Positions 1-64,000 of a stretch of DNA of 64,000 bases are shown here, one piece after another. Under the pieces are notes generated by a model. The model had not been told where the DNA came from and searched no databases. It saw only the letters and a program-made list of their open reading frames with translations. The stretch's first letter is position 1. Each line of letters begins with the position of its first letter. The translations under genes and the position numbers were made by a program. The DNA is from Chloroflexota bacterium (GTDB lineage Bacteria; Chloroflexota; Limnocylindria; Limnocylindrales; CSP1-4): positions 1-64,000 of the forward strand of contig JACPOR010000022.1 of NCBI GenBank assembly GCA_016191425.1. Direction: 5' to 3'.

Positions 1-57
1 GTCGGGCATGGGCGCAGGATGGCCCAACCTCCGGCCGGGTGCCAAGGGTTCCAACAT
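1..57 (-). CDS. possible 5' end of a gene cut by the left window edge
   Basis: Reading leftward from an ATG at 57 there are 19 open codons to the window edge. A purine-rich stretch (GGGGAGAGG) ends about ten bases before the ATG and could be a ribosome binding site. The visible residues match no family I know, and 19 codons is too few to judge coding potential. It would be co-oriented with and downstream of the tadA homologue. Confidence 0.2.
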   Translation of the reverse strand, partial: MLEPLAPGRRLGHPAPMPD

Positions 58-837
58 CGCGGGTGATCCTCTCCCCGCCCTCGGTATGGTCAGCTATTCA
101 TAGAACGGAGGGCGTCTCACCCAATGTTGGCAGAGAGGGGCCTGCGGTCATGCGGGAGTGAGCAGCGACACTCTCGGACCCAACCATGTCAGTGTCCGCC
201 GCCTCCTGTCAGTGCGCTCGGACCGATAGTCGACGCCTCCCCACGTCAGTGCTTTCGGACCGGCCGGGTCGCGCCGCCTCCGGCTTTCAGTCGAGACCGC
301 CTCCGGCACCGAATACGAGGCCGGTCGCGCCGCCTCCGGCCGGTCGCGCCGCCTCGGCACCGAATACGAGGCGGGTTCGTGGTAACACCCCATCCAGGCC
401 CAAATACCCCCACCTACGAACCACGCTCGTGCTGGGCGACCGGATCCCCGGGAATCGGGGCGGATGGGGCTGGCGGGACTGCCGCTCACGCTCGGGTGTG
501 ACTCGCCGCCAATCGCCGAGCTGACAACCCGGTGCCTACCACGAGCCCTGTTCGTACCTGGGCGGAGCAGACAGCACGACCCTCCAGACGAGGGGATGAG
601 ACGGCGACTCGGCGCCGGGACCGAGCGCCCCGCACCGAAGGCCGGGACCGAGCGCCCCGCGCCGAAGGCCGGGACCGAGCGCCCCGCGCCGAAAGCCGGG
701 ACCGAGCGCCGCGCGCCGAAAGCCGGGTGCAGTGGGGCAGAGATGCGCGGAGGGGCGAGTGGGGCGCGTGGGCCGAGTGCCGGGTGCACCCGATGCCCCG
801 GCGCGCAGAGATCCGGGCGAGGTGCGAGTGGGTCAGG
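58..837. other. gene-free stretch rich in short direct repeats
   Basis: No reading frame here looks like a protein: the open frames on both strands are long only because the DNA is G+C-rich and repetitive, and their translations are low-complexity Arg/Pro/Gly/Ala. It holds the 27-bp tandem array listed separately, two copies of CACCGAATACGAGGC around 305-375, and repeats of CGGTCGCGCCGCCTC. I looked for SRP RNA, tmRNA and RNase P signatures on both strands because tadA neighbourhoods often carry ffs, and found none. Confidence 0.5.
614..721. repeat. 27-bp tandem repeat, four units
   Basis: Four head-to-tail 27-bp units (614-640, 641-667, 668-694, 695-721), each starting GCCGGGACCGAGCGCC, with one to three substitutions between units and a 6-bp partial fifth copy. 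The period is a multiple of three, so frames through it stay open, but no flanking coding sequence is evident. There are no spacers between units. Confidence 0.9.
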
Positions 838-1278
838 CTACCGGGGTGCGCCGACAGCGAGGAGTTCCTCCGCCTCGTCCCGCCGGATACCGCTGACGAC
901 CTTGATCCTTCGACCCATGGCGGGGTGATCGGCGAGCTGGATCACCCCACCGGCGGCACCCTCGGCCGGATCCGGAGCGGCGAACACAAGCGCCTCAACG
1001 TCGCTGGTGAGCATCGCCCCGACGCACATCGCGCACGGCTCGACAGTCGCGAAGATCGTGACGTCCTGGAGCCTCGCCGTGCCCAGGCGCCGGGCCGCCT
1101 CGCGGAGCGCGACCATCACCGCGTGCGTCGTCGGATCGCTCGTCTCGACGACGCGTTCGTGTCCGCGGGCGACCATCGCCTCGTCCATCACGGCGACCGC
1201 CGCGTGCGGGCGCTCACCCCGGCTGATGGCGGTCCGTGCCTCGGCCAGTGCCTCGCCCATGTACAGCTCATAGTTCAT
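838..1278 (-). CDS. TadA-family deaminase with altered active site
   Basis: This 146-residue protein aligns along its length with bacterial tRNA adenosine deaminase TadA, the enzyme that makes inosine at position 34 of tRNA-Arg(ACG). The zinc ligands are present: His52 in THAV, and Cys82 and Cys85 in EPCAMC. The TadA-like C-terminal half (GAAGG, then HPAMGRR and SGI) is also present. The catalytic Glu of the usual HAE motif is Val54 (codon GTG). The active-site Asn preceding it in the family's G-W-N segment appears to be Glu41 (GHER). A guanine-deaminase-like relative is the main alternative, but that family also needs HAE. The ATG at 1278 puts the conserved domain at the N-terminus. It is divergent from the phosphofructokinase gene, with a 25-bp repeat array between them. 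Family membership is clear; activity is doubtful. Confidence 0.85.
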   Translation of the reverse strand: MNYELYMGEALAEARTAISRGERPHAAVAVMDEAMVARGHERVVETSDPTTHAVMVALREAARRLGTARLQDVTIFATVEPCAMCVGAMLTSDVEALVFAAPDPAEGAAGGVIQLADHPAMGRRIKVVSGIRRDEAEELLAVGAPR

Positions 1279-1365
1279 GGCCCGATGATACGCGGCCGAC
1301 GTCCACGTTCGCGCCGGACGCTCGCGCTCGGCGCCGAACCTTCGCGGCGCCGAAGCGGTCACGCC

Positions 1366-1516
1366 GGTCACGGCCCCGCTCACGGCCGCCGGTCACTGCC
1401 CCGCTCACGGCCGCCGGTCACTGCCCCGCTCACGGCCGCCGGTCACTGCCCCGCTCACGGCCGCCGGTCACTGCCCCGCTCACGGCCGCCGGGTCACGGC
1501 CCCGCTCACGGCCGCC
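1366..1516. repeat. 25-bp tandem repeat, six units, in a divergent promoter region
   Basis: Six consecutive units of GGTCAC(G/T)GCCCCGCTCAC-type sequence, each ending GGCCGCC. Five have a period of 25 bp (1366-1390 through 1466-1490) and the sixth, 1491-1516, carries one extra G. The four middle-to-left units differ only at one base. The array fills most of the space between the divergent tadA-like and phosphofructokinase genes and stops 23 bp before the likely -10 element of the latter. Confidence 0.92.
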
Positions 1517-1539
1517 GCTCACGAATGCTCGCCGCCGGC

Positions 1540-1545
1540 TAGCAT
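1540..1545 (+). promoter_or_regulatory. candidate -10 element (leaderless type) for phosphofructokinase
   Basis: TAGCAT lies 8 bp before the ATG of the downstream gene, so transcription would begin at or within a few bases of the start codon. There is no Shine-Dalgarno-like sequence between them. A convincing -35 is not visible; the position it would take falls in the repeat array. Confidence 0.45.
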
Positions 1546-1553
1546 TCGAGCCC

Positions 1554-2732
1554 ATGACTGGACTCAGGCGCATCGCCATCCTGACCGGTGGCGGCGACGT
1601 TCCCGGTCTCAACTCAGTGATCAAGAGCGTCACGTACCGGGCGTCGGAGCTCGGCGCCGACGCGATCGGCATTCGACGCGGATGGGAGGGTTTGACCCAC
1701 GTCCAGCCGGGCCCGGAGCTCGATCCGGATTACCTGCGTCGTCTCGACCGGACGAATACGCGGGCGATCGACCGGACCGGAGGAACGATCCTCCACACTT
1801 CGCGGACCAATCCGGCGAAGATGCCCGGCAGGGCACTGCCGGCCTGGTTGACGACAGCGCAGGCGGCCGCGCTGCAGGTCGGCGAGGATCGGTACGATCT
1901 GACCTCGGTCGTCATGGACCATCTCGAGCGGCTGGGCATCGACGTCCTGGTGGCCATCGGCGGAGACGACACCCTGTCGTTTGCCCGCATCCTGGCCGGC
2001 AAGGGCATCCCGCTTGTCGCAATCCCGAAGACGATGGACAACGACGCACCGGGGACCGAGTACTGCATCGGCTTCTCCTCTGCGATCACCCGGGCCAAAG
2101 AACTCATCGACCGCCAGCGAACCACCTTGGGCAGCCACGAGCGCATCGGCGTCTTCAGGATCTTCGGCCGGGACGCGGGCTTTTCGGCGCTGTTCGCCGC
2201 CTACGTGACCTCGGCGCGGTGCGTCATTCCCGAAGTACGCTACGACATCGAGGCCCTCGCGGACGTCGTGGCGGCGGACCATGCGGGCTCGCCCAGCCGC
2301 TACGCGATCGTGGTGACCGCCGAGGGTGCCATCTGGCATGGGGCCGATATTCCCGAGTACGGAGCTGCCGACGCCTTTGGGCATCGCCACAAGGCGAATG
2401 TCGGAGAAACGCTGGCCAGCGAGCTCACGTCCCGGACGGGGATCGAGTCCCTCGCAATCGAGCTGACGTACGACCTCCGCTCGGGCCAGCCGGACGCGCT
2501 CGACCAGATCGTCGCCTCGACATTCGCCAATGTGGCCATGGACCTGGTTGCGGACGGGGTCTTCGGCCAGATGGTCGGGATCCGGGACGGGAAGTACGCC
2601 CACGTCGACCTCCAGACGACCGGTGTGGCGGCGCGGCGGGTCGATGTCGACGCGATGTACAACGTCGAGCGATTCCGCCCCCGGTACGACGGCCGGCTGG
2701 GATCGCCGATGCTGCTGGTCGGCCTCGACTGA
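1554..2732 (+). CDS. pfp: 6-phosphofructokinase, PPi-dependent type
   Basis: This 392-residue protein belongs to the PfkA family and interconverts fructose 6-phosphate and fructose 1,6-bisphosphate. The N-terminal phosphate loop LTGGGDVPGLN is present. The substrate signatures read AIGGDDTLSFA and PKTMDND. Asp in GGDD and Lys in PKT are the residue pair associated with pyrophosphate rather than ATP as phosphoryl donor (family knowledge; donor not proven here). The chosen ATG gives an N-terminus (MTGLRRIAILTGGGD) that starts directly with the family fold; the in-frame extension upstream is repeat-derived. A PPi-dependent enzyme fits a genome that also carries a membrane pyrophosphatase gene. 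Confidence 0.93.
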   Translation: MTGLRRIAILTGGGDVPGLNSVIKSVTYRASELGADAIGIRRGWEGLTHVQPGPELDPDYLRRLDRTNTRAIDRTGGTILHTSRTNPAKMPGRALPAWLTTAQAAALQVGEDRYDLTSVVMDHLERLGIDVLVAIGGDDTLSFARILAGKGIPLVAIPKTMDNDAPGTEYCIGFSSAITRAKELIDRQRTTLGSHERIGVFRIFGRDAGFSALFAAYVTSARCVIPEVRYDIEALADVVAADHAGSPSRYAIVVTAEGAIWHGADIPEYGAADAFGHRHKANVGETLASELTSRTGIESLAIELTYDLRSGQPDALDQIVASTFANVAMDLVADGVFGQMVGIRDGKYAHVDLQTTGVAARRVDVDAMYNVERFRPRYDGRLGSPMLLVGLD

Positions 2733-2735
2733 GCG

Positions 2736-2779
2736 CTCGGCCAGAGCTCGGCCAGAGCTCGGCCAGAGCTCGGCCAGGG
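2736..2779. repeat. 11-bp tandem repeat, four units
   Basis: CTCGGCCAGAG is repeated at 2736, 2747, 2758 and 2769, the last unit ending in GGG. The array begins three bases after the stop codon of the phosphofructokinase gene and ends just before the 3' end of the convergent dehydrogenase gene. Confidence 0.9.
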
Positions 2780-2793
2780 TTCAGCCGGAGCGC

Positions 2794-3672
2794 CTAGCCC
2801 TCGAGCCCGGAGAGCTCGCGAATCGCACGCGCCACGGCCGACATGTCGTCGTCCGCATGGCCCTTACCGATGAGACCCGCCTCGATCTGTTCGCACAACG
2901 CCGTGATCGGGAGCGACGTCCCGGTCTCGCGGCCCAGCTGGAGAGCGATCTCGAGGTCTTTCCGGTGGAGGGCGACCTTGAAGCCGAGCGGGTAGTCGTT
3001 CTCACGCATTCGACCGCTCCGGTTCGCCAGCACCCAGGACTGCGCGGCCCCTCCCGAGAGGGCTCCAACGACCTGCTCGACGTCGAGCCCGGCCTTGATC
3101 GCCAGGACGATCCCCTCCGCGACACCCAGGTACGTCCCGGCGAGGATCACCTGGTTCACGGCCTTGACAGCCTGCCCGGAACCGATCGGGCCGAGCAGGG
3201 TGATGGTAGTGCCCATGGCCTCGAGGACGGGACGCGCACGCTCGAGGTCGGCCGCATCGCCACCGACGAAGATGGTCAGCGTCCCCTTCCTGGCGCCCTC
3301 GCTCCCGCCCGACACGGGAGCATCAAGCATGGCGACGCCCTGATCGGCCAGCCGTGCCGCGAACTCGCGTGTGGCGGAGGGCGAAATGGTCGACATGTCG
3401 ACGACGAGCGAGCCAGTGGCCGCACCGCGCGCGACCCCCTGGTCGCCGAAGAGGACCGATTCCACGGCCGGTGTATCCGAGACGATGGTGATGACGACGT
3501 CCGAGGCCGCAGCCACGGCAGCCGGGCTCTCGACGAGGCCGACACCGAGCTCGGACAGCTCCGCCGACCGTCCGGTGGTCCTGTTCCATGCGCTGACCCG
3601 GAAACCCGCCCGAGCCACGTTGGTGGCCATGGCGCCGCCCATCGTGCCGAGTCCGACGAATCCAACGCGCAT
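2794..3672 (-). CDS. NAD(P)-dependent beta-hydroxyacid dehydrogenase (3-hydroxyisobutyrate dehydrogenase-like)
   Basis: This 292-residue protein has the beta-hydroxyacid dehydrogenase architecture. It starts with the Rossmann motif GFVGLGTMGGAMATN. The substrate-binding motif DAPVSGGSEGA follows in the middle of the protein, and the catalytic Lys lies in GSGQAVKAVNQ. The all-helical C-terminal domain is present. Likely substrates in the family include 3-hydroxyisobutyrate, tartronate semialdehyde and glyoxylate; the sequence does not settle which. A GGAGG sits six bases before the ATG at 3672, which decides the start over longer in-frame options. It follows the DUF4032 pair on the same strand and may be transcribed with them. 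Confidence 0.88.
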   Translation of the reverse strand: MRVGFVGLGTMGGAMATNVARAGFRVSAWNRTTGRSAELSELGVGLVESPAAVAAASDVVITIVSDTPAVESVLFGDQGVARGAATGSLVVDMSTISPSATREFAARLADQGVAMLDAPVSGGSEGARKGTLTIFVGGDAADLERARPVLEAMGTTITLLGPIGSGQAVKAVNQVILAGTYLGVAEGIVLAIKAGLDVEQVVGALSGGAAQSWVLANRSGRMRENDYPLGFKVALHRKDLEIALQLGRETGTSLPITALCEQIEAGLIGKGHADDDMSAVARAIRELSGLEG

Positions 3673-3745
3673 GCCGTTCCTCCATCGTTGCCCATCGACG
3701 ATCGCTGCCTGGTCGGCGATCGTACCGCGGGCGGCGGCGGGGCGA

Positions 3746-4207
3746 TCAGTCTCCAGCCACGAGCACCAGGAACGGTCCCCACCGCGAACCACCGAGGACC
3801 AGACGCTGGGGCCCGAAGGGTCCACGGCGTTCGGCACTCAAGCCGATCCCGGCCGCCCGCGCCCGCGACGGCGCGCCGGGGCGGGCGAGGACATAGGTCA
3901 CGAGGCGGCCCTCACCGTGTCGAGCGAGGGCAGCGGCCATCCGACCCTCGGTGGACGGCTCGAGAAGGACGACCTCGCGCCCGTCGGCCAGCAGAATCGA
4001 CCGACCCGAGGCTCCGAGGACCACGTCCACCACGGCGGTGGATCGCCTCGGGGGACGTCGCTCACCGGAGAGGGTCGCTTCGGCGCGGTCGAGATCGACC
4101 GTGGCCCAGCCGTGGACGTCGCGACCCGGCCCGACGGCGATCCGCAGTCGTGCGGCCAGTTCCGTGACGCTTCGAGTCTCGCCGGGATCCTCGAAGTCCA
4201 CCGTCAC
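3746..4207 (-). CDS. hypothetical protein, second gene of a DUF4032 pair
   Basis: This 153-residue protein has no motif I recognise. It is Arg/Ala/Gly-rich and soluble, with beta-strand-like alternation (for example STAVVDVVLGASGRSILLADGREVVLLEP). The GTG start overlaps the stop codon of the upstream DUF4032 gene in the GTGA arrangement, so the two are almost certainly translationally coupled. Codon use resembles the neighbours. The function is unknown; coupling suggests it works with the DUF4032 protein. Confidence 0.6.
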   Translation of the reverse strand: MTVDFEDPGETRSVTELAARLRIAVGPGRDVHGWATVDLDRAEATLSGERRPPRRSTAVVDVVLGASGRSILLADGREVVLLEPSTEGRMAAALARHGEGRLVTYVLARPGAPSRARAAGIGLSAERRGPFGPQRLVLGGSRWGPFLVLVAGD

Positions 4208-5427
4208 GCGGGCCCCTCGGTCAGCCCGGGATCGGTCGCCCGCGCCTCGCGTTCAAGGTAGGTGTCGAGGGCCGCCTGGAGACCGACATCGCGGCCCGCC
4301 TGTTCCGAGAGCAACCACTTCGTTTCGAGGACGTCGCAGTACGCCTGGATCGTGTCGCCGGATCGACCGGTGACTGCCCGCAGGCGTCCTAATGACGGCC
4401 GAAGCACCTCCCGGTTCCAGCGCTCGGCACCCTCGACGAGCGACAACACCTGGCCCTCCGCGCGCTCCAGCCACGCGGTGTACTCGCGGAGGTCGTTGAG
4501 CAGCAGCCGGGCCTGGCCCTCGAGGGCTCGTCGTCCGGTCAGGCGCTCGAGTTCGTTGGCGTGGAAGCGGCGATTCGTGACGGCCACCTTCAGCCGGACG
4601 CGGCCGCCCTCACCTGGAACGAGCTGCATCTCATCCACGGCAAAGCCCAGATCGTTGAGGCGGCGTACCCGCTGGGCCATCGCAAACCGCTCGTCACCAC
4701 CGACTTCGGGTTCAGCGGTCAGCTCCTCCCAGAGGAGGCAATAGCGATCCCGGACGCTCTCGGCGGCGCCGAGCGCCTCGTCGAACAGATCGCCCCGATC
4801 CTGGTGCGCCGCGAGGTCGGCAAGGCCGAAGGCGACGTTTTCCACCAGGACATCGAGGTCGTAGCTGCGCTGGCCGTCGGAGAGCGACGGGTGGTGCTCG
4901 CTCGTTTCCGCATCCACGAGGTAGGCCTGGACCTTGTCGCCGTCGCGGCGGAAGAGTGTGTTGGCCAGGGAGCAGTCGCCCCAGTAGACACCGCCACGAT
5001 GGAGCTCGACCAGCAGACCCGCCATCGCGTCGAGGAGCTGGTCGCGAAGGTAGCCGGGACCAGGCGGCACGCGGGACAGCAGGCGCCGGTACTGGAGCGA
5101 GTTCGGGAGGAACCGCGTCACCAGGATCGCCTCGTGGCCGTCGACCGCCGCGGCGACACCCATGGGAACGACGGCCGGCAGTCCTTCGTCCTCGAGGTGG
5201 CGGAGGATGTCGTACTCGCGATCCGCGATCGCGACCGGTTCCTCCTTCAGGGCAATCAGCCCTCGTTCGGTTTCCACGAAACGGACGAGATGACGCGATG
5301 GCCCGACCGGGAGCTTTCGGAAGCTGACGGTATCCGACGGCCAGGCCTCGAGCGGCAATTCCCACGGGAGGGCCAGCAACTCCGGGTCCGGATCACGAAG
5401 GCGAAGTCGCGGAAAGGCGGCGGTCAT
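4204..5427 (-). CDS. DUF4032 / kinase-like fold protein
   Basis: The 407-residue protein resembles the DUF4032 family, which has a lipopolysaccharide-kinase-like N-terminal half. Residues matching a kinase catalytic core are visible: LIALKEEP (possible ATP lysine), HRGGVYWGDCSLANTLF (catalytic loop with Asp and Asn) and AYLVDAETSEHH (metal-binding Asp). The C-terminal half is helical, contains ETKWLLSEQAGRDVG and lacks kinase motifs. Substrate and biological role are not established for the family. The start at 5427 was chosen because upstream in-frame sequence is low-complexity Arg-rich. The gene lies just downstream of two tRNA genes on the same strand. Confidence 0.75.
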   Translation of the reverse strand: MTAAFPRLRLRDPDPELLALPWELPLEAWPSDTVSFRKLPVGPSRHLVRFVETERGLIALKEEPVAIADREYDILRHLEDEGLPAVVPMGVAAAVDGHEAILVTRFLPNSLQYRRLLSRVPPGPGYLRDQLLDAMAGLLVELHRGGVYWGDCSLANTLFRRDGDKVQAYLVDAETSEHHPSLSDGQRSYDLDVLVENVAFGLADLAAHQDRGDLFDEALGAAESVRDRYCLLWEELTAEPEVGGDERFAMAQRVRRLNDLGFAVDEMQLVPGEGGRVRLKVAVTNRRFHANELERLTGRRALEGQARLLLNDLREYTAWLERAEGQVLSLVEGAERWNREVLRPSLGRLRAVTGRSGDTIQAYCDVLETKWLLSEQAGRDVGLQAALDTYLEREARATDPGLTEGPA

Positions 5428-5598
5428 TGGATGGCAGGGTACCGCGCCCGACCGGCGATGGCGGCGTTCCGAGCGAAGGGCAGCAGGTTGCCGATCGGCG
5501 GCGGCCGGCCGACGCCGCACTGGTGTCACCACTGGATTCACCGGCGCCGCTGCTCAGTCCCCCGGAGGGCGACGCAGACCGCCCATCCAGGCTGGAGT

Positions 5599-5674
5599 TG
5601 GCGCGCCCGGCGGGACTCGAACCCACGACCTTCAGGTCCGCAACCTGACGCTCTATCCGCTGAGCTACGGGCGC
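5599..5674 (-). tRNA. tRNA-Arg(GCG)
   Basis: A full cloverleaf reads on the minus strand: acceptor stem GCGCCCG/CGGGCGC, D arm with A20 (an arginine identity base), anticodon stem TCAGG/CCTGA around loop TTGCGGA, T arm GTGGG-TTCGAGT-CCCGC, discriminator G73 and an encoded CCA. The anticodon is GCG, reading CGC and CGU. The body matches what I recall of the Gram-positive CGN-reading tRNA-Arg, which normally carries A34 (loop CTACGGA) for conversion to inosine; here G34 is in the gene. Confidence 0.93.
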
Positions 5675-5696
5675 ACTCGATGCCGACGAAGATGTC

Positions 5697-5786
5697 TGGC
5701 GGAGAGGGGGGGATTCGAACCCCCGATGGGTGTAACCCCATAACGGTTTAGCAAACCGCCGCACTAGGCCTCTATGCGACCTCTCC
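5697..5786 (-). tRNA. tRNA-Ser(GCT)
   Basis: A 90-nt class II tRNA on the minus strand with acceptor stem GGAGAGG/CCTCTCC, a long variable arm, loop TTGCTAA giving anticodon GCU (reads AGC/AGU), discriminator G73 and an encoded CCA. It lies 22 bp upstream of tRNA-Arg(GCG) in the same direction, so the two are probably one transcript. Confidence 0.95.
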
Positions 5787-5832
5787 GTCCGCGGCGGGCG
5801 ATAGGCTACCACGGGCCGACCGAGGATCACGT

Positions 5833-5861
5833 TTGACATCGATTGAGGCCTCGGCTACCGT
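5833..5861 (+). promoter_or_regulatory. sigma-70-type promoter of the aro operon
   Basis: A perfect -35 TTGACA (5833-5838), a 17-bp spacer and TACCGT as -10 (5856-5861). Transcription would start near 5868, about six bases before the leader peptide ATG. It faces away from the divergent tRNA genes. Confidence 0.75.
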
Positions 5862-5873
5862 CGGCTGACCGAG

Positions 5874-5909
5874 ATGACGCGCTTCTATTGGTTTACCGAC
5901 CCGGCATGA
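5874..5909 (+). CDS. leader peptide MTRFYWFTDPA of the aro operon
   Basis: The frame ATG...TGA encodes eleven residues, of which four consecutive ones are Phe-Tyr-Trp-Phe (codons 5883-5894). Those are the three end products of the pathway whose first enzyme is encoded 108 bp downstream. It begins within about six bases of the predicted transcription start, with no Shine-Dalgarno, so it would be translated from a nearly leaderless end. Two short hairpins (7-bp stem 5915-5921/5927-5933, 6-bp stem 5934-5939/5943-5948) and a terminator follow. This is the layout of ribosome-mediated attenuation. I infer the role; chance occurrence of four adjacent aromatic codons in G+C-rich DNA is unlikely. Confidence 0.7.
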   Translation: MTRFYWFTDPA

Positions 5910-5954
5910 TCGTTCCCGGCCCGTGAGGCCGGGGGCACGCGTCGTGCCGGGGCG

Positions 5955-5982
5955 AAGCAGAGGTGCGGACCTCTGCTTTTTT
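5955..5982 (+). terminator. intrinsic terminator / attenuator before aroF
   Basis: A 10-bp perfect stem, AAGCAGAGGT / ACCTCTGCTT, with a GCGG loop, merges into a run of six T. It lies between the aro promoter and aroF. Because the upstream genes are on the opposite strand, there is no other + strand transcript for it to end. A competing pairing, CCCGGCA (5900-5906, end of the leader peptide frame) with TGCCGGG (5945-5951), exists, but I could not identify an unambiguous antiterminator. Confidence 0.85.
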
Positions 5983-6017
5983 GTTTCCGGTCCGGCCGTC
6001 CACAGGAAGGACGTTCG

Positions 6018-7100
6018 ATGTTCGTCGTCATGGCCCGCACCGCAACCGAGGCCGAAATTCTCGGCGTCAAGAGCCACATCCTCGGCGAAGGGATGACGCC
6101 CTACGACCATGCCAGCGCCGACCGCGTCGTCATCGCGGTCGTCGGAGAGGTCGGCCCGCGCCGCCAGGAACTCATGCGCAAGATCGGCGGTCTACCGGGT
6201 GTCGAGACCGTTACGCCGATCTCGCGGCCGTTCAAGCTGACCTCTCGCGAGTTCCGCCCCGAAAACACGGTCATCCGGATCCTCGACGCCACCGTCGGCG
6301 ATGGAGGCCTCACGGTGATGGCCGGGCCGTGCTCGGTCGAGAGCCGCGATCAGCTGTTCGAGACGGCCGATGCCGTGAAGGCGGCTGGCGCCACGATCCT
6401 CAGAGGTGGAGCATTCAAGCCGCGGACCTCCCCATACAGCTTCCAGGGCCTCGGAGTCGAGGCGCTCCGGTACCTGGCGGAGGCCCGCGACCGGACCGGG
6501 CTGCCGACGATCACCGAGGTCATGGAGCCCAGCCAGGTCGACATCGTCGCCGAGTACGCCGACATCCTCCAGATCGGCACCCGAAACATGCAGAACTACT
6601 CGCTCCTCAACGCGGCAGGCCGAGTCGCGCGACCGGTGATGCTGAAACGTGGCTTCGGAGCGACGGTCGAAGAGCTGCTCATGGCTGCCGAGTACATCGT
6701 GGCGGCCGGCAACCCGAACGTGATCCTCTGCGAACGCGGCATCCGGACGTTCGAGACCTACACCCGAAATACCCTGGATCTGGCGGCGGTTCCCCTGCTC
6801 CATCACCTGACACACCTGCCCGTGATCGTGGATCCCAGTCACGCGACCGGCAAGCGGTGGCTGGTGAAGCCCCTTGCGATCGGCGGCGTCGCGGTGGGCG
6901 CTGACGGCGTCATGGTTGAAGTCCATCCCACTCCGGAAGACGCGCTGTCCGATGCCGAGCAGCAGCTGAATCTGGCCCAGTTCGCCGACCTGATGGCTGC
7001 GATCGTGCCGGTCCACGCCCACGTGAGCTCGTTCCACGGAGATCCCCTCGTCGAAGGTGCCGCCCTCGGCATCGGCGATGGCGGACTCTCCAAGCACTGA
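6018..7100 (+). CDS. aroF: 3-deoxy-7-phosphoheptulonate (DAHP) synthase
   Basis: The 360-residue enzyme condenses phosphoenolpyruvate and erythrose 4-phosphate, the first step of aromatic amino acid synthesis. The first ~75 residues form a ferredoxin-like regulatory domain of the kind found in Thermotoga-type DAHP synthases, often responsible for feedback inhibition. The TIM barrel follows, with [24 protein letters not shown] (PEP/metal region), [14 protein letters not shown] and [18 protein letters not shown] precedes the ATG by about seven bases. It is the first gene of the operon behind the FYWF leader and terminator. The next gene, aroA, begins four bases after its stop. Confidence 0.96.
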
Positions 7101-7103
7101 TCG

Positions 7104-8501
7104 ATGGACCGACACGCGGTTGCCGATTTCGGCGGCGTCCCTGGGGCCGACGCGCTTGCCGCCGTGCACTCGGCGTCGCGCCTCAGGGGCGACCTGCACA
7201 TGCCCGGCGACAAGTCGATCAGCCATCGGGCCCTGATGTTCGCCCTCCTCGCCGATGGGGAGAGCCGGATCGAGGGAGCGGGCGACGGCGCCGACGTCCG
7301 ATCGACCGCCGGGATCGGCCGCGCCCTCGGCGCGTTGGTCCAGCGCGAAGCGGGTAACGACGGGACGGTCACCTACCGGGTCCATGCCCGGGGCGTGGCG
7401 GGATTCATGCAGACCCCCGGAACCCTCGACTGCGGCAATTCGGGGACGAGCCTCCGCCTCTTCGCCGGGATCCTCGCCGGCAGCGCCGTGACCGCGATTC
7501 TGGATGGCGACGCGTCGCTGCGGGGCCGTCCGATGAATCGGATCATCGAACCCCTGCGAGCGATGGGTTCGGGCATCCGCGCGGCCGGGGACGACGGGAG
7601 GCCGCCGGTTACCATCGAGGGGAGGGCCAGCCTCGAGCCGATCGACTGGGCGACCCCCGTACCGTCCGCGCAGGTCAAGTCGGCCATCCTCCTGGCGGGC
7701 CTGTGTGCCTCAGGCACGACACGCGTTCACGAATCGGTGGCCACGCGAGACCACACCGAGCGCATGCTTCGAGCGCGCGGCGTGAAGGTACGAACAAGCC
7801 CCGAGGGTGACGGAGGCGTTCTGATCGAGATCGAGGGAGGGACCGCGGTGCGGGCGATGGACCAGGTCGTCCCCGGGGATCCGTCGGCGGCGGCATTCTG
7901 GCTCGTGGCCGGAACCATCCATCCCGACGCGGACCTGATCCTCCGCGGCGTGGGCACGAATCCGACCCGCCGAGGGATCATCGACCTGCTCGTCCGAATG
8001 GGCGCCAGGATCGACGAACGACCTCTCCCCGATCCCCCGGATGCCACGGATGTGTCCCTGCAGCCGGACACCGGCGAGCCCCGGGCGGATCTCCATGTCC
8101 AATCGGCCGATCTTCGGGCCATCGAGGTGAGCCCGGCCGAGGTAGCCAGCGCGATCGATGAGATCCCGATCCTATGCCTCGCGGCGACCCAGGCGACGGG
8201 CAGGACCACCATTCGTGGTGCCGGCGAGCTGCGGAACAAGGAATCGGACCGCCTGGCAGGCGTCGCCGCCGGTCTCACGGCCCTCGGTGCGAAGATTCGC
8301 GTCGACGGCGACGACATCGTCGTCGACGGCCCGGCCCGCCTGCTTGGAGCCGCGTCGGACAGCCTTGACGATCACCGGCTGGCCATGACCTTTGCCATCG
8401 CCGGCTTGATCGCCACCGGCCCGACTACGGTGGGTCGTCCCGCCAGTGCCTCGGTCTCGTACCCCGGCTTCTTCGCTGATCTTGAAAGGATCCGAGCATG
8501 A
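7104..8501 (+). CDS. aroA: 3-phosphoshikimate 1-carboxyvinyltransferase (EPSP synthase)
   Basis: A 465-residue EPSP synthase transferring enolpyruvyl from PEP to shikimate 3-phosphate. Recognisable signatures are PGDKSISHRA near the N-terminus (substrate Lys, Ser and Arg), DCGNSGTSLRLFAG, and RNKESDRLAG in the C-terminal domain. The first ~30 residues before the conserved domain are an extension and the true start could be slightly downstream. Its stop overlaps the aroE start in ATGA, indicating translational coupling. Confidence 0.95.
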   Translation: MDRHAVADFGGVPGADALAAVHSASRLRGDLHMPGDKSISHRALMFALLADGESRIEGAGDGADVRSTAGIGRALGALVQREAGNDGTVTYRVHARGVAGFMQTPGTLDCGNSGTSLRLFAGILAGSAVTAILDGDASLRGRPMNRIIEPLRAMGSGIRAAGDDGRPPVTIEGRASLEPIDWATPVPSAQVKSAILLAGLCASGTTRVHESVATRDHTERMLRARGVKVRTSPEGDGGVLIEIEGGTAVRAMDQVVPGDPSAAAFWLVAGTIHPDADLILRGVGTNPTRRGIIDLLVRMGARIDERPLPDPPDATDVSLQPDTGEPRADLHVQSADLRAIEVSPAEVASAIDEIPILCLAATQATGRTTIRGAGELRNKESDRLAGVAAGLTALGAKIRVDGDDIVVDGPARLLGAASDSLDDHRLAMTFAIAGLIATGPTTVGRPASASVSYPGFFADLERIRA

Positions 8502-9363
8502 CCAAAAAGGTCGTTCTGATCGGCCATCCAGTCGCTCATTCCCTGTCCGCCGCGATGCAGCAGGCGGCGTTCGATGCCCGCGGCATCGACGCCCGCTATG
8601 AGCTCTGGGATCGCGCGCCGATGGCGCTGGCCGGAGCGATCGAGGAGGTCCGCTCCGACGCCTTCCTGGGCGCGAATCTCACGATCCGGCGCAGGCGACG
8701 GGCGCGGTGAACACGCTCACGCGCGAGGGCAGGCGGCTCGTGGGGCACAACACGGATGTTGCGGGGTTCTCGGCCGCCCTGGACCGGCTCGTCGGGCGAG
8801 CGAAGATGCCGCGCCAGGCGGTCGTCCTCGGCGCCGGCGGCGGTGCCAGGGCGGTTGTGCATGGCCTGATCCGCGCCGGGTTCCTGCGGATCATCGTCTT
8901 CAACCGCCATCTCCACCGCGCCGAGGGCCTCGTCAGGCATTTCGGCAAGAGCGCGGCGCACATGGAACTGCGGGCCCTCCCGTGGCACGATTCGATCATT
9001 GCCGCAGAGCTCGCGAAGACCAAGGTCCTGGTCAACGCGACGTCCATCGGCCTCGCGGCCGATGCGTCACCGCTGCCAGCCGACGTCCTCGAGAAGCACC
9101 TCCTCGTCCTCGACCTGATCTACAACCGCACCCGACTGATCCGCGACGCGGACGCGGCCGGCTGCACGGCACACGACGGCGAGACGATGCTCCTGCACCA
9201 GGGTGCGGCGGCGTTCAGCCTGTGGATCGGGCAGCCGGCACCGCTCGACGTCATGGCCGATGCGCTCGCGAGAGCCCGTGCCCAGGGCCTCAGGTCCGCC
9301 GAGGGCGAGCCGGCAGGCGACGAATCCGCTGCCGATGAAGCAGCCGCTGTCGCGGCCGACTGA
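8498..9363 (+). pseudogene. aroE: shikimate dehydrogenase with internal frameshifting deletion
   Basis: The reading frame starts normally with the shikimate-binding segment HPVAHSLSAAM and reaches FLGANLTI. It then runs into Arg-rich nonsense and stops at 8710. From about 8692 another frame resumes exactly at QATGAVNTLTREG and continues through NTDVAGF, the dinucleotide-binding GAGGGARAV and the C-terminus to 9363. In intact AroE about 20 residues lie between GANVT and GAVNT, including the catalytic Lys of the PxK motif; here only about 14 nt remain, so roughly 46 nt are missing. The gene lies in a tight operon whose other members are intact. Either the gene is dead, or the assembly has lost a short segment. 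The downstream part could initiate at GTG 8707 but would lack the shikimate site. Confidence 0.85.
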
Positions 9364-9377
9364 GCGGCCCGATCACG

Positions 9378-10661
9378 ATGTCCGCGGCGTTCCGGTTCCT
9401 GACCGCCGGTGAATCGCACGGGCCGACGCTGGGCGTCACGATCGAGGGCGTCCCGGCCGGTCTTCCGCTGACCGAGGACGATCTGGCCGTGGACATGGCG
9501 CGGCGCCAGCGCGGCTATGGTCGCGGGGCTCGACAGGCCATCGAGACGGATCGGGCCGAGATCAAGGGCGGCGTTCGACACGGTCTGACGCTCGGATCGC
9601 CGATCCTCCTGATGATCGCGAACCGCGACTGGGCGAACTGGGGTCCGGTGATGCAGGCGGCGCCCCTCACCGGCGAGCAGGCCGCGGAACTCGAGGCGTC
9701 TGTCTCCGAGGGTGTGAAGCGCGCCACGCCGGTGACCCGGGTCCGGCCCGGGCACGCCGACCTGGCCGGGGCGCTGAAGTACGGCCATTCCGACGTTCGC
9801 AACGTCCTCGAGCGTGCATCCGCGCGCGAGACGGCCGCCAGGGTCGGCGCCGGCGGCGTCGCGCGAGCGTTCCTTGGCGAGCTGGGCATCGAGGCCTGGT
9901 CGTTCACGGCGGAAGTAGGTGGGGTCGCGATCGACCCGGATTCCAGTACTCGCACGCGCGAAGAGGCGGACGCGTCACCCCTGCGCTGCCCGGACCCCGG
10001 CGCGGAGGCGCGAATGATCGCGCGAATCGATGAGGCACGATCCGCCGGTGACACCGTCGGTGGCGTTTTCGAGGTCGTCGTGCACGGCCTGCCGGTCGGG
10101 CTCGGATCGTATGTGCATTGGGATCGGCGGCTCGATGCCGCGCTGGCGGCCGCCGTGATGAGCATCAACATCGTGAAGGGCGTCGAGTTCGGCCTGGGTT
10201 TTGAACAGACACGCCGGTTCGGGTCGGCCGTCCACGACGTGATCGACGGCCGGTCCGCGGATGGCCATTGGATCCATCGCTCCAACAACGCCGGGGGACT
10301 CACCGGCGGCATCACAAACGGCGAGCCGCTCGTCGTGCGTGCTGCCGTGAAGCCGATCTCCACGCTCGCCCGCCCGCTCCCGTCGGCCGATCTCGTCACC
10401 GGCGAGCCCGTCGACAGGGCCCACTACGAACGAAGCGACATCAGCGTGGTGCCGGCGGCCGGCGTGATCGGCGAGGCGATGGTGATGCTCACGCTGGCGA
10501 GATTCATCATGGAAACGCTCGGAGGCGACCGCATGGACGTGATCCGCGAGCGGATGGCAGCCCACCGGCTCCTCATGGCAACGCTGCCGCCGGCTCCGAC
10601 GATCGGTGGTCGCGCAGCTGGGACCGGCGGTGACGAGGCCGGCTCCGGCGGCGACGACTAG
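9378..10661 (+). CDS. aroC: chorismate synthase
   Basis: A 427-residue flavin-dependent enzyme converting EPSP to chorismate. Family blocks are all present: GESHGPTLGVTIEGVPAG at the start, RRQRGYGRGARQAIETD, GHADLAGALKYGHSDVRNVLERASARET, and the C-terminal HRSNNAGGLTGGITNGEP. The last ~20 residues are a Gly/Asp-rich tail outside the domain. It starts 14 bp after the broken aroE and 9 bp before aroKB. Confidence 0.96.
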   Translation: MSAAFRFLTAGESHGPTLGVTIEGVPAGLPLTEDDLAVDMARRQRGYGRGARQAIETDRAEIKGGVRHGLTLGSPILLMIANRDWANWGPVMQAAPLTGEQAAELEASVSEGVKRATPVTRVRPGHADLAGALKYGHSDVRNVLERASARETAARVGAGGVARAFLGELGIEAWSFTAEVGGVAIDPDSSTRTREEADASPLRCPDPGAEARMIARIDEARSAGDTVGGVFEVVVHGLPVGLGSYVHWDRRLDAALAAAVMSINIVKGVEFGLGFEQTRRFGSAVHDVIDGRSADGHWIHRSNNAGGLTGGITNGEPLVVRAAVKPISTLARPLPSADLVTGEPVDRAHYERSDISVVPAAGVIGEAMVMLTLARFIMETLGGDRMDVIRERMAAHRLLMATLPPAPTIGGRAAGTGGDEAGSGGDD

Positions 10662-10670
10662 GAGCGGCGA

Positions 10671-12314
10671 ATGGATGTCGTGCTGATCGGGCTTCCTGGC
10701 AGCGGCAAGAGCGCCGTCGGGCGCCGACTGGCGGCGCGCCACGGCGCGTCGTTCACGGACCTGGACGAGGTCGTCGAGCGGGAGGCGGGCGTCCGGATCC
10801 CGGACATCTTCGCCGAGGAAGGTGAGGCCGGATTTCGAGCCCGTGAGCGCTCCGCGATTGCCGGACTCGGTGCTCCAGATGGGTCGTCCGACATCGCCCG
10901 GGTGATCGCTCCGGGTGGTGGAGCCGTCGTGGATCCTCGGAGTCGCTGGCTCCTCTACCGCGGCCGGGTACCGATCTGGCTGGATGGCCGGCCTGAGGTC
11001 CTGGCCCAGCGACTTCGGCGCAGCCCGACGATCCGTCCCCTTGTCACCGGGCGCGATCCGATCCGCGCGCTCCGCGAACTCGCCGCCGGCCGAGTCCGGT
11101 TCTACGGCGCGGCGACGAGGATCACTGGCATGGCCGAGGTCGGCGGCGTGGTGGACTCCGTGGAACGCGCCGTCCATGAGCATCAACCCGGGGACGGGAC
11201 CGTGCTTCTGCGCGCCGAAACGACGATCGGTCGGGTGATCCTCGGCGAGGGCATTGCCGGTCGCATCGTCGCCGAGCAGCTCCAGCGCCTCGGTGCGAGA
11301 CGGGCGATCGTGATCAGCGAGCCGGGCGCCTGGGAGGCGACCGGATCGGCGCTGGAGGCCGACTTCCGAAGTCACGGCCTGGAGGTGGACCTTGTCACGC
11401 TGCCCCAAGGAGAGGCAGCCAAGACGCTCTCGGTCGTGGAAGTGGCCGCGCGCGAACTGACCCGGCTGCGCGTTGAGCGGGGCGAATCCATCGTGGCCCT
11501 CGGCGGCGGCGCACTCGGCGACACGGCCGGCTTCATCGCGGCCACCTACCTGCTGGGCATGCCGTTCATCCAGGTCCCGACGACCCTCGTCGCCCAGATC
11601 GATTCGTCGATCGGCGGCAAGACCGGGGTCGACCTGCCCGAAGGGAAGAACCTCGTCGGTGCGTTCCACCAGCCGACGGCGGTCGTCATCGACATCGCCC
11701 TGCTCGACAGCCTCCCGGAGCGCGACAGGCGCGCCGCACTCGGGGAGGCGGTCAAGATGGCAGCCCTCGGCGACGATCGCCTGCTGGACGTGCTTGAGAC
11801 GCGTGGCCCCGCGATCGCCAGGGGTGACCCGGCAGCCGTCGCCGATGGGTCGCTGGCCGAACTCGTCGAGCGGTGCAGCTGGGCCAAGGTCGAGGTCGTG
11901 GCGGCTGACGAGCGCGAGTCGGCCGTCCGGGTCGCCTTGAACCTGGGACACTCGCTGGGTCACGCGTTCGAGGCCGCCGGGAGCTATGCGGACCTGCGTC
12001 ACGGCGAGGCCGTCGCGTATGGACTCCGGGCCGCCTGTCGGATCGGTGTTGCCGCGGGGGTCACGCCGCCGGAGCGGGCGGCACGGATCGAGAAGCTCCT
12101 GGACACGCTCGAGCTCGGTCGGGGCCTCCTTCCCTACGGGCTGGAGCCCGTTCTTGCCCACCTCGGTGCGGACAAGAAGCACCAGGCCGGGAGACTCCGC
12201 TGGGTCCTGCCTACCCGCAACGGTCACGTGGTCCGCGACGACGTGCCTGACGACCTCGTCCGTGCCATCGCGGCAGGCCTGCTGACACCGATCCCAGTGG
12301 GCAGAGCCACGTGA
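10671..12314 (+). CDS. aroKB: bifunctional shikimate kinase / 3-dehydroquinate synthase fusion
   Basis: One 547-residue chain joins two enzymes. Residues 1-170 are shikimate kinase with Walker A GLPGSGKS (7-14), the shikimate-binding FTDLD, and PGGGAV. Residues ~178-545 are 3-dehydroquinate synthase with NAD-binding GGGALGDTAGF, PTTLVAQIDSSIGGKTGVD, GEAVK (zinc Glu and catalytic Lys), LNLGHSLGHAFE and HGEAVAYG (zinc His residues). All catalytic positions I can check are intact in both halves. The link is a short stretch with no low-complexity linker. AGGAGCGGCG precedes the ATG. Fusions of these two activities are known in other bacteria, so this is unusual but not unique. Confidence 0.94.
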   Translation: MDVVLIGLPGSGKSAVGRRLAARHGASFTDLDEVVEREAGVRIPDIFAEEGEAGFRARERSAIAGLGAPDGSSDIARVIAPGGGAVVDPRSRWLLYRGRVPIWLDGRPEVLAQRLRRSPTIRPLVTGRDPIRALRELAAGRVRFYGAATRITGMAEVGGVVDSVERAVHEHQPGDGTVLLRAETTIGRVILGEGIAGRIVAEQLQRLGARRAIVISEPGAWEATGSALEADFRSHGLEVDLVTLPQGEAAKTLSVVEVAARELTRLRVERGESIVALGGGALGDTAGFIAATYLLGMPFIQVPTTLVAQIDSSIGGKTGVDLPEGKNLVGAFHQPTAVVIDIALLDSLPERDRRAALGEAVKMAALGDDRLLDVLETRGPAIARGDPAAVADGSLAELVERCSWAKVEVVAADERESAVRVALNLGHSLGHAFEAAGSYADLRHGEAVAYGLRAACRIGVAAGVTPPERAARIEKLLDTLELGRGLLPYGLEPVLAHLGADKKHQAGRLRWVLPTRNGHVVRDDVPDDLVRAIAAGLLTPIPVGRAT

Positions 12315-12751
12315 CCCTCGTCCTCGTCCTCCAGGGCCCGAACCTCAATCTCCTCGGGACGCGTGAGCCCGAGATCTACGGGCGCGAGACGCTGGCCGAG
12401 ATCCACGCCGGAATTCTGCGACACGCCACCGAGCTGCAGCTCGAGGTGGCCTTCTTCCAGTCGAACCACGAGGGCGCGCTCATCGACCGGCTCCATGCGC
12501 GCGACTTCGACATCGCCATCGTCAACGCGGGCGGGCTGACCCACACCTCGGTCGCCCTGCGCGACGCCCTCGTCGGCATCGGGCGACCGTTCATCGAAGT
12601 CCACCTGTCCGATCCGGCCTCGCGAGAACCCTTCCGGCAGGTGAACCTCCTGTCTGACGTGGCGCTGGCGTCGTTCGTCGGCCAGGGCCCACGTGGCTAT
12701 CACCACGCACTGGAACGGATCGCGGCCGAATGGGGAGTGGACCGTGGCTGA
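12311..12751 (+). CDS. aroQ: 3-dehydroquinate dehydratase, type II
   Basis: The 146-residue enzyme dehydrates 3-dehydroquinate to 3-dehydroshikimate. Type II signatures are clear: GPNLNLLGTREPEIYG (catalytic Tyr in the last triplet), QSNHEGALID, and VNAGGLTHTSVALRDAL with the catalytic His; the usual P-G-A-Y is A-G-G-L. The GTG start overlaps the aroKB stop (GTGA). With the preceding genes it completes the shikimate pathway apart from aroE. Confidence 0.95.
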   Translation: MTLVLVLQGPNLNLLGTREPEIYGRETLAEIHAGILRHATELQLEVAFFQSNHEGALIDRLHARDFDIAIVNAGGLTHTSVALRDALVGIGRPFIEVHLSDPASREPFRQVNLLSDVALASFVGQGPRGYHHALERIAAEWGVDRG

Positions 12752-12875
12752 CGGTCCGCCCTGTACCGGCTCCTGTTCAAGGCGACGCGCGCGCTCGAAG
12801 CGGCGGATCGGGCCGGACTGGAGACGGACGACGCCTGAGGTTCAAGCGAGTGCCGGCAGGTTTGACGCGACGCTC

Positions 12876-13754
12876 ATGGACGCCATCGAGCAGTTGCCGA
12901 ACGGGCTTCGGACGCGGTTTGCGCCGGCCCCGACCGGGTTCCTGCACCTTGGTCACGTCGCCAACGCCATCATCGCGTGGGGCGTTGCGCGCGCGACCGG
13001 CGGCCGGGTGGTGCTCCGGATCGAGGACCATGACCGCCAGAGGTGCCGCCCTGAATACGAAACCGCGATCCTCGAGGATCTCGAAGCACTGGGGTTCGTG
13101 CCGGATGAGCCGGTCCTCGCCACGTTCCGGACCGGACGGGCGTCGGGCTACCGCCAGTCGGACAACGATGAACTCTATGCCGGCGCCGTGGCCCGGCTTG
13201 GCGAACTCGGCCTCGTCTATGCCTGCGATTGCAGTCGTGGCACGTTCACCCAGTGGGCGTCGGCACACGGCCGTCCCTGGGCCGGCGGCGGCTGCCCGGG
13301 CGCGTGCGCCGCACGCGGGCTCTCTCGGAGCAGGCGCGGCGTGGCCCTGCGCGTCGCCCTCGGCGATGGCGACGAAGAGTGGACAGACGAGGTCCTCGGC
13401 GGGCAATCCGGCCCGGCGGCAACCACCGGGGACCTCCCCATCCGCGACCGACTCGGCAACTGGACCTATGCCCTCTGCGTGGTCGTTGACGACATGCGTC
13501 ATGGGATCGACCTTGTCGTCCGCGGCGAGGATCTCCTGGCAGCAACCCCGGCCCAGGTTCGTCTCGGCCGGCTGCTCGGGCGCGAGGCGCCGCCGCGGTT
13601 CCTCCACCATCCGCTGATCCGGCGGCCGGACGGTCGAAAGCTCTCAAAGGCCGATTGCGCCAGCGCCGTGCGAGAACTTCTGGCGGAAGGCAAGCGAGCC
13701 GGGGAGGTACGTGGGTTCGCGGCTGGGACGGTCGGTCTGATCACGCTCATTTGA
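12876..13754 (+). CDS. gluQ: glutamyl-Q tRNA(Asp) synthetase-like protein
   Basis: This 292-residue protein is a shortened class I glutamyl-tRNA synthetase without an anticodon-binding domain. Visible are RFAPAPTGFLHLGH (HIGH-type), the zinc-site cysteines CDC followed by CPGAC, and KLSKA as the KMSKS equivalent. Members of this family attach glutamate to queuosine in tRNA-Asp. An in-frame GTG at 12744 overlapping the aroQ stop would add 44 residues; I prefer 12876 because the family domain starts there and the extension is basic low-complexity. Its place at the end of an aro operon is odd and probably reflects simple read-through. Confidence 0.85.
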   Translation: MDAIEQLPNGLRTRFAPAPTGFLHLGHVANAIIAWGVARATGGRVVLRIEDHDRQRCRPEYETAILEDLEALGFVPDEPVLATFRTGRASGYRQSDNDELYAGAVARLGELGLVYACDCSRGTFTQWASAHGRPWAGGGCPGACAARGLSRSRRGVALRVALGDGDEEWTDEVLGGQSGPAATTGDLPIRDRLGNWTYALCVVVDDMRHGIDLVVRGEDLLAATPAQVRLGRLLGREAPPRFLHHPLIRRPDGRKLSKADCASAVRELLAEGKRAGEVRGFAAGTVGLITLI

Positions 13755-13801
13755 GGCCGCCACGGCGTGATGAACGTCAGGCGTGGCCGGCGCGGCGGAA
13801 T

Positions 13802-14485
13802 TCAGGCATCGCCGGTGCGGTCCTCGGTTCGGTCCTCGATCTCCCAGGCATGATCGAGCGCGTGCCAGCCGATCCGGTGAGCCGCGTAGCGGACGGTCCA
13901 CCGCCGATCTGCCAGCGCTGAACCATCCGCTGGCTGGCGGAGGACGGCCAGCATGGCGTCCCTGAGCGCTCGCACGGAAACGGCATCCCCCGGCACGGGG
14001 GCCGGCACGGGGGCCGGCACGCGCAGGCCCATTTCCCGGGCGTAGGCATGGTCGGCCAGCAGGGCGTGCTCGGCGATCTTGGAAGTGTCGCGGCCGCCTC
14101 CGCGGGGGCCCTTGCGAAGGGATTCGGGAGCTGCGGCAACGGTCGTGTCCAGACACGCCCATGCGGCGGTCACAAGGCGTGCCAGGCGCTCCGCCTCGCT
14201 GGTCGTGGTCGGTCGGCGATCGGCAGCGGTGACCCGCCCCGGCACGCCGAACTCGGTGCTTCCGTTGCCGGCGGCCGTTTCCACGACCTCGATGAGAACG
14301 TCGTGAGCAGGCAGCGACTCGCCGGCGGCTCGCGCGACGGTCGCATATCGGTCGAGGTGCGCGAGGAGCGCCGCGATGGCCGCGGCCTCGTTCGTGCCGG
14401 AACGAGCGAATCCTGGCCAGTCGACGGCGCTGGCGAAGGTCCGCTTCGGCGTCGACTCGATGGCGACGGCGATGCGGGTGGTCAT
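13802..14485 (-). CDS. conserved hypothetical protein, last gene of the trp operon
   Basis: A 227-residue soluble protein. The N-terminus (RIAVAIESTPKRTFASAVDWPGFARSGTN) resembles short HicB-like beta domains. The C-terminus contains AAHRIGWHALDHAWEIEDR, whose two spaced His residues recall DinB-like four-helix proteins. I cannot assign a function. It starts nine bases after the trpA stop, so it belongs to the trp transcript, and it converges with gluQ. Ala-Pro-Val repeats near residue 180 give a short flexible segment. Confidence 0.65.
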   Translation of the reverse strand: MTTRIAVAIESTPKRTFASAVDWPGFARSGTNEAAAIAALLAHLDRYATVARAAGESLPAHDVLIEVVETAAGNGSTEFGVPGRVTAADRRPTTTSEAERLARLVTAAWACLDTTVAAAPESLRKGPRGGGRDTSKIAEHALLADHAYAREMGLRVPAPVPAPVPGDAVSVRALRDAMLAVLRQPADGSALADRRWTVRYAAHRIGWHALDHAWEIEDRTEDRTGDA

Positions 14486-14494
14486 CGCCGCAGG

Positions 14495-15346
14495 TCAGCG
14501 TGCGGTGGCAGAGCGCAGGCCGGCGACGAGGCGGGCCATCTTCGCCACATCCCGTCCCTCGGGGCCGAGGGCATTCACCAGCGCCGAAGCGACGATCACG
14601 CCGTCGGCGCCCGCTGCCGCCAGCACCCTGATGTGGGCGGGCGTTGACACCCCGAAGCCGACTGCGACCGGTACCGGTGAGGCGGCGCGAACGTCCATGA
14701 CGAGGCCGCGGACGCTCGACGGGAGCTTTGCTCGGGCACCCGTGACGCCGACGAGGCTCACGCAATAGAGGAAACCGCCGCTGCGCGCGGCGATCATCGT
14801 CCGGCGGGCGGGCGAGGTGGTCGGGGCCACAAGATAGACGACCGCGATCCCCGCGTCGGCAGCGACGGCTTCGAACGGGCCGCCCTCATCGGGCGTCAGG
14901 TCTGCCACGATGACGCCGGAGGCCCCGGCGGCGGCAAGTGCCGCTGCGCGAGTCCGCCCGTCGCCGCCGCCGATGAGCTGGTTCGCGTAGCCCATCGTGA
15001 CGATCGGGACGGTGGGTCGGGCCGCGGCCACGCGGGCCACGAGGGCCAGAGCGCGGTCGAGGCTGGCGCCGGCCAGCAACGCGGCGTGTGACGCGCGCTG
15101 GAGCGTCGCCCCGTCCGCGAGCGGATCGGAGTACGGCAGCCCGATCTCGAGCAGGTCGGCACCGGCGTCGATGGCCGCGCAAGCCGCCGCGAACGACACG
15201 TCGTCGTTCGGGTAGCCCGCGACGACATACGGGATGAGCGCCACTCGCCGGCCGTGATCGGCGGCTTCGAAGGCCGCCTTGATGCGCCGCGCGCCGGCGG
15301 TGTCGTTCGTGTCCGAACGCACGGTCATGGCCGGAACGCTCCTCAT
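14495..15346 (-). CDS. trpA: tryptophan synthase alpha chain
   Basis: A 283-residue TIM-barrel subunit that cleaves indole-3-glycerol phosphate. The catalytic Glu and Asp are in LLEIGLPYSDPLADG. The C-terminal phosphate site reads GFGVSTPAHI, followed by GADGVIVASALV. The ATG overlaps the trpB-domain stop (ATGA), so alpha is coupled to the beta domain of the fused protein upstream. An ATG 18 bp downstream is an alternative start. Confidence 0.95.
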   Translation of the reverse strand: MRSVPAMTVRSDTNDTAGARRIKAAFEAADHGRRVALIPYVVAGYPNDDVSFAAACAAIDAGADLLEIGLPYSDPLADGATLQRASHAALLAGASLDRALALVARVAAARPTVPIVTMGYANQLIGGGDGRTRAAALAAAGASGVIVADLTPDEGGPFEAVAADAGIAVVYLVAPTTSPARRTMIAARSGGFLYCVSLVGVTGARAKLPSSVRGLVMDVRAASPVPVAVGFGVSTPAHIRVLAAAGADGVIVASALVNALGPEGRDVAKMARLVAGLRSATAR

Positions 15347-18231
15347 CCGAGGCCCGTCCAGGCATCGACGTCGGCGAAGCGCTCGAGAGCGGCCAGGTCC
15401 TTGTCGCCGCGTCCGGAGAACCCGAGCAGGACGACGGCGCCTTCCGGCAGCGGGCCGGAGCCCTCCAGCCCGGCGAGGATCTTGGGCAGGGCCGCCACGG
15501 CATGCGCCGTCTCGAGGGCGGGAAGGATTCCCTCGGTCCGCGTGACCGTGCGCAAGGCTGCGATCGCCTCCCGGTCCGTTGCCGTCGCCACCTCGAGGCG
15601 ACCGGCCTCCGCGAGCGCGGCGAGTTGCGGTCCGACACCGGGGTAATCGAGGCCTGCCGACGCTGAGTGCGCCTCGACGACCTGGCCGTCCTGGTCCTGG
15701 AGCATGAGCGACCGGGAGCCATGGAGGATGCCCGGCGTGCCGCCGGCGATCGCTGCGGCGTGCCGACCGGTGGCCACGCCATCGCCGGCGGCCTCGGCGA
15801 CCGCCAGCCGGACGGACGGCTCGCCGATGAAGCGAGCCAGGAGCCCGATGGCGTTCGATCCTCCGCCGACGCAGGCGAGGGCCATGTCCGGCAGGCGCCC
15901 CTCAATGTCGGCGATCTGGCGAGCCGCCTCGTCCCCGATCCGCCGCTGGAAGTCTCGAACGATCGTGGGGTACGGGTGTGGCCCCATCGCCGAGCCCAGG
16001 ACGTAGTGCGTCGTCTCGACGTTCGTGACCCAGTCGCGCATGGCCTCGTTGACCGCATCCTTGAGCGTCGCCGTCCCCGACGTGACACTCCGGACCTCGG
16101 CACCGAGGGCACGCATCCGCAGCACGTTAGGCGCCTGACGCCGGATATCCTCCTCGCCCATGAACACAACGCACGGCAGACCGAGCAGCGCGCAGGCCGT
16201 CGCGGTCGCGACGCCGTGCTGGCCGGCACCGGTCTCGGCGATGACACGGGCCTTGCCGAGCCGCCGCGTCAGGAGGGCCTGGCCGAGGGCGTTGTTGATC
16301 TTGTGCGCGCCGGTGTGTGCGAGGTCCTCGCGCTTCAGGTAGAGCCGCACCGCCGGCGGGTCCACTCGCTGCCCGCGGCGGGGCACCGCGTTCGCGAGGA
16401 GCCGGCGGGCCTCCAACCGGACGGCTTCGGAAAGCCGATCCGACCGGTAGAGCGCGGTGGGCCGGCCCGCGAACTGCTCCAGCAGCTCGTTGAGTTCCGC
16501 CCAGAACCGCGGGTCGTGACGGATCGCGTCATAGGCCGCCTCGAGCTGTCCGAGCGCTCCCATGAGCGTTTCCGGCACGTAGCGCCCACCGAAGTCGCGC
16601 TCCATGCCCCAGCGGCCATGGGCGTCGACCTCGAGGAGTCCCGGGTGAACCGGCGTGGGACGAATGGTCAGGTTCGGGCGATCGATCCGGGCGCTTCGAG
16701 CGCGTTTCATGAAGAGCGCAACCTTCAACGGATCCTTGACCGGGCGCCTGCCTGGCATTCTCGGTGCCTCGACGCCGGACGTGACGTCGACGCCGACGAC
16801 CGGGGAGGTGCGGAGGGCCTGGCCAACCGTGGCCGGCCCGAGGCCGCCGGCGAGGATCACCCGGATCTCCCGTGCGACGGCCGCCACCAGGTCGGCATCG
16901 ACGCGGATCCCGGTGCCGCCGGGATGCGGTCCGCCGGCCGTGTCGACCACGATTCGCGCGGCCCCCGCCGAGAGGTGGGCGCGGGCGGCGGCGATGACCT
17001 CGGTCGCGAGCGCGGCGTGATCCGAGGCGCCGTCCGAGGCCGGCAGATGGAGGACCTTCCAGACCGGCCGGCGAACGTCGCCGGCAAGGCCGGCCGGTTC
17101 GTGTCCGCTCAGCTGAATCGCGTCGGCGTCGAGGGCCTCCCCGATCCTATTCAGGTCATCGACAGGCAGGTCGACCGTGATCGGCACGATCGCCGGGCGG
17201 CTGCCGGCCGGGGTGATGGCCCGGAGGTGCGCCGCCAGCGCCATCGCCTCGCGGAGTTCGAGGGCCCGAGGCGTTCCCGGAACCAGGTTGAGGCCGACGG
17301 CATCGGCGCCCGCTCGGACCGCCGCATCAATGCCGGCCGCGTCGGTCACGCCGCAGATCTTCACGAACGGCACGCGATCCCGGTTCGCGGGGTCGGTCGG
17401 GGGTCTGCCGGCGGCCACGAAGGCGCGTACCGCGGCTTCGGGATCTCCTGAGCGGACGAGGGCCTCGCCCACCAGGGCGCCATCGAACCCCAGCGCCCGC
17501 CAGGCGCGGACCGTCGCGGGCTTCTGGACCCCCGACTCGGCGATGGCGAGTCGGTCCTCCGGAACGAGGGCCCGCATCCAGGCGGCCCGTTCCGGATCCA
17601 CTGTCAGCGTCCGGAGGTCCCGGTTGTTGATGCCGATCAGGCGCGCCGAGGTGGCAAGGGACGCGTCGAGCTCCCGCTCATCATGCGCCTCGACGAGAGG
17701 CTCCATGCCCAGCGCAAGGGCCCGATCCACGAGCCGCCCCAGGCGCGGCCCAGGGTGCAGGACGGCGAGCAGGAGCACCAGATCCGCACCGGCGGCACGG
17801 AGCAGGTCGAGATGGCGGGATTCGACGACGAAGTCCTTGGCGAGGACCGGCACCGAGACGGCCGCGCGGACAGCCGACAGGTCGGCCACGGATCCGGCGA
17901 ACCAGTGCGGCTCACAAAGGACCGAGATGGCAGCGGCACCGCCACGCTGGTAGGCGTGCGCCCGGGCAAGGACGTCCTCGTCGACGGCGGCGATGGCACC
18001 CGCCGACGGAGAGGCGCGTTTGATCTCGGCGATGAGATGCAGGCCAGGGCCGGCCAGGCGCTCGGCCACCGGTCGTGGGTCCGACGCCGCCCGGACGCGC
18101 CGGCGCAGCTCGGAGCGATCCAGGCTGGCCAAGGCTGCCCGAACGTCCTCGCGGCGCCGCGCCGCGATGTCCGTCACCACCCCTGCGCGCACCAGGCGGC
18201 GCGGAACAGGCGTGGAACGGCCATTGCTCAT
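15343..18231 (-). CDS. trpCFB: TrpC-TrpF-TrpB triple fusion
   Basis: A single 962-residue frame holds three consecutive tryptophan enzymes. Residues 1-272 are indole-3-glycerol phosphate synthase (IAEIKRASPSAG, LAKDFVV, INNRDL, AESGV). Residues ~286-510 are phosphoribosylanthranilate isomerase, with catalytic Cys293 in VKICGVT and Asp430 in VVDTAGG, then GGTG. Residues ~535-962 are tryptophan synthase beta, with GGRYVPETL, PLP Lys644 in HTGAHKINN, AETGAGQHG and GGGSNAIG. All three active sites look complete and no stop or shift interrupts the frame. TrpC-TrpF fusions are well known; having TrpB on the same chain is unusual. Direct coupling to trpA follows by ATGA overlap. The order of activities matches the last steps of the pathway. 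Confidence 0.95.
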   Translation of the reverse strand: MSNGRSTPVPRRLVRAGVVTDIAARRREDVRAALASLDRSELRRRVRAASDPRPVAERLAGPGLHLIAEIKRASPSAGAIAAVDEDVLARAHAYQRGGAAAISVLCEPHWFAGSVADLSAVRAAVSVPVLAKDFVVESRHLDLLRAAGADLVLLLAVLHPGPRLGRLVDRALALGMEPLVEAHDERELDASLATSARLIGINNRDLRTLTVDPERAAWMRALVPEDRLAIAESGVQKPATVRAWRALGFDGALVGEALVRSGDPEAAVRAFVAAGRPPTDPANRDRVPFVKICGVTDAAGIDAAVRAGADAVGLNLVPGTPRALELREAMALAAHLRAITPAGSRPAIVPITVDLPVDDLNRIGEALDADAIQLSGHEPAGLAGDVRRPVWKVLHLPASDGASDHAALATEVIAAARAHLSAGAARIVVDTAGGPHPGGTGIRVDADLVAAVAREIRVILAGGLGPATVGQALRTSPVVGVDVTSGVEAPRMPGRRPVKDPLKVALFMKRARSARIDRPNLTIRPTPVHPGLLEVDAHGRWGMERDFGGRYVPETLMGALGQLEAAYDAIRHDPRFWAELNELLEQFAGRPTALYRSDRLSEAVRLEARRLLANAVPRRGQRVDPPAVRLYLKREDLAHTGAHKINNALGQALLTRRLGKARVIAETGAGQHGVATATACALLGLPCVVFMGEEDIRRQAPNVLRMRALGAEVRSVTSGTATLKDAVNEAMRDWVTNVETTHYVLGSAMGPHPYPTIVRDFQRRIGDEAARQIADIEGRLPDMALACVGGGSNAIGLLARFIGEPSVRLAVAEAAGDGVATGRHAAAIAGGTPGILHGSRSLMLQDQDGQVVEAHSASAGLDYPGVGPQLAALAEAGRLEVATATDREAIAALRTVTRTEGILPALETAHAVAALPKILAGLEGSGPLPEGAVVLLGFSGRGDKDLAALERFADVDAWTGLG

Positions 18232-19316
18232 CAGTTGGCCTCAGCCGTCACGGCCCGCGTCGTGGGCGCCGCAGTCGTGGGCGCCGCGATTCGTACCGCA
18301 TCCGCCGCGACCTTGGCTATCCGGAGTCGGTCGAGGAGCCGGCGCGCCGCGCCTGTATCGATCGTGTCGCGGGCCAGGTCGACCCCCTGGCGAAGGTCCC
18401 GCGCTCGGCCAGCCGCGACGAAGGCTGCTCCGGCATTCAGCAGCACGACATCGCGACGCGCATCGACGCGTCCCTCGAGTACGAGGAGGGTTATTGCAGC
18501 GTTCTCCTCGGCGGAGCCGCCCCGGAGCTCGCTGGTGGAAGCCGTCCGAAGCCCGAGTGACCGAGGATCGACCGGGATCTCGCGGACCCCATCCGGGGTG
18601 ACGTCCCGGATCACGCCGGTACCATCGAGCGGGATCTCGTCGACGCCTGCCCCGTGGACGACGAGCGTCCTCTCCGTCCCGAGGCGCCGGGCCACCTCGG
18701 CGATGCGCGGAGCGGCGCTCGAATCCCCCACCCCGATCAGGGCCCGCCGAGCCCCGGCCGGATTCGTGAGTGGCCCGAGCAGGTTGAACGCGGTCCGGAC
18801 GCCAATCTCCCGCCGGGTCGGGCCCGCGTGCCGCATGGCGGGGTGGAACGTCGTCGCGAAGAGGAACGCGAATCCGAACTCCCTGAGGTCCGCGGCGGCC
18901 GATTCGGCCGTGTGCTCCATCCGTACTCCAAGGGCCTCCAGGACGTCGGCGGCCCCTGATTTCGACGTGATCGCACGGTTGCCATGCTTGGCGACCGGCA
19001 CGCCCGCGGCCGCGACGACGAGGGCCGTCGTCGTCGAGATGTTGAAGGTGCCCGATCCATCGCCTCCGGTCCCGACGACATCGATCGCCCCGTCGGGTGC
19101 CTCGACCTTGACCACGCGCTCGCGCATCGCCGAGGCAAACCCGGCGAGCTCGTCGACCGTCTCGCCCCGCATTCGGAGGGCGACGAGGAACGCGGCCAGC
19201 TGGGCCGGCGTGGCGTCGCCATCCATGACCTCACCCATGGCGAGGCGAGCCTCGTCGAGGTTGAGCGTCCGGCCCTCGATCACGGCGGCGAGCGCGGCCC
19301 GTACCTGCTCGCTCAT
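18231..19316 (-). CDS. trpD: anthranilate phosphoribosyltransferase
   Basis: The 361-residue enzyme adds phosphoribosyl to anthranilate. The PRPP-binding GTGGDGSGTFNIST, KHGNRAITSKSGAADVLEALG and the FNLLGPLTNPA segment are intact. About 20 residues of Ala/Thr-rich tail (RIAAPTTAAPTTRAVTAEAN) extend past the fold. Its stop shares a base with the trpCFB ATG, and its start overlaps the trpG stop. Confidence 0.96.
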   Translation of the reverse strand: MSEQVRAALAAVIEGRTLNLDEARLAMGEVMDGDATPAQLAAFLVALRMRGETVDELAGFASAMRERVVKVEAPDGAIDVVGTGGDGSGTFNISTTTALVVAAAGVPVAKHGNRAITSKSGAADVLEALGVRMEHTAESAAADLREFGFAFLFATTFHPAMRHAGPTRREIGVRTAFNLLGPLTNPAGARRALIGVGDSSAAPRIAEVARRLGTERTLVVHGAGVDEIPLDGTGVIRDVTPDGVREIPVDPRSLGLRTASTSELRGGSAEENAAITLLVLEGRVDARRDVVLLNAGAAFVAAGRARDLRQGVDLARDTIDTGAARRLLDRLRIAKVAADAVRIAAPTTAAPTTRAVTAEAN

Positions 19317-19978
19317 CGGCCGGCGTCTGCGAGGCCGGCAGTCGCGAACGAGCCGGTCGCGTCATCGAGCAGGGACGCATTGCCTTCTCCGGCAAGGCGC
19401 AGGAAGTTCGCGAGGAGGTGCGGGCCCTGGGGCGTGAGCACGCTCTCGGGATGGAACTGGACGCCTTCCATCGGCAGGGCGACATGGCGGATGCCCATGA
19501 TGACGCGGTCGACCTCGGAAATCGCCGTCACGCGGAATTCGGCCGACAGCGTGTCGGGATCGATGCAGAGTGAGTGGTACCGCGCCGCCATGAAGCTCGG
19601 CGGCATCCCGGACAGCAGGCCGGCGCCATCGTGGCTGACTTCGGACGCCTCCCCGTGGACGAGGGTCGGCGCCCGCACGATTCGGCTGCCGTACGCCGCC
19701 GCCATCGACTGCATTCCGAGGCACACACCCAGCAACGGGATCTCGCGCTCGGCGGCCACCCGGATCGCATCCATGGAGACGCCCGCGTCGTCGGGGTCGC
19801 CCGGTCCCGGCGAGATGACGATGCCGCGCAGGTCTGCGTCGCGATCGTCGGCCAGAGCCTCCACGCCGGCCCGGTCGATGGCGTCGTTGCGAAGGACCGT
19901 CACGGTCGCGCGACTCGCTTCGAGCGCCTGGACCAGGTTGAACGTGAAGCTGTCGTAATTGTCCACGATGAGGATCAT
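19313..19978 (-). CDS. trpG: anthranilate synthase glutamine amidotransferase subunit
   Basis: A 221-residue class I glutamine amidotransferase. DNYDSFTFNLVQ opens the protein, the nucleophile Cys is in LLGVCLGMQSMAAAYG, and the catalytic His-Glu is in VQFHPESVLT. It supplies ammonia to TrpE and in many bacteria is shared with p-aminobenzoate synthesis; no pabB is visible here. Overlaps with both trpE and trpD indicate coupled translation. Confidence 0.95.
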   Translation of the reverse strand: MILIVDNYDSFTFNLVQALEASRATVTVLRNDAIDRAGVEALADDRDADLRGIVISPGPGDPDDAGVSMDAIRVAAEREIPLLGVCLGMQSMAAAYGSRIVRAPTLVHGEASEVSHDGAGLLSGMPPSFMAARYHSLCIDPDTLSAEFRVTAISEVDRVIMGIRHVALPMEGVQFHPESVLTPQGPHLLANFLRLAGEGNASLLDDATGSFATAGLADAGR

Positions 19979-21621
19979 GCCGGCGGCTCCGACGGTGCGT
20001 GTACCGCCCCTGTGGCCGCTCCGCTGCGGGTCGTGGGCGGGGCCGCCGCCAGCTCGATCGCCCGGCGCATGGCCGCCGCCTTGTGCTCGGTCTCCTCGAA
20101 TTCCTTCTCGGGCACGCTGCCGGCGACGATCCCGGCGCCGGTGTGGATGTGGGCCCGGCCGTCCCGGAGGACCGCGCTCCGAATGGTGATAGCGGTATCG
20201 AGATTGCCGTCGTAGCCGAGGTAGCCGACCGCGCCGCCGTACAGGCCGCGGCGCTCGTTCTCCGCGGCGGCGATCAGCTGCATCGCCCGGACCTTGGGCG
20301 CACCGGACAACGTGCCCGCCGGGAAGACGGCCCGAAGCGCGTCGAGCGCGTCGAGATCCGGCTTGAGCCGCCCCTCGACGTGGCTCACGAGGTGAAGGAC
20401 ATGCGAGTACCGCTCGACCTCCATGTACTTGCTCACGGTCACGGTCCCGGCCCTCGAAACGCGACCGAGATCGTTGCGCCCCAGGTCGACGAGCATCACG
20501 TGCTCGGCACGCTCCTTCGGGTCGCGCTGGAGCTGCTCGGCGAGGATCGCGTCCTCCCTCGGATCTGCGCCGCGCGGGCGGGTTCCGGCGATGGGATGCG
20601 TGGTGAGCTTGTCGTCCTCGAGCTGGACCAGGAGCTCCGGGCTCGCGCCCACGACCTCGAACCCCGGGACACGGGTGAAGAACAGGTACGGCGACGGATT
20701 GACCCGTCGGAGGCTTCGGTACAGCCCGATGCCGTCGAGCTGCCTTCCCGTCGCGGGATCGAGCGGCAGGTCGAATGACTGGCGCCGCGCGAGGACGACC
20801 TGGATGGCCTCGCCGGCAGCGATGGCCTCCCTGGCAACGGCCACCGCGTGGATGTATTCGTCGCGCCCGAGGCTTGCCTCGATGAATGCCGGGCTCACGA
20901 GGGCCGGGGCGAGACGGCCATTGGTGGTTTCGGCCACCGGGCGCGAAGCGGTACCGGCGATCTCGGCGGAGGACGGACGCGAGGATCGCTCGAGGGCCTC
21001 GAAGATCGCAGCCTCAGCGATCCGGTAGCGCCCCTCGAAGTCGGGCGCCTCGGTGTGCAGGGAGGCGACCGCCGAAAGGGTATGGGTCAGGTGATCGAAG
21101 ACGATCACGAGGTCGGTCTCGATGAACGCCGCGGTCGGGACCCCCACCGGATCGGATGCCGGGAGCGGCACGGACGGCTCGAAGATCGAGACCGCGTCGT
21201 AGGCGAGCGCGCCCACCGCGCCACCGGTGAAGCGCGGCATATCCTCGCGGGGGGCAACACGCCGACGTGGAATGAACTCGCGGAGAGCCTGGAGCGGGTC
21301 AGGCGCCTCGAATTCGTCGATGGGGAGATCGGGAGCATAGGCAACGACGCCGACCGGTCGGTGCTGGATGCGGGCTCGGCCCCGCCTGACCTCGAGCAGT
21401 CGCCGCGGGCCCACGCCGAGGAACGAGTACCGGCCCAGGCGCTCCCCGCCCTCGACCGATTCGAGGAGGTAGGCTGGCGTCGTCCCGTCATCGAGCCGGA
21501 GGAAGGCACCGATCGGGGTGTCCAGGTCGGCCGGGCGGGTCGCACGCAACAGGACAGTGTCCGTGGTTGCGGACAGGCGCTTTGCCTCGGCGAGGCTGAG
21601 CGGGTCCATGCTGCTGTTCAT
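19975..21621 (-). CDS. trpE: anthranilate synthase component I
   Basis: A 548-residue chorismate-utilising enzyme, first of the tryptophan branch. The N-terminal regulatory part contains AYLLESVEGGERLGRYSFLG. The LLES-type motif is part of the Trp feedback site. The catalytic domain carries PIAGTRPRG, DLGRNDLGRVS, FPAGTLSGAPKVRAM and HTGAGIVAGS. The start at 21621 (MNSSMDPLSL) is chosen because GGAGG lies 12 bases upstream and the in-frame extension is part of the T-box leader; the ATG at 21609 is an alternative. It is the first gene of the trp operon. Confidence 0.94.
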   Translation of the reverse strand: MNSSMDPLSLAEAKRLSATTDTVLLRATRPADLDTPIGAFLRLDDGTTPAYLLESVEGGERLGRYSFLGVGPRRLLEVRRGRARIQHRPVGVVAYAPDLPIDEFEAPDPLQALREFIPRRRVAPREDMPRFTGGAVGALAYDAVSIFEPSVPLPASDPVGVPTAAFIETDLVIVFDHLTHTLSAVASLHTEAPDFEGRYRIAEAAIFEALERSSRPSSAEIAGTASRPVAETTNGRLAPALVSPAFIEASLGRDEYIHAVAVAREAIAAGEAIQVVLARRQSFDLPLDPATGRQLDGIGLYRSLRRVNPSPYLFFTRVPGFEVVGASPELLVQLEDDKLTTHPIAGTRPRGADPREDAILAEQLQRDPKERAEHVMLVDLGRNDLGRVSRAGTVTVSKYMEVERYSHVLHLVSHVEGRLKPDLDALDALRAVFPAGTLSGAPKVRAMQLIAAAENERRGLYGGAVGYLGYDGNLDTAITIRSAVLRDGRAHIHTGAGIVAGSVPEKEFEETEHKAAAMRRAIELAAAPPTTRSGAATGAVHAPSEPPA

Positions 21622-21689
21622 CGCCGACAACGCCTCCGGGTTCGATCCGGGCCTTTTGCCCGGCCGCGGGCCGGTCGGCCCGAGAATCA

Positions 21690-22004
21690 AGAAACGACCT
21701 TCGTCCTCCCGGGACGAAAGGCCGTGCCTTCCGCGGTGCCACCCTCATTCGGCGATCTGCCGATCTTGCCTGACCGACGGGCCGCTCGCATCGAGCTGCT
21801 GATCGGCGCTGCCCTGTATCGCTGGCGCTCTGCGCCGGAGCCTACGTGGGTCGCCGCGGGTCGCTGCCGCCGCGCGTGCCGTTCGGTCCGGAGGCTCCCG
21901 GGTCCATTCCCTGTCGCCGTCGCTCCGGTTTCCACCACCCACCGGATCTCTCTGCCGACGCTCGACGGGTACTCGTCCCGTTCACAGCCACGTATTCAGT
22001 TGAG
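21690..22004 (-). promoter_or_regulatory. tryptophan T-box leader
   Basis: Upstream of trpE the minus strand carries the near-invariant T-box sequence AATGAGGGTGGCACCGCGG (21749-21731). Ahead of it is a Stem I with AGAGAG, an apical GGGTGGTGGAA loop closed by CCGGT/ACCGG, and a specifier TGG followed by A at 21906-21903. A terminator-like hairpin (CCTTTCGTCC / GGACGAAGG) with a weak U-rich tail follows the T-box, ending near 21690. Uncharged tRNA-Trp would bind the specifier and the T-box bulge, favouring expression of trpEGD-CFB-A (family knowledge). A translational mode is possible because the U-tract is poor. Confidence 0.92.
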
Positions 22005-22010
22005 GCGCGG

Positions 22011-22040
22011 AGTCTAGGCGTGGTTCGCCGCGAGCGTCAA
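22011..22040 (-). promoter_or_regulatory. promoter of the trp operon
   Basis: On the minus strand TTGACG (22040-22035) is followed, after 18 bp, by TAGACT (22016-22011). Transcription would start near 22004, giving a leader of about 380 nt that contains the T-box. Confidence 0.7.
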
Positions 22041-22259
22041 GCACCGCCGCTGGCAGTATTGGGCCGCCGAGGGCATGAACGCGTGGCCGCGAACCCGGCA
22101 AGGGTCGGCTGGCCCGACCGTCCTAGTCGGACTGTTTCGTGACGTGACCGGTCGCAGCCATCCAGCCACCTGATTGGTTGACCATGGGGACCATCATCGC
22201 AGGGTCCAGCCTGGGCTCGACGGCTTCAGTTCCATGACACCCCCCCGGGGGGGGAAAAC
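22041..22259. other. gene-free spacer with a C/G homopolymer palindrome
   Basis: Between the trp promoter and the 3' end of the next minus-strand gene I see no gene. Around 22240-22254 seven C are followed directly by eight G, a palindrome that could fold as a hairpin but has no T-tract on either strand. Confidence 0.4.
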
Positions 22260-22499
22260 CTAGTGCTTTACCGATGACGACGCCTGTGACTGTGCTGATG
22301 CCGCGAGCATCTGGGTCACCTGATCCGCGAGAACCTTGGCCAGCTCGCGACTGATCCGGATGCGCCCGACAACGACGTTCGGGTCCTGGTGCGGGCCAGC
22401 TTCGCCGGTCGGATCGCTGCGCTGCAGCGTCAGGGTCACACCGAACGGTCCCGCCGTGAGCGAGAATCCGTCGGCGTAGAGATCGGGATAGTCGGACAT
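22260..22499 (-). CDS. small conserved hypothetical protein (DUF3467-like)
   Basis: The 79-residue protein contains a beta-rich N-terminal half (DGFSLTAGPFGVTLTLQ) and a helical end, GRIRISRELAKVLADQVTQML. That arrangement resembles DUF3467 proteins, whose function is unknown. GAGGTG lies about seven bases before the ATG. Assignment to the DUF is by pattern memory only. Confidence 0.55.
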   Translation of the reverse strand: MSDYPDLYADGFSLTAGPFGVTLTLQRSDPTGEAGPHQDPNVVVGRIRISRELAKVLADQVTQMLAASAQSQASSSVKH

Positions 22500-22760
22500 T
22501 CCTGCACCTCAGTTTTGGGGACGAAGGAACTCCACCATACCGAGTGCGCCGGAAGTCGTCACAGCACGCCGTCGCGACGGGCCGCTGAGAGTTGCGGGCG
22601 GTCACGATCGCTGGCGCGCGAACAGCGCCTGCGGCACATTCAGGTGCGGCAGGCGTCCGCCCGGTTGGACGCCGGGGCATGACCAGGGCCTGGCCACTGA
22701 GGATGGCGCCGCACGGGAATCAGGCAGCCAACCGCAAGGCAGGCCGCCCGGCTCCGGCGC

Positions 22761-23045
22761 TCAGTACGTCGCGTTGTCGGACTCGTTGACGATCCAGACC
22801 TGGGGTGGCCCATCCACGCCGGCGCGGACCATTACCTCGGGCAGCGACGGGTCCTGCGAGAAGGCCGTCGCGCCCGCCAGCGTGGCGAACTCATTGACGA
22901 TGACGAGGGAGTTCGGGTCGGCCACGGAGCGGCTGACCGAGTGCCCCGTCGCGCCGTGCTGACGGCGAACCGTGCCGTGCTCGAGGAATACGGGCAACCA
23001 CCGGTCGTAGTCGGCTACGTGGTGCTGAACGATGACCTTGGCCAT
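22761..23045 (-). CDS. antibiotic biosynthesis monooxygenase-like (ABM fold) small protein
   Basis: A 94-residue ferredoxin-like dimeric alpha/beta-barrel type protein. VIVQHHVADYDRWLPVFLEHG opens it, and the middle strand reads NSLVIVNEFATLAGATAFSQDP, as in ABM and related small enzymes or binding proteins. It is divergent from a MarR gene, and the shared upstream region holds a palindrome, so it is probably the target of that regulator. Substrate unknown. Confidence 0.65.
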   Translation of the reverse strand: MAKVIVQHHVADYDRWLPVFLEHGTVRRQHGATGHSVSRSVADPNSLVIVNEFATLAGATAFSQDPSLPEVMVRAGVDGPPQVWIVNESDNATY

Positions 23046-23100
23046 TTCGGAACGCCTCGCCTTTCACCTTCGACCGATCTCAATCGCCGGTCATTAGGGA

Positions 23101-23118
23101 CCTAACTATATAGTTAGG
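23101..23118. promoter_or_regulatory. perfect 18-bp palindrome, likely MarR operator
   Basis: CCTAACTATATAGTTAGG is fully symmetric and strikingly A+T-rich against its surroundings. It lies 25 bp before marR and 56 bp from the divergent ABM-like gene. It contains TATAGT on both strands, so bound repressor would cover -10 regions in both directions. Size and symmetry are typical of a MarR dimer site. Confidence 0.8.
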
Positions 23119-23142
23119 GGCCGTATTGTCAATACCCGTATC

Positions 23143-23643
23143 ATGGCCGACATGGCGAAGCTCGAGATGCCCGACGACTACTACGCCCAGACGCCGGACG
23201 CGAACGTGCGGGCGACCGAAGCGGTGATGAACACGATCAAGACCGCCGACCTCCTCTTCGACCGAATTGGCCGTCTTCTCCGCCCGCTCAACGTCAGCGC
23301 CGCCGGCGGCCTCGTGCTGGGAATCCTCCGCGATCACGGGGTGATGTCGCCATCGGAGCTCGGCGAGCGGCTGATCGTCTCTCGGGCGACCGTGACCGGC
23401 CTCCTCGATTCCCTCGAGCGACGCGGCTTCGTGACCCGGTCCCCGAACCTGGACGATCGTCGGAGCCTCGTCGTCGAGATCACGCCTCAGGGACTCGTCG
23501 TGCTCCAGCAGCTGCGAACGCTGATCCATCACCATGAGCAGACATGGATGAAGTTCCTGACCGATGCCGAGCTGGGCGTTTACATCGAGACCCTCCACCG
23601 GATCCAGGACAGCGTCGCCGTGGCAACCGAGGACGTGGACTGA
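23143..23643 (+). CDS. MarR-family transcriptional regulator
   Basis: A 166-residue winged-helix protein. The DNA-binding segment reads MSPSELGERLIVSRATVTGLLDSLERRGFV, followed by the wing PNLDDRRSLVVEITPQG with the conserved D-x-R. The flanking helices form the dimer interface. The ligand is unknown. There is no clear Shine-Dalgarno before the ATG; an in-frame ATG lies nine bases on. Autoregulation through the palindrome just upstream is likely. Confidence 0.88.
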   Translation: MADMAKLEMPDDYYAQTPDANVRATEAVMNTIKTADLLFDRIGRLLRPLNVSAAGGLVLGILRDHGVMSPSELGERLIVSRATVTGLLDSLERRGFVTRSPNLDDRRSLVVEITPQGLVVLQQLRTLIHHHEQTWMKFLTDAELGVYIETLHRIQDSVAVATEDVD

Positions 23644-24218
23644 CCGTCAGGGGTATCTCCCCGGCGAACGATGGAACGCGTTGCTCAGGTTCGCGCGCCG
23701 TGACCAACAGGGTCGCAGGGCCCGGGGTCGGGCATTCGGCGATCGCGCCTGGTGGGGGCCGTCCGGTCGTTCCACCGGCGAGATCGGGTGCGCGGGCAAC
23801 GTCGGGTCGGCGGACGTGTGGCAGCGTCACTGGATCCTGGCGTCGCGCGTTGGCTCCCTCCTTGTCCGGGGCTGTCTGGACCTGCCCCTCCGGGCCCTTC
23901 CTGCCCGGTCCGGGACCTGCCCGTCCTGGCCTGCCCGACGTTGTCCAGGAGTCAATGATTTCGCAGCCGCCGGCAGCGTCCTTGTGTGCTGGTCACGGTC
24001 ACGACCCAAGCGGGGCTCGATTGGGCCTCGAACGGGGCGCGGACGGTCGCGTTGCTGACCGTCACACAATCCGACGCCTCGGAAGCATCGAAACGTTGAC
24101 CCGCCGTCAACATCGGGGTGGACACCGCCGAGGACCCGGGTGGACACCGGCCCGGGTCGACACCGCCGAGGACCCGGGTGGACACCGCCGAGCCCACCCA
24201 GAAGCGAACCCGCCGTGT
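23644..24218. other. 575-bp stretch without a supported gene
   Basis: Open frames exist on both strands but translate to low-complexity Arg/Pro/Gly sequence with no family resemblance. The right end holds the 22-bp repeats listed next. No transporter ATPase gene, which one might expect here, is present. Confidence 0.5.
24117..24200. repeat. 22-bp imperfect tandem repeat
   Basis: Units of GGGTGGACACCGCCGAGGAC (extended by CC) occur from 24117, with diverged copies at about 24139 (GGGTGGACACCGGCCC) and 24154, and near-identical sequence from 24176. The array ends some 18 bp before the 3' end of the permease gene. Confidence 0.75.
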
Positions 24219-25457
24219 TCACCCGGCATCCCCTCGCCGGAACGGCTCGCCGAGAGCCGACGGCGGCCGCAGCCGCTGCCTCGCGAACGCCAGGACAAGC
24301 AGCGTCGTCAGGTGCGGCGCGAAGCTGACGAACTCGGACGGCACCACGCGGACGAACCAGAACCAGGCGAGCATCGCGCTGGCCGGGATCCCGAACAGGA
24401 GCGCCGCCCGCCAGTCGTGAGTGACGCCCCGCCGGATCGCGACGACCGCACCGAGCAACCCGAGGCCTACCAGCAGCACGCCGACGGTCGCCTCCTGACG
24501 AGTCCGGAGGGCGTCGGTGAACCCGAAGACCAGCGACCCGAGTGTGACCGACAAGGGGTTCCAGTTGCCGAAGATCACGGTCGCGAGACCGATGAACCCG
24601 CGACCCGCGGTCTGGCCCTCGCGATACAGGCTGGATGCGACGGTCACGAGATAGACGCCGCCGAGGCCGGCCAGTCCCCCGGACACGCCAAGTGCCAGGA
24701 ATCGATACCGCCAGGGTCGAACACCCAGGCTGTCGGCGGCCTCGGGGGACTCGCCCACGGCGCGGATCCGGAGCCCGAGCCGCGTTCGCCACAGTACCCA
24801 CCAGGTGATCGGCACGAGCCCGACGACGGCGATCGTGAGGATCGAGACATCCGTGAGCAGACCAAGGACGACCGCGACCGCATCCGCGAGGATCGGTATC
24901 CCGCTGCCGGCCAGCGGGTCGAGGACCGAGCTGAGTCCAGGCACGCTCAGAGACGGGAAGTCGGGCACCGGAGGCGATGTCGCGATCGACCCCCCGGGGA
25001 CGGTCGCGAAGGTGACCGACGAGAGGAACCGGGTGACCCCGGTCGCCAACAGGTTGAGCGACAACCCGGAGATCGCCTGGTCAACGCCGAACGTGACGGA
25101 CAACACCGCATGAAGCAGCCCGAATGCGACTCCGGCCGCGATCCCGGCGACGAGCGCCGGCCCGACCCCCCACTGGTAGCCGGCCCAGGCGCCGAACCAC
25201 GTACCGGCGATCATCATGCCCTCGAGGCCGATGTTGATGACGCCGGATCGCTCTGCCCAAAGTGCCCCCAAGCCGGCGAGCAGGATCGGCGCGCTGAATC
25301 GGAGTGTTGCCGCCACCCCGCCGCGGGAGAAGAGATCAGGGGCGTCGAATGCCCCGCTGAGCAGCGACAGCACGATGAAGCCGAGGGCAATCCGCGTCAC
25401 GAGGCCTGCGGGCCAGGTCCATCGACTGACCGGGCGGCGCCACACGGCCGCCGTCAC
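24219..25457 (-). CDS. BMP-type nucleoside ABC transporter, second permease
   Basis: A 412-residue integral membrane protein with about ten hydrophobic segments, in the branched-chain/sugar permease family (NupQ/YufQ-like). The motif ERSGVINIGLEGMMIAG is characteristic of the nucleoside subgroup. A cytoplasmic loop with EAADSLGVRPWRYRF is the ATPase-contacting EAA-like region. The GTG start overlaps the stop of the first permease. No ATP-binding subunit is encoded next to it. Confidence 0.88.
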   Translation of the reverse strand: MTAAVWRRPVSRWTWPAGLVTRIALGFIVLSLLSGAFDAPDLFSRGGVAATLRFSAPILLAGLGALWAERSGVINIGLEGMMIAGTWFGAWAGYQWGVGPALVAGIAAGVAFGLLHAVLSVTFGVDQAISGLSLNLLATGVTRFLSSVTFATVPGGSIATSPPVPDFPSLSVPGLSSVLDPLAGSGIPILADAVAVVLGLLTDVSILTIAVVGLVPITWWVLWRTRLGLRIRAVGESPEAADSLGVRPWRYRFLALGVSGGLAGLGGVYLVTVASSLYREGQTAGRGFIGLATVIFGNWNPLSVTLGSLVFGFTDALRTRQEATVGVLLVGLGLLGAVVAIRRGVTHDWRAALLFGIPASAMLAWFWFVRVVPSEFVSFAPHLTTLLVLAFARQRLRPPSALGEPFRRGDAG

Positions 25458-26533
25458 GCCCGGACTCCTTCGACGGAGTTGGCCACGTATCGGCGCTCCT
25501 GTCGAGCGCGGATCCGCCGCACGAGCTCGTAGGCCACGACGATCGAGAGGACGATCACGGCCTGGAGGATCGTGACGACTTCCTTGCTGACGCCCGCGAG
25601 GTCGAGGACCTGGGCCGAGCGCTCGATGAAGGCCCAGACGAACGCCGCGACCGCAACCCCGATCGGATGATTTCGCCCGAGGATGGCGACCGACAGGCCG
25701 GTGAACGCGAGTCCGGCGGGAAAGTCGAGCCCGAACCGGTGTGAGGTTCCCAGGAGTTGGGGCAGGCCGACCAGACCCGCGATCGCGCCCGACGCGGCCA
25801 TGGTCAGGAGGGCGAGGCGAGGAGCACGGATACCGGCCACCGTGGCAGCACGGCTGGCGAGGCCCATCCCCCGGACCTCGAAGCCGACCGTGGTCCGGTG
25901 GAGCACGATCCAGTACCCGAGGCCGACGAGCGTCGCGAGTGCGACCAGCCCGTTGAGGTCACCCGCAGCAGTGGGGATCCCCGGGACCCAGCCGGAATCC
26001 GGGATCGTGGCCGTCGTGACGTTGTTGCTGCCCGCAGCTTGCTGGGCGAGACGCAGTGGTGAGAGCAGGTAGGCAATGATCCCGGTCGCGATCGCGTTCA
26101 ACATGATCGTGGAGATGACGACATTGACCCCTCGGTGGACGTATAACAGGCCGGCGATGGCGGCCCACGCCCAGCCCACGACCATCGCGACAAGCACGAT
26201 GAGAGCAACGTGGAGGGGCGCCGGAAGGGCCACGGCCGCGCCGACGACCGCAGCGGCGAACGCAGCGAGCCGGTACTGTCCGTCGATGCCGATATTGAAG
26301 AGCCGCAGGTGGAACCCGATGGCGGCGGCGATTCCGGCGAGGTAGTACGGGACGGCCTTGTTGACGACGGCGATCAGCGTCGAGGGCTGGATGCCGTACC
26401 TGAGCGCGTCGCTGAGCGTGGCTGCAGGGTCGGCGCCGGTCAGGCCGAGAATGAGCCAGGCGACCGCGAACGCGAGCCCCAGCGCCGCGCCCGGCGCGAC
26501 CACCGTCAGGACCACGCTGCGCACTCGACCCAT
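25454..26533 (-). CDS. BMP-type nucleoside ABC transporter, first permease
   Basis: A 359-residue permease with multiple membrane segments (NupP/YufP-like). The N-terminal FHLRLFNIGIDGQYRLAAF is the counterpart of the NIGxEGQ signature, and RAATVAGIRAPRLALLTM corresponds to the EAA-like loop. It pairs with the second permease by a GTGA overlap and follows the binding-protein gene after nine bases. Confidence 0.88.
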   Translation of the reverse strand: MGRVRSVVLTVVAPGAALGLAFAVAWLILGLTGADPAATLSDALRYGIQPSTLIAVVNKAVPYYLAGIAAAIGFHLRLFNIGIDGQYRLAAFAAAVVGAAVALPAPLHVALIVLVAMVVGWAWAAIAGLLYVHRGVNVVISTIMLNAIATGIIAYLLSPLRLAQQAAGSNNVTTATIPDSGWVPGIPTAAGDLNGLVALATLVGLGYWIVLHRTTVGFEVRGMGLASRAATVAGIRAPRLALLTMAASGAIAGLVGLPQLLGTSHRFGLDFPAGLAFTGLSVAILGRNHPIGVAVAAFVWAFIERSAQVLDLAGVSKEVVTILQAVIVLSIVVAYELVRRIRARQERRYVANSVEGVRA

Positions 26534-26542
26534 GACCGCGAG

Positions 26543-27625
26543 TCAGGGCGTTTCAGGAACGGAGATCGTGCCGGCGATGATCTGGGCAGCGAATGCGTCA
26601 AGCTTCGTCTTGATGTCCGCGACGAAGCCGCCCGACGTCGAATAGCCGACCCCGCCGTTCGCCAGCCCGAACGTCTGGTTGCCGGCCACGAACGTGCCGC
26701 GCGCGACCGACATGACGAACGTGTAGGTGCCGACGTTGGCGTTCTTGAGCATCGACGTGAGGATGTGGTCCCGGACGGATTCCGGCGCCAGCGTGTACTC
26801 GTCGGCGTCGACGCCAATGGACCAGTGATTCGAGGAGGCGGCGGCCTCGTGAACACCCGACCCCGATCCCCCGGCCGCAGCGAAGATGATGTCGACACCG
26901 TTGTCGTACATCCCGAGGGCCGCTTCCCGCCCATGAGGAGGATCCCCGAACCCGGAGTAATCGGGCGGCTGGCTGAGATAGGTCACCTCAACCGTCGCGT
27001 CGGGATTCGCGGCACGGACGCCGGCCGTGTAGCCCGCCTCAAACTTCTGGAGCAGCGGGAGCTGAACGGCCCCGATGAAGCCCACCGCCTTCGTCTTCGT
27101 CTTGAGGCCGGCGGCCGCGCCGACGAGGAATGAGCCCTCCTGCTCGGCGAAGGTGATGCCCTCGACGTTGGGCGCGTTCACGGTGGCATCGTCGACGATG
27201 CCGAAGTGGACCGCCGGGAACTCGGCCGCCACGATCTGCAGGGGCGCGGCATAGGTGAAGCCGACCGCGATGATCGGGTCGTAGTCCGCGCCGGCGAGCA
27301 GTCGCAGCCGCTCGGCGCGGTCATCGTCCGTGTCGTCCAGCTTGGCCGTCACCTCCCTGAGCTCGGCTCCGAGCTCGTCGGCTGCCTGTCGAGCGCCGTC
27401 GTACGCGATGTCGTTGAAGCCGCCATCGCCGCGCCCGGAGATGTCGAAGGCCACGGCAATCTTCGTGATCGAGGCGTTGGGGAGTGGCACAGGATTCTTC
27501 GTCGGGAGGACCGGCGGCCCGGGCGACGGTCCCAAGTCGGAGGGCGCTGCTTGCTGCGGGCCGCAGGCGCCGACAAGCAGGGCGAGGGCGGAGAGCGCCG
27601 TGAGGGTCCCGCTCCGGAAGTGCAT
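26543..27625 (-). CDS. BMP-family nucleoside-binding lipoprotein
   Basis: A 360-residue exported lipoprotein: signal peptide with hydrophobic core ALSALALLVGAC and lipobox Cys20. The mature protein has KIAVAFDISGRGDGGFNDIAYDGA, typical of the BMP (TmpC/Med) family that binds purine nucleosides, and later IIFAAAGGSGSGVHEAA and IGVDADEY. It is the substrate-binding subunit for the two downstream permeases. A divergently transcribed ribokinase-like gene points to ribonucleoside or ribose salvage. Confidence 0.9.
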   Translation of the reverse strand: MHFRSGTLTALSALALLVGACGPQQAAPSDLGPSPGPPVLPTKNPVPLPNASITKIAVAFDISGRGDGGFNDIAYDGARQAADELGAELREVTAKLDDTDDDRAERLRLLAGADYDPIIAVGFTYAAPLQIVAAEFPAVHFGIVDDATVNAPNVEGITFAEQEGSFLVGAAAGLKTKTKAVGFIGAVQLPLLQKFEAGYTAGVRAANPDATVEVTYLSQPPDYSGFGDPPHGREAALGMYDNGVDIIFAAAGGSGSGVHEAAASSNHWSIGVDADEYTLAPESVRDHILTSMLKNANVGTYTFVMSVARGTFVAGNQTFGLANGGVGYSTSGGFVADIKTKLDAFAAQIIAGTISVPETP

Positions 27626-27669
27626 GCCGCCACGGTATCGTGTTCGCGTCTCGGAGAGCAGGAGGACGC

Positions 27670-28635
27670 GTGGGCGCGGCGAATTCAGGAACGACGGCCA
27701 GCGTCGTCGTGGTCGGCAGCATCAACACCGACCTGGTCACCTATGTTCGTCGGGCGCCGGGCCCGGGCGAGACCGTGATCGGCGACCGATTCCAGTCCGG
27801 GTTCGGCGGCAAGGGCGCGAATCAGGCCGTGATGGCTCGGCAGCTCGGCGCCGACGTCTCGTTCATCGGCGCACTCGGGGACGACTTCTATGCGGCACTG
27901 ACGCTGGAGAACTTCGAACGACTCGGGATCAATGCCGACGGCGTGATGCGGGTTCCGGGATCCAGTGGCGTCGCGCCGATCTGGGTCGAGGCCGACGGGA
28001 CCAACCGGATCATCGTGGTCCCGGGTGCCAACGACCTGGTCACGGCCGAGCACGCGACGCGGGCTATCGCCGCCATTCCACACATCGACGTCTGCGTCGG
28101 CCAGTTCGAGATCCCCCAGGCGGTGACGGCGGCCACCTTCTCAGCGGCCAGGGCGCGCGGCGCCGTCACCATCCTCAACCCTGCCCCTGCCGCGCGGATC
28201 AATCTGGACCTGCTGGCCGTCACCGACTGGCTTATTCCCAACGAGGTCGAGTTCGGGATCCTTGCCGATCGGGCAATCGGCGCCGCGTTCGCCGTCAGTA
28301 ACGAGGCGATGGCGGAGTTCAGCAGGCGCATCGGCGTGCGCCTCATCGTCACCCTTGGGTCCGCCGGCGCTGCGTGCGTCGGGCCCGACGCCGTGGTCAC
28401 CCGGCTGCCGGCACGCGCGGTGACCGCCGTCGATACGACCGGCGCCGGCGATGCGTTCGTCGGGGCCTTCGCGGTGGGGCTCGCCCGGGGATGGTCGGAG
28501 ATCGACTCGGTCAGGCTCGGAATCGCGTGCGCGACCGAAAGCGTCCTCCGACCGGGAACGCAGTCCTCCTTCCCGAGTGCCCGCGAGGCTGCCGCGATCC
28601 TTGCCGACATCGAGGGCCCCGGAGCGCGAGCCTAG
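27670..28635 (+). CDS. rbsK: ribokinase-like PfkB-family sugar/nucleoside kinase
   Basis: A 321-residue PfkB kinase. SINTDLVTYVRRAPGPGETV and GFGGKGANQAVMARQLGA form the first PfkB signature; DTTGAGDAFVGAFAVGLARG is the second, with the catalytic Asp. The profile fits ribokinase best. AGGAGG five bases before the GTG at 27670 decides this start. It is divergent from the nucleoside importer, consistent with salvage of the ribose moiety. Confidence 0.87.
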   Translation: MGAANSGTTASVVVVGSINTDLVTYVRRAPGPGETVIGDRFQSGFGGKGANQAVMARQLGADVSFIGALGDDFYAALTLENFERLGINADGVMRVPGSSGVAPIWVEADGTNRIIVVPGANDLVTAEHATRAIAAIPHIDVCVGQFEIPQAVTAATFSAARARGAVTILNPAPAARINLDLLAVTDWLIPNEVEFGILADRAIGAAFAVSNEAMAEFSRRIGVRLIVTLGSAGAACVGPDAVVTRLPARAVTAVDTTGAGDAFVGAFAVGLARGWSEIDSVRLGIACATESVLRPGTQSSFPSAREAAAILADIEGPGARA

Positions 28636-28644
28636 CGGCGAGGC

Positions 28645-28935
28645 TCACTCCTCGGCGACCTCGTAGCCCTCGGCCCCGGGGATGAAGAGCAGGTCGTCCC
28701 TGTAGCACCAGCGCCAATCCTCGCCAGGCTGGGCCGACCGGATCATGGGGTGACCGTCCGAGAGGTAGTGACCCGTGGCATGGCGATTCGGGCTGTTGTC
28801 GCAGCAGAGCGTCTGTCCGCAGTTCAGGCACTGACGAAGGTGATGCCATGTCGAGCCAATCGCGACACAGGCCAGACAGACTGTTTCGGGGTCGTCGACC
28901 GCCACGCCCGTTTCGAAGTGTTCGCAGAGCGGCAT
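28645..28935 (-). CDS. UBP-type zinc finger protein
   Basis: The 96-residue protein carries the Zn-UBP pattern: CEHF, CLACVAIGSTWHHLRQCLNCGQTLCCDNSPNRHATGHYLSDGHPMI, with Cys and His spaced as in ubiquitin-protease zinc fingers. Bacterial stand-alone versions are common but uncharacterised. The C-terminus ends with WRWCYRDDLLFIPG. A 21-bp repeat array lies upstream, between it and tRNA-Ser(TGA). Confidence 0.85.
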   Translation of the reverse strand: MPLCEHFETGVAVDDPETVCLACVAIGSTWHHLRQCLNCGQTLCCDNSPNRHATGHYLSDGHPMIRSAQPGEDWRWCYRDDLLFIPGAEGYEVAEE

Positions 28936-28961
28936 CGTGGTGTCCTTCCGTAGGCGATCTG

Positions 28962-29081
28962 GGCGCCGTTCGTGGCGATCCTGGCGCCGTTCGTGGCGAT
29001 CCTGGCGCCGTTCGTGGCGATCCTGGCGCCGTTCGTGGCGATCCTGGCGCCGTTCGTGGCGATCCTGGCGCCGTTCGTGGC
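28962..29081. repeat. 21-bp tandem repeat running into a tRNA 3' end
   Basis: Five full units of GGCGCCGTTCGTGGCGATCC(T) begin at 28962, 28983, 29004, 29025 and 29046. A sixth, starting at 29067, matches for 15 bases and then becomes the tRNA-Ser gene. The tRNA's encoded CCA and discriminator (TGGC on the + strand, 29078-29081) lie inside the repeat unit. Units are identical at every position I checked. Confidence 0.93.
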
Positions 29082-29163
29082 GGAGAGGGTGGGATTCGAA
29101 CCCACGGGGCTTTCACCCGCCTGTTTTCAAGACAGGTCCGTTAGGCCACTCCGGCACCTCTCC
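29078..29163 (-). tRNA. tRNA-Ser(TGA)
   Basis: An 86-nt class II tRNA: acceptor GGAGAGG/CCTCTCC, anticodon stem CCTGT/ACAGG with loop CTTGAAA (anticodon UGA, reads UCA and relatives), long variable arm, T loop TTCGAAT, discriminator G and an encoded CCA that overlaps the flanking repeat. Confidence 0.95.
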
Positions 29164-29186
29164 AGCGCCGAGGATATCAGCGAGGG

Positions 29187-32100
29187 TCAGTTCGATGGAG
29201 CCACGCGATCTTCCGTCGGTGCCGGGCTTCGCCGCTCGGAATCGGTGGCTGTCTCCGGGGCGATGGCCGAGCCCGTCGGCCAGGCCATGACACGTTCCAG
29301 CTGGGCGACGAGCGCCGACGCGCCAAGGCGCTTGAATGTCTCACGAGCAGCGCGGGCGGCCGACTCGACCCCCGGGCCCGCCGGACCGACGACCACCGCC
29401 ATGGTGATCGCGGTCAGCGCCTCGTCCCACGGCAGTCCGAGATCGCGCCAGGCACCAAGCACATCCCGATACCGAAGGCCCGCTGCCCCGATGTCGCCGG
29501 CAAGAGCCAAGAGCCCGGCCTCGATCTCCGCGTGTGCGGCCGAGATCGCCGGGCCGTGTGTGGTTGTGTCCAGCCCGTCCAGGGCGGCCCGAGCCCGCGC
29601 TGGGTCCCGGAGACGAAGTGCGGCACGCGCCGCGGTCAGATAGGAGGTGGGTGCCGACCAGCTGATCATCGCCGCGGCCGTCATGGCGTCCTCGTACGCC
29701 TGCCCCAGGCGGCCCTCGACGAACGCAACGCTCCCCTGAGTGTCGCGCACGAGCGCCTGTGCCTGGCTGTCGGAGCCGGCACCGAGAACGCGCTCAACCT
29801 CGGCAAGCCGATCGGTGACATCGTCCCCCCGTGCGGCCGCGATCACGAGCGTGGCCGCCGTCGCCGCGACGCGGTCCACATCTCCCATGGCGGCCGACTC
29901 GACGTCTCGAGCCATCTGGACCGCCCAATCCCAATCACCGGTCCTCAATGCAGGATGCGTCGCGTTCAGGACGAGGGTCGGCAGGTAGTCGGCCCGGCCG
30001 AGGCGCTTGGCCTGATCAAGGCCGGCCATTGCCGTCGTGAGCGCCGCTCGGGGGTCGCGGGCAATCTGGGCGTCACTCAGGTTGGTGAGCGCGCGGACCA
30101 TGCCCACCTGGTTCCCGTGGGCCTCTGCCAGGGCGTAGGCTCCGCGCATCGTACTGATCCCCTCGTAGCCCCGGCCGAGGTATCCGAGCGAGCCGCCCTT
30201 GACGATCAGGCCGTCGACGATGGTCTCGACAAAGTCGTTGCGCTCTGCCTCCGCCAGCGCCTTGTCGGCCCAGTCGACCGCCTGTTCCAGCTCCTCGCCG
30301 ATCCAGTGGATATTCGCGAGGCGGAGCAGGAGGCCAGCGTGTTCCCTGGATCCGGCGATGTCCTCGAAGGTCGGGACCGTCTCGTTGAGGATCTTCTTTG
30401 CCTCATCGGTCCGGAGGAGGCTCGCCAGCGACCGGGTCCGGAGGCTGATCACGCGGGCCTCGCCGAGTCGGTCTCCGCGGCTCGCGAACTGCGCCTGCGC
30501 GAGGCCGGCGAGCTCCCCGGCCCGGTCGTACCGCCCGGCAGCCATGGCCTCGCTGGCCGTGCGTTCGAGAAGCTCCGGCTGGTGTTCGGCGTCCACCTGG
30601 ATCGTGAGAGCCTGTTCGAGGAATGCGTACGCCTGCGCCGGGGAGCCCAGCGCGGACGCTCGATCGGCGGCCCCGGTCAAGGCAATGCGCGCCTGGATGG
30701 CGAGGGCGTTCGCCTCCGGTCCGGCCGGGCTGTTGGCGTGCGCGGCGAGGTAATGACCCGCGAGCGCACCGGCAAGCTCGTCGAGGCCGAGGCCCTCGAA
30801 GAACCGCGCCGCCGCGAGGTGGCGTTCCCGTCGATCGCGTCGTGTCAGGGTGTTGTAGGCGACTTCGCGGATCAGCGCCTGGACGAACGCGTACTGGCCG
30901 CGCTCCGGCGATCGCGGATCAGACCTCGAGGACAGGATCTCGCGGCGAACGAGGCCGGCCAGCCTTGGCTCGAGGTCCGAGGCGTCGCGTCCGGACACGG
31001 CCGCGAGTCCAGCGAGGGTGAAACTCTGCCCGAGTACCGCGGCCTCCTGCAGAAGGGCCCGGTCCGCCGGGTCGAGGACGTCGAGGCGGGCCCCGATCAA
31101 CGCGGTCAGCGTCTCGGGGACGGCCAGTTCCGTCAGATCGCCGACGAGCGCGTAGATCCCGTCCTCCTGGCGCAGCCGGCCGTCCGCGACGAGCATCCGG
31201 ACGGTCTCGACCGCGTACAGCGGCATTCCGTCGGCGCGTGCGACGATGGCCGCAGCCGTCGACTTGGGAAGGCCCGGCACAAGGCCGTCGAGCAGCTCGA
31301 GCATCGCCGTTTCGGTCAGCGGCTCGAGACCGAGGCTCAGGAAATTCCGTCGACCGGCGCCCCAGTCCTGCCGCCGCTCGAGAAGCTCGGGCCGGGCAAG
31401 CGTCAGGACGTAGATCGGCTGCTCGCGCGACCATTCGAGGAGGTGGTCGATGAAATCGAGCAGTCCCGGGTCGGCCCAGTGGAGGTCCTCGAACACCAGC
31501 ACGACGGGGCCGGACAGGGCCAGCCTGTCGAAGAACGTGCGCCATGCCGAGAAGAGCTGGTCGGCGGGCATCTCGCCCCCGCTGATCCCCAGAAGTGTGA
31601 GCATCGCCGGCTCGATCCAGCGCAGTTCCTGCTCGTCCGAAACGACCCTGGAGAGCATGTCCGCGATCTTCGCGCGTGTGGTCGGCTCGTCGTCCGTCTC
31701 GGCCAGCCCGGCCCGTCCGCGGATCATCTCGCCGAGCGCCCAGAAGGAGATCCCCTGTCCGTAGGCTGGCGATCGTCCGTGGTGCCACCAGGCCCTGGTG
31801 ACGATGCCGTCGAGATACTTCTCGAACTCCCAGGCAAGGCGGCTCTTCCCGATTCCGCCGGGCCCGATCACGGAAACGAGGCGGGCGCGGCGCTCTTTCG
31901 CGGCGGCGTGGAAGAGGTCCTTCAGAAGGCGCAGCTCATCGTCACGACCGACGAACGGTGCCTCGAGGCCCTCGGTGCGACCGCGGCCGCCCCGCTCTGC
32001 CATGACGCGCAGGGCCAGCCACGCCGGCACTGGCGATGACTTGCCTTTGAGGACCTGGTCGAGCGCCTCCTCGAAGGCGATCGCCTTTGCCGCCGCTCGG

Positions 32101-32759
32101 AAGGTTCCCTCGCCCACCAGGACTCTGCCAGGCGGCGCAACGGACTGCAGGCGAGCCGCGGTGTTCACGATGTCGCCCGCCACGATGCCCTGGTTGGCCG
32201 CCCCGATCGTCACGGCGGCCTCGCCACTGAGGATCCCGCATCGGGCCTGGATTCCCGGGCCAAGGACTCGGACGGAATCCACAAGCTCGAGTCCGGCCCT
32301 GACCGCCCGCTCGGCATCATCCTCGCGGGCCACGGGTGCGCCCCAGACTGCCATGACGGCATCGCCAATGAACTTCTCGATGGTTCCGCCGTAGCGCTCG
32401 ATCACGTCGGTGCACAGGGCGAAGTACTTGGTCAGGACTTCTCGGACATCCTCCGCGTCCCGTTCCTCCGCGAACGGTGTGAAGCCGACCAGGTCGGCGA
32501 AGAGCACGGTGACGAGGCGGCGCTCCGCGGCGGGCCCATCACCGGCACGCGCCGCGACGGATTCAGTCGTCGTGCCGGCGCCAGGCGGCGTGGCAGCTCC
32601 GCCAGCGTCGGAAAGCGCCTTGCCACACTCTCCGCAAAACCGCTCACCGGCCACATTCAGGGCGCCGCAACTCGGGCATCCGAGGGCCAGCGCGGCGCCG
32701 CAGGAGGCGCAGAACTTGCGTCCTGGCCGATTTTCGGTTCCGCACGTGGCGCAGATCAT
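29187..32759 (-). CDS. adenylate/guanylate cyclase - AAA ATPase - TPR regulator
   Basis: A 1190-residue multidomain protein. Two zinc ribbons at residues ~3-50 (CATC...CASC and CPSC...CGEC) come first. A class III nucleotide cyclase domain follows (~80-250), with VLFADLVGFTPFAEE and FIGDAVMAVWGAP. An AAA/STAND ATPase domain begins near residue 275 (PFVGRDDELRLL, Walker A GPGGIGKS, then VLVFEDLHWADPG). A long TPR-like helical region completes the chain. Such proteins are abundant in Chloroflexota and Actinobacteria and are thought to be signalling hubs. Both metal Asp residues of the cyclase appear present; no transmembrane segment is seen, so it is probably cytosolic. Confidence 0.9.
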   Translation of the reverse strand: MICATCGTENRPGRKFCASCGAALALGCPSCGALNVAGERFCGECGKALSDAGGAATPPGAGTTTESVAARAGDGPAAERRLVTVLFADLVGFTPFAEERDAEDVREVLTKYFALCTDVIERYGGTIEKFIGDAVMAVWGAPVAREDDAERAVRAGLELVDSVRVLGPGIQARCGILSGEAAVTIGAANQGIVAGDIVNTAARLQSVAPPGRVLVGEGTFRAAAKAIAFEEALDQVLKGKSSPVPAWLALRVMAERGGRGRTEGLEAPFVGRDDELRLLKDLFHAAAKERRARLVSVIGPGGIGKSRLAWEFEKYLDGIVTRAWWHHGRSPAYGQGISFWALGEMIRGRAGLAETDDEPTTRAKIADMLSRVVSDEQELRWIEPAMLTLLGISGGEMPADQLFSAWRTFFDRLALSGPVVLVFEDLHWADPGLLDFIDHLLEWSREQPIYVLTLARPELLERRQDWGAGRRNFLSLGLEPLTETAMLELLDGLVPGLPKSTAAAIVARADGMPLYAVETVRMLVADGRLRQEDGIYALVGDLTELAVPETLTALIGARLDVLDPADRALLQEAAVLGQSFTLAGLAAVSGRDASDLEPRLAGLVRREILSSRSDPRSPERGQYAFVQALIREVAYNTLTRRDRRERHLAAARFFEGLGLDELAGALAGHYLAAHANSPAGPEANALAIQARIALTGAADRASALGSPAQAYAFLEQALTIQVDAEHQPELLERTASEAMAAGRYDRAGELAGLAQAQFASRGDRLGEARVISLRTRSLASLLRTDEAKKILNETVPTFEDIAGSREHAGLLLRLANIHWIGEELEQAVDWADKALAEAERNDFVETIVDGLIVKGGSLGYLGRGYEGISTMRGAYALAEAHGNQVGMVRALTNLSDAQIARDPRAALTTAMAGLDQAKRLGRADYLPTLVLNATHPALRTGDWDWAVQMARDVESAAMGDVDRVAATAATLVIAAARGDDVTDRLAEVERVLGAGSDSQAQALVRDTQGSVAFVEGRLGQAYEDAMTAAAMISWSAPTSYLTAARAALRLRDPARARAALDGLDTTTHGPAISAAHAEIEAGLLALAGDIGAAGLRYRDVLGAWRDLGLPWDEALTAITMAVVVGPAGPGVESAARAARETFKRLGASALVAQLERVMAWPTGSAIAPETATDSERRSPAPTEDRVAPSN

Positions 32760-32908
32760 CGGCGGAGCCTAACGGATGACCGAGACGTTCGCACCATCAT
32801 CGGCGCCGCGGAGATTCATGCGATGCCGGGGTGTGCGATCCGACCGGCAGCGTCGGAGAGCACCAATTGGAACTCCGGTACCACCGCCTCGACTGGCGGC
32901 GCCTGCCG

Positions 32909-34258
32909 TCAGGCCGCCGGTGCCGGGATCCAGTCGATCCCCATGTACGGTCGCAGCGGGGCCGGGATATCCAGGGACCCGTCGGGCCGCTGGTACGTCT
33001 CGAGAATCGCCGCAACGATCCGTGCAAGCGCCAGCCCCGAGCCGTTCAACGTATGGACCAGCTCGGGCTTCGTGCCGGGCTCCGGTCGGTACCGGACCGC
33101 CATTCGGCGCGCCTGGAAGTCCTTGAAGTTCGAGCATGAGCTGACCTCGAGCCAGCGCTCCACGCCGGGCGCCCAGACTTCGAGGTCGTATTTGCGAGCC
33201 TGGGTGAAGCCCATCTCTCGGGTGGCCATGAGGAGCACGCGATAGGCAAGGCCAAGTCGCTTGAGCAGCTCCTCGGCCACGCCCGTCATCCATTCGAGTG
33301 CCTCGGCGGACGCCTCGGGACGCTCGAACAGGACCATCTCCACCTTGTCGAACTGATGCACGCGCAGGATGCCGCGGGTGTCCTTGCCGGCCGCCCCGGC
33401 CTCGCGGCGGAAGCACGGCGTGTACGCCACGTAGCGGATGGGCAGGTCGGCTGCCTCGAGGATCTCGTCGCGATGGAGGTTCGTGACGGGCACCTCCGCG
33501 GTCGGGACCAGGTAGAGGTCGTCGCGCGTGACGACGTACATCTGGTCTTCCTTGTCCGGGATCTGGCCGGTGCCCCGCGCCGAGGCCTGGTTGACCACGA
33601 TCGGCGGCCAAACCTCGGTGAAGCCGTTCTCGCGGGTATGTACGTCGAGGAACCACATGATGAGGGCGCGCTGGAGCGCCGATCCGGTGCCCTTGTAGAC
33701 CGGGAAACCCGAACCGGCGATCTTCGCCCCTCGGGCCAGGTCGATCATGCCGAGGTGCTCGGCTATCTCCCAGTGCGGTCGCCGCTCCCACGTCGCGCCG
33801 CCGGATCGCGCATCAGCGCCGATCTCCCCCTCGTGCGGTTGATCGTGGGCGAGCACCTCGCCCCACGCCCGGATCGTGACATTGGCTTCTTCGCCGCCGA
33901 CGGGGATGTCGTCTTCGGGAGGGTTGGGAATCCGGAGCAGGAGATCGTCGAGGGCGGCCTCGACCTCGGCGAACTCGGCATCGAGCGCCGCCAGCCGCTC
34001 CCCGATCTCCGTCGACCTGGCGCGGAGGACCGCCACGTCGGCGCCTTCCGGAGCCGCACCGGCCTTGATCGCCTCGCCGATCGCCTTCGACGCGCTGTTC
34101 CGTTCAGCGCGGAGCGCGTCGCCTTCGCCCTGGAGGGCCCGGCGCCGAGCATCCCCGGCGAGGGCGTCGTCAATGGTCGACGGATCCTCGCCCTTGGCGA
34201 GCGCACCCCGGCGTATCAGATCCGGGTCTTCCCGGAGTCGTGCGATCCCGACGCTCAT
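32909..34258 (-). CDS. serS: seryl-tRNA synthetase
   Basis: A 449-residue class II synthetase. The N-terminal antiparallel coiled coil that grips the tRNA-Ser long arm covers residues ~25-105. Motif 2 appears as PCFRREAGAAGKDTRGILRVHQFDKVEM and motif 3 as NGSGLALARIVAAILE. GGAGGTGA precedes the ATG by three to four bases. The start overlaps the lysS stop. Two serine tRNAs are encoded elsewhere in the window. Confidence 0.97.
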   Translation of the reverse strand: MSVGIARLREDPDLIRRGALAKGEDPSTIDDALAGDARRRALQGEGDALRAERNSASKAIGEAIKAGAAPEGADVAVLRARSTEIGERLAALDAEFAEVEAALDDLLLRIPNPPEDDIPVGGEEANVTIRAWGEVLAHDQPHEGEIGADARSGGATWERRPHWEIAEHLGMIDLARGAKIAGSGFPVYKGTGSALQRALIMWFLDVHTRENGFTEVWPPIVVNQASARGTGQIPDKEDQMYVVTRDDLYLVPTAEVPVTNLHRDEILEAADLPIRYVAYTPCFRREAGAAGKDTRGILRVHQFDKVEMVLFERPEASAEALEWMTGVAEELLKRLGLAYRVLLMATREMGFTQARKYDLEVWAPGVERWLEVSSCSNFKDFQARRMAVRYRPEPGTKPELVHTLNGSGLALARIVAAILETYQRPDGSLDIPAPLRPYMGIDWIPAPAA

Positions 34259-35892
34259 GGCTCACCTCCTGCGGTGCCCATCGTCCCACCGGCCGCGGCC
34301 GCGCGCAGCCGGTCGAGGACGAAGCGCGCCTGGAGGCCCGCGAGCAGCCAGCCGGCCCGAGGTCCGTTCGAGCGCCCGAGGAACGCGACGTACAACGCCG
34401 CGAACGCGCGCCCGGGTGGAAGCCCGAGGCCGGCGGCCGTCGCAAAGATCGCCGCCTGCCAGGCGTCACCGCCGGCCGGTCCGATCGGAGAACCGCCGGC
34501 AGCCGGGAGGTTCACAGCATCCGCCAGCGTCGCGAGGAACATGCGCTGCGCATCGTCCAGGGTCGACACCTCATCGGGAACCGACTCCCGAACGGACATC
34601 CGGGCGCGATCCGGGGCATAGGCGTCGAGCCATGCCCGAGCGGCCACACGACGCTCCTCGAGAATCGCCAGCTCGCGAGCATCGAGAGCCGACCCCTTTT
34701 CATCGGCCATCTTCGTCGGGATGTCGGCGCCGGGAACCTGGACGAGGAAGGCAAGATGGGCAAAGCTGGGCCGGAAGGCGGCCGCTTCGGCGTCCACGTC
34801 GGCGTCCGCGTTCCGGAGAGCGTAGCGGAAGACGGACGCATACCCGGGCGCCATCTCCCCCTTGACCGGCCGGCCGGCGGTGGCATCGGCGAGCTTGTCG
34901 AACTCATCGAAGAGGCGAGGGATGGCATCTGTCCCCTCGGGATCGAATTCGATCGCGTGGTTGGGGCGGGGTCGGATGAAGAGCGTCCTGAGCTGGTCGG
35001 GAGGGATGACCTCCACGATCTGATGGGCGGCGGCGCCCCGACCCTTCGAGGTCGACATCTTCCGCCCGCCGATGTTGAGGAACTCGTAGGCCACGTTGAT
35101 CGGCGGTTCACGCTCGAACACTTCACGGGCGATCGCGTCGGATCGGTCTCGGGAGCCGCCCGCCGTCGCGAGGTCCTTGCCGCATGGCTCGATCGTGACC
35201 CCGAACAGGCTCCACTGGGCCGCCCATTCGAGGTTCCAGGGGAGCTTCGCCCGACCACCGAACGGCTCCACCCAGCCCGAGCTGCCGCAGCCGGTCGCCC
35301 AGGCAACGAGATCCGCCCGGCATTCGTAGAAGACCCGCTGGCCGTCCCACTTCGTGACGATGGTGGTCCCGACCTTCCCGCAGGTCTCGCAGATCACGAG
35401 GATCGGGTGCCAGGTGTCCGGATGCTGGACATTGCTCACGCGCCGGTAGATGTCGCGGACGACGTGGGCTCGATCCAGGGCCGTCCGGATGTATCGGTCC
35501 ATGGCCCCGCCCGGATAGATGTCGCTCATCCAGTAGTAGCGATCCGGATGAATGCCGAGATTCGCGAAGAGGTCGATGAACGTCTGGGCATGATGCCGGG
35601 CGTAGGAGGCGTGCCCGTCGTTCACCTGGTCCGGGATGTGGGCGAGCGGGACGCCCATAGAGCGTTCCACAGCATCCGGCGTCAGGAGCGCCTGCGCGTC
35701 CATCGCATCGAGGTCGTCGACGCCGTACAGCAGCGTGGTCTCGTGGCCGGCTGCCCGGAGGGCCCGGGTGATCACGTCCAGGATCACGGGTCCGCGGAGG
35801 CTGCCGACGTGAACGGTGCCGGACGGCGTCTTCGAATCGTTGATGACCTGCGCCCCGGACACGCGCGCGGCCAGTTCGTCCGCCCAATCCAT
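34255..35892 (-). CDS. lysS: lysyl-tRNA synthetase, class I
   Basis: A 545-residue class I LysRS, unrelated to the common class II enzyme. GTVHVGSLRG (residues 26-35) is the HIGH equivalent and RKMSTSKGRG the KMSKS loop. ICETCGKVGTTIV and CGSSGW give a zinc-ribbon-like insertion. The start MDWADE at 35892 matches the short N-terminus of the family; longer in-frame sequence is Arg-rich and not conserved-looking. It is translationally coupled to serS. Class I LysRS is typical of archaea and is sporadic in bacteria. Confidence 0.94.
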   Translation of the reverse strand: MDWADELAARVSGAQVINDSKTPSGTVHVGSLRGPVILDVITRALRAAGHETTLLYGVDDLDAMDAQALLTPDAVERSMGVPLAHIPDQVNDGHASYARHHAQTFIDLFANLGIHPDRYYWMSDIYPGGAMDRYIRTALDRAHVVRDIYRRVSNVQHPDTWHPILVICETCGKVGTTIVTKWDGQRVFYECRADLVAWATGCGSSGWVEPFGGRAKLPWNLEWAAQWSLFGVTIEPCGKDLATAGGSRDRSDAIAREVFEREPPINVAYEFLNIGGRKMSTSKGRGAAAHQIVEVIPPDQLRTLFIRPRPNHAIEFDPEGTDAIPRLFDEFDKLADATAGRPVKGEMAPGYASVFRYALRNADADVDAEAAAFRPSFAHLAFLVQVPGADIPTKMADEKGSALDARELAILEERRVAARAWLDAYAPDRARMSVRESVPDEVSTLDDAQRMFLATLADAVNLPAAGGSPIGPAGGDAWQAAIFATAAGLGLPPGRAFAALYVAFLGRSNGPRAGWLLAGLQARFVLDRLRAAAAGGTMGTAGGEP

Positions 35893-35980
35893 CCCTGACG
35901 CTGCTCCTCGTTGGTGGCGGGAGGCGGCGATCGGACCATTCCGCAACCTCCGACGGATGGACCGCCGCAACCCCCGAAGG

Positions 35981-36445
35981 CTAGGCGATTGCGACGACCG
36001 AGTACGAGATGTCGCCGGCGGGCACGCGAACCGTGATCCTGTCGCCCTTCCTCCGCCCGAGCAGGGCGCGTCCGACGGGGCTCTCGTTGGAGATGCGGCC
36101 TTCCGTCGGCCGGGCCTCCGTGGACCCGACGATCGTGAACGACTCCTGGCCATCAGGACCCATCACCGTGACCGTCGAGCCGATCTGGACGAGGTCCTTG
36201 GAGTGGTGCTCGTCGATCAGAGTAGCGTTCTTGATCAGCGCCTCGAGGGTCTGGATTCGACCCTCGACGAAGGCCTGTTCGTTCTTGGCATCCTCGTACT
36301 CGGCGTTCTCGCTCAGGTCGCCATGCTCTTTGGCGTCGTGGATTCGGCTGGCGACCTCGGGCCGACGCACGGACACCGTCGCTTCGAGTTCCTGGCGGAG
36401 CTTCTCGAGACCTTCCCTGGAGATGTAGGTCGGCTTGTTGTTCAC
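35981..36445 (-). CDS. greA: transcription elongation factor GreA
   Basis: A 154-residue GreA: N-terminal coiled coil with the acidic tip SRIHDAKEHGDLSENAEYEDAKNEQ that reaches the RNA polymerase active site, and a C-terminal domain with ISNESPVGRALLGRRKGD. The start is a GTG with no visible Shine-Dalgarno; TATCGA lies five bases before it, so a leaderless transcript is possible. Confidence 0.96.
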   Translation of the reverse strand: MNNKPTYISREGLEKLRQELEATVSVRRPEVASRIHDAKEHGDLSENAEYEDAKNEQAFVEGRIQTLEALIKNATLIDEHHSKDLVQIGSTVTVMGPDGQESFTIVGSTEARPTEGRISNESPVGRALLGRRKGDRITVRVPAGDISYSVVAIA

Positions 36446-36629
36446 ATGGTTCGATACCGGGGACGTAGCCTAGCGCGAGCCCGAGGGCGTGTCAAAGGCC
36501 TGTACTCGTTCAGTGCGTCCGTTTACGCCTTGCTACCCGCTGTCCGGCCGCCGTCAGCCCCAGCCTCGGTGTCACGGACGTAGGTCGACGAGATCAGGAC
36601 CCGAAACTGGGCTCCGGAATCGTGGTCCC

Positions 36630-37100
36630 TCAACCGGCCTCCCCGAGCTGGCCCAGGCGCAGCCGGACGCGCTTGAGTGCAGCCCGGTCGGTGACCGCGA
36701 CGAAGACCGTATCGTCGCCAGCGACCGATCCGGCCACTTCCGGCCAGCGAGCCCGATCAAGCGCGGCGGCGATCGCGTGGGCCGACCCGGGCAGGGTCCG
36801 GACCACGAGGATGAGCCCGGATTCGTGGATCTCGGCCGGCAGGTCGCGGAGGAGCCGTCGAAGGCGGTCCTCCCCGGAGGTCTCGGCCTCGACGAGGCGC
36901 GGCGGGAGGGCATAGGCCGGGGTTCCGGCGCGCGTCACCTTGACGAGGCCGAGCTCGGCGACGTCCCGACTGATCGTGGCCTGGGTTGTCCGGAAGCCAC
37001 GCTCGCGCAGCGCGGCGGCGAGCTCCTGCTGGGTCCGGATCGTGCGCTGGTCCACGAGGTCGCGGATCGATCGGTGGCGGAGCTGCTTCATGACCTCCAT
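36630..37100 (-). CDS. argR: arginine repressor ArgR
   Basis: A 156-residue ArgR-type regulator. The winged helix carries TQQELAAALRERGFRTTQATISRDVAELGLVKV. The C-terminal domain has the arginine-binding and hexamerisation GDDTVFVAVTDRAALKRV. Position of the start is uncertain between ATG 37100 and ATG 37091. It begins 11 bases after uppP. No arginine gene is adjacent, so its targets lie elsewhere. Confidence 0.93.
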   Translation of the reverse strand: MEVMKQLRHRSIRDLVDQRTIRTQQELAAALRERGFRTTQATISRDVAELGLVKVTRAGTPAYALPPRLVEAETSGEDRLRRLLRDLPAEIHESGLILVVRTLPGSAHAIAAALDRARWPEVAGSVAGDDTVFVAVTDRAALKRVRLRLGQLGEAG

Positions 37101-37111
37101 CTGGTTCGGCC

Positions 37112-37957
37112 CTAGGCCGAGCGGTCCCACAGACCGAGCCAGGTCACGACGATCAATCCGGCGAGGGCCAACCGGTAGGCGATGAAGACCAGCGTGGAAT
37201 TCGATCGCAGGAACCGCAGGGTCAATGAGATCGCCCCGATCCCCGCAACGAGCGCCGCGAGCATGCCGGCGACGAGCACGGAGACGTCCACGGTGATGCC
37301 GGCCTCCCCCGCCACGAGCTTGCGGATCTCGAAGATCCCCGCTCCCGCGGTGATGGGCGTGGCCATGAGAAAGCTGTAGCGCGCCGCCGAGGCTCGGTCG
37401 AGGCCGGCCACGAGGCCCGCCGCGATCGAGATCCCGGAGCGACTGATCCCGGGGACCAGGGCGAGCGCCTGGGCGAGCCCGATGCCGAATGCGCCGCGGA
37501 CCCCGAGGTCGCTGATGGACCTCGACCGGGAGCCGACGCGCTCGCCGAACCACAGGGCGCCGGCCCCGATGACGAGGGCGATAGCCACTCGGCCGACGGC
37601 CCGGAAGTCAGGGTTGTCGGCAAGGTCCCCGATCGCCAGACCGGCGATGACCGCCGGAATCGTCGAGATGACGAGCAGCCAGGCAAGGCTGCGGTCAGGA
37701 TCGCCTCCCAGCGATCGATCGCGGATGGAGGCGAACCAGGCCGGGATCAGCCGGAACCAGTCGGCCCGGAAGAAGATCAGGAGCGCCAGCAGGGTCGCCG
37801 TGTGGAGCATGATGCTGAAGGCAAGACTGTCGATGAACGCGTCGTTCCAGCCGAGCAGGGCCGGGACGAGGATGAGGTGGCCCGAACTCGAAACGGGCAG
37901 GAACTCGGTGAGGCCCTGCACGAGACCCATGACAACTGCCTGGACGAGAGTGTCCAT
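37112..37957 (-). CDS. uppP: undecaprenyl-diphosphatase
   Basis: A 281-residue polytopic membrane enzyme (BacA/UppP) that dephosphorylates undecaprenyl pyrophosphate for cell-wall recycling. The catalytic segments are QGLTEFLPVSSSGHL near the N-terminus and PGISRSG in the middle, with about eight hydrophobic helices. It is followed closely by argR and preceded by the hppA remnant on the same strand. Confidence 0.95.
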   Translation of the reverse strand: MDTLVQAVVMGLVQGLTEFLPVSSSGHLILVPALLGWNDAFIDSLAFSIMLHTATLLALLIFFRADWFRLIPAWFASIRDRSLGGDPDRSLAWLLVISTIPAVIAGLAIGDLADNPDFRAVGRVAIALVIGAGALWFGERVGSRSRSISDLGVRGAFGIGLAQALALVPGISRSGISIAAGLVAGLDRASAARYSFLMATPITAGAGIFEIRKLVAGEAGITVDVSVLVAGMLAALVAGIGAISLTLRFLRSNSTLVFIAYRLALAGLIVVTWLGLWDRSA

Positions 37958-38013
37958 CCGGCTCCTTGAGGCGGCCGGGCAGAGCCCGACCGCCCGATTG
38001 CTTCTGGCGAGGC

Positions 38014-40021
38014 CTAGCGGATGAAGAGCGGTGCCAGGACGAGGGTGATGGTCGCGAGCAGCTTCACGAGGACATGGAGCGACGGTCCCGCCGTGTCCTT
38101 GAACGGATCGCCGACCGTGTCGCCGACGACCGCCGCGGCATGCGCGTCGGTCTTCTTGCCGAGAACATTTCCGGCGGCGTCCCTGAGGTTGCCCGATTCG
38201 ATGTACTTCTTGGCGTTGTCCCAGGCTCCACCGCCGTTGTTGAGAACGGTAGCCAACAGGACGCCGGCAATGGTGCCCACCATCAGCATGCCGGCAACCG
38301 CTTCGGCGCCGAGCAGCAGACCCACGATGATCGGCGTCGCGACGGCGACTGCACCGGGCGCGATCATCTCGCGCAGGGCGGCCTTCGTCGTGATGTCAAC
38401 CACGCGAGCGTAGTCCGGTCGGACGCTGTAGTCCATGATCCCGGGCATCTCGCGGAACTGCCGACGGACTTCGACGATGATCGCCTGGGCAGTCGTGCCG
38501 ACGGCGCGAATCGCGAGCGACGAGAAGAAGTACACGAGCATCGCACCGATCAGGGCCGCGATGAAGACGTTGACATTGGCGAGGTTCACCGATGTGATCA
38601 GCGCACCCCCGCGGTTCGTCTGGATCAGGTTGACCTTGTCGATGTAGGCACTGAACAACAGGAACGCAGCCAGCGCCGCCGAGGCGATCGCGTAGCCCTT
38701 GGTCAGGGCCTTCGTGGTGTTCCCGACGGCGTCGAGCCGGTCCGTGATCTCGCGCGCGCCGGCTTCGGCGCGGCTGAACTCGGCAATCCCGCCCGCGTTG
38801 TCCGTGATCGGCCCGAACGTGTCCATGGCCAGGATGTAGGCCGTGGTCATGAGCATGCCCATGGTCGCGACGGCTGTCCCGAAGATGCCGCCGACGTCCT
38901 TGCCCTCGGCATTGACGATCCCGGCCTGCGACCCGAGCCAGTGGCTGGCGAAGAGCGCGATGCCGATCGTGATGGCGGTGACGAAGGTCGTCTCGAACCC
39001 CACGGCGACGCCCGAGATGATGTTGGTTGCGGGTCCGGTCCGGGAGGCTTCCGCGATCTCCCGAACGGGCCGGAACGTGCCCGCGGTGTAGTACTGGGTG
39101 ATGTACACGAAGGCAACGCTGGTGGCCAGGCCGACCACGCCGGCGGCGAAGAAGTACAACCAGACCGGTAGGCCGGACGGCGCATTGCCGTTCGTCTGCA
39201 TCATCACGTTGGTCGTCAGAAAGAGGGCCCCGATGGATAGCACGGTCGTGACCCAGTAGCCGCGATTGAGCATGTTCATCGGGTTCTCGTCTTCGCGGCC
39301 CCGCACGAAGAAGATCGCCACGATCGTGGACAACAGGCCGAACGCTCGGACGACCAGGGGGAAGAAGATCCAGGCCTCCGGGCTCGGCCAGCCGGCCGTG
39401 AGCGCGATGCCATAGACGCCCACGCCGAGGATCATCGCGCCGATGTTCTCTGCCGCGGTCGATTCGAAGAGGTCGGCCCCGCGGCCTGCGCAATCACCGA
39501 CGTTGTCGCCGACGAGATCCGCGATGACCCCGGCATTCCGGGGGTCGTCCTCCGGGATGCCGGCCTCGACCTTGCCGGGACACGGCGCCACCGCGCATCG
39601 CGACCTGGACGGCCTCGACCAGGCTCCGGCGGGCCGCTGCGGCGGTCCGGACGTTCGACTTCACGCTGATGTACATGCCGATGATCCCGGATGCCATGGA
39701 GCAGGCCGCGCCGACGAGGAAGGCCAGACCGGTTCGCCAGCCGAGGTCGAGACCGAAGATCCCGGTGTCGGCGACATCCTTCGTTTCGAAGAGCGTGATG
39801 ACCGCCCCGATGACGACGGCACCGAACAGCGCGAGGACGCCGATGGTCGTGTATTGACGGCGAATGAAGGCCACGGCTCCTTCGAAGATCGTCCCGGCGA
39901 CGTCCTCCATCTCCCTGGTCCCGGTATCGCGAGCGAGGACGTCGCGGGCAAGGTAGACGGCGAAGAGCACGGCGATCAACCCTGCGGGCAGGATGATCAA
40001 CTGCAGCTGACTGGCATCCAT
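38014..40021 (-). pseudogene. hppA: membrane proton-translocating pyrophosphatase, interrupted by internal deletion
   Basis: The 5' part (from 40021, MDASQLQLIILPAG) encodes the first membrane helices through MYISVKSNVRTAAAARRSL and ends at MRGGAVS. The sequence then jumps directly to GKVEAGIPEDDPRNAGVIADLVGDNVGDCAGR in another frame (from about 39580) and continues to the C-terminus at 38014. In intact enzymes about 65-70 residues separate these points, including a membrane helix and the DVGADLVGK start of the pyrophosphate-binding site. About 200 nt are therefore missing and the frame is broken. The C-terminal part retains the second acidic motif region and K/GNTTK-like sequence. Starts at 40066 or 40150 would add an N-terminal extension. 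Either a dead gene or an assembly deletion. Confidence 0.88.
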
Positions 40022-40356
40022 CGGGGTGTGCGGGTCCTCCAGGTTGTCGACTCGTTCGCGGGCCATCACCGGGCACGCGGCGCCCGGGTGGGCGCAGACC
40101 AGGAACAACTGACGCTGCTTGATGACCGCGTGCGGGAACTCAGGGCGCACGACGGACCGGCTGTTTCAGGGTGGCGGCGAGTGTATCAACCGCCGTTCAA
40201 ACGGGTCAACTCGCCCAGGCGAGTGGAAAGAATCCACTGGCGGCGGGGCTGCGGGCACAGGATCCGGCCCGGCGTGGAAGATGATCGCGCCGTCCACTCG
40301 AGGGGTTGGAACCGGTCACGATGGGCTCGACCGCGCTGCCGGCGTCGTGCCCGGAC
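40022..40356. other. hppA leader and spacer
   Basis: Apart from the hppA promoter listed next, no gene is supported. In frame with hppA there is an open extension up to GTG 40150 containing CAHPGAACPVMARERVDNLEDPHTP, which could be an N-terminal tail or untranslated leader. Confidence 0.4.
40180..40209 (-). promoter_or_regulatory. promoter of hppA
   Basis: On the minus strand TTGACC (40209-40204), an 18-bp spacer and TACACT (40185-40180). The predicted start near 40173 gives a leader of about 150 nt before ATG 40021, or 22 nt before GTG 40150. Confidence 0.65.
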
Positions 40357-42417
40357 TCAGGGGACCCAGCGCGCACGGGCACCGTCCACCGTCAACCGAC
40401 GTGCCTGCCCCGTCGGGAGATCGACGGCCCAGATGCCGTCGGACAGGTTCGGCTCGGCCACCAGGGATCGGCCGACCAGGAGTGTGCGCGAATCTGGCGC
40501 GAAGGCCGGCCAGCGATCATCGCGTCCCGCGAGGCTTTCGATCGCGGTGATCGTTCCGTCACGAGCCATGACCTGGACGGTCGCCCGTCCGTCCGCCCCC
40601 CGGACGACATAGGCCAGTGCCCCCGTGGCGGAGATGGCAACGGGTCCGGCGGCTCCCATCGTGCCCGCCAGGACTTCGGCCCGACCACGCGTGCCAACCG
40701 CGAACAGGGTCCGGTCGCCTCCCGAGGCGGGCGCGGCGGCGAGCACGAATGCGTTCCGAGCCGGCACCCAGACCGGGGCGGCGTCGCCGACGATCGAGAC
40801 CTGGGTCGGAGCGCTCAACCCGCCCTCGAGGAGATCGGGTTGCCGGATGTCGATGACCTGGACGTCCCCCCTCGCCGTGACGAGCAGGGCGGTACGGCCG
40901 GTGGGCTCGAAGGCAATGCGAGGCGCCCAGGCCGGCGTCGAGTCGGTCTGGTCGACGCCGTCGCCCCGCAGCGACACCGAGTCGGGGGGCGGCGCACCGC
41001 GAGCGAGGAGCTGGCGCTCCGAGCCGGACGTGCCGGGCATCGGCAGGAGCCAGTAGCCGAGGTCGTCCCCGCTCGCACTCCTGCGGGCCACGACCACCCA
41101 CTGGTCCCCGGGCACGAGGGCCGGCGCATATTCGAGGCGCCCATCGTCCGCGGTCAGGCGCTTGAGCCCGCTGCCGTCGATGGCCATGGTGGACACGATT
41201 CCGCCCGCCGCGTAGACGATCCGCGCCCCGTCCGCCGTCGCGTCGTAGCTGCTCACTGGCAGCAGTTCCACCGTGAGTTCGCGCTGGTTCGTGCCGTCCG
41301 GGTTCATGATCCAGACGTTGCGCACGCCACCGCGTGCTCCCAGGAACGCGATCTGGTTCTGGCCGGACTGGGTCGGGGCTCCGGTCGTGAACGACCACGT
41401 CCGGCCGATCGTCACCGCCTTCGGGTCCCCGACACGGGCGACCGTGGGATCGAGTGTCACGGTGTACGTCGTATGTGGCGCCAATGGCGCGGACGGAATC
41501 AGCACGACCATGTCGCCGCCGCCCGGAGGTACCGGGTTGGACAGCGAGGCGCCGTCGCCATCAAGGGCCACCACGCGCACCTCGCCGTCGACACTCGGCG
41601 TGACGTGGATCGCCGACTGGGCGGTCGACGGATCGATCGGCCCATCAAACCGGATCGCGATCGGCGACGCGACCCCGATGCCGGCGACCCCGTCGGCGGG
41701 GATGACGGCGGTCACGTTGAGGCCGGAGCCCACGGTCGTGAACGTCTGGCGATACGGCGCGCGGAGCCGGCTGCCGCCCGTGTCGGCAGCCGCCGAGGCG
41801 ACCGTCAGGGTGTAGACGGTACCAGGGACCAGGCCGGGGCCCAGCGAAAGCGTGACGACGGACCCAGACCAGGCAGCCGTCACGTTTGCCGACGGCGCCA
41901 GGCTGATCGCCCGTTCGACCGACGTCGTGTCCATGAGGCGATCGAAGACGAGTTCGATGGTTCCGTCGAGCGGGACGCCGGAGGCTCCGTCCGACGGAGT
42001 CGCGCGGAGCACGAAGGGCGGGCCGACCGTCGCGAAGGTCCACACGTCGAGCCCCACGGGATCGACGTTGCCCGCGAGATCCTCGACGCCCGATGCGATG
42101 GAGATCGTGAAGGTGGTGTCCTGCGGCAACTTGCGCGATGGCGTGAATATGGCCGTGGAGCCGTTCCAGCTGAACGTGCCATCAACGTCCGGATCGATCC
42201 GGAAGCGCGATTCGGCCGTCGCCGTCCGGACGGGTTCGCTGAATTCGATGTCGATCGCGCTCAGGACCTGGGCGACCTGGGGATCCCCGGCCGGAGCGCT
42301 CAGAGATATGGACTTGACGCTGGGCGGCCGTCGATCCACGGTCGTCGCGTTGACGAGGACGAAGCCGAGACCCACGAGCGCGACGGTCACGCTCACCAGC
42401 GAAATCAGCCGGCGCAT
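40357..42417 (-). CDS. exported Ig-like repeat / TolB-like beta-propeller protein
   Basis: A 686-residue protein with an N-terminal membrane anchor (ISLVSVTVALVGLGFVLVN). Residues ~35-350 hold three bacterial Ig-like (SbsA/Big_5-type) domains, each with a pattern like IEFSEPV/LVFDRLM/IRFDGPI and ending in a TFATVG, TFTTVG or SFTTGAP strand. The rest is a TolB-like propeller (IWIMNPDGTNQRELT style: NVWIMNPDGTNQREL, STMAIDGSGLKRLT). It is probably surface-exposed and may bind or sense extracellular material; no catalytic motif is visible. It is divergent from lepB. Confidence 0.82.
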   Translation of the reverse strand: MRRLISLVSVTVALVGLGFVLVNATTVDRRPPSVKSISLSAPAGDPQVAQVLSAIDIEFSEPVRTATAESRFRIDPDVDGTFSWNGSTAIFTPSRKLPQDTTFTISIASGVEDLAGNVDPVGLDVWTFATVGPPFVLRATPSDGASGVPLDGTIELVFDRLMDTTSVERAISLAPSANVTAAWSGSVVTLSLGPGLVPGTVYTLTVASAAADTGGSRLRAPYRQTFTTVGSGLNVTAVIPADGVAGIGVASPIAIRFDGPIDPSTAQSAIHVTPSVDGEVRVVALDGDGASLSNPVPPGGGDMVVLIPSAPLAPHTTYTVTLDPTVARVGDPKAVTIGRTWSFTTGAPTQSGQNQIAFLGARGGVRNVWIMNPDGTNQRELTVELLPVSSYDATADGARIVYAAGGIVSTMAIDGSGLKRLTADDGRLEYAPALVPGDQWVVVARRSASGDDLGYWLLPMPGTSGSERQLLARGAPPPDSVSLRGDGVDQTDSTPAWAPRIAFEPTGRTALLVTARGDVQVIDIRQPDLLEGGLSAPTQVSIVGDAAPVWVPARNAFVLAAAPASGGDRTLFAVGTRGRAEVLAGTMGAAGPVAISATGALAYVVRGADGRATVQVMARDGTITAIESLAGRDDRWPAFAPDSRTLLVGRSLVAEPNLSDGIWAVDLPTGQARRLTVDGARARWVP

Positions 42418-42469
42418 CGCTTCCTCCGACCGGGGCTTGCTGTGCGGGGCGGGACAATAGCACAGCCCC

Positions 42470-42475
42470 TATACT
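42470..42475 (+). promoter_or_regulatory. -10 element for lepB, leaderless type
   Basis: TATACT, an excellent -10, ends nine bases before the GTG start of lepB, so the transcript should start at or just before the start codon. No Shine-Dalgarno is present. Confidence 0.6.
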
Positions 42476-42484
42476 CCCGGTCCT

Positions 42485-43084
42485 GTGAGTCAACGTCCCG
42501 CGATCGGCTGTCTTGTCGAGGTCCTCGAGACTCTCGTCCTCACCGTCGTCATCTTCTTCGGAATCCAGGCGTTTGTCGCCCAGCCGTACAAGGTCCAGCA
42601 GGGCTCGATGGAGAACACCCTGCTGCCTGAGCAGTACGTGCTCGTCGACAAGCTGTCGCCCCGCTGGGATTCCTTCTCGTACGGGGACATCGTCGTGTTC
42701 CACCCGCCTGCCAGCTGGAACCAGGGATCCGATGTGCCCTTCATCAAGCGCGTCATCGGCCTGCCGGGTGACGTCATCGAGCTCCAGGATGGCGTCGTCA
42801 AGGTGAATGGCATCGCCCTCGTCGAGCCGTACATCTTCGTGAACGCCGACGGCACGCAACAGCAGACGTATCCGACGCCGGGTGGCGCCACGCGCTGGGT
42901 GATCCCCGATGGCGAACTGTTCCTGATGGGCGACCATCGCGAGGATTCGGCCGATTCCCGCAACTTCGGGCCGATCGACATCGCCCAGGTCATCGGTCGC
43001 GCCTGGTTGCGCTACTGGCCGTTCGACCGGATCGGATTCCTTCCTGTGCCGGAGCATCCGGAGCTCGCCTCGCCAACGCCGTGA
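42485..43084 (+). CDS. lepB: signal peptidase I
   Basis: The 199-residue protease has one N-terminal membrane helix (VLETLVLTVVIFFGIQAFV). The catalytic Ser is in QQGSMENTLLPEQYVLVDK and the catalytic Lys in PFIKRVIGLPGDVIEL; the C-terminal box is GDHREDSADSRNFGPI. It cleaves signal peptides at the outer face of the membrane. The GTG at 42485 lies just before the anchor and nine bases after a strong -10. Confidence 0.95.
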   Translation: MSQRPAIGCLVEVLETLVLTVVIFFGIQAFVAQPYKVQQGSMENTLLPEQYVLVDKLSPRWDSFSYGDIVVFHPPASWNQGSDVPFIKRVIGLPGDVIELQDGVVKVNGIALVEPYIFVNADGTQQQTYPTPGGATRWVIPDGELFLMGDHREDSADSRNFGPIDIAQVIGRAWLRYWPFDRIGFLPVPEHPELASPTP

Positions 43085-43094
43085 GCGTCGCCAC

Positions 43095-43802
43095 GTGAAC
43101 CCGATCCTCGTGGGGGTCGCGTTCGCCGTGACCGTGGGAGCGGTCGTGGCCGTGTCCGCACGGGAAGCCCGGGCGGCCCTTGTCGGCGTTGCCGTTGCCC
43201 TCGCAGCGGCGCCGTTCCTGGGCGATCCGCTACCCCCGCTCTCGACCCTGGCGACGCGAGTCGTGGGCGCCGCGCTGGCTGCCTACCTGATTCGCGTTGC
43301 CGTTGCGCCGATGCCGCTCGAAACCGACCCCCGTCGACGTGACGCCGTCCGCGACGGATCACGCATCGGATGGCCCGCCGAGGCCCTTCTGGCAGTCGCA
43401 GCATGGATCGTCGGACTCACCGTTTCGACCAACCTCGAGGCGCTCAACCCGGGCGGTCCGGGTATCAGCCCGGACGATCTGGTCGGCGCCATCAGCGCAT
43501 CCTCGCTGGCGACGGGAGCGGGTCTCGCGGCCATCGTCGTGGCGATCGTGCCGGCGCTCGGATCCCGGCACGGCCTCAGGACCGCCCTCGGCCTCCTGAT
43601 CCTCGTCCAGGGTGTCCTTCTCTTCCGGGCAGGGGTTGGGGGAACGCCCAGTGACCTCGAGGGATTGGCTGGCGTAGCGCTCATGGTGACGGCCGCCATC
43701 GTCGGCTCCGTGCTGACCACCCTGGAACGGCGCTCGGGCGAGGACGCGCATCGCGACCCGGTCGGCTCCCTGCGCCGTGACCCACCGATCGAATCCGGAT
43801 GA
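43095..43802 (+). CDS. membrane protein, partner of a NuoN/MrpD-like subunit
   Basis: A 235-residue polytopic protein with around six hydrophobic segments, starting MNPILVGVAFAVTVGAVVAVSAREARAALVGVAVALAAAPFL, reminiscent of NuoJ-type small subunits. I cannot name a family with confidence. Its stop overlaps the ATG of the next gene, which is a proton-pumping-subunit homologue, so the two likely form a complex. GTG start 10 bases after lepB. Confidence 0.6.
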   Translation: MNPILVGVAFAVTVGAVVAVSAREARAALVGVAVALAAAPFLGDPLPPLSTLATRVVGAALAAYLIRVAVAPMPLETDPRRRDAVRDGSRIGWPAEALLAVAAWIVGLTVSTNLEALNPGGPGISPDDLVGAISASSLATGAGLAAIVVAIVPALGSRHGLRTALGLLILVQGVLLFRAGVGGTPSDLEGLAGVALMVTAAIVGSVLTTLERRSGEDAHRDPVGSLRRDPPIESG

Positions 43803-45313
43803 GCGTCCTGATTCTCGTCCTGCTGGCGCTGCCCGGCGGCGTGGCGACCACGCTCCTGGCGCGCCGGAAGGGGGTCGCCTTCGCAGTCGGGTTGGCCACC
43901 GCGGCCGCCGCCGTCGTGGCAGCCGCATCGATCGACGCGGCCGATGTCGTCCCGATCGCCGGTTCGCTCATCGGCGGCTCGGACGGTCTCCGGACGCTGG
44001 GCACCTCCTGGGCGGCATTCGTCGTCCTCTTCGGCGTGCTCGACGCCCTCCTCGGCGTCGGGCCGGCCGTCCTGGGGCCCTCCCTCATCGGGCTGGCATT
44101 CGGTGCCGTTGGCCTCGCGGTTCCGGACCCTGGCATCGGCTTCACCCTCCTTGGCGCAGGGGCGCTCCTGACGGCGGTCGTTCCGATGATGGGGGTGTCC
44201 GCGATGCAGGCGACCGGTGTGCGCGTTGGAATCGGGGCCGTGAGGCCCGTGATCGCGTCCACCTTCCTTACCCTCCTGGTGGTTGCCTGGGCCGCATCAC
44301 CGGCCGGTCCACTCAATGCGCTGGACCCGCTCGGTGATCTGGCTCCGTCGCTCGAGCTCGCGATGGGTCTGGCCCTGCTCGCCATTGCGAGCGCGATCGT
44401 CCTGCGCCTCGGAGCCATCCCCGGACATGCCTGGGTCGCCCGCTACGCGGAGGCCATGCCCGCGTCGGCGATCCCACCCCTCCTCGGCTGGGGCGCGGCC
44501 GCGTTCATCCTCGTGTCCCTGAGCTGGGTCGAAGTCACCCTCGCCCCGACCGCGGCCACCCTCGGCCCGGAACATGCAGTCATCGGCGTGGCGGCGGCCG
44601 CAACCATCATCCTCGGCGGGATTGCCGCGGTCCTCCACGACGACATCGAACACGTCCTCGCGTACTCGATCGTCCAGGACGCCGGCGTCGCGCTCCTTGC
44701 CTTTGCGGCCACCGGCCCAACGGCCACGGCTGCCGGTCGGGACTGGATCCTGGCGGCGGTAGCCGTGAAGGCCGGGTTGGCGGCGTGGGTCCATGTGACC
44801 CGCTCGACCTTCGGCACGAACCGCCGCGCGGATCTCCGGGGGTGGGCCCGACGAGCCCCGCTCCTCGGCGCTGCCTTCGCGCTGGTGCTCATCGGCGCAA
44901 TCGGGCTCCCCACGTTTGCCGGATTCGAGGCGCGGTCGACGCTTTTGAGGCTCGCCCTGCCGGCGCCGATATCGAGCCTGGTCCTCGTCACCGCCTTCGC
45001 GCCGATCGTCTTCCTCGGCCGGCTGCTGGTCGACGGGGTCGGCGCGATGTCGCCGGCCGTGCGAGCGACCCCGGGCATGGCCATCGTCCACGGCGAGGGA
45101 GCTTGGGGCGCATGGGCCGGCGATCGGACGCCCACTCGACTCGTCCCCGCGCTGATCCGGACCAACCGCCTGCCGTTGGCCGCCGCCGCGGCCGCCCTCG
45201 CCGCGGTCATCGGACTGTCCGTTTCGATCGGCGGCCTTGGATCGACGGCCGTGGCCGGGGTCCCGTCAGCGGGCGTGGGAACCCCGCTGCCGTCGGGTGT
45301 CGTTGCGCCCTGA
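43799..45313 (+). CDS. NuoN/MrpD-like proton-conducting membrane protein
   Basis: A 504-residue, very hydrophobic protein with about 13 membrane segments. RLGAIPGHAWVARYAEAMPASAIPPLLGW matches the family's H-x-W-x-x-x-A-Y region, and VLHDDIEHVLAYSIVQDAGVALL corresponds to the D-I-K-R-x-L-A-Y-S segment of antiporter-like subunits. A Lys (AVKAGLAAWVH) sits in the expected next helix. The set of complex I or Mrp genes is not here, so it is an orphan pair whose transport role is inferred. Confidence 0.7.
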   Translation: MSVLILVLLALPGGVATTLLARRKGVAFAVGLATAAAAVVAAASIDAADVVPIAGSLIGGSDGLRTLGTSWAAFVVLFGVLDALLGVGPAVLGPSLIGLAFGAVGLAVPDPGIGFTLLGAGALLTAVVPMMGVSAMQATGVRVGIGAVRPVIASTFLTLLVVAWAASPAGPLNALDPLGDLAPSLELAMGLALLAIASAIVLRLGAIPGHAWVARYAEAMPASAIPPLLGWGAAAFILVSLSWVEVTLAPTAATLGPEHAVIGVAAAATIILGGIAAVLHDDIEHVLAYSIVQDAGVALLAFAATGPTATAAGRDWILAAVAVKAGLAAWVHVTRSTFGTNRRADLRGWARRAPLLGAAFALVLIGAIGLPTFAGFEARSTLLRLALPAPISSLVLVTAFAPIVFLGRLLVDGVGAMSPAVRATPGMAIVHGEGAWGAWAGDRTPTRLVPALIRTNRLPLAAAAAALAAVIGLSVSIGGLGSTAVAGVPSAGVGTPLPSGVVAP

Positions 45314-45401
45314 GCGCGGTCCGCTCGTCGGGCCGGGCTCGCGAGGACAACCGGCTGCGCGATGGGTCAGCGCTGAGCGATCCGGTGCTCAATCCGGGCC
45401 T

Positions 45402-45480
45402 GCCGTTCGATCGAATCGGCGGGCGCGGCTGGGCGCGTAACGAGCGGTCGCGCTGGCCGTTCGATCAATCGGCGGGCGCG
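45402..45480. repeat. direct repeat flanking ndk 3' end
   Basis: A 25-26-bp sequence beginning GCCGTTCGATC and ending ATCGGCGGGCGCG occurs at 45402-45427 and 45456-45480; the second copy overlaps the last codons of ndk. Confidence 0.8.
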
Positions 45481-45926
45481 AGGACCCAGCGATCGATTTC
45501 GCGTCCGTAGTCGAGCAGTTCCTCCGGCTTGAACCAGAGCCCGATTTCCGAGGCCGCGGTCTCGGGACTATCCGAAGCGTGGACGAGGTTCTGAGCGGTC
45601 TCGAGCGCGAAGTCGCCCCGGATCGTCCCCGGGGCAGCCTCGTTCGGGCGGGTCGCGCCGTTCATCGCCCGGACGACGGCGATCGCGTTCGGGCCGTCGA
45701 GCACGGCCGCGACCACCGGGCCGCTGCAGATGAAGTCACACAGGCTGCGGAAGAAGGGGCGCTCCGCGTGCACGGCGTAGTGGCGCTCGGCAAGGTCCCG
45801 CGATACGGTCACCAGCTTGAGTGCGACGAGGCGAAGGCCGCGTTCTTCGTAGCGCGCCAGGATCGTGCCGGCGAGGAGGCGCTGGACGCCATCCGGCTTG
45901 ACGAGGACGAGAGTCTGTTCGGTCAC
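45465..45926 (-). CDS. ndk: nucleoside diphosphate kinase
   Basis: A 153-residue NDK: TLVLVKPDGVQRLLAG at the N-terminus (phosphate-binding Lys) and the catalytic phospho-His in AQNLVHASDSPETAASEI. Transfers the gamma phosphate between nucleoside triphosphates and diphosphates. The start is GTG. It is convergent with the NuoN-like gene and separated from it by a short repeat-containing gap. Confidence 0.96.
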   Translation of the reverse strand: MTEQTLVLVKPDGVQRLLAGTILARYEERGLRLVALKLVTVSRDLAERHYAVHAERPFFRSLCDFICSGPVVAAVLDGPNAIAVVRAMNGATRPNEAAPGTIRGDFALETAQNLVHASDSPETAASEIGLWFKPEELLDYGREIDRWVLAPAD

Positions 45927-46035
45927 GGGGGCGTCCTATCGTGCAGCATTCGGGTTGGGGCAAGCCGAACGATAGCAGGAAGGACCGCCCGATCCGGATG
46001 TCCGGCATTGCGCGCCGCGGAGGGCCGCAGCAACG

Positions 46036-46854
46036 TCAGATCCGACGATGCAGCTGTCGCTCAAGCTCGGCTGCCGCGGCGGCATAGGCGGCTTCGGCCT
46101 CGAGTACGCGTCCGAGGATCCGGAACGCGTCGCCTCGAACCAGGAGTGCTGCTGGCTCCTGTCGCCGCGTGACGAGATCCACCACCCGAGGCGCGATCGC
46201 GGGGTCCATCCTCAGGGCAAGGGCGAGCCTGTCGAAGGCGGCGGCCATCCGGTCTGGCTCACCGCTGCGCATGTCGTCCCGTGCCTCGGTGAGCAGGTCA
46301 TTGCCACTGGGGAACGTGGCCGGAGCCTGGCGACGGGTCGAGCGACCACGCGCCCGCCGTTCAATCGCCGGCGGACTCGCCGTCGTGTCCGCGAGGCCTG
46401 CGATGGAGGGCTCCTGATCCGCCCCCTCGCTGGCGAGCGTGCTCGCGGTCAGAGACGGCCAATGGGCCCGATGCGGCATCCCGGCGAAGAGGCCGGCGAG
46501 CGCGTCGGGCGAGAGCGCAGCGAGCTCGGCCCGGTGGTCCTCCGTCCCGTCTCTTCGACCCGCGGCGGCCTCGGCTTCGGCGAGGATCAGGCGAGCGATG
46601 GGCAACTCACCGCCTCCGGCGAGGTAGGTCGCAGCGGCTTCGGCGGCGCCCTCAAGATCCCCCGTCCGCCAGCGAGCCTCGGCGAGATCCACCGACGCCG
46701 CGCCGGTCAGGTCGCCGCGAGCCGCCAGGGCTTCGAATTCGGCCCGCGCGAGCAGGAGAGCGCCCGTTCGGAGGTGGAGGCGCGCCATGCGCACGGCCGT
46801 CTCCGGATCGTCCGGCCGCGCGCCGGCGCCGCGCGTCTCGGCACGGGGGCTCAT
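46036..46854 (-). CDS. TPR-like hypothetical protein
   Basis: A 272-residue Ala/Arg-rich helical protein with TPR-like pairs at each end (AVRMARLHLRTGALLLARAEFEALAARG; ALLVRGDAFRILGRVLEAEAAYAAAAAEL) and an unstructured middle. The start overlaps the stop of the M16 peptidase gene, so they are coupled. No enzymatic motif is seen. Confidence 0.65.
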   Translation of the reverse strand: MSPRAETRGAGARPDDPETAVRMARLHLRTGALLLARAEFEALAARGDLTGAASVDLAEARWRTGDLEGAAEAAATYLAGGGELPIARLILAEAEAAAGRRDGTEDHRAELAALSPDALAGLFAGMPHRAHWPSLTASTLASEGADQEPSIAGLADTTASPPAIERRARGRSTRRQAPATFPSGNDLLTEARDDMRSGEPDRMAAAFDRLALALRMDPAIAPRVVDLVTRRQEPAALLVRGDAFRILGRVLEAEAAYAAAAAELERQLHRRI

Positions 46855-48119
46855 GCGGGCAGCCGCAGCTTCGGCTCGAGCCCGCGCAGGCGGCGGGCCG
46901 GCGCGACGACCGCCAGTCGAAGGCGATCGTCACGGAACAGGTCGCCGGCGAGGCGCTGGATGTCGTCCGAGCCGACCCTGTCCACGGCCTGAAGCGCCTC
47001 GTCCAGGGTCAGGACCCGGTCATGGAGTGCCTCCTGGCCTCCGACCCACGACGCCAGATGTCGTGTCTCGTCCATGCGGAGTTCGAGTCCCCCCGACAGG
47101 TAGGCCTTGGTCTTGGCCAGCTCAGACGCCGGGATCGACACGTCGCGCAGGCGGGCGAGCTCGACAAGGACGGCGGCGAGTGCCGCCGGCAGGCGGTCAG
47201 GATCGACGCCGGCGCTCACCTCGAGGGCTCCCGCATCGGCGTACTCCACGAGGCCCGAGCTCACGTCGTAGGCCAGCCCGTCGCGGTCAACGAGGGAGAG
47301 ATAGAGCCGGCTGCTCATGCCATCTCCGAGGACGGTGTTCAGGACCGACAGCGTCCAGGCATCGGGATGGTCCCGGCGCAGGGCCGGAACCCCGACGGTG
47401 AGCTGGGCCTGGCTGGTGTCGCGACGACCAATGAGGACGCGCTCCCCCGCCGGGAGGGTCGGTGCCTCCGCGTACGCCGGTCCGACGCCGTTGCCGCGCC
47501 CGAAGGACCCCTCCACGAGCGCGACGGCGTCCCGGTGGCCGATATCGCCCGCGATCGCGATCACCGTATTGGCCGGTCGGTAGCGCTCCGCCCAGAACGC
47601 GCGAATCCGATCCGGCTCGAGACTCCGAATGTCCGATTCGTCGCCGCAGATCTCGCGGCCCAGCGCTCCATTGCCGTACATTGCCTGCTGGAACAGGATC
47701 TGGCAGTACTCCGCCGGATCGTCGAGGTAGCCGCGGATCTCCTCGACGATCACGTCGCGCTCGCGATCGATGTCGGCGTCGGCGAGGGACGGCCGGCAGA
47801 TGAGTTCCCCGAGGACGTCGACGGCGCGGGTGGCCTCGCGGCGCGGCACTCTCGCCCAGTAGACCGTCGACTCGCGGTCGGTCGCCGCGTTGAACGAGCC
47901 GCCGACGCCCTCGATCCCCTCGCTCAGGGCGCGGGTCGACGGATAGGCCGCGGTTCCCTTGAACGTCAGGTGCTCGAGGAAGTGAGCGACGCCGATCTGG
48001 CCATCCGATTCGCTCCGCGACCCGGCGAGCACGTAGGCCGCGACCGAGATGGACCGGGAACCGGGAAGTTCCGCGGTGATCACGCGGGGGCCCTGGTCGA
48101 GTGTCGTCCGTTCGAACAT
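46851..48119 (-). CDS. M16-family zinc protease
   Basis: A 422-residue protein. The inverted zinc motif HFLEHLTFKG, with the downstream Glu in IVEEIRGYLDDP, marks an active M16 (insulinase/processing-peptidase) N-terminal domain. The C-terminal domain has GDGMSSRLYLSLVDRDGLAYDV. These single-repeat members usually form dimers with an inactive partner; here the partner gene is not M16. MFERTT at 48119 begins directly with the fold. Confidence 0.9.
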   Translation of the reverse strand: MFERTTLDQGPRVITAELPGSRSISVAAYVLAGSRSESDGQIGVAHFLEHLTFKGTAAYPSTRALSEGIEGVGGSFNAATDRESTVYWARVPRREATRAVDVLGELICRPSLADADIDRERDVIVEEIRGYLDDPAEYCQILFQQAMYGNGALGREICGDESDIRSLEPDRIRAFWAERYRPANTVIAIAGDIGHRDAVALVEGSFGRGNGVGPAYAEAPTLPAGERVLIGRRDTSQAQLTVGVPALRRDHPDAWTLSVLNTVLGDGMSSRLYLSLVDRDGLAYDVSSGLVEYADAGALEVSAGVDPDRLPAALAAVLVELARLRDVSIPASELAKTKAYLSGGLELRMDETRHLASWVGGQEALHDRVLTLDEALQAVDRVGSDDIQRLAGDLFRDDRLRLAVVAPARRLRGLEPKLRLPA

Positions 48120-48178
48120 CGGGCCGATGGTACCCGCTCGCGGTTCGGGTCGACGCAAGCCCGGATCCGTGGATCGAA

Positions 48179-48207
48179 ACGGCCGGCGCCCGCAGGACGC
48201 CGGCCGT
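48179..48207 (-). terminator. terminator-like hairpin after azgA
   Basis: A 10-bp perfect stem ACGGCCGGCG / CGCCGGCCGT with a 9-base loop, followed on the minus strand by TTTC. It lies 20 bp beyond the azgA stop and before the M16 gene on the same strand. Confidence 0.6.
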
Positions 48208-48227
48208 CGGATTGGTAGGGCTTCCCG

Positions 48228-49601
48228 TTACTTGGGCAGGAACTGCGGGATCCAAGCCTGGAGGAAGAAGATCACGAACCCGAGCGTGACGATCCACATC
48301 AGGGGATGGACCTCGGCTACCTTGCCGCGGATGACCTTGATGAGCACCCATGTGATGAACCCGGCGCCGATTCCCACCGTGATGTCGTAGGTCAGCGGCA
48401 TGAGCATCATGGTCAGGAGGGCCGGCAGCCCGTCGTCGAGTTCGCCCACGTTGATGTCCTTGACCTGTGTGAACATCAGGTAGCCGACGAGGACGAGAGC
48501 CGGTGCCGTGGCCTGGCTCGGGATGATTCCCGCCAGCGGCGCCAGGAGGATTGCGAGCAGGAACAGGACGCCGGTGACAACCGACGTGAAGCCCGTCCGC
48601 CCACCTTCGGCGACGCCGGCGGCACTCTCGATGTAGGTCGTGTTCGACGACACGCCGGCGAGACCGCCGACCGCCGCCGCCACGCTGTCCACCATGAGCA
48701 CACGGCCCACTCCCGGGACCGAGCCGTCTTCGTCAGCCAGGCCAGCCTCGGCGGCGACACCTGTGACGGTGCCCATCGTGTCGAAGAAGTCGGTGAGCAT
48801 GATCGCGAAGATCACCAGGATCGCGGTCAGCGGGCCGAGAACCGTGAATACATTGCCGAGGTCGAACTGACCAAGCGTCGAGAAGTTCGGCGACCAGGTC
48901 ATGGTGCCGGGAATGCTGGTCACCCCGGTGGCGAGCGCCACGATGGTGGTCACGATGATCGAGATCACGAGCGCCGCCCGGATCTTCATGACCCACAGGA
49001 TGATCGTGAGGGCGAGGCCGAAGAGGAACACGAACTGGGCGATCGTCGTGGGGAACGACACGGTGACCAGCGTTCCGGCGCACACCGGCAACGGAACGAA
49101 GGGCGAACAGCCCGACTTGATGAGGCCACCATTGGCGAAGCCGATGAACAGAATGAACAGGCCGATCCCGGCGCCGATCGCCCGCTTGAGGCTGAGGGGC
49201 ACCGCGTTCATGACCGCCTCGCGGAAGCCGACGGCGACCAAGAGGATGACGACCACGCCTTCGAGGACGATCACTCCCATGGCACCGGCGGGTGACAGGC
49301 CACGAGCGGTCAGCGAGAAGGCGACGATCGCATTGATCCCGAGCCCCGCCGCGAGTGCGAACGGGTAGTTGGCGACCACGCCCATCGCGATCGTCATGAT
49401 TCCGGCGATGAGCGCCGTCCCGGCTGAGAGCGCAATCCGCATCGGGTCGTCGGCAGCCAGTCCGAACCCGTCGCCGAGAATCCCGGAATTCAGGAAGACG
49501 ATGTAGACCATGACCATGAACGTGGTCAGGCCAGCTCTCGCCTCCGTCGCCAGGCTCGTCGCACGCTCCGAGAACTTGAAGTAGCTCGCAATCGCGTCCA
49601 C
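48228..49601 (-). CDS. AzgA-family purine (adenine/guanine/hypoxanthine) permease
   Basis: A 457-residue NCS2-type permease with about 13 membrane segments. The N-terminus ASYFKFSERATSLATEARAGLTTFMVMVYIVFLN is that of the AzgA branch. The substrate-site segments read TDFFDTMGTVTGVAAEAGL and GVSSNTTYIESAAGVAEGGRTG. Start codon uncertain: GTG 49601 fits the family N-terminus with GGGAGGG 11 bases upstream; TTG 49610 is possible. A 5' region of more than 200 nt may be a leader. Confidence 0.88.
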   Translation of the reverse strand: MDAIASYFKFSERATSLATEARAGLTTFMVMVYIVFLNSGILGDGFGLAADDPMRIALSAGTALIAGIMTIAMGVVANYPFALAAGLGINAIVAFSLTARGLSPAGAMGVIVLEGVVVILLVAVGFREAVMNAVPLSLKRAIGAGIGLFILFIGFANGGLIKSGCSPFVPLPVCAGTLVTVSFPTTIAQFVFLFGLALTIILWVMKIRAALVISIIVTTIVALATGVTSIPGTMTWSPNFSTLGQFDLGNVFTVLGPLTAILVIFAIMLTDFFDTMGTVTGVAAEAGLADEDGSVPGVGRVLMVDSVAAAVGGLAGVSSNTTYIESAAGVAEGGRTGFTSVVTGVLFLLAILLAPLAGIIPSQATAPALVLVGYLMFTQVKDINVGELDDGLPALLTMMLMPLTYDITVGIGAGFITWVLIKVIRGKVAEVHPLMWIVTLGFVIFFLQAWIPQFLPK

Positions 49602-49896
49602 GCGCTTCAAGACCCTCCCTTCCCTTCCGGCGGATCGCCCACGGGGGACGATCAACGCCATCTGGAGCCCGGGCGGACCCCAGATGCCCCGTCGCGAATC
49701 GTTCAGCTGCGGGCGACGGATCCTCCCTCGAGGTCGTTCGAGCTCGCCGCGTTTCGGAGACCTCGTCTGCCGCCTTGTGCCAGGACGCCCGCGTCGGGAG
49801 CAATGCGCCGATGGTAGCGCGACCGATGGGCCGTCAACGGCCAATTCCGCAGGCGATCAGGGCGATTTCCCGAGGCGATGCCGGTCGAAGGTACCG

Positions 49897-50328
49897 CTAC
49901 TCTTCCGCCCTTTCGAGCCCGAGGAGCTCCATCTGGACGAAGCCGGACGTGTCGAAGGCAAGCTGGCGGGGTTCGAAGGGCGCGTGCCCGGCGGCATCGC
50001 CGACCGGGGCGAACTCGATGACCACGCGCTCGCTCCCCTGGACCAGCGTGTAGATGAGCATCTGGTCCGGCCGGGTCGCGAACTCGAGGTGCTCGAACGA
50101 ATCGACGTTCAGGGTCACGGCGATCGGCGTGAAGAAGGTCGACACCTCGGGTTGATCCACCACGATACGTTCGACCCAGCCGGTCCCATGCGCGATGAGA
50201 TCATGGCTTCGGAAGTAGCGGTACGTCACGGTCTGCTTGAGCAGCGGCCGGAGGAGGTTGAGCATGTCCTCACGAGTGGACACGACGCCATCGTTGACGA
50301 AGAACTTCGCCGGCGGCTCGCTGGGCAT
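49897..50328 (-). CDS. hypothetical protein
   Basis: A 143-residue soluble protein with mixed alpha/beta composition (KFFVNDGVVSTREDMLNLLRPLL; VIEFAPVGDAAGHAPFEPRQLAFD). I recognise no family. AAGGAG six bases before the ATG at 50328 supports the start. It is divergent from coaX. Confidence 0.6.
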   Translation of the reverse strand: MPSEPPAKFFVNDGVVSTREDMLNLLRPLLKQTVTYRYFRSHDLIAHGTGWVERIVVDQPEVSTFFTPIAVTLNVDSFEHLEFATRPDQMLIYTLVQGSERVVIEFAPVGDAAGHAPFEPRQLAFDTSGFVQMELLGLERAEE

Positions 50329-50471
50329 GGAGGGCTCCTTCCGGGCGGGCGCGGGAGCGGACGGAACGGGCCCGATGGTACCGCACCGGTCCACCCTGGG
50401 GTCGACCCTGCGTCGGCCCATGCCCCCGCTTGCGAGCGGCGGGCCTCGGCCGCCGCGACGCTGGGCACGGG

Positions 50472-50477
50472 TATGAT
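50472..50477 (+). promoter_or_regulatory. -10 element for coaX, leaderless type
   Basis: TATGAT ends six bases before the ATG, so +1 should coincide with the start codon. No Shine-Dalgarno intervenes. Confidence 0.6.
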
Positions 50478-50483
50478 CGCGCC

Positions 50484-51296
50484 ATGCTGCTCGCGGTCGA
50501 CATCGGCAACTCGAACATCACCCTGGGCTGGTTCCAGGACGGGCGCCTCCTCCAGCGACGTCGTGCGGTCACGGCCCCGGGGGCCACGAGCCGAGAACTC
50601 GAGGCCCTCCTCGACGAGCTTCTTGCCCGCGACGGCCTGGCCCTGACCGACATGAGCGGAATCGTCCTCGCATCCGTCGTCCCGTCGCTGACCGGTGTCC
50701 TCACGGAGATCGCCGAACGGCGGGCGCGACCGCTCCTTATCGCGTCCGCAAGGATGATGCCGATCGAGGTCCGGGTGGATCAGCCTGAGTCCGTCGGCGC
50801 CGACCGGCTGGTGAACGTCCTGGCTGCGGGACGACTCCACGGCACGCCAGCGGTGGTAGCGGACGTCGGAACGGCCACGACGGTCGATGCGGTCGGGCGT
50901 GACGGCGCGTTCGTCGGAGGCGCGATTGCGCCGGGTCTGGACCTCGGGCTCGAGGCACTCACGTCCCGGACCGCCCAGCTCCCGCGGATCGACCTCGTCC
51001 CTCCGGACCGGGCGATCGGCCGAGACACGGTATCCGCGATGCAGTCGGGCACGATCTTCGGTTACCAGGCACTCGTCAGCGGCCTGATCGGCAAGATTCG
51101 GGTGGAACTTGCCCTCAGTTGCGGCGTGCCTCCGAACACCGTGCGCACGATCCTCACGGGGGGCCTGAGCGCGGCGCCATGGGCATCCGCGATCGAGGGC
51201 GTCCAGATCATCGATCCGGACCTGACCCTCAAGGGCCTCGCCCTGCTGCACGCCGCGGTCGGCGACGGCGGATCCGCCGGAGCGCCCTCCTCGTGA
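50484..51296 (+). CDS. coaX: type III pantothenate kinase
   Basis: A 270-residue ASKHA-fold kinase, first step of CoA synthesis from pantothenate. LLAVDIGNSNITLGWFQDGRLL is the phosphate-1 motif, GADRLVNVLAA and VVADVGTATTVDAV carry the catalytic Asp and phosphate-2 region, and GAIAPGLDLGLEAL follows. First gene of coaX-coaBC-panB-panC; its stop overlaps coaBC in GTGA. Confidence 0.95.
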   Translation: MLLAVDIGNSNITLGWFQDGRLLQRRRAVTAPGATSRELEALLDELLARDGLALTDMSGIVLASVVPSLTGVLTEIAERRARPLLIASARMMPIEVRVDQPESVGADRLVNVLAAGRLHGTPAVVADVGTATTVDAVGRDGAFVGGAIAPGLDLGLEALTSRTAQLPRIDLVPPDRAIGRDTVSAMQSGTIFGYQALVSGLIGKIRVELALSCGVPPNTVRTILTGGLSAAPWASAIEGVQIIDPDLTLKGLALLHAAVGDGGSAGAPSS

Positions 51297-52675
51297 CCGA
51301 TCGCCTGGCGGGTCGCCTGATCGCCCTCGGCGTCACCGGGTCGATCGCGGCCTACAAGGCAATCGAGCTGCTCCGGTTGCTCACGGCCGATGGCGCCGAC
51401 GTGGTGGTGATGCTGTCACCGTCCGCCACGAGGTTCGTCGGGCCGCTGTCCTTCGCGGCGCTGTCACGCCATCCGGTCGAGACCGAGATCCTGGACCTCC
51501 TGCCCGACGGGCGGATCGGACACGTCGTCATCGCCGACACCGCCGATGCCCTGGTCGTGGCACCGGCGACCGCCCACTGGCTGGGGTCCATGGCAGCCGG
51601 CCTGGCCGGTGACGTCGTGACGGCGACCTGCCTCGCGACCTCGGCGCCCGTCATTGCGGCGCCGGCGATGGACGGGGACATGTGGACCCATCCCGCGACA
51701 CGGGCCAACGTCCAGCGCCTGCGGTCGGACTTCGGCTACATCGTCGTCGAGCCCGAGTCCGGACCGCTGGCGTCCGGCCAGTCCGGCGTCGGACGGCTCG
51801 CCGACCTGGGCTCGATCGTCGATGCGGTGGTCGAGGCAACCCGGGATCGGCCGGTTCGCCAGCCGGACGAGGCTGCTCGCCCGCCGCTGTCGACCGGGCC
51901 CATCCGCGATTCGGACCTGGTCGGGCGCCATCTCGTGGTGACGGCCGGAGGCACTCGCGAGCCGATCGATCCCGTCAGGTTCATCGGCAATCGGTCAACC
52001 GGGCGCATGGGCGTTGCCGTCGCCGAGGCCGCCCTGGATCGTGGCGCCAGGGTGACGCTCATCGTTGCGGACACGGACGTGCCGCTCCCGACCGACCGAG
52101 CGCATCTGATCCGGGTCGAGACGACCGGCGAGCTGCGGGCCGCCCTCCTCGGGGCGCTGTTCGGCGGCGATGCCCCGCCGGCCGAGGCTCGTTTCGACGC
52201 TCTGGTGATGGCGGCCGCCGTGAGCGACTTCACGCCGGCCCATCCGGCCGAGCGGAAGATCGGTCGCGAGGCTGGCCTGACGCTCGAGCTCCAGGCGACC
52301 CCCGACCTCCTGGCCGAGGCGGGCCGGATCGCCCACGGCCTGGACAGCGGCGGGGCCGAGACGCGGGCCAGGGTCACGCCACGTCCGGTCCTGGTCGGCT
52401 TCGCGGCGGAGACGGGCTCGCTTGGGCGGGCCGCGGCAAAGCTCGCGCGCAAGGGCGTCGACCTGCTTGTCGTGAATGATGTCAGCGAGCCGGGTTCCGG
52501 GTTCGGAACGGACACCAACCGCGTCGAGGTCCTGGGCGCGGCCGGCGACCGGACGGCGCTGCCTCTCCTCTCGAAGCGCGAGGTGGCCGATCGGCTCCTG
52601 GACCGAATCGCCGAGATGTTGGACTCCCGCGATGCCGAGGCGCAGACTGCCGCCATGCACGAGCCACCACGATGA
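51293..52675 (+). CDS. coaBC: phosphopantothenoylcysteine decarboxylase / phosphopantothenate-cysteine ligase
   Basis: A 460-residue bifunctional flavoprotein. CoaC (~1-185): GVTGSIAAYKAIELLR, catalytic His in IGHVVIADTADALVVAPATA, and APAMDGDMW. CoaB (~210-455): VTAGGTREPIDPVRFIGNRSTGRMG, MAAAVSDFTPAHPAERKI and VVNDVSEPGSGFGTDTN. Two CoaC positions differ from the E. coli type: the Asn of PAMN is Asp, and the Cys of the C-terminal flap (LACG) is Ser in LASGQSGVGRL. Actinobacterial relatives also vary here, so activity is likely retained by an altered flap. The GTG start at 51293 is fixed by the overlap with coaX. Confidence 0.93.
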   Translation: MTDRLAGRLIALGVTGSIAAYKAIELLRLLTADGADVVVMLSPSATRFVGPLSFAALSRHPVETEILDLLPDGRIGHVVIADTADALVVAPATAHWLGSMAAGLAGDVVTATCLATSAPVIAAPAMDGDMWTHPATRANVQRLRSDFGYIVVEPESGPLASGQSGVGRLADLGSIVDAVVEATRDRPVRQPDEAARPPLSTGPIRDSDLVGRHLVVTAGGTREPIDPVRFIGNRSTGRMGVAVAEAALDRGARVTLIVADTDVPLPTDRAHLIRVETTGELRAALLGALFGGDAPPAEARFDALVMAAAVSDFTPAHPAERKIGREAGLTLELQATPDLLAEAGRIAHGLDSGGAETRARVTPRPVLVGFAAETGSLGRAAAKLARKGVDLLVVNDVSEPGSGFGTDTNRVEVLGAAGDRTALPLLSKREVADRLLDRIAEMLDSRDAEAQTAAMHEPPR

Positions 52676-52756
52676 GCGCCACCGGCAAGATGAGCGCCAC
52701 CGGCAAGAGAAACGCGGCACGATGAACGCCACGGGCACGACAAACGCGACGGGCCG
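52671..52756. repeat. 18-bp degenerate repeat spanning coaBC stop and panB start
   Basis: GATGAGCGCCACCGGCAA occurs perfectly at 52671 and 52689; diverged copies follow at ~52707, 52721 (GATGAACGCCACGGGCAC) and 52739. The coaBC stop codon lies in the first unit and the panB ATG in the fourth. Confidence 0.8.
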
Positions 52757-53717
52757 GCCTGTCCGCCGGCTCACGGTCACCGACATCCTCCGCATGCATG
52801 CCGATGGCGAGCAGTTGCCGATGCTGACGGCTTATGACTATCCGACGGCGCGGATCCTCGACGAGGCGGGTATCCCGATGCTCCTTGTCGGCGACTCCCT
52901 GGGCCAGGTCATGCTCGGGTACGACTCCACGGTCCGCGTGACGATGACCGAGATGCTCCACCACACGGCGGCCGTCGTCCGCGGGACCCGGAGAGCCCTC
53001 GTCATCGGTGACATGCCCTTCCTCTCCTACGCTTCGACCGACGACGCGGTCGCCAACGCGGGCCGGTTCCTCCGCGAGGCGGGTGCCACGGCCGTCAAGG
53101 TCGAGGGCGGGGTCCGCAGTACGCGCACCATCGAGGCCATCGTCCGAGCCGGCATACCGGTCATGGGCCACATCGGCTGGACGCCGCAGTCCGAGCACGG
53201 CATGGGCGGCAAGGTCCGCGTCCAGGGCAAGAACCGCGAGTCCGCCCGGGCGCTGCTCTCGGACGCAATCGCCATCCAGGAGGCGGGGGCCTTTGCGATG
53301 GTGCTCGAGTTGATACCGGAGCAACTCGCCGCCACCATCACGTCGCGCCTGCGGATCCCCACGATCGGCATCGGCGCGGGCGCCGGCTGCAGTGGCCAGG
53401 TCCAGGTCATCACCGACCTGCTGGGCATGGGCGATTTCTCTCCACGCCACGCCCGCAGGTACGCGGATCTCCTGGGCGCCATCCGGTCGGCCGCCGAGAC
53501 GTGGGCCGCGGACGTCAAGGTCGGCACGTTCCCGGGTCCAGCGGAAACCGTGCGAATGGACGAGGGCACGCTCAACGAGGTCCTCGGCCGCACGCCCGAG
53601 GATCGCGCGTCACGTGAGCCTCGTGCCGGCGACCAGGCGGGCGACCAGGCCGGTGACCGGGCCGACGGCCGGGCCGATCGTCTCGGCGCCGGGATCCCGC
53701 TGGATCGAGACCTCTGA
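52722..53717 (+). CDS. panB: 3-methyl-2-oxobutanoate hydroxymethyltransferase
   Basis: A 331-residue TIM-barrel enzyme making ketopantoate. MLTAYDYPTARILDEAGIPMLLVGDSLG, VKVEGG, GHIGWTPQSEHGMGG and IPTIGIGAGAGCSGQVQV are conserved. The N-terminus (NATGTTNATGRP) is encoded by the 18-bp repeat, and the C-terminus ends in an Asp/Gly/Arg-rich tail (GDQAGDQAGDRADGRADR), both outside the fold. No strong Shine-Dalgarno is seen. Confidence 0.95.
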   Translation: MNATGTTNATGRPVRRLTVTDILRMHADGEQLPMLTAYDYPTARILDEAGIPMLLVGDSLGQVMLGYDSTVRVTMTEMLHHTAAVVRGTRRALVIGDMPFLSYASTDDAVANAGRFLREAGATAVKVEGGVRSTRTIEAIVRAGIPVMGHIGWTPQSEHGMGGKVRVQGKNRESARALLSDAIAIQEAGAFAMVLELIPEQLAATITSRLRIPTIGIGAGAGCSGQVQVITDLLGMGDFSPRHARRYADLLGAIRSAAETWAADVKVGTFPGPAETVRMDEGTLNEVLGRTPEDRASREPRAGDQAGDQAGDRADGRADRLGAGIPLDRDL

Positions 53718-53721
53718 CCGC

Positions 53722-54561
53722 TTGACCACACTGGTCGTCAGGACGCGCGCAGATCTGCGCGCGGCCCTCGCGGATAGCCCGCGTCCCATCGGCCTCGTGC
53801 CGACGATGGGTTGGCTGCACGATGGCCACCGCGCCCTCATGCGCCGAGCCCGGGCCGCCGATCGGACCACCGTCGTCTCGATCTTCGTGAACCCGCGCCA
53901 GTTCGGTGATCCCTCGGATCTCGCCCAGTACCCGCGGAACGAAACCCGCGACGTGGCGATGTGCGAAGCAGAGGGCGTCGATCTCGTGTTCGCCCCGGCC
54001 GTCGACGAGGTCTACCCGCCGGGATTCGACACCAGCGTCATCGTCGGCTCTATCGCCGAGCCCCTCGAGGGCGCCGCCCGGCCCGGCCACTTCCCGGGGG
54101 TCGCGACCGTGGTCGCCATCCTCTTCGGACTGGTCCGGGCCGAGCGGGCCTACTTCGGCCAGAAGGACGCCCAGCAGGTAGCCGTCATCCGGCGGATGGC
54201 CCTCGACCTCGCGATCCCCACGGAGGTCGTGGCCTGCCCGACGGTCCGCGAGGCGGATGGGCTGGCCATGTCATCCCGCAACGTCCACCTGTCGCCCGCC
54301 GAGCGCGCGGCAGCCCCCGTGCTCAGGACCGCGCTGCTCGTCGCGCGCGAGGCATGGGCCAATGGCGAACGCTCGGGCGAGGTCCTCCGGCATCGGATGC
54401 GCGCCCAGCTCGCCGAGGAGCCCCTCGCGAACGTCGAGTACGTGTCGTGCGCCGATGGTTCGACGCTTGCCGAGCTCGAGCGTGTCGACGGTCCGGCGCT
54501 GCTGTCCCTGGCGGTCCGCTTCGGATCGACCCGCCTCATCGACAACGAGCCGCTCGGCTGA
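53722..54561 (+). CDS. panC: pantothenate synthetase
   Basis: A 279-residue enzyme joining pantoate and beta-alanine with ATP. PTMGWLHDGHRALMRRA holds the HxGH nucleotide motif; GHFPGVATVVAILF, YFGQKDAQQVAVIRRM and MSSRNVHLSP are intact. The TTG at 53722, four bases after panB stops, is the only plausible start near the domain; no ATG or GTG is available in frame there. panD is not in the window. Confidence 0.93.
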   Translation: MTTLVVRTRADLRAALADSPRPIGLVPTMGWLHDGHRALMRRARAADRTTVVSIFVNPRQFGDPSDLAQYPRNETRDVAMCEAEGVDLVFAPAVDEVYPPGFDTSVIVGSIAEPLEGAARPGHFPGVATVVAILFGLVRAERAYFGQKDAQQVAVIRRMALDLAIPTEVVACPTVREADGLAMSSRNVHLSPAERAAAPVLRTALLVAREAWANGERSGEVLRHRMRAQLAEEPLANVEYVSCADGSTLAELERVDGPALLSLAVRFGSTRLIDNEPLG

Positions 54562-54591
54562 GCGGCAGGACGTCGTTCAGCCTTTCGCCCC

Positions 54592-55755
54592 TCAGGCGAC
54601 TGGATGGCCCTCCCTCGCAACCGAGAGGATCCGGTCGACATCGAGGTTCTCGGCGACGAGCCGCTTGATCAGTTCGATCTTCACGAGATCCGCGGGGTGG
54701 GTCTTGACGAGGAGGTCGTGGACCTCCGAGGTCACCGCGTACGTGTCCTCGACGACCAGCGTCGCGAACAGGTCCGCTCGCCGGATGGCCTCGATCACGG
54801 CCGGGCGCGGACGATATCCACCCGTGAGCACGAGGCCGATGGCTGCGCCCTCATGCTCGTCGACGTTCACGCGGTCGGGCGTCGCTTCGCGCTCGCCGTG
54901 GTCAGGACGATCCCTGACCCCGAGCTGATGGGCGGTCGTGAGGGTGAGGATCACGTCCTCGCGGTCACCCGGAACAATCACCAGGGTTCCCGGCCCGACG
55001 CGCTCGAGCATGTGTCGCGGTTCCATCGCCCCCACCGCCACGCCGTCGATCACCCGCTCCAGGTCGGGGCCTTCGTGGAGAACCTCCCCATGCACTCCTT
55101 CGAGGATCATCTCGAGTGTCGGGTTCGAGAGGATCGAACGGATGGGCAGGACGCCGAGCAGCGGGATGTCGTATGGCGCCAGTCCGGCGGCGATGACAGC
55201 CGCGATTCCCGGCTGCGCGGCGACGTCCACCTTGTTCACGATCGCCCCGGCGACGTGCACGCCGTTGGCCCGAAACAGCGCCGCATTGAGGACGATCTCA
55301 TCGATCGGGCGGCCGACGCCACCTTCGCTGACGATGATCGTTGGTGATCCGAGCAGCGCTGCGACCCGGGCATTCGACAGGCCGATGACGGCGCCGACAC
55401 CGGCATGGCCGGTGCCCTCGATGAGGAGCAGGTCGTGATCGGTGTACTGCGCCTGGGCGTGCTGGATCCGGGATCCCAGGTCCTCGACCACCTGCCCGGC
55501 GATGTACTTCTTCGTGAAGCCCCGCGGAATGTGGATCGGGCTCATGGCGCTGTACGGCTCGGCCAGGCCGAAGGTCTCATGCATCAGGACGGCATCCTCG
55601 TCCGCCGGTTCGCCGTGATCGATGACGGTTCGCTGGCCGACGGGCTTCATGAACCCGGCCCGCAGACCGCGCGCGAGGAACCCGTTCAGCAACCCGAGCG
55701 ATGTTGTCGTCTTGCCGCGGTTCTGTCCGGTTGCCGCGAGGTAGAGCTGGCGCAT
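54592..55755 (-). CDS. BioD-like P-loop / DRTGG-domain protein
   Basis: A 387-residue protein with the architecture of the N-terminal part of long phosphotransacetylases. It starts with a dethiobiotin-synthetase-like P-loop domain (ATGQNRGKTTTSLGLLNGFLARG, KPVGQ, LLLIEGTGHAGVG). A DRTGG-like region follows (LLGVLPIRSILSNPTLEMI). No phosphotransacetylase catalytic domain is attached. The role is unknown; a regulatory or cobyrinate-synthase-like function has been suggested for relatives. The ATG sits inside the first unit of a 14-bp repeat. Confidence 0.8.
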   Translation of the reverse strand: MRQLYLAATGQNRGKTTTSLGLLNGFLARGLRAGFMKPVGQRTVIDHGEPADEDAVLMHETFGLAEPYSAMSPIHIPRGFTKKYIAGQVVEDLGSRIQHAQAQYTDHDLLLIEGTGHAGVGAVIGLSNARVAALLGSPTIIVSEGGVGRPIDEIVLNAALFRANGVHVAGAIVNKVDVAAQPGIAAVIAAGLAPYDIPLLGVLPIRSILSNPTLEMILEGVHGEVLHEGPDLERVIDGVAVGAMEPRHMLERVGPGTLVIVPGDREDVILTLTTAHQLGVRDRPDHGEREATPDRVNVDEHEGAAIGLVLTGGYRPRPAVIEAIRRADLFATLVVEDTYAVTSEVHDLLVKTHPADLVKIELIKRLVAENLDVDRILSVAREGHPVA

Positions 55756-55965
55756 CAGTGCGGGAGCATCAGTGCGGGAGCATCCGTGCGGGAGCATCCG
55801 TGCGGCGCCATCAGGGCTGCTGCATCAGGGCTGGCGCACCCGTGCGGCGCCATCAGGGGCTGGTGCATCAGGGCTGGCGCATCAGGGCTGGCGCCATCAG
55901 GGCTGGCGCACCCGTGCGGCGCCATCCGGGCTGGTGCATCAGGGCTGGCGCATCGGGCGATCCGG
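55752..55965. repeat. 14-bp-based repeat cluster upstream of the BioD-like gene
   Basis: GCATCAGTGCGGGA is repeated at 55752 and 55766, then as GCATCCGTGCGGGA at 55780 and 55794. To about 55965 the DNA consists of shuffled variants of GCATCAGGGCTGGC and CACCCGTGCGGCGCCATC. The start codon of the BioD-like gene (CAT, 55753-55755) belongs to the first unit. Confidence 0.88.
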
Positions 55966-55998
55966 CCGCGGATTGGCGTCTCCTGGCCACGGTCGAGC

Positions 55999-56604
55999 CT
56001 AGGAGTGGGCCGCGGTCTTGCGCTCGATCAGCTGGACGCCATCCCGCAACCGCGCCAGGGTGTCCGCGTCGACGGCGTCCGATTCGAGGTACGGGCCCAG
56101 GCGATCCATGACGTCCGCGACCAGGCTCAGGAAGACGACCGCGTCGGCGACGAAGAACTGCGGCTCGTTGTTATACCGGACGAGCGTCAGGCGACCTTGG
56201 AGGACGCGGCGCTCCTCGACGTGCGCGATCTGGGTTGCGAAGTTGTGGCCCTGGATCCCATCCGGGTTGTTGAGGAAGTTGAGGGCGTTGTCGATCGCCA
56301 GGCCGAACCGCGCTCTCCACGCCACGAGGCGTTCATGGACATCGGGCGGGATCCGGACCTCGGCGACTTCGTCGAAGACCTCCGGAGCAACGGTCAGGAG
56401 CCCGACCAGCGTGGTCCCGGCCCGGGCCCCGAGCATGACCTGGAGGCTGCGCTCGAGCGTGAAAACCTCGGAATCGAAGCGCGGGCTCGTGATGACGTCC
56501 GTCAGCAGGTCCTCGACGTTGTCGAGCGTGCCCGGCTCGACGACCGCGTTGGCGAGATGGCCGATCTCTTCCTTGAACAGGAACTTCTCTTCGTGATCGA
56601 GCAT
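55999..56604 (-). CDS. conserved hypothetical protein
   Basis: A 201-residue, mostly helical acidic protein (KEEIGHLANAVVEPGTLDNVEDLLTDVI; FGLAIDNALNFLNNPDGIQGHNF; FFVADAVVFLSLVADVMDRL). I recognise no family. It lies upstream of the BioD-like gene on the same strand, separated by the repeat cluster, and has a 560-bp gene-free region before it. Confidence 0.6.
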   Translation of the reverse strand: MLDHEEKFLFKEEIGHLANAVVEPGTLDNVEDLLTDVITSPRFDSEVFTLERSLQVMLGARAGTTLVGLLTVAPEVFDEVAEVRIPPDVHERLVAWRARFGLAIDNALNFLNNPDGIQGHNFATQIAHVEERRVLQGRLTLVRYNNEPQFFVADAVVFLSLVADVMDRLGPYLESDAVDADTLARLRDGVQLIERKTAAHS

Positions 56605-56938
56605 GCGACAACTCTACATCGAACCGTCCAGCGGCCTGTCGAACGGGGATCAGACTGCGCACCCGCCTCGGGCGCCACTTCCGCGCCGCCGCCCCGGCAG
56701 CGCCTTCGCAGCCCGGGTATTCCGAGAAGGATTAGGAAGCAGGCAAAACACGCCGACCGCGCGGGTCCGGCCCACGCCAGACAGGCGCCCGGCCCTGAAT
56801 CGTGTGGGGTTGCGTTCGATGCAGTGCCCGGCAGGCATAGCGGGACCGTTTAATCCGGCAAACTAGCCGCTGCGCGGGAGATGGCGACCCGAGGCACGGT
56901 GACAGCGCCCCCATAAGCCTTCTTGGAATAACGCGACC

Positions 56939-57127
56939 AACAGCACCCGTCGCGTCGGCGGTCCGGAAGGAATAGCCGGCCGTCGCGTCGGCGGCTCGGG
57001 TTCGGGCAACAGCACCCGTCGCGTCGGCGGCTCGGGTTCGAGGAACGGCCGGCCCGGGAGGAGTAGCCGGCCGACCGTCGGCAATCGTCGCACCGGTCCG
57101 GGTTCGAGGAACGGCCGGCCCGGGAGG
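56939..57127. repeat. mosaic repeat cluster downstream of gdhA
   Basis: CGTCGCGTCGGCGG occurs three times (from 56948, 56981 and 57017), twice preceded by CAGCACC; GGTTCGAGGAACGGCCGGCC with CGGGAGG occurs at about 57034 and 57101; AGCCGGCCG occurs at 56973 and 57065. The modules are arranged irregularly rather than strictly head to tail. Confidence 0.8.
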
Positions 57128-57139
57128 GCCGGCCGTTCC
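57108..57139 (-). terminator. perfect 14-bp hairpin after gdhA
   Basis: GGAACGGCCGGCCC pairs with GGGCCGGCCGTTCC across a 4-base loop, 28 bp past the gdhA stop. No T-run follows, so it may act as a pause, an RNA 3' stabiliser or part of the repeat cluster rather than a classical terminator. Confidence 0.5.
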
Positions 57140-57167
57140 AGGTTCGACGTTCAGTCGAGGGGGGCGA

Positions 57168-58433
57168 TCACGGGTAGAGGCCGCGCATGGCCATGGCGTC
57201 CGCAACGCGCTCGACGGCGAGCAGATACGCGGCGGTCCGCATGTCGCACTGCTCGCGACGGGCGATGGCGAGGACGGACGTGAAGGCCTTGACCATGATC
57301 TCCTTGAGCTTCTCGTTGACAGTCGCCTCGCTCCAGTGGTCGCGGTTCAGGTCCTGGACCCACTCGAAGTAGGACACCGTGACACCGCCCGCATTGCAGA
57401 GGATGTCCGGGATCATGAACTTGGACTTCTTCCAGAGGATCCTGTCCGCCTCGGGCGTGGTCGGTCCGTTGGCCGCCTCGGCGATCAGACGGGCCTTGAC
57501 CCGGTCGGCATTCTCGGCCGTGATCTGGTTTTCGAGGGCCGCCGGGATGAGGATCTCGCAGTCGACCTCGAGGACGGCTTCGCTCGAGACGTCGATCGCT
57601 CCCGGGAAGCCCTGGACCGTACCGTGCTCCTGCTTCCAGGCGATGACCTTGGCGACATCAAGCCCGCTCGCGTTGTGGATCCCGCCGGTCGAGTCTGAAA
57701 CGGCAACGACCGTCGAACCCTCGGCCGTGATCAGCGTCGCCGCGATGGAGCCGGCATTGCCGAACCCCTGGACCGCGACGCGGGCCTTCTTGAGCTCGAT
57801 CCCGAGGTGGCGGGCCGCCTCGATGATGCAGAAGACCGTGCCCCTCGCAGTGGCCTCGTTCCGTCCCTCCGAGCCGCCCAGGCTGATGGGCTTGCCGGTC
57901 ACGACCCCGGGCACGGTGTACCCGGCATGCATGGAATAGGTGTCCATCATCCAGGCCATGATCTGGGAGTTGGTGTTGACGTCGGGGGCCGGAATGTCCT
58001 TCTCCGGCCCGATGAGAATTTCGATCTCGGTGAAGAAGCGGCGGGTGAGCGCTTCGACTTCGCGGAGCGACAGCTGCTTCGGGTCGACGATCACGCCGCC
58101 CTTGCCGCCGCCGTAGGGGATGCCGACGACCGCGCACTTCCAGGTCATCCACATGGCGAGCGCCTTGACCTCGTCGCGGGAGACGTTCTGGTGGTAGCGA
58201 ATGCCGCCCTTGGCGGGTCCACGGCCCAGGTTGTGCTGGACTCGGTAGCCAGTGAAGACGCGGACGGATCCGTCGTCCATGTGCACCGGGAAGTGCACGG
58301 TCAACTCGCGGCGCGGTTCGCGCAACACGGCTCGCATGCCGACATCAAGACCGAGTCGCTCGGCGGCGAGGTCGAATTGCTGCTGCGCCACGGACCACGG
58401 ATTGATCGGGACGGTGGCGGGCTCGGTGGTCAT
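57168..58433 (-). CDS. gdhA: glutamate dehydrogenase (Glu/Leu/Phe/Val family)
   Basis: A 421-residue hexameric-type enzyme interconverting glutamate and 2-oxoglutarate plus ammonia. The catalytic Lys is in VVGIPYGGGKGGVIVDPK, GPAKGGIRYH precedes it, DIPAPDVNTN follows, and the NAD(P) fold begins VAVQGFGNAGS. The length and motifs fit the NAD-type bacterial/archaeal enzyme; cofactor preference is not clear. A TATACT at 58577-58572 (minus strand) could be its -10. Confidence 0.94.
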   Translation of the reverse strand: MTTEPATVPINPWSVAQQQFDLAAERLGLDVGMRAVLREPRRELTVHFPVHMDDGSVRVFTGYRVQHNLGRGPAKGGIRYHQNVSRDEVKALAMWMTWKCAVVGIPYGGGKGGVIVDPKQLSLREVEALTRRFFTEIEILIGPEKDIPAPDVNTNSQIMAWMMDTYSMHAGYTVPGVVTGKPISLGGSEGRNEATARGTVFCIIEAARHLGIELKKARVAVQGFGNAGSIAATLITAEGSTVVAVSDSTGGIHNASGLDVAKVIAWKQEHGTVQGFPGAIDVSSEAVLEVDCEILIPAALENQITAENADRVKARLIAEAANGPTTPEADRILWKKSKFMIPDILCNAGGVTVSYFEWVQDLNRDHWSEATVNEKLKEIMVKAFTSVLAIARREQCDMRTAAYLLAVERVADAMAMRGLYP

Positions 58434-58691
58434 TGAGAGGACTTCCTCCGGTTCGATCCGGTGCGTGCCGAACCGATGCTGAGCCGTCTCCCGGACGACC
58501 CCACGGTGCGCGACGTGTCCGACTCTCGGATGTCCGACTCTCGGAACGCCTCACGCGCGAAATGCGCTGGGAGTATAGCCGCCGTCGGCGCGGTCCGACA
58601 CCTGCCGGAATCCCGTTCGCAACCGGGCCGCAACCTTCAACCACCCGGGCCAAACGGCCCGGCCCGGCCGTGACCCTGGGACCGGGAGAGC

Positions 58692-59546
58692 CTATGCGGG
58701 ATGGTAGAGGGCCACCGCTCCTACGCACCCGGGCCCGAGGTGCGGCCCGACGGACGGACCCACCAGATTGATGGAGACCATGGACGGATCGATGCCACCC
58801 GGGATCCGCGCGACGAGCTGGTCACGGAACGCCTCGACATCGGCATTGGTGGTGTGCAGCACGGCGAGGCGCTCGATGGGTCGGGCCGTGAGCATCTCGA
58901 TGATCCGTTCCCGGGCCTTGCCGCGCGTTCGGACCTTGTCGGCCACTTCGACCTTGCCGTCCTTGACATCGATGATCGGCTTGAGCGAGAGGAGCGTGCC
59001 GATGGCCGCCTGGGCTGCGCTGATCCGCCCTCCCCGCTTGAGGTACTCGACCGTGTCGAGGGCCACGGTCATCGCGATGTCGGAACGGCGGGTCTCGCAG
59101 GTTCGGGCGATCCGGTCGGCCGTCGCACCGTCGGCGGCCGTGCGGACGGCGAGCTCGGCCAGCACGCTTTCGCACATCGAGGCGCCCATCGAGTCGACGA
59201 TGCGGATCTCCCTGTCCGGCAGCATGCCCTTCGCGACCTCCGCGCTCTTGATGGTCCCGGAGAGGGTGCCGGCAACGTGGATCGACACGATCGCGTCGGC
59301 GCCAGCGTCGAAGGCGGCCTGATAGGCAGCCAAAAAGTCTCCCGGTGCGGACGCGGCCGTGGTTGGAAACGGCGCGTCCGGGGCCGTCATCCTGGACCAG
59401 AAGTCGACCGTCGACAGATCGACGCCGGCCCTGAACGTCTCCGCTCCGAAGCTGACGGCGAGCGGAACGATGGTGATGCCCAGCTCGGCGGCGCGTCCCG
59501 GCTCCATATCGGACGCCGAGTCCGTGACGATGGCGACGTGGCTCAC
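58692..59546 (-). CDS. DegV-family fatty-acid-binding protein
   Basis: A 284-residue DegV protein: VAIVTDSASDMEPGRAAELGITIVPLAVSFG at the N-terminus, the TTAASAPGDF and HVAGTLSGT lipid-head-binding segments, and YLKRGGRISAAQAAIGTLLSLKPII. Members (FakB) deliver fatty acids to FakA kinase; no fakA is nearby. GTG start with GGGAGGGAG seven bases upstream. Confidence 0.9.
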   Translation of the reverse strand: MSHVAIVTDSASDMEPGRAAELGITIVPLAVSFGAETFRAGVDLSTVDFWSRMTAPDAPFPTTAASAPGDFLAAYQAAFDAGADAIVSIHVAGTLSGTIKSAEVAKGMLPDREIRIVDSMGASMCESVLAELAVRTAADGATADRIARTCETRRSDIAMTVALDTVEYLKRGGRISAAQAAIGTLLSLKPIIDVKDGKVEVADKVRTRGKARERIIEMLTARPIERLAVLHTTNADVEAFRDQLVARIPGGIDPSMVSINLVGPSVGPHLGPGCVGAVALYHPA

Positions 59547-59678
59547 TGGCTCTCCCTCCCGAGGCAGCAGCGTGGTTGGGTGCGCAGCCCTGCGTTGCCG
59601 GGATCATACGGGCCACGCGTCGCCGCCGAAACAGATTCGTACGGGCGCCGACAGCCGCATTCCCCCACAGCGACCGGC

Positions 59679-59684
59679 TACCCT
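59679..59684 (+). promoter_or_regulatory. -10 element for the MFS gene, leaderless type
   Basis: TACCCT ends six bases before the ATG, the same spacing as at coaX. No Shine-Dalgarno-like sequence intervenes. Confidence 0.45.
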
Positions 59685-59690
59685 TCCCAG

Positions 59691-60989
59691 ATGGAACGAT
59701 CCCTGCGGGCCGTGCTGATCGGGACCTTCACGCTCCGCTTCAGCACCGGCCTGACCGGGGCCATGCTCGCCTTCTACCTGGCCGACCTCGCCGAATCCGG
59801 GGCCGCGGGCATCGACGCCAAGGTCGTCGGCGTGCTGGCCGCGATGTTCTTCCTTGCGGAGCTTGTCCTCTCGCCGGTCTTCGGCATCCTGGCCGACCGC
59901 CTCGGGCACCGGCGGGTGATGCTGTACGGGCCGGCCTTCGGAGCCGTGGCCGTGATCCTCACCGCGGCGACCACCCACGTCGGGATCCTGGCCGGCACAC
60001 GGATCCTGGAGGGTGCGTCGTCGGCGGCGTCGGTCCCGGCGATCCTCGGCTTCATCGCCCTCGCGACCGCCGGCGATGAATCGCTGCGAGGCAGGGCCTC
60101 GGCTCGCTTCGAGGGCGCGACCCTGGCCGGCCTCGGCGCCGGCTTCATCGTGGCGCCACTCCTGTTCCAGGCGATCGGCCCGAACGCATTTCTCCTCAAC
60201 GCGGTCGTCTACGTCGGATCCTTCCTCATCTACCGGTTCGGTGTCGCCGACGCCCACGCAGGCCCGCTGCCGCGCACCTCCAGCCAGACGGGGTTCCAGC
60301 GCTACCTCGCGCTCGTTCGGCATTCGCACGTCCTGCTTCTGGCACCGACGTGGATTGCCGTGAACGCATCGATCGGCCTGTGGTTCAGCCAGTCACTGTT
60401 CCAGTTCTCGAAGGAGAACACCGCGTTCCCGGATCAATGGCTGCTCCAGGGGTTCTCGGCGGTCCAGATCACCCTGGCCGCGATTCTCATCGCGATCGTC
60501 TTCGGTGCCGGCATCCTGTGGTGGGGCAATCGCTTTGACCGCTTCCGACGGACCACGATCATCGGCTTCGGGGTCCTCGGGGGACTCGGACTCGTGGCGT
60601 CAGGACTCGTCGTCAACCACGCTGGGTTCGCGGCCGGGCACTCGGCAATCAGTGCCGGCACGGTCGTCATGGCTGCCGTCGCCTTCGCCGTTGGCCTGTT
60701 CGCGCTGGCCGGCTCGACGCCGGCCGCGGTCGGCCTCCTGGCCGACGTGAGCGAGCGCTTCCCGGAGGATCGGGGCGCGATCATGGGCCTCTACTCGGTG
60801 TTCCTCGCGATCGGCCAGATCGGCGGAAGCCTGATCGGTGGGGTCGTGGCGGACGCTCTCGGGATGGATGGGCTGCTGCTCGCGACGGGCAGCCTCCTCG
60901 TCGTCGCGCTCGTCCCGTTGCGACGGCTGCGGAACATGGAGCACCATCTCGGACCCGGCACTCCGTCGATCCTGGGAGACGCCGCATGA
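59691..60989 (+). CDS. MFS transporter
   Basis: A 432-residue polytopic protein with about 12 membrane segments. The MFS loop signature is PVFGILADRLGHRRVMLYGP between helices 2 and 3, with the related LLADVSERFPEDRGAIMGLYSVF in the C-terminal half. The substrate is not predictable. The stop overlaps the ggt ATG in ATGA, suggesting a link to peptide or gamma-glutamyl compound metabolism or export. Confidence 0.88.
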   Translation: MERSLRAVLIGTFTLRFSTGLTGAMLAFYLADLAESGAAGIDAKVVGVLAAMFFLAELVLSPVFGILADRLGHRRVMLYGPAFGAVAVILTAATTHVGILAGTRILEGASSAASVPAILGFIALATAGDESLRGRASARFEGATLAGLGAGFIVAPLLFQAIGPNAFLLNAVVYVGSFLIYRFGVADAHAGPLPRTSSQTGFQRYLALVRHSHVLLLAPTWIAVNASIGLWFSQSLFQFSKENTAFPDQWLLQGFSAVQITLAAILIAIVFGAGILWWGNRFDRFRRTTIIGFGVLGGLGLVASGLVVNHAGFAAGHSAISAGTVVMAAVAFAVGLFALAGSTPAAVGLLADVSERFPEDRGAIMGLYSVFLAIGQIGGSLIGGVVADALGMDGLLLATGSLLVVALVPLRRLRNMEHHLGPGTPSILGDAA

Positions 60990-62659
60990 GCGACCGACTG
61001 CCGGCCCCGCTCGTGCCGATGCCGCTCGCCCGGGGTCGCCACGGGGCCGTCGTGGCCCCGCATCACCTCGCCACCGCCGCCGGCCTCGAGATCCTGCATC
61101 GGGGCGGCCACGCCGTCGACGCGGCGATCGCCACGAACGCCGTCCTGGCCGTTGTCATGCCGAATGCCTGCGGGATCGGCGGCGATGCCTTCTGGCTCAT
61201 CTGGGACGCCGCCGAGCGGCGACAATTTGCGCTCAATGGCTCCGGGCGGGCCCCGCTCGGTGTCGACCCCATGGCCCTCCGGACGCGGGGCCTCACGGTC
61301 CTGCCCCTGCGCGGCCCGCTGGCGGTCACGATCCCGGGTGCGGTCCGCTCGTGGCGCGATGCCCATGCCCGATTCGGCAGGCTCCCGATCGACGTCCTGC
61401 TGGCACCCGCGATCGAGCTCGCCGCCGCTGGATTCCCGGCCTGGGATGGCTTCATCGAAGACGTCGAGCGGGTGGCACCAATCGTCGACGCGGCACTCGG
61501 GCCCGGATCGGGTTTCCGACGGACCTACCGCCCCGGCGATCGTCCCTGGGGACCCGGCGAGCTCGTCCGCCTTCCGGCGCTCGCCCGAACCCTTGGCCGC
61601 CTCGCCACGGACGGGCTGGACGCGTTCTACGCCGGCGAGCTCGGCGAGCGTCAGGCGCGGACGCTCACGTCGCTCGGTGGCGCGCACACCGCGGCCGACT
61701 TCCGGGACCACACCTCGACGTGGACCGAACCGATCGAGACGACCTACCGCGGCGTCCGGGTCACGACCCACCCACCCAACTCCTCGGGGATCGTGGCCCT
61801 GGAAATCCTCAATATCCTCGAGGCCGGCGGGGCACCGGATCGGGCGACATTCAGCCGGGCCGGCGTCACCGATCGGCGCTGGATCCACCGGGTGATCGAG
61901 GCATCCAAGCTCGCGATCGCGGACCGGGATCGCGATCTCACGGACCCAGAGCACCACGATATCCCCGTGGCTCGGCTGCTCGACAAGGCGTACGCCGAGG
62001 ACCTTGCGGCGCGGATCCCGGCAGAACATGCGAGCCGCCCGGCTCCATCCACGAACCGGCGCGGCGGCGGGACGATCTATCTCGCCATTGTCGATGCCGG
62101 GGGCAATGCCGTCAGCCTGATCGAATCGAACTACATGGGGTTCGGCAGTGGCGTCGTCGACCCTGACACCGGCATCCATTACCAGAACCGGGGCAGCTAC
62201 TTCTCTCTCGACCCCGGCCATGCCAATGTCCTCGCTCCTGGCAAGCGGACTCTCCATACGCTCCTTCCGGGCATGCTCTTCAGGGAACCGGACCGCCCCT
62301 GGGTCGTGGCCGGCGCCATGGGCGGCGACGCCCAACCCCAGGTCCATGCCCAGCTCGTGACGGCTCTCGTCGATGGCGGGCTCGACATCCGGTCGGCCGT
62401 CGCCGCGCCACGCTGGTTCGTGGAGTCCGAAATGCACTTCGCGCCGCCCGAAGCCGTCCGTGTCGAACCGCGCTTCGCGCCGGGCGTACTGGAGGCCCTC
62501 GGAGCGATGGGCCATCCGGTCCGGCGGACCGAGCCGTTCGATGGCCGGCTGGGGCATGAGCACGCGATCGAGCTGGTTCGCGGCGGCCCGGGCTCACGCG
62601 AAGGGTCGGTGGCGGCCACGACCGACCCGCGGAGCGCCGGCCTTCCGGCAGTCTGGTGA
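60986..62659 (+). CDS. ggt: gamma-glutamyltransferase-like Ntn hydrolase
   Basis: A 557-residue member of the GGT family without an obvious signal peptide. VVAPHHLATAAGLEILHRGGHAVDAAIATN opens the large subunit. The predicted autocleavage site, where Thr becomes the nucleophile, is GGG-TIYLAIVDAGGNAVSLIES. The usual TTHxS is TIYLA, a form also found in other family branches. GMLFREPDRPWVVAGAMGGDAQPQ is the C-terminal core. Substrate may be glutathione or another gamma-glutamyl compound. Confidence 0.88.
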   Translation: MSDRLPAPLVPMPLARGRHGAVVAPHHLATAAGLEILHRGGHAVDAAIATNAVLAVVMPNACGIGGDAFWLIWDAAERRQFALNGSGRAPLGVDPMALRTRGLTVLPLRGPLAVTIPGAVRSWRDAHARFGRLPIDVLLAPAIELAAAGFPAWDGFIEDVERVAPIVDAALGPGSGFRRTYRPGDRPWGPGELVRLPALARTLGRLATDGLDAFYAGELGERQARTLTSLGGAHTAADFRDHTSTWTEPIETTYRGVRVTTHPPNSSGIVALEILNILEAGGAPDRATFSRAGVTDRRWIHRVIEASKLAIADRDRDLTDPEHHDIPVARLLDKAYAEDLAARIPAEHASRPAPSTNRRGGGTIYLAIVDAGGNAVSLIESNYMGFGSGVVDPDTGIHYQNRGSYFSLDPGHANVLAPGKRTLHTLLPGMLFREPDRPWVVAGAMGGDAQPQVHAQLVTALVDGGLDIRSAVAAPRWFVESEMHFAPPEAVRVEPRFAPGVLEALGAMGHPVRRTEPFDGRLGHEHAIELVRGGPGSREGSVAATTDPRSAGLPAVW

Positions 62660-62723
62660 GTCCGGAAACGGCCGCGCGTGTGCGATACTCGGGCCTCCGC
62701 AGTGCCCCATTCCGGAGGAGCCG

Positions 62724-62996
62724 GTGACCTCGAACGTCAGCCAGAGTTACCCCTACACGAGCGAGTCGGAGACGGACCGGGCAGCCCACATCGCCGCCCT
62801 GGTCGACGCCCGAGACAACCTTGCGACGACGATTGCCACCGAGACGACGCCGCTGGACGCAAATGACCGATGGTGGGTCTGGAAGTGCCCGACGAGCGGG
62901 TGCCAGGGGCTTCTCCACGTTGCCGGGTACGCCCGAGATCTCCACGCGCTCTTGGTGGTCTGCGACGGGACCTGCGCGAAGACGTTCCTGCGCTGA
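62724..62996 (+). CDS. small Cys-rich hypothetical protein
   Basis: A 90-residue protein with an acidic N-terminal half and a C-terminal pattern KCPTSGCQGLLHVAGYARDLHALLVVCDGTCAKTF. The two Cys pairs could bind zinc. GGAGGAG five bases before the GTG supports the start. No family recognised. Confidence 0.6.
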   Translation: MTSNVSQSYPYTSESETDRAAHIAALVDARDNLATTIATETTPLDANDRWWVWKCPTSGCQGLLHVAGYARDLHALLVVCDGTCAKTFLR

Positions 62997-63034
62997 CCGG
63001 GCGACTGGACCCGTCCACGTCCACGTCCGAGTCC

Positions 63035-63868
63035 GTGACTGAGTCCGCGTCCGCGACTGACTCCGCGAGCAGCACTGAGGCTGAGGTCGCCGCCTCCCGT
63101 CGGCAGCTGCGTCTCGACGGCCTCGGCATCATCGCCAGTGCCGGCGGTTTCGGGCTCGTCTACGGCCTCGCCGCCAGGGCCGCCGGGTTCTCGCCGATCG
63201 AGGCCTCGGCCATGTCGGTCTTCGTCTTCGCGGGGGCGGCCCAGTTCGCCGCGATCGGCTACGTCCTCGGCGGCTTCTCGTGGGCCGGAGTCCTGCTGCT
63301 CACGGCGTTCCTCAATGCCCGGCATTTCCTCTACGGAGCGGCCCTCGCCCCGTACCTGGCCGATCGTCCGAGACCCCTCCGGGCGCTCATGGCCCACGTG
63401 CTGACGGACGAGGCCTTCGCCCTGTCGATCGCCCATTTCCGCCGGATCGGCCGGGGCGACGACCGAGGCTACTGGTGGGCGTCCATCGTGATGGTCTTCG
63501 TTCCCTGGAATCTCGCCACCATCATCGGCGTCCTCGTCGGGGGCCAGATCCCGGATCCGACGCGCTACGGCCTCGATGTCGTGTTCCCCGCAGCGATGGC
63601 GGGCCTTGCCGTGGGCCTGATCACGGGCCGGCGCGAGTTCGTCGCGGCGATCACTGCGGCGGCCATTGCCGTCGCCGTCGGGCTCGCCTGGGATCCGGCG
63701 GCTGGAATCCTCGCCGGTGCCCTCCTCGGCCCCGCCATCGGGATGGTGACGCCGCCCGGGCCCGGGGACCATCGCCACGAGGCGCTCATCGTCTTCGGGC
63801 CCACCATGGACCACCCGGCGGCGGCGCGGGACGACCCGGCGGCGGCGCGGGAGGCCGCGGACTCATGA
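63035..63868 (+). CDS. azlC: AzlC-family branched-chain amino acid exporter, large subunit
   Basis: A 277-residue membrane protein. GFGLVYGLAARAAGFSPIEASAMSVFVFAGAAQFAAIGYV and LTAFLNARHFLYGAALAPYL are AzlC hallmarks, followed by LTDEAFALSIAHF. The first ~25 residues are Ser/Thr/Glu low complexity (VTESASATDSASS) and the last ~25 a hydrophilic tail with two DDPAAARE-like repeats. The GTG start is tentative. Coupled to azlD by ATGA. Confidence 0.88.
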   Translation: MTESASATDSASSTEAEVAASRRQLRLDGLGIIASAGGFGLVYGLAARAAGFSPIEASAMSVFVFAGAAQFAAIGYVLGGFSWAGVLLLTAFLNARHFLYGAALAPYLADRPRPLRALMAHVLTDEAFALSIAHFRRIGRGDDRGYWWASIVMVFVPWNLATIIGVLVGGQIPDPTRYGLDVVFPAAMAGLAVGLITGRREFVAAITAAAIAVAVGLAWDPAAGILAGALLGPAIGMVTPPGPGDHRHEALIVFGPTMDHPAAARDDPAAAREAADS

Positions 63869-64000
63869 GGACGGAACTGGTCTGGCTGGCCGTGCTCATG
63901 GGTGCCGTGACGTATCCGTGGCGGGCGGTTCCGTTGCTGGCCCCCGGAATCCACCGTCTGCCGACCCGGGTTCAGGAGTACGTGCGCCTCCTTGGTCCCG
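63865..64000 (+). CDS. azlD: AzlD-family small subunit, cut by the right window edge
   Basis: Forty-five codons are visible from an ATG overlapping the azlC stop: MRTELVWLAVLMGAVTYPWR, then RAVPLLAPG. TYPWRAVPL is a typical AzlD segment (T-Y-x-x-R-x-x-P-L). It would form the heterodimeric exporter with AzlC. Confidence 0.85.
   Translation, partial: MRTELVWLAVLMGAVTYPWRAVPLLAPGIHRLPTRVQEYVRLLGP

Follow-up and report, generated by a model that had tools for sequence, protein, structure and literature searches.

The usual textbook account of bacterial arginine decoding places an inosine at position 34 of tRNA-Arg, which then reads CGU, CGC and CGA. The DNA analysed here (the window: 64,000 nucleotides, contig 42 of a Chloroflexota genome of the CSP1-4 lineage) encodes a tRNA-Arg in which position 34 is a G, and 4.3 kb away an open reading frame for a TadA-like protein with HAV in place of the HAE motif (Table 1). 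How are the CGN codons read in this organism, and why is an apparently dead TadA still encoded? Relatives are referred to below by family: f1 is presumed to be the CSP1-4 family, and f1 and f2 are two families of one order.

Table 1. Features of the window, with positions, strands and the basis of each assignment.
Feature	Position	Strand	Basis
tRNA-Arg(GCG), encoded CCA included	5599-5674	-	ARAGORN; RF00005, 69.9 bits; near-identical stretch in relatives
Anticodon of tRNA-Arg(GCG)	5639-5641	-	complement of "cgc"
tRNA-Ser(GCU)	5697-5786	-	ARAGORN; pair with tRNA-Arg(GCG) seen in many relatives
Pseudo-TadA, 146-aa TadA fold, catalytic Glu to Val	841-1278	-	NF008113 match, alignment, tree, dN/dS, fold
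Val codon of pseudo-TadA (codon 54)	1117-1119	-	replaces catalytic Glu
Tandem repeats (27-base and 25-base units)	614-727 and 1362-1522		flank pseudo-TadA
547-aa ORF	10671-12314	+	read by eye
ORF	12693-13754	+	read by eye
962-aa ORF	15343-18231	-	read by eye

The tRNA-Arg(GCG) gene and the arginine tRNA set

The sequence-only reading of the window had noted G34 in this tRNA, together with G37-A38, and both observations are confirmed: ARAGORN calls the anticodon as gcg, the score against Rfam RF00005 exceeds the cut-off, and the anticodon loop reads U32-U33-G34-C35-G36-G37-A38 (UUGCGGA). A stretch of 30 bases from the anticodon to the T-loop is almost unchanged in dozens of family members, a recurrence that excludes a sequencing error or a chance match and makes an assembly or strain artefact as the source of GCG highly improbable. 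This is a sound tRNA-Arg(GCG), and tRNA-Ser(GCU) is its usual near neighbour in families f1 and f4.

The window genome comprises 2.38 Mb in 56 contigs (92% complete, 69% GC), with 38 tRNAs exceeding the cut-off, among which ARAGORN finds the arginine anticodons GCG, CCG, UCU and CCU. A genome-wide check by tRNA calls and pattern searches found no tRNA-Arg(ACG) in this 92% complete assembly. The sequence-only reading had also expected a separate tRNA-Arg(UCG) for CGA; relatives carry one (the congeners G003 and G010 and many f1 genomes), but none was found in the window assembly, where a third pattern match does not resemble a tRNA. The tRNAs Asp, Ser-GGA, Ser-CGA and Ile-GAU are missing from the assembly as well. 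In relatives tRNA-Ser(CGA) and tRNA-Ser(GGA) usually accompany the pseudo-TadA gene, which here sits 840 bases short of the contig end, and their being missing along with UCG is consistent with assembly gaps. The absence of UCG is presumably such a gap, which the other missing tRNAs fit without proving it, and the strain itself probably carries the gene.

Codon use in the window genome was counted over 39,031 codons from ORFs picked by a simple GC-position rule. CGA accounts for 14.5% of CGN codons, against 8-11% in two f3 genomes that carry ACG, so that the CGA frequency, proposed earlier as a check, gives no avoidance signature of non-inosine decoding. Since CGA is not avoided, a UCG tRNA is needed.

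The TadA homolog and its active site

The loss of the TadA active site claimed in the sequence-only reading was borne out by alignment. In the window protein Val replaces the catalytic Glu, Glu stands at the position of the Asn that holds the wobble base (Asn46 of TadA; PMC8216470), and the C-terminal tRNA-binding helix is lost, the protein ending LLAVGAPR; the zinc ligands H52, C82 and C85 are kept. Its NF008113 score of 121.2 bits falls under the curated cut-off of 150 bits, a shortfall that is weak on its own because most HAE-TadAs of family f3 also score under 150 bits. The predicted fold has a mean pLDDT of 95, and its top PDB matches are TadA (TM about 0.95); the protein is single-domain and has no N-terminal ferredoxin-like domain. 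It is the sole TadA-like match in the window genome, in which neither a second TadA-like protein nor a canonical TadA was found; the combination of an ACG tRNA and a canonical TadA elsewhere in the genome, which would count against the earlier reading, was looked for and neither element was found.

At the catalytic position (E. coli 59) the 58 f1 proteins carry V in 53 cases, I in four and T in one, and V is found in 17/17 proteins of family f4 and in the four of the Omnitrophota type, against E in 17/17 f3 proteins and 41/41 from other Chloroflexota; the Glu is lost in all 75 of the f1 and f4 proteins. The wobble-base Asn (E. coli 46) is lost in 70 of these 75, being kept in 5/58 f1 proteins and none of f4; it is found in none of the Omnitrophota type, and all canonical TadAs keep it bar one gap. 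Almost every HAV protein lacks the C-terminal helix residues F148, F149 and R153 (E. coli numbering). No aligned protein has lost H57, C87 or C90. At position 91 the canonical proteins of f3 and other Chloroflexota have Ala, and most HAV proteins Val.

Purifying selection acts on the gene: the median dN/dS is 0.23 in the window's genus, and the Val codon varies (GTG, GTC, GTT) around a constant Val. Judged by the residues lost, deaminase activity has probably gone. The retention of this apparently dead TadA is the unusual part of the f1/f4 lineage. Proteins of family f46 (L343-L345) were considered as a second pseudo-TadA and set aside; they score about 105 bits but keep HAE. Tandem repeats lie on both sides of the window gene (Table 1).

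Distribution among relatives and beyond the phylum

Pattern searches found GCG, CCG and UCG tRNAs in f1 genomes, and the same three are present in family f2, whose genomes are about 1.1 Mb. Among 84 genomes of f1 and 16 of f2, none showed an ACG-type tRNA; one sequence in G128 matched the pattern but is not a tRNA. TadA gave no match in f2. In family f4, GCG occurs together with HAV-TadA, and the co-occurrence of the two that had been proposed as a check in relatives is seen in f1 and f4; ACG patterns match in a few f4 genomes, of which ARAGORN accepts one (G096, L114), in an assembly that is 6% contaminated. Family f3 mostly has ACG and UCG tRNAs with HAE-TadA. In two genomes of the family, G056 and G109, GCG and UCG occur with TadA matches of paralogue level only; they are a within-family replicate of the association between GCG and TadA loss. 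The overall pattern pairs GCG with a TadA that is missing or non-canonical, and ACG with HAE-TadA.

Across the phylum, the tRNA-Arg(GCG) pattern is present in 312 of 400 Chloroflexota genomes, and an ACG-pattern match in 51 of 400, many of these by chance. Outside the class, with related genomes counted as independent, 266 genomes have GCG without TadA, 40 have TadA without GCG, 34 have neither and five have both; in most GCG-carrying Chloroflexota the tadA gene is simply absent. GCG is the usual state of Chloroflexota, and CGN decoding without inosine is ordinary for the phylum. Because it is the commonest state, GCG is not special to the CSP1-4 lineage, and we reject it as a lineage-specific trait. 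The earlier proposal that inosine was abandoned through a change of the tRNA gene thus stands as far as decoding without inosine is concerned, which is well supported, and falls where it made this peculiar to the lineage. A search with partial coverage of the literature found no paper on GCG decoding in Chloroflexota. One of the five genomes with both TadA and GCG, an HAE-TadA genome, shows ACG and GCG tRNA-Arg patterns side by side (G335:C134:12709-12816), and is a possible intermediate between the two states.

When 84,980 species genomes were scanned for DPTAHA[V/I/M]...EPCxMC, 104 stretches matched, and nearly all of the 80 of these that were listed are from Chloroflexi. The TadA-bearing exceptions among the matches listed are three Omnitrophota MAGs (L219, L224, L260) and a Planctomycetales-labelled MAG (L209); all four have HAV-TadA with tRNA-Arg(GCG) closely upstream and tRNA-Ser(GCU) downstream, UCG and CCG patterns are present, and no ACG pattern was found in them. 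A subsample tree joined the HAV proteins of Limnocylindria and Omnitrophota with support 95/95; in a tree without the trait columns they were not joined, and a single clade was not rejected (p-AU 0.42). The Omnitrophota proteins represent either a second origin or a gene transfer. The tRNA sequences are too different to show a recent transfer of the whole tRNA-Arg-tadA cluster. Two further candidates were discarded: L255 (Porphyromonadaceae label) matches the motif but has no tRNA-Arg in its vicinity and looks like a guanine-deaminase relative, and the tRNA-Arg(gcg) called by ARAGORN in L381 is a 97-base false match.

Probable reading of CGN without inosine, and the fate of TadA

The explanation that we consider very probable combines a working tRNA-Arg(GCG), with CGN decoded without inosine, and a TadA retained in f1 and f4 as a pseudoenzyme that has no essential substrate. 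G34 would read CGC by Watson-Crick pairing and CGU by wobble, making A34-to-inosine editing unneeded, and the mature tRNA would carry no inosine at position 34; CGG would be read by tRNA-Arg(CCG), and CGA by the tRNA-Arg(UCG) that is known in congeners and presumably falls in an assembly gap here. TadA would have no essential substrate because no A34 tRNA-Arg exists. In most Chloroflexota the gene has disappeared; in f1 and f4 it persists as a pseudoenzyme that keeps its zinc site without the proton-shuttling Glu, usually without the wobble-base Asn, and without the C-terminal RNA-binding helix, probably in a new function.

An unlikely alternative is that the HAV gene is a decaying relic without function, on its way out. 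Decay would fit the loss of the catalytic Glu, of K110 and N127, of the C-terminal helix and, in most proteins, of the wobble-base Asn, as well as the lack of a TadA match in f2 of the same order and the loss of the gene in most of the phylum. Against this, the frame is open across f1 and f4 (about 30 genera), the H, EPC..C, D and G residues are invariant, dN/dS is about 0.23, and one specific replacement, Val, is nearly fixed through synonymous codon turnover. A little less likely again is an active deaminase acting on another substrate with its general acid/base relocated: the zinc ligands and fold are kept, but the Glu is the proton shuttle of the deaminase family, putting Glu where yeast Tad3p has Val failed to restore a Tad2p catalytic mutant (PMC8216470), and the base-holding Asn is mostly lost too.

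We give still less weight to a role like that of ADAT3, as partner to an active deaminase subunit. In eukaryotic ADAT3/Tad3p the catalytic Glu is replaced by Val and the last helix is shorter (PMC8216470), and the likeness extends to the lost anticodon-loop pockets and the kept zinc site; ADAT3, however, carries an additional N-terminal domain and works as the partner of active ADAT2, whereas the window genome encodes no second TadA-like protein as such a partner, other deaminases are sporadic in relatives, and there is no A34 tRNA-Arg as an editing target. It is highly improbable that the GCG tRNA is peculiar to this assembly or strain and that an ACG tRNA lies hidden in the missing 8% of a 92% complete genome, given that none was found in 84 f1 genomes.

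Decoding by tRNA-Arg(GCG) with a retained pseudoenzyme has partial parallels. In Mollicutes that have lost TadA (the M. pneumoniae group and M. pulmonis), GCG replaces ACG and UCG is added (Yokobori et al. 2013, PMC3711424), and in these, as here, TadA activity is not expected; there, however, tadA is lost outright, CCG is lost too and the genomes are those of reduced parasites, whereas the present genome has 69% GC and retains both CCG and an HAV-TadA. GCG instead of ACG is also described in Spirochaetes and Thermotogae (PMC8007984) and, together with UCG and CCG, in CPR bacteria (PMC8629427); the portions of these two sources available to us mention no retained pseudo-TadA.

A second editing enzyme shows a related pattern. 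TilS (TIGR02432) gave no match exceeding the cut-off in 12 of 12 genomes tested from f1 (eight) and f2 (four), and exceeded it in f3 (6/6), f4 (6/6) and f5 (1/1). A tRNA-Ile(UAU) is encoded in the window genome (G000 C53:73383-73456; L018, L377), where AUA makes up 1.7% of Ile codons in the same 39,031 codons, and another in the f2 genome G037 (L438). The combination of tRNA-Ile(UAU) with absence of TilS is described for Mycoplasma mobile (Taniguchi 2013, as cited in PMC4013482); here it involves two families of one Chloroflexota order, with GC-rich genomes.

On a broader reading we are evenly divided. It holds that, once inosine was dispensable, TadA took on a new function and was kept as a conserved zinc pseudoenzyme carrying an ADAT3-type Glu-to-Val replacement, in Limnocylindria and (separately or by transfer) in Omnitrophota beside tRNA-Arg(GCG); and that, because the order of f1 and f2 also dropped TilS by way of tRNA-Ile(UAU), both anticodon base-changing enzymes were there replaced by a change of tRNA gene. 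The greater part of a phylum seems to do without tRNA-Arg inosine, and one branch to keep an enzyme whose job is gone; HAE with ACG, HAV with GCG, and GCG without TadA make a natural series for studying how an organism comes to dispense with a tRNA-editing enzyme, and what such an enzyme can still do once dead. Together with the loss of TilS in the same order, this would be a clear case, outside parasites, of tRNA gene change replacing tRNA editing.

Three other open reading frames of the window were read by eye (Table 1): the 547-aa ORF as a fusion of shikimate kinase and dehydroquinate synthase within a gene cluster for aromatic amino acids, the 962-aa ORF as a TrpC-TrpF-TrpB fusion, and the remaining one as a glutamyl-queuosine tRNA(Asp) synthetase-like protein.
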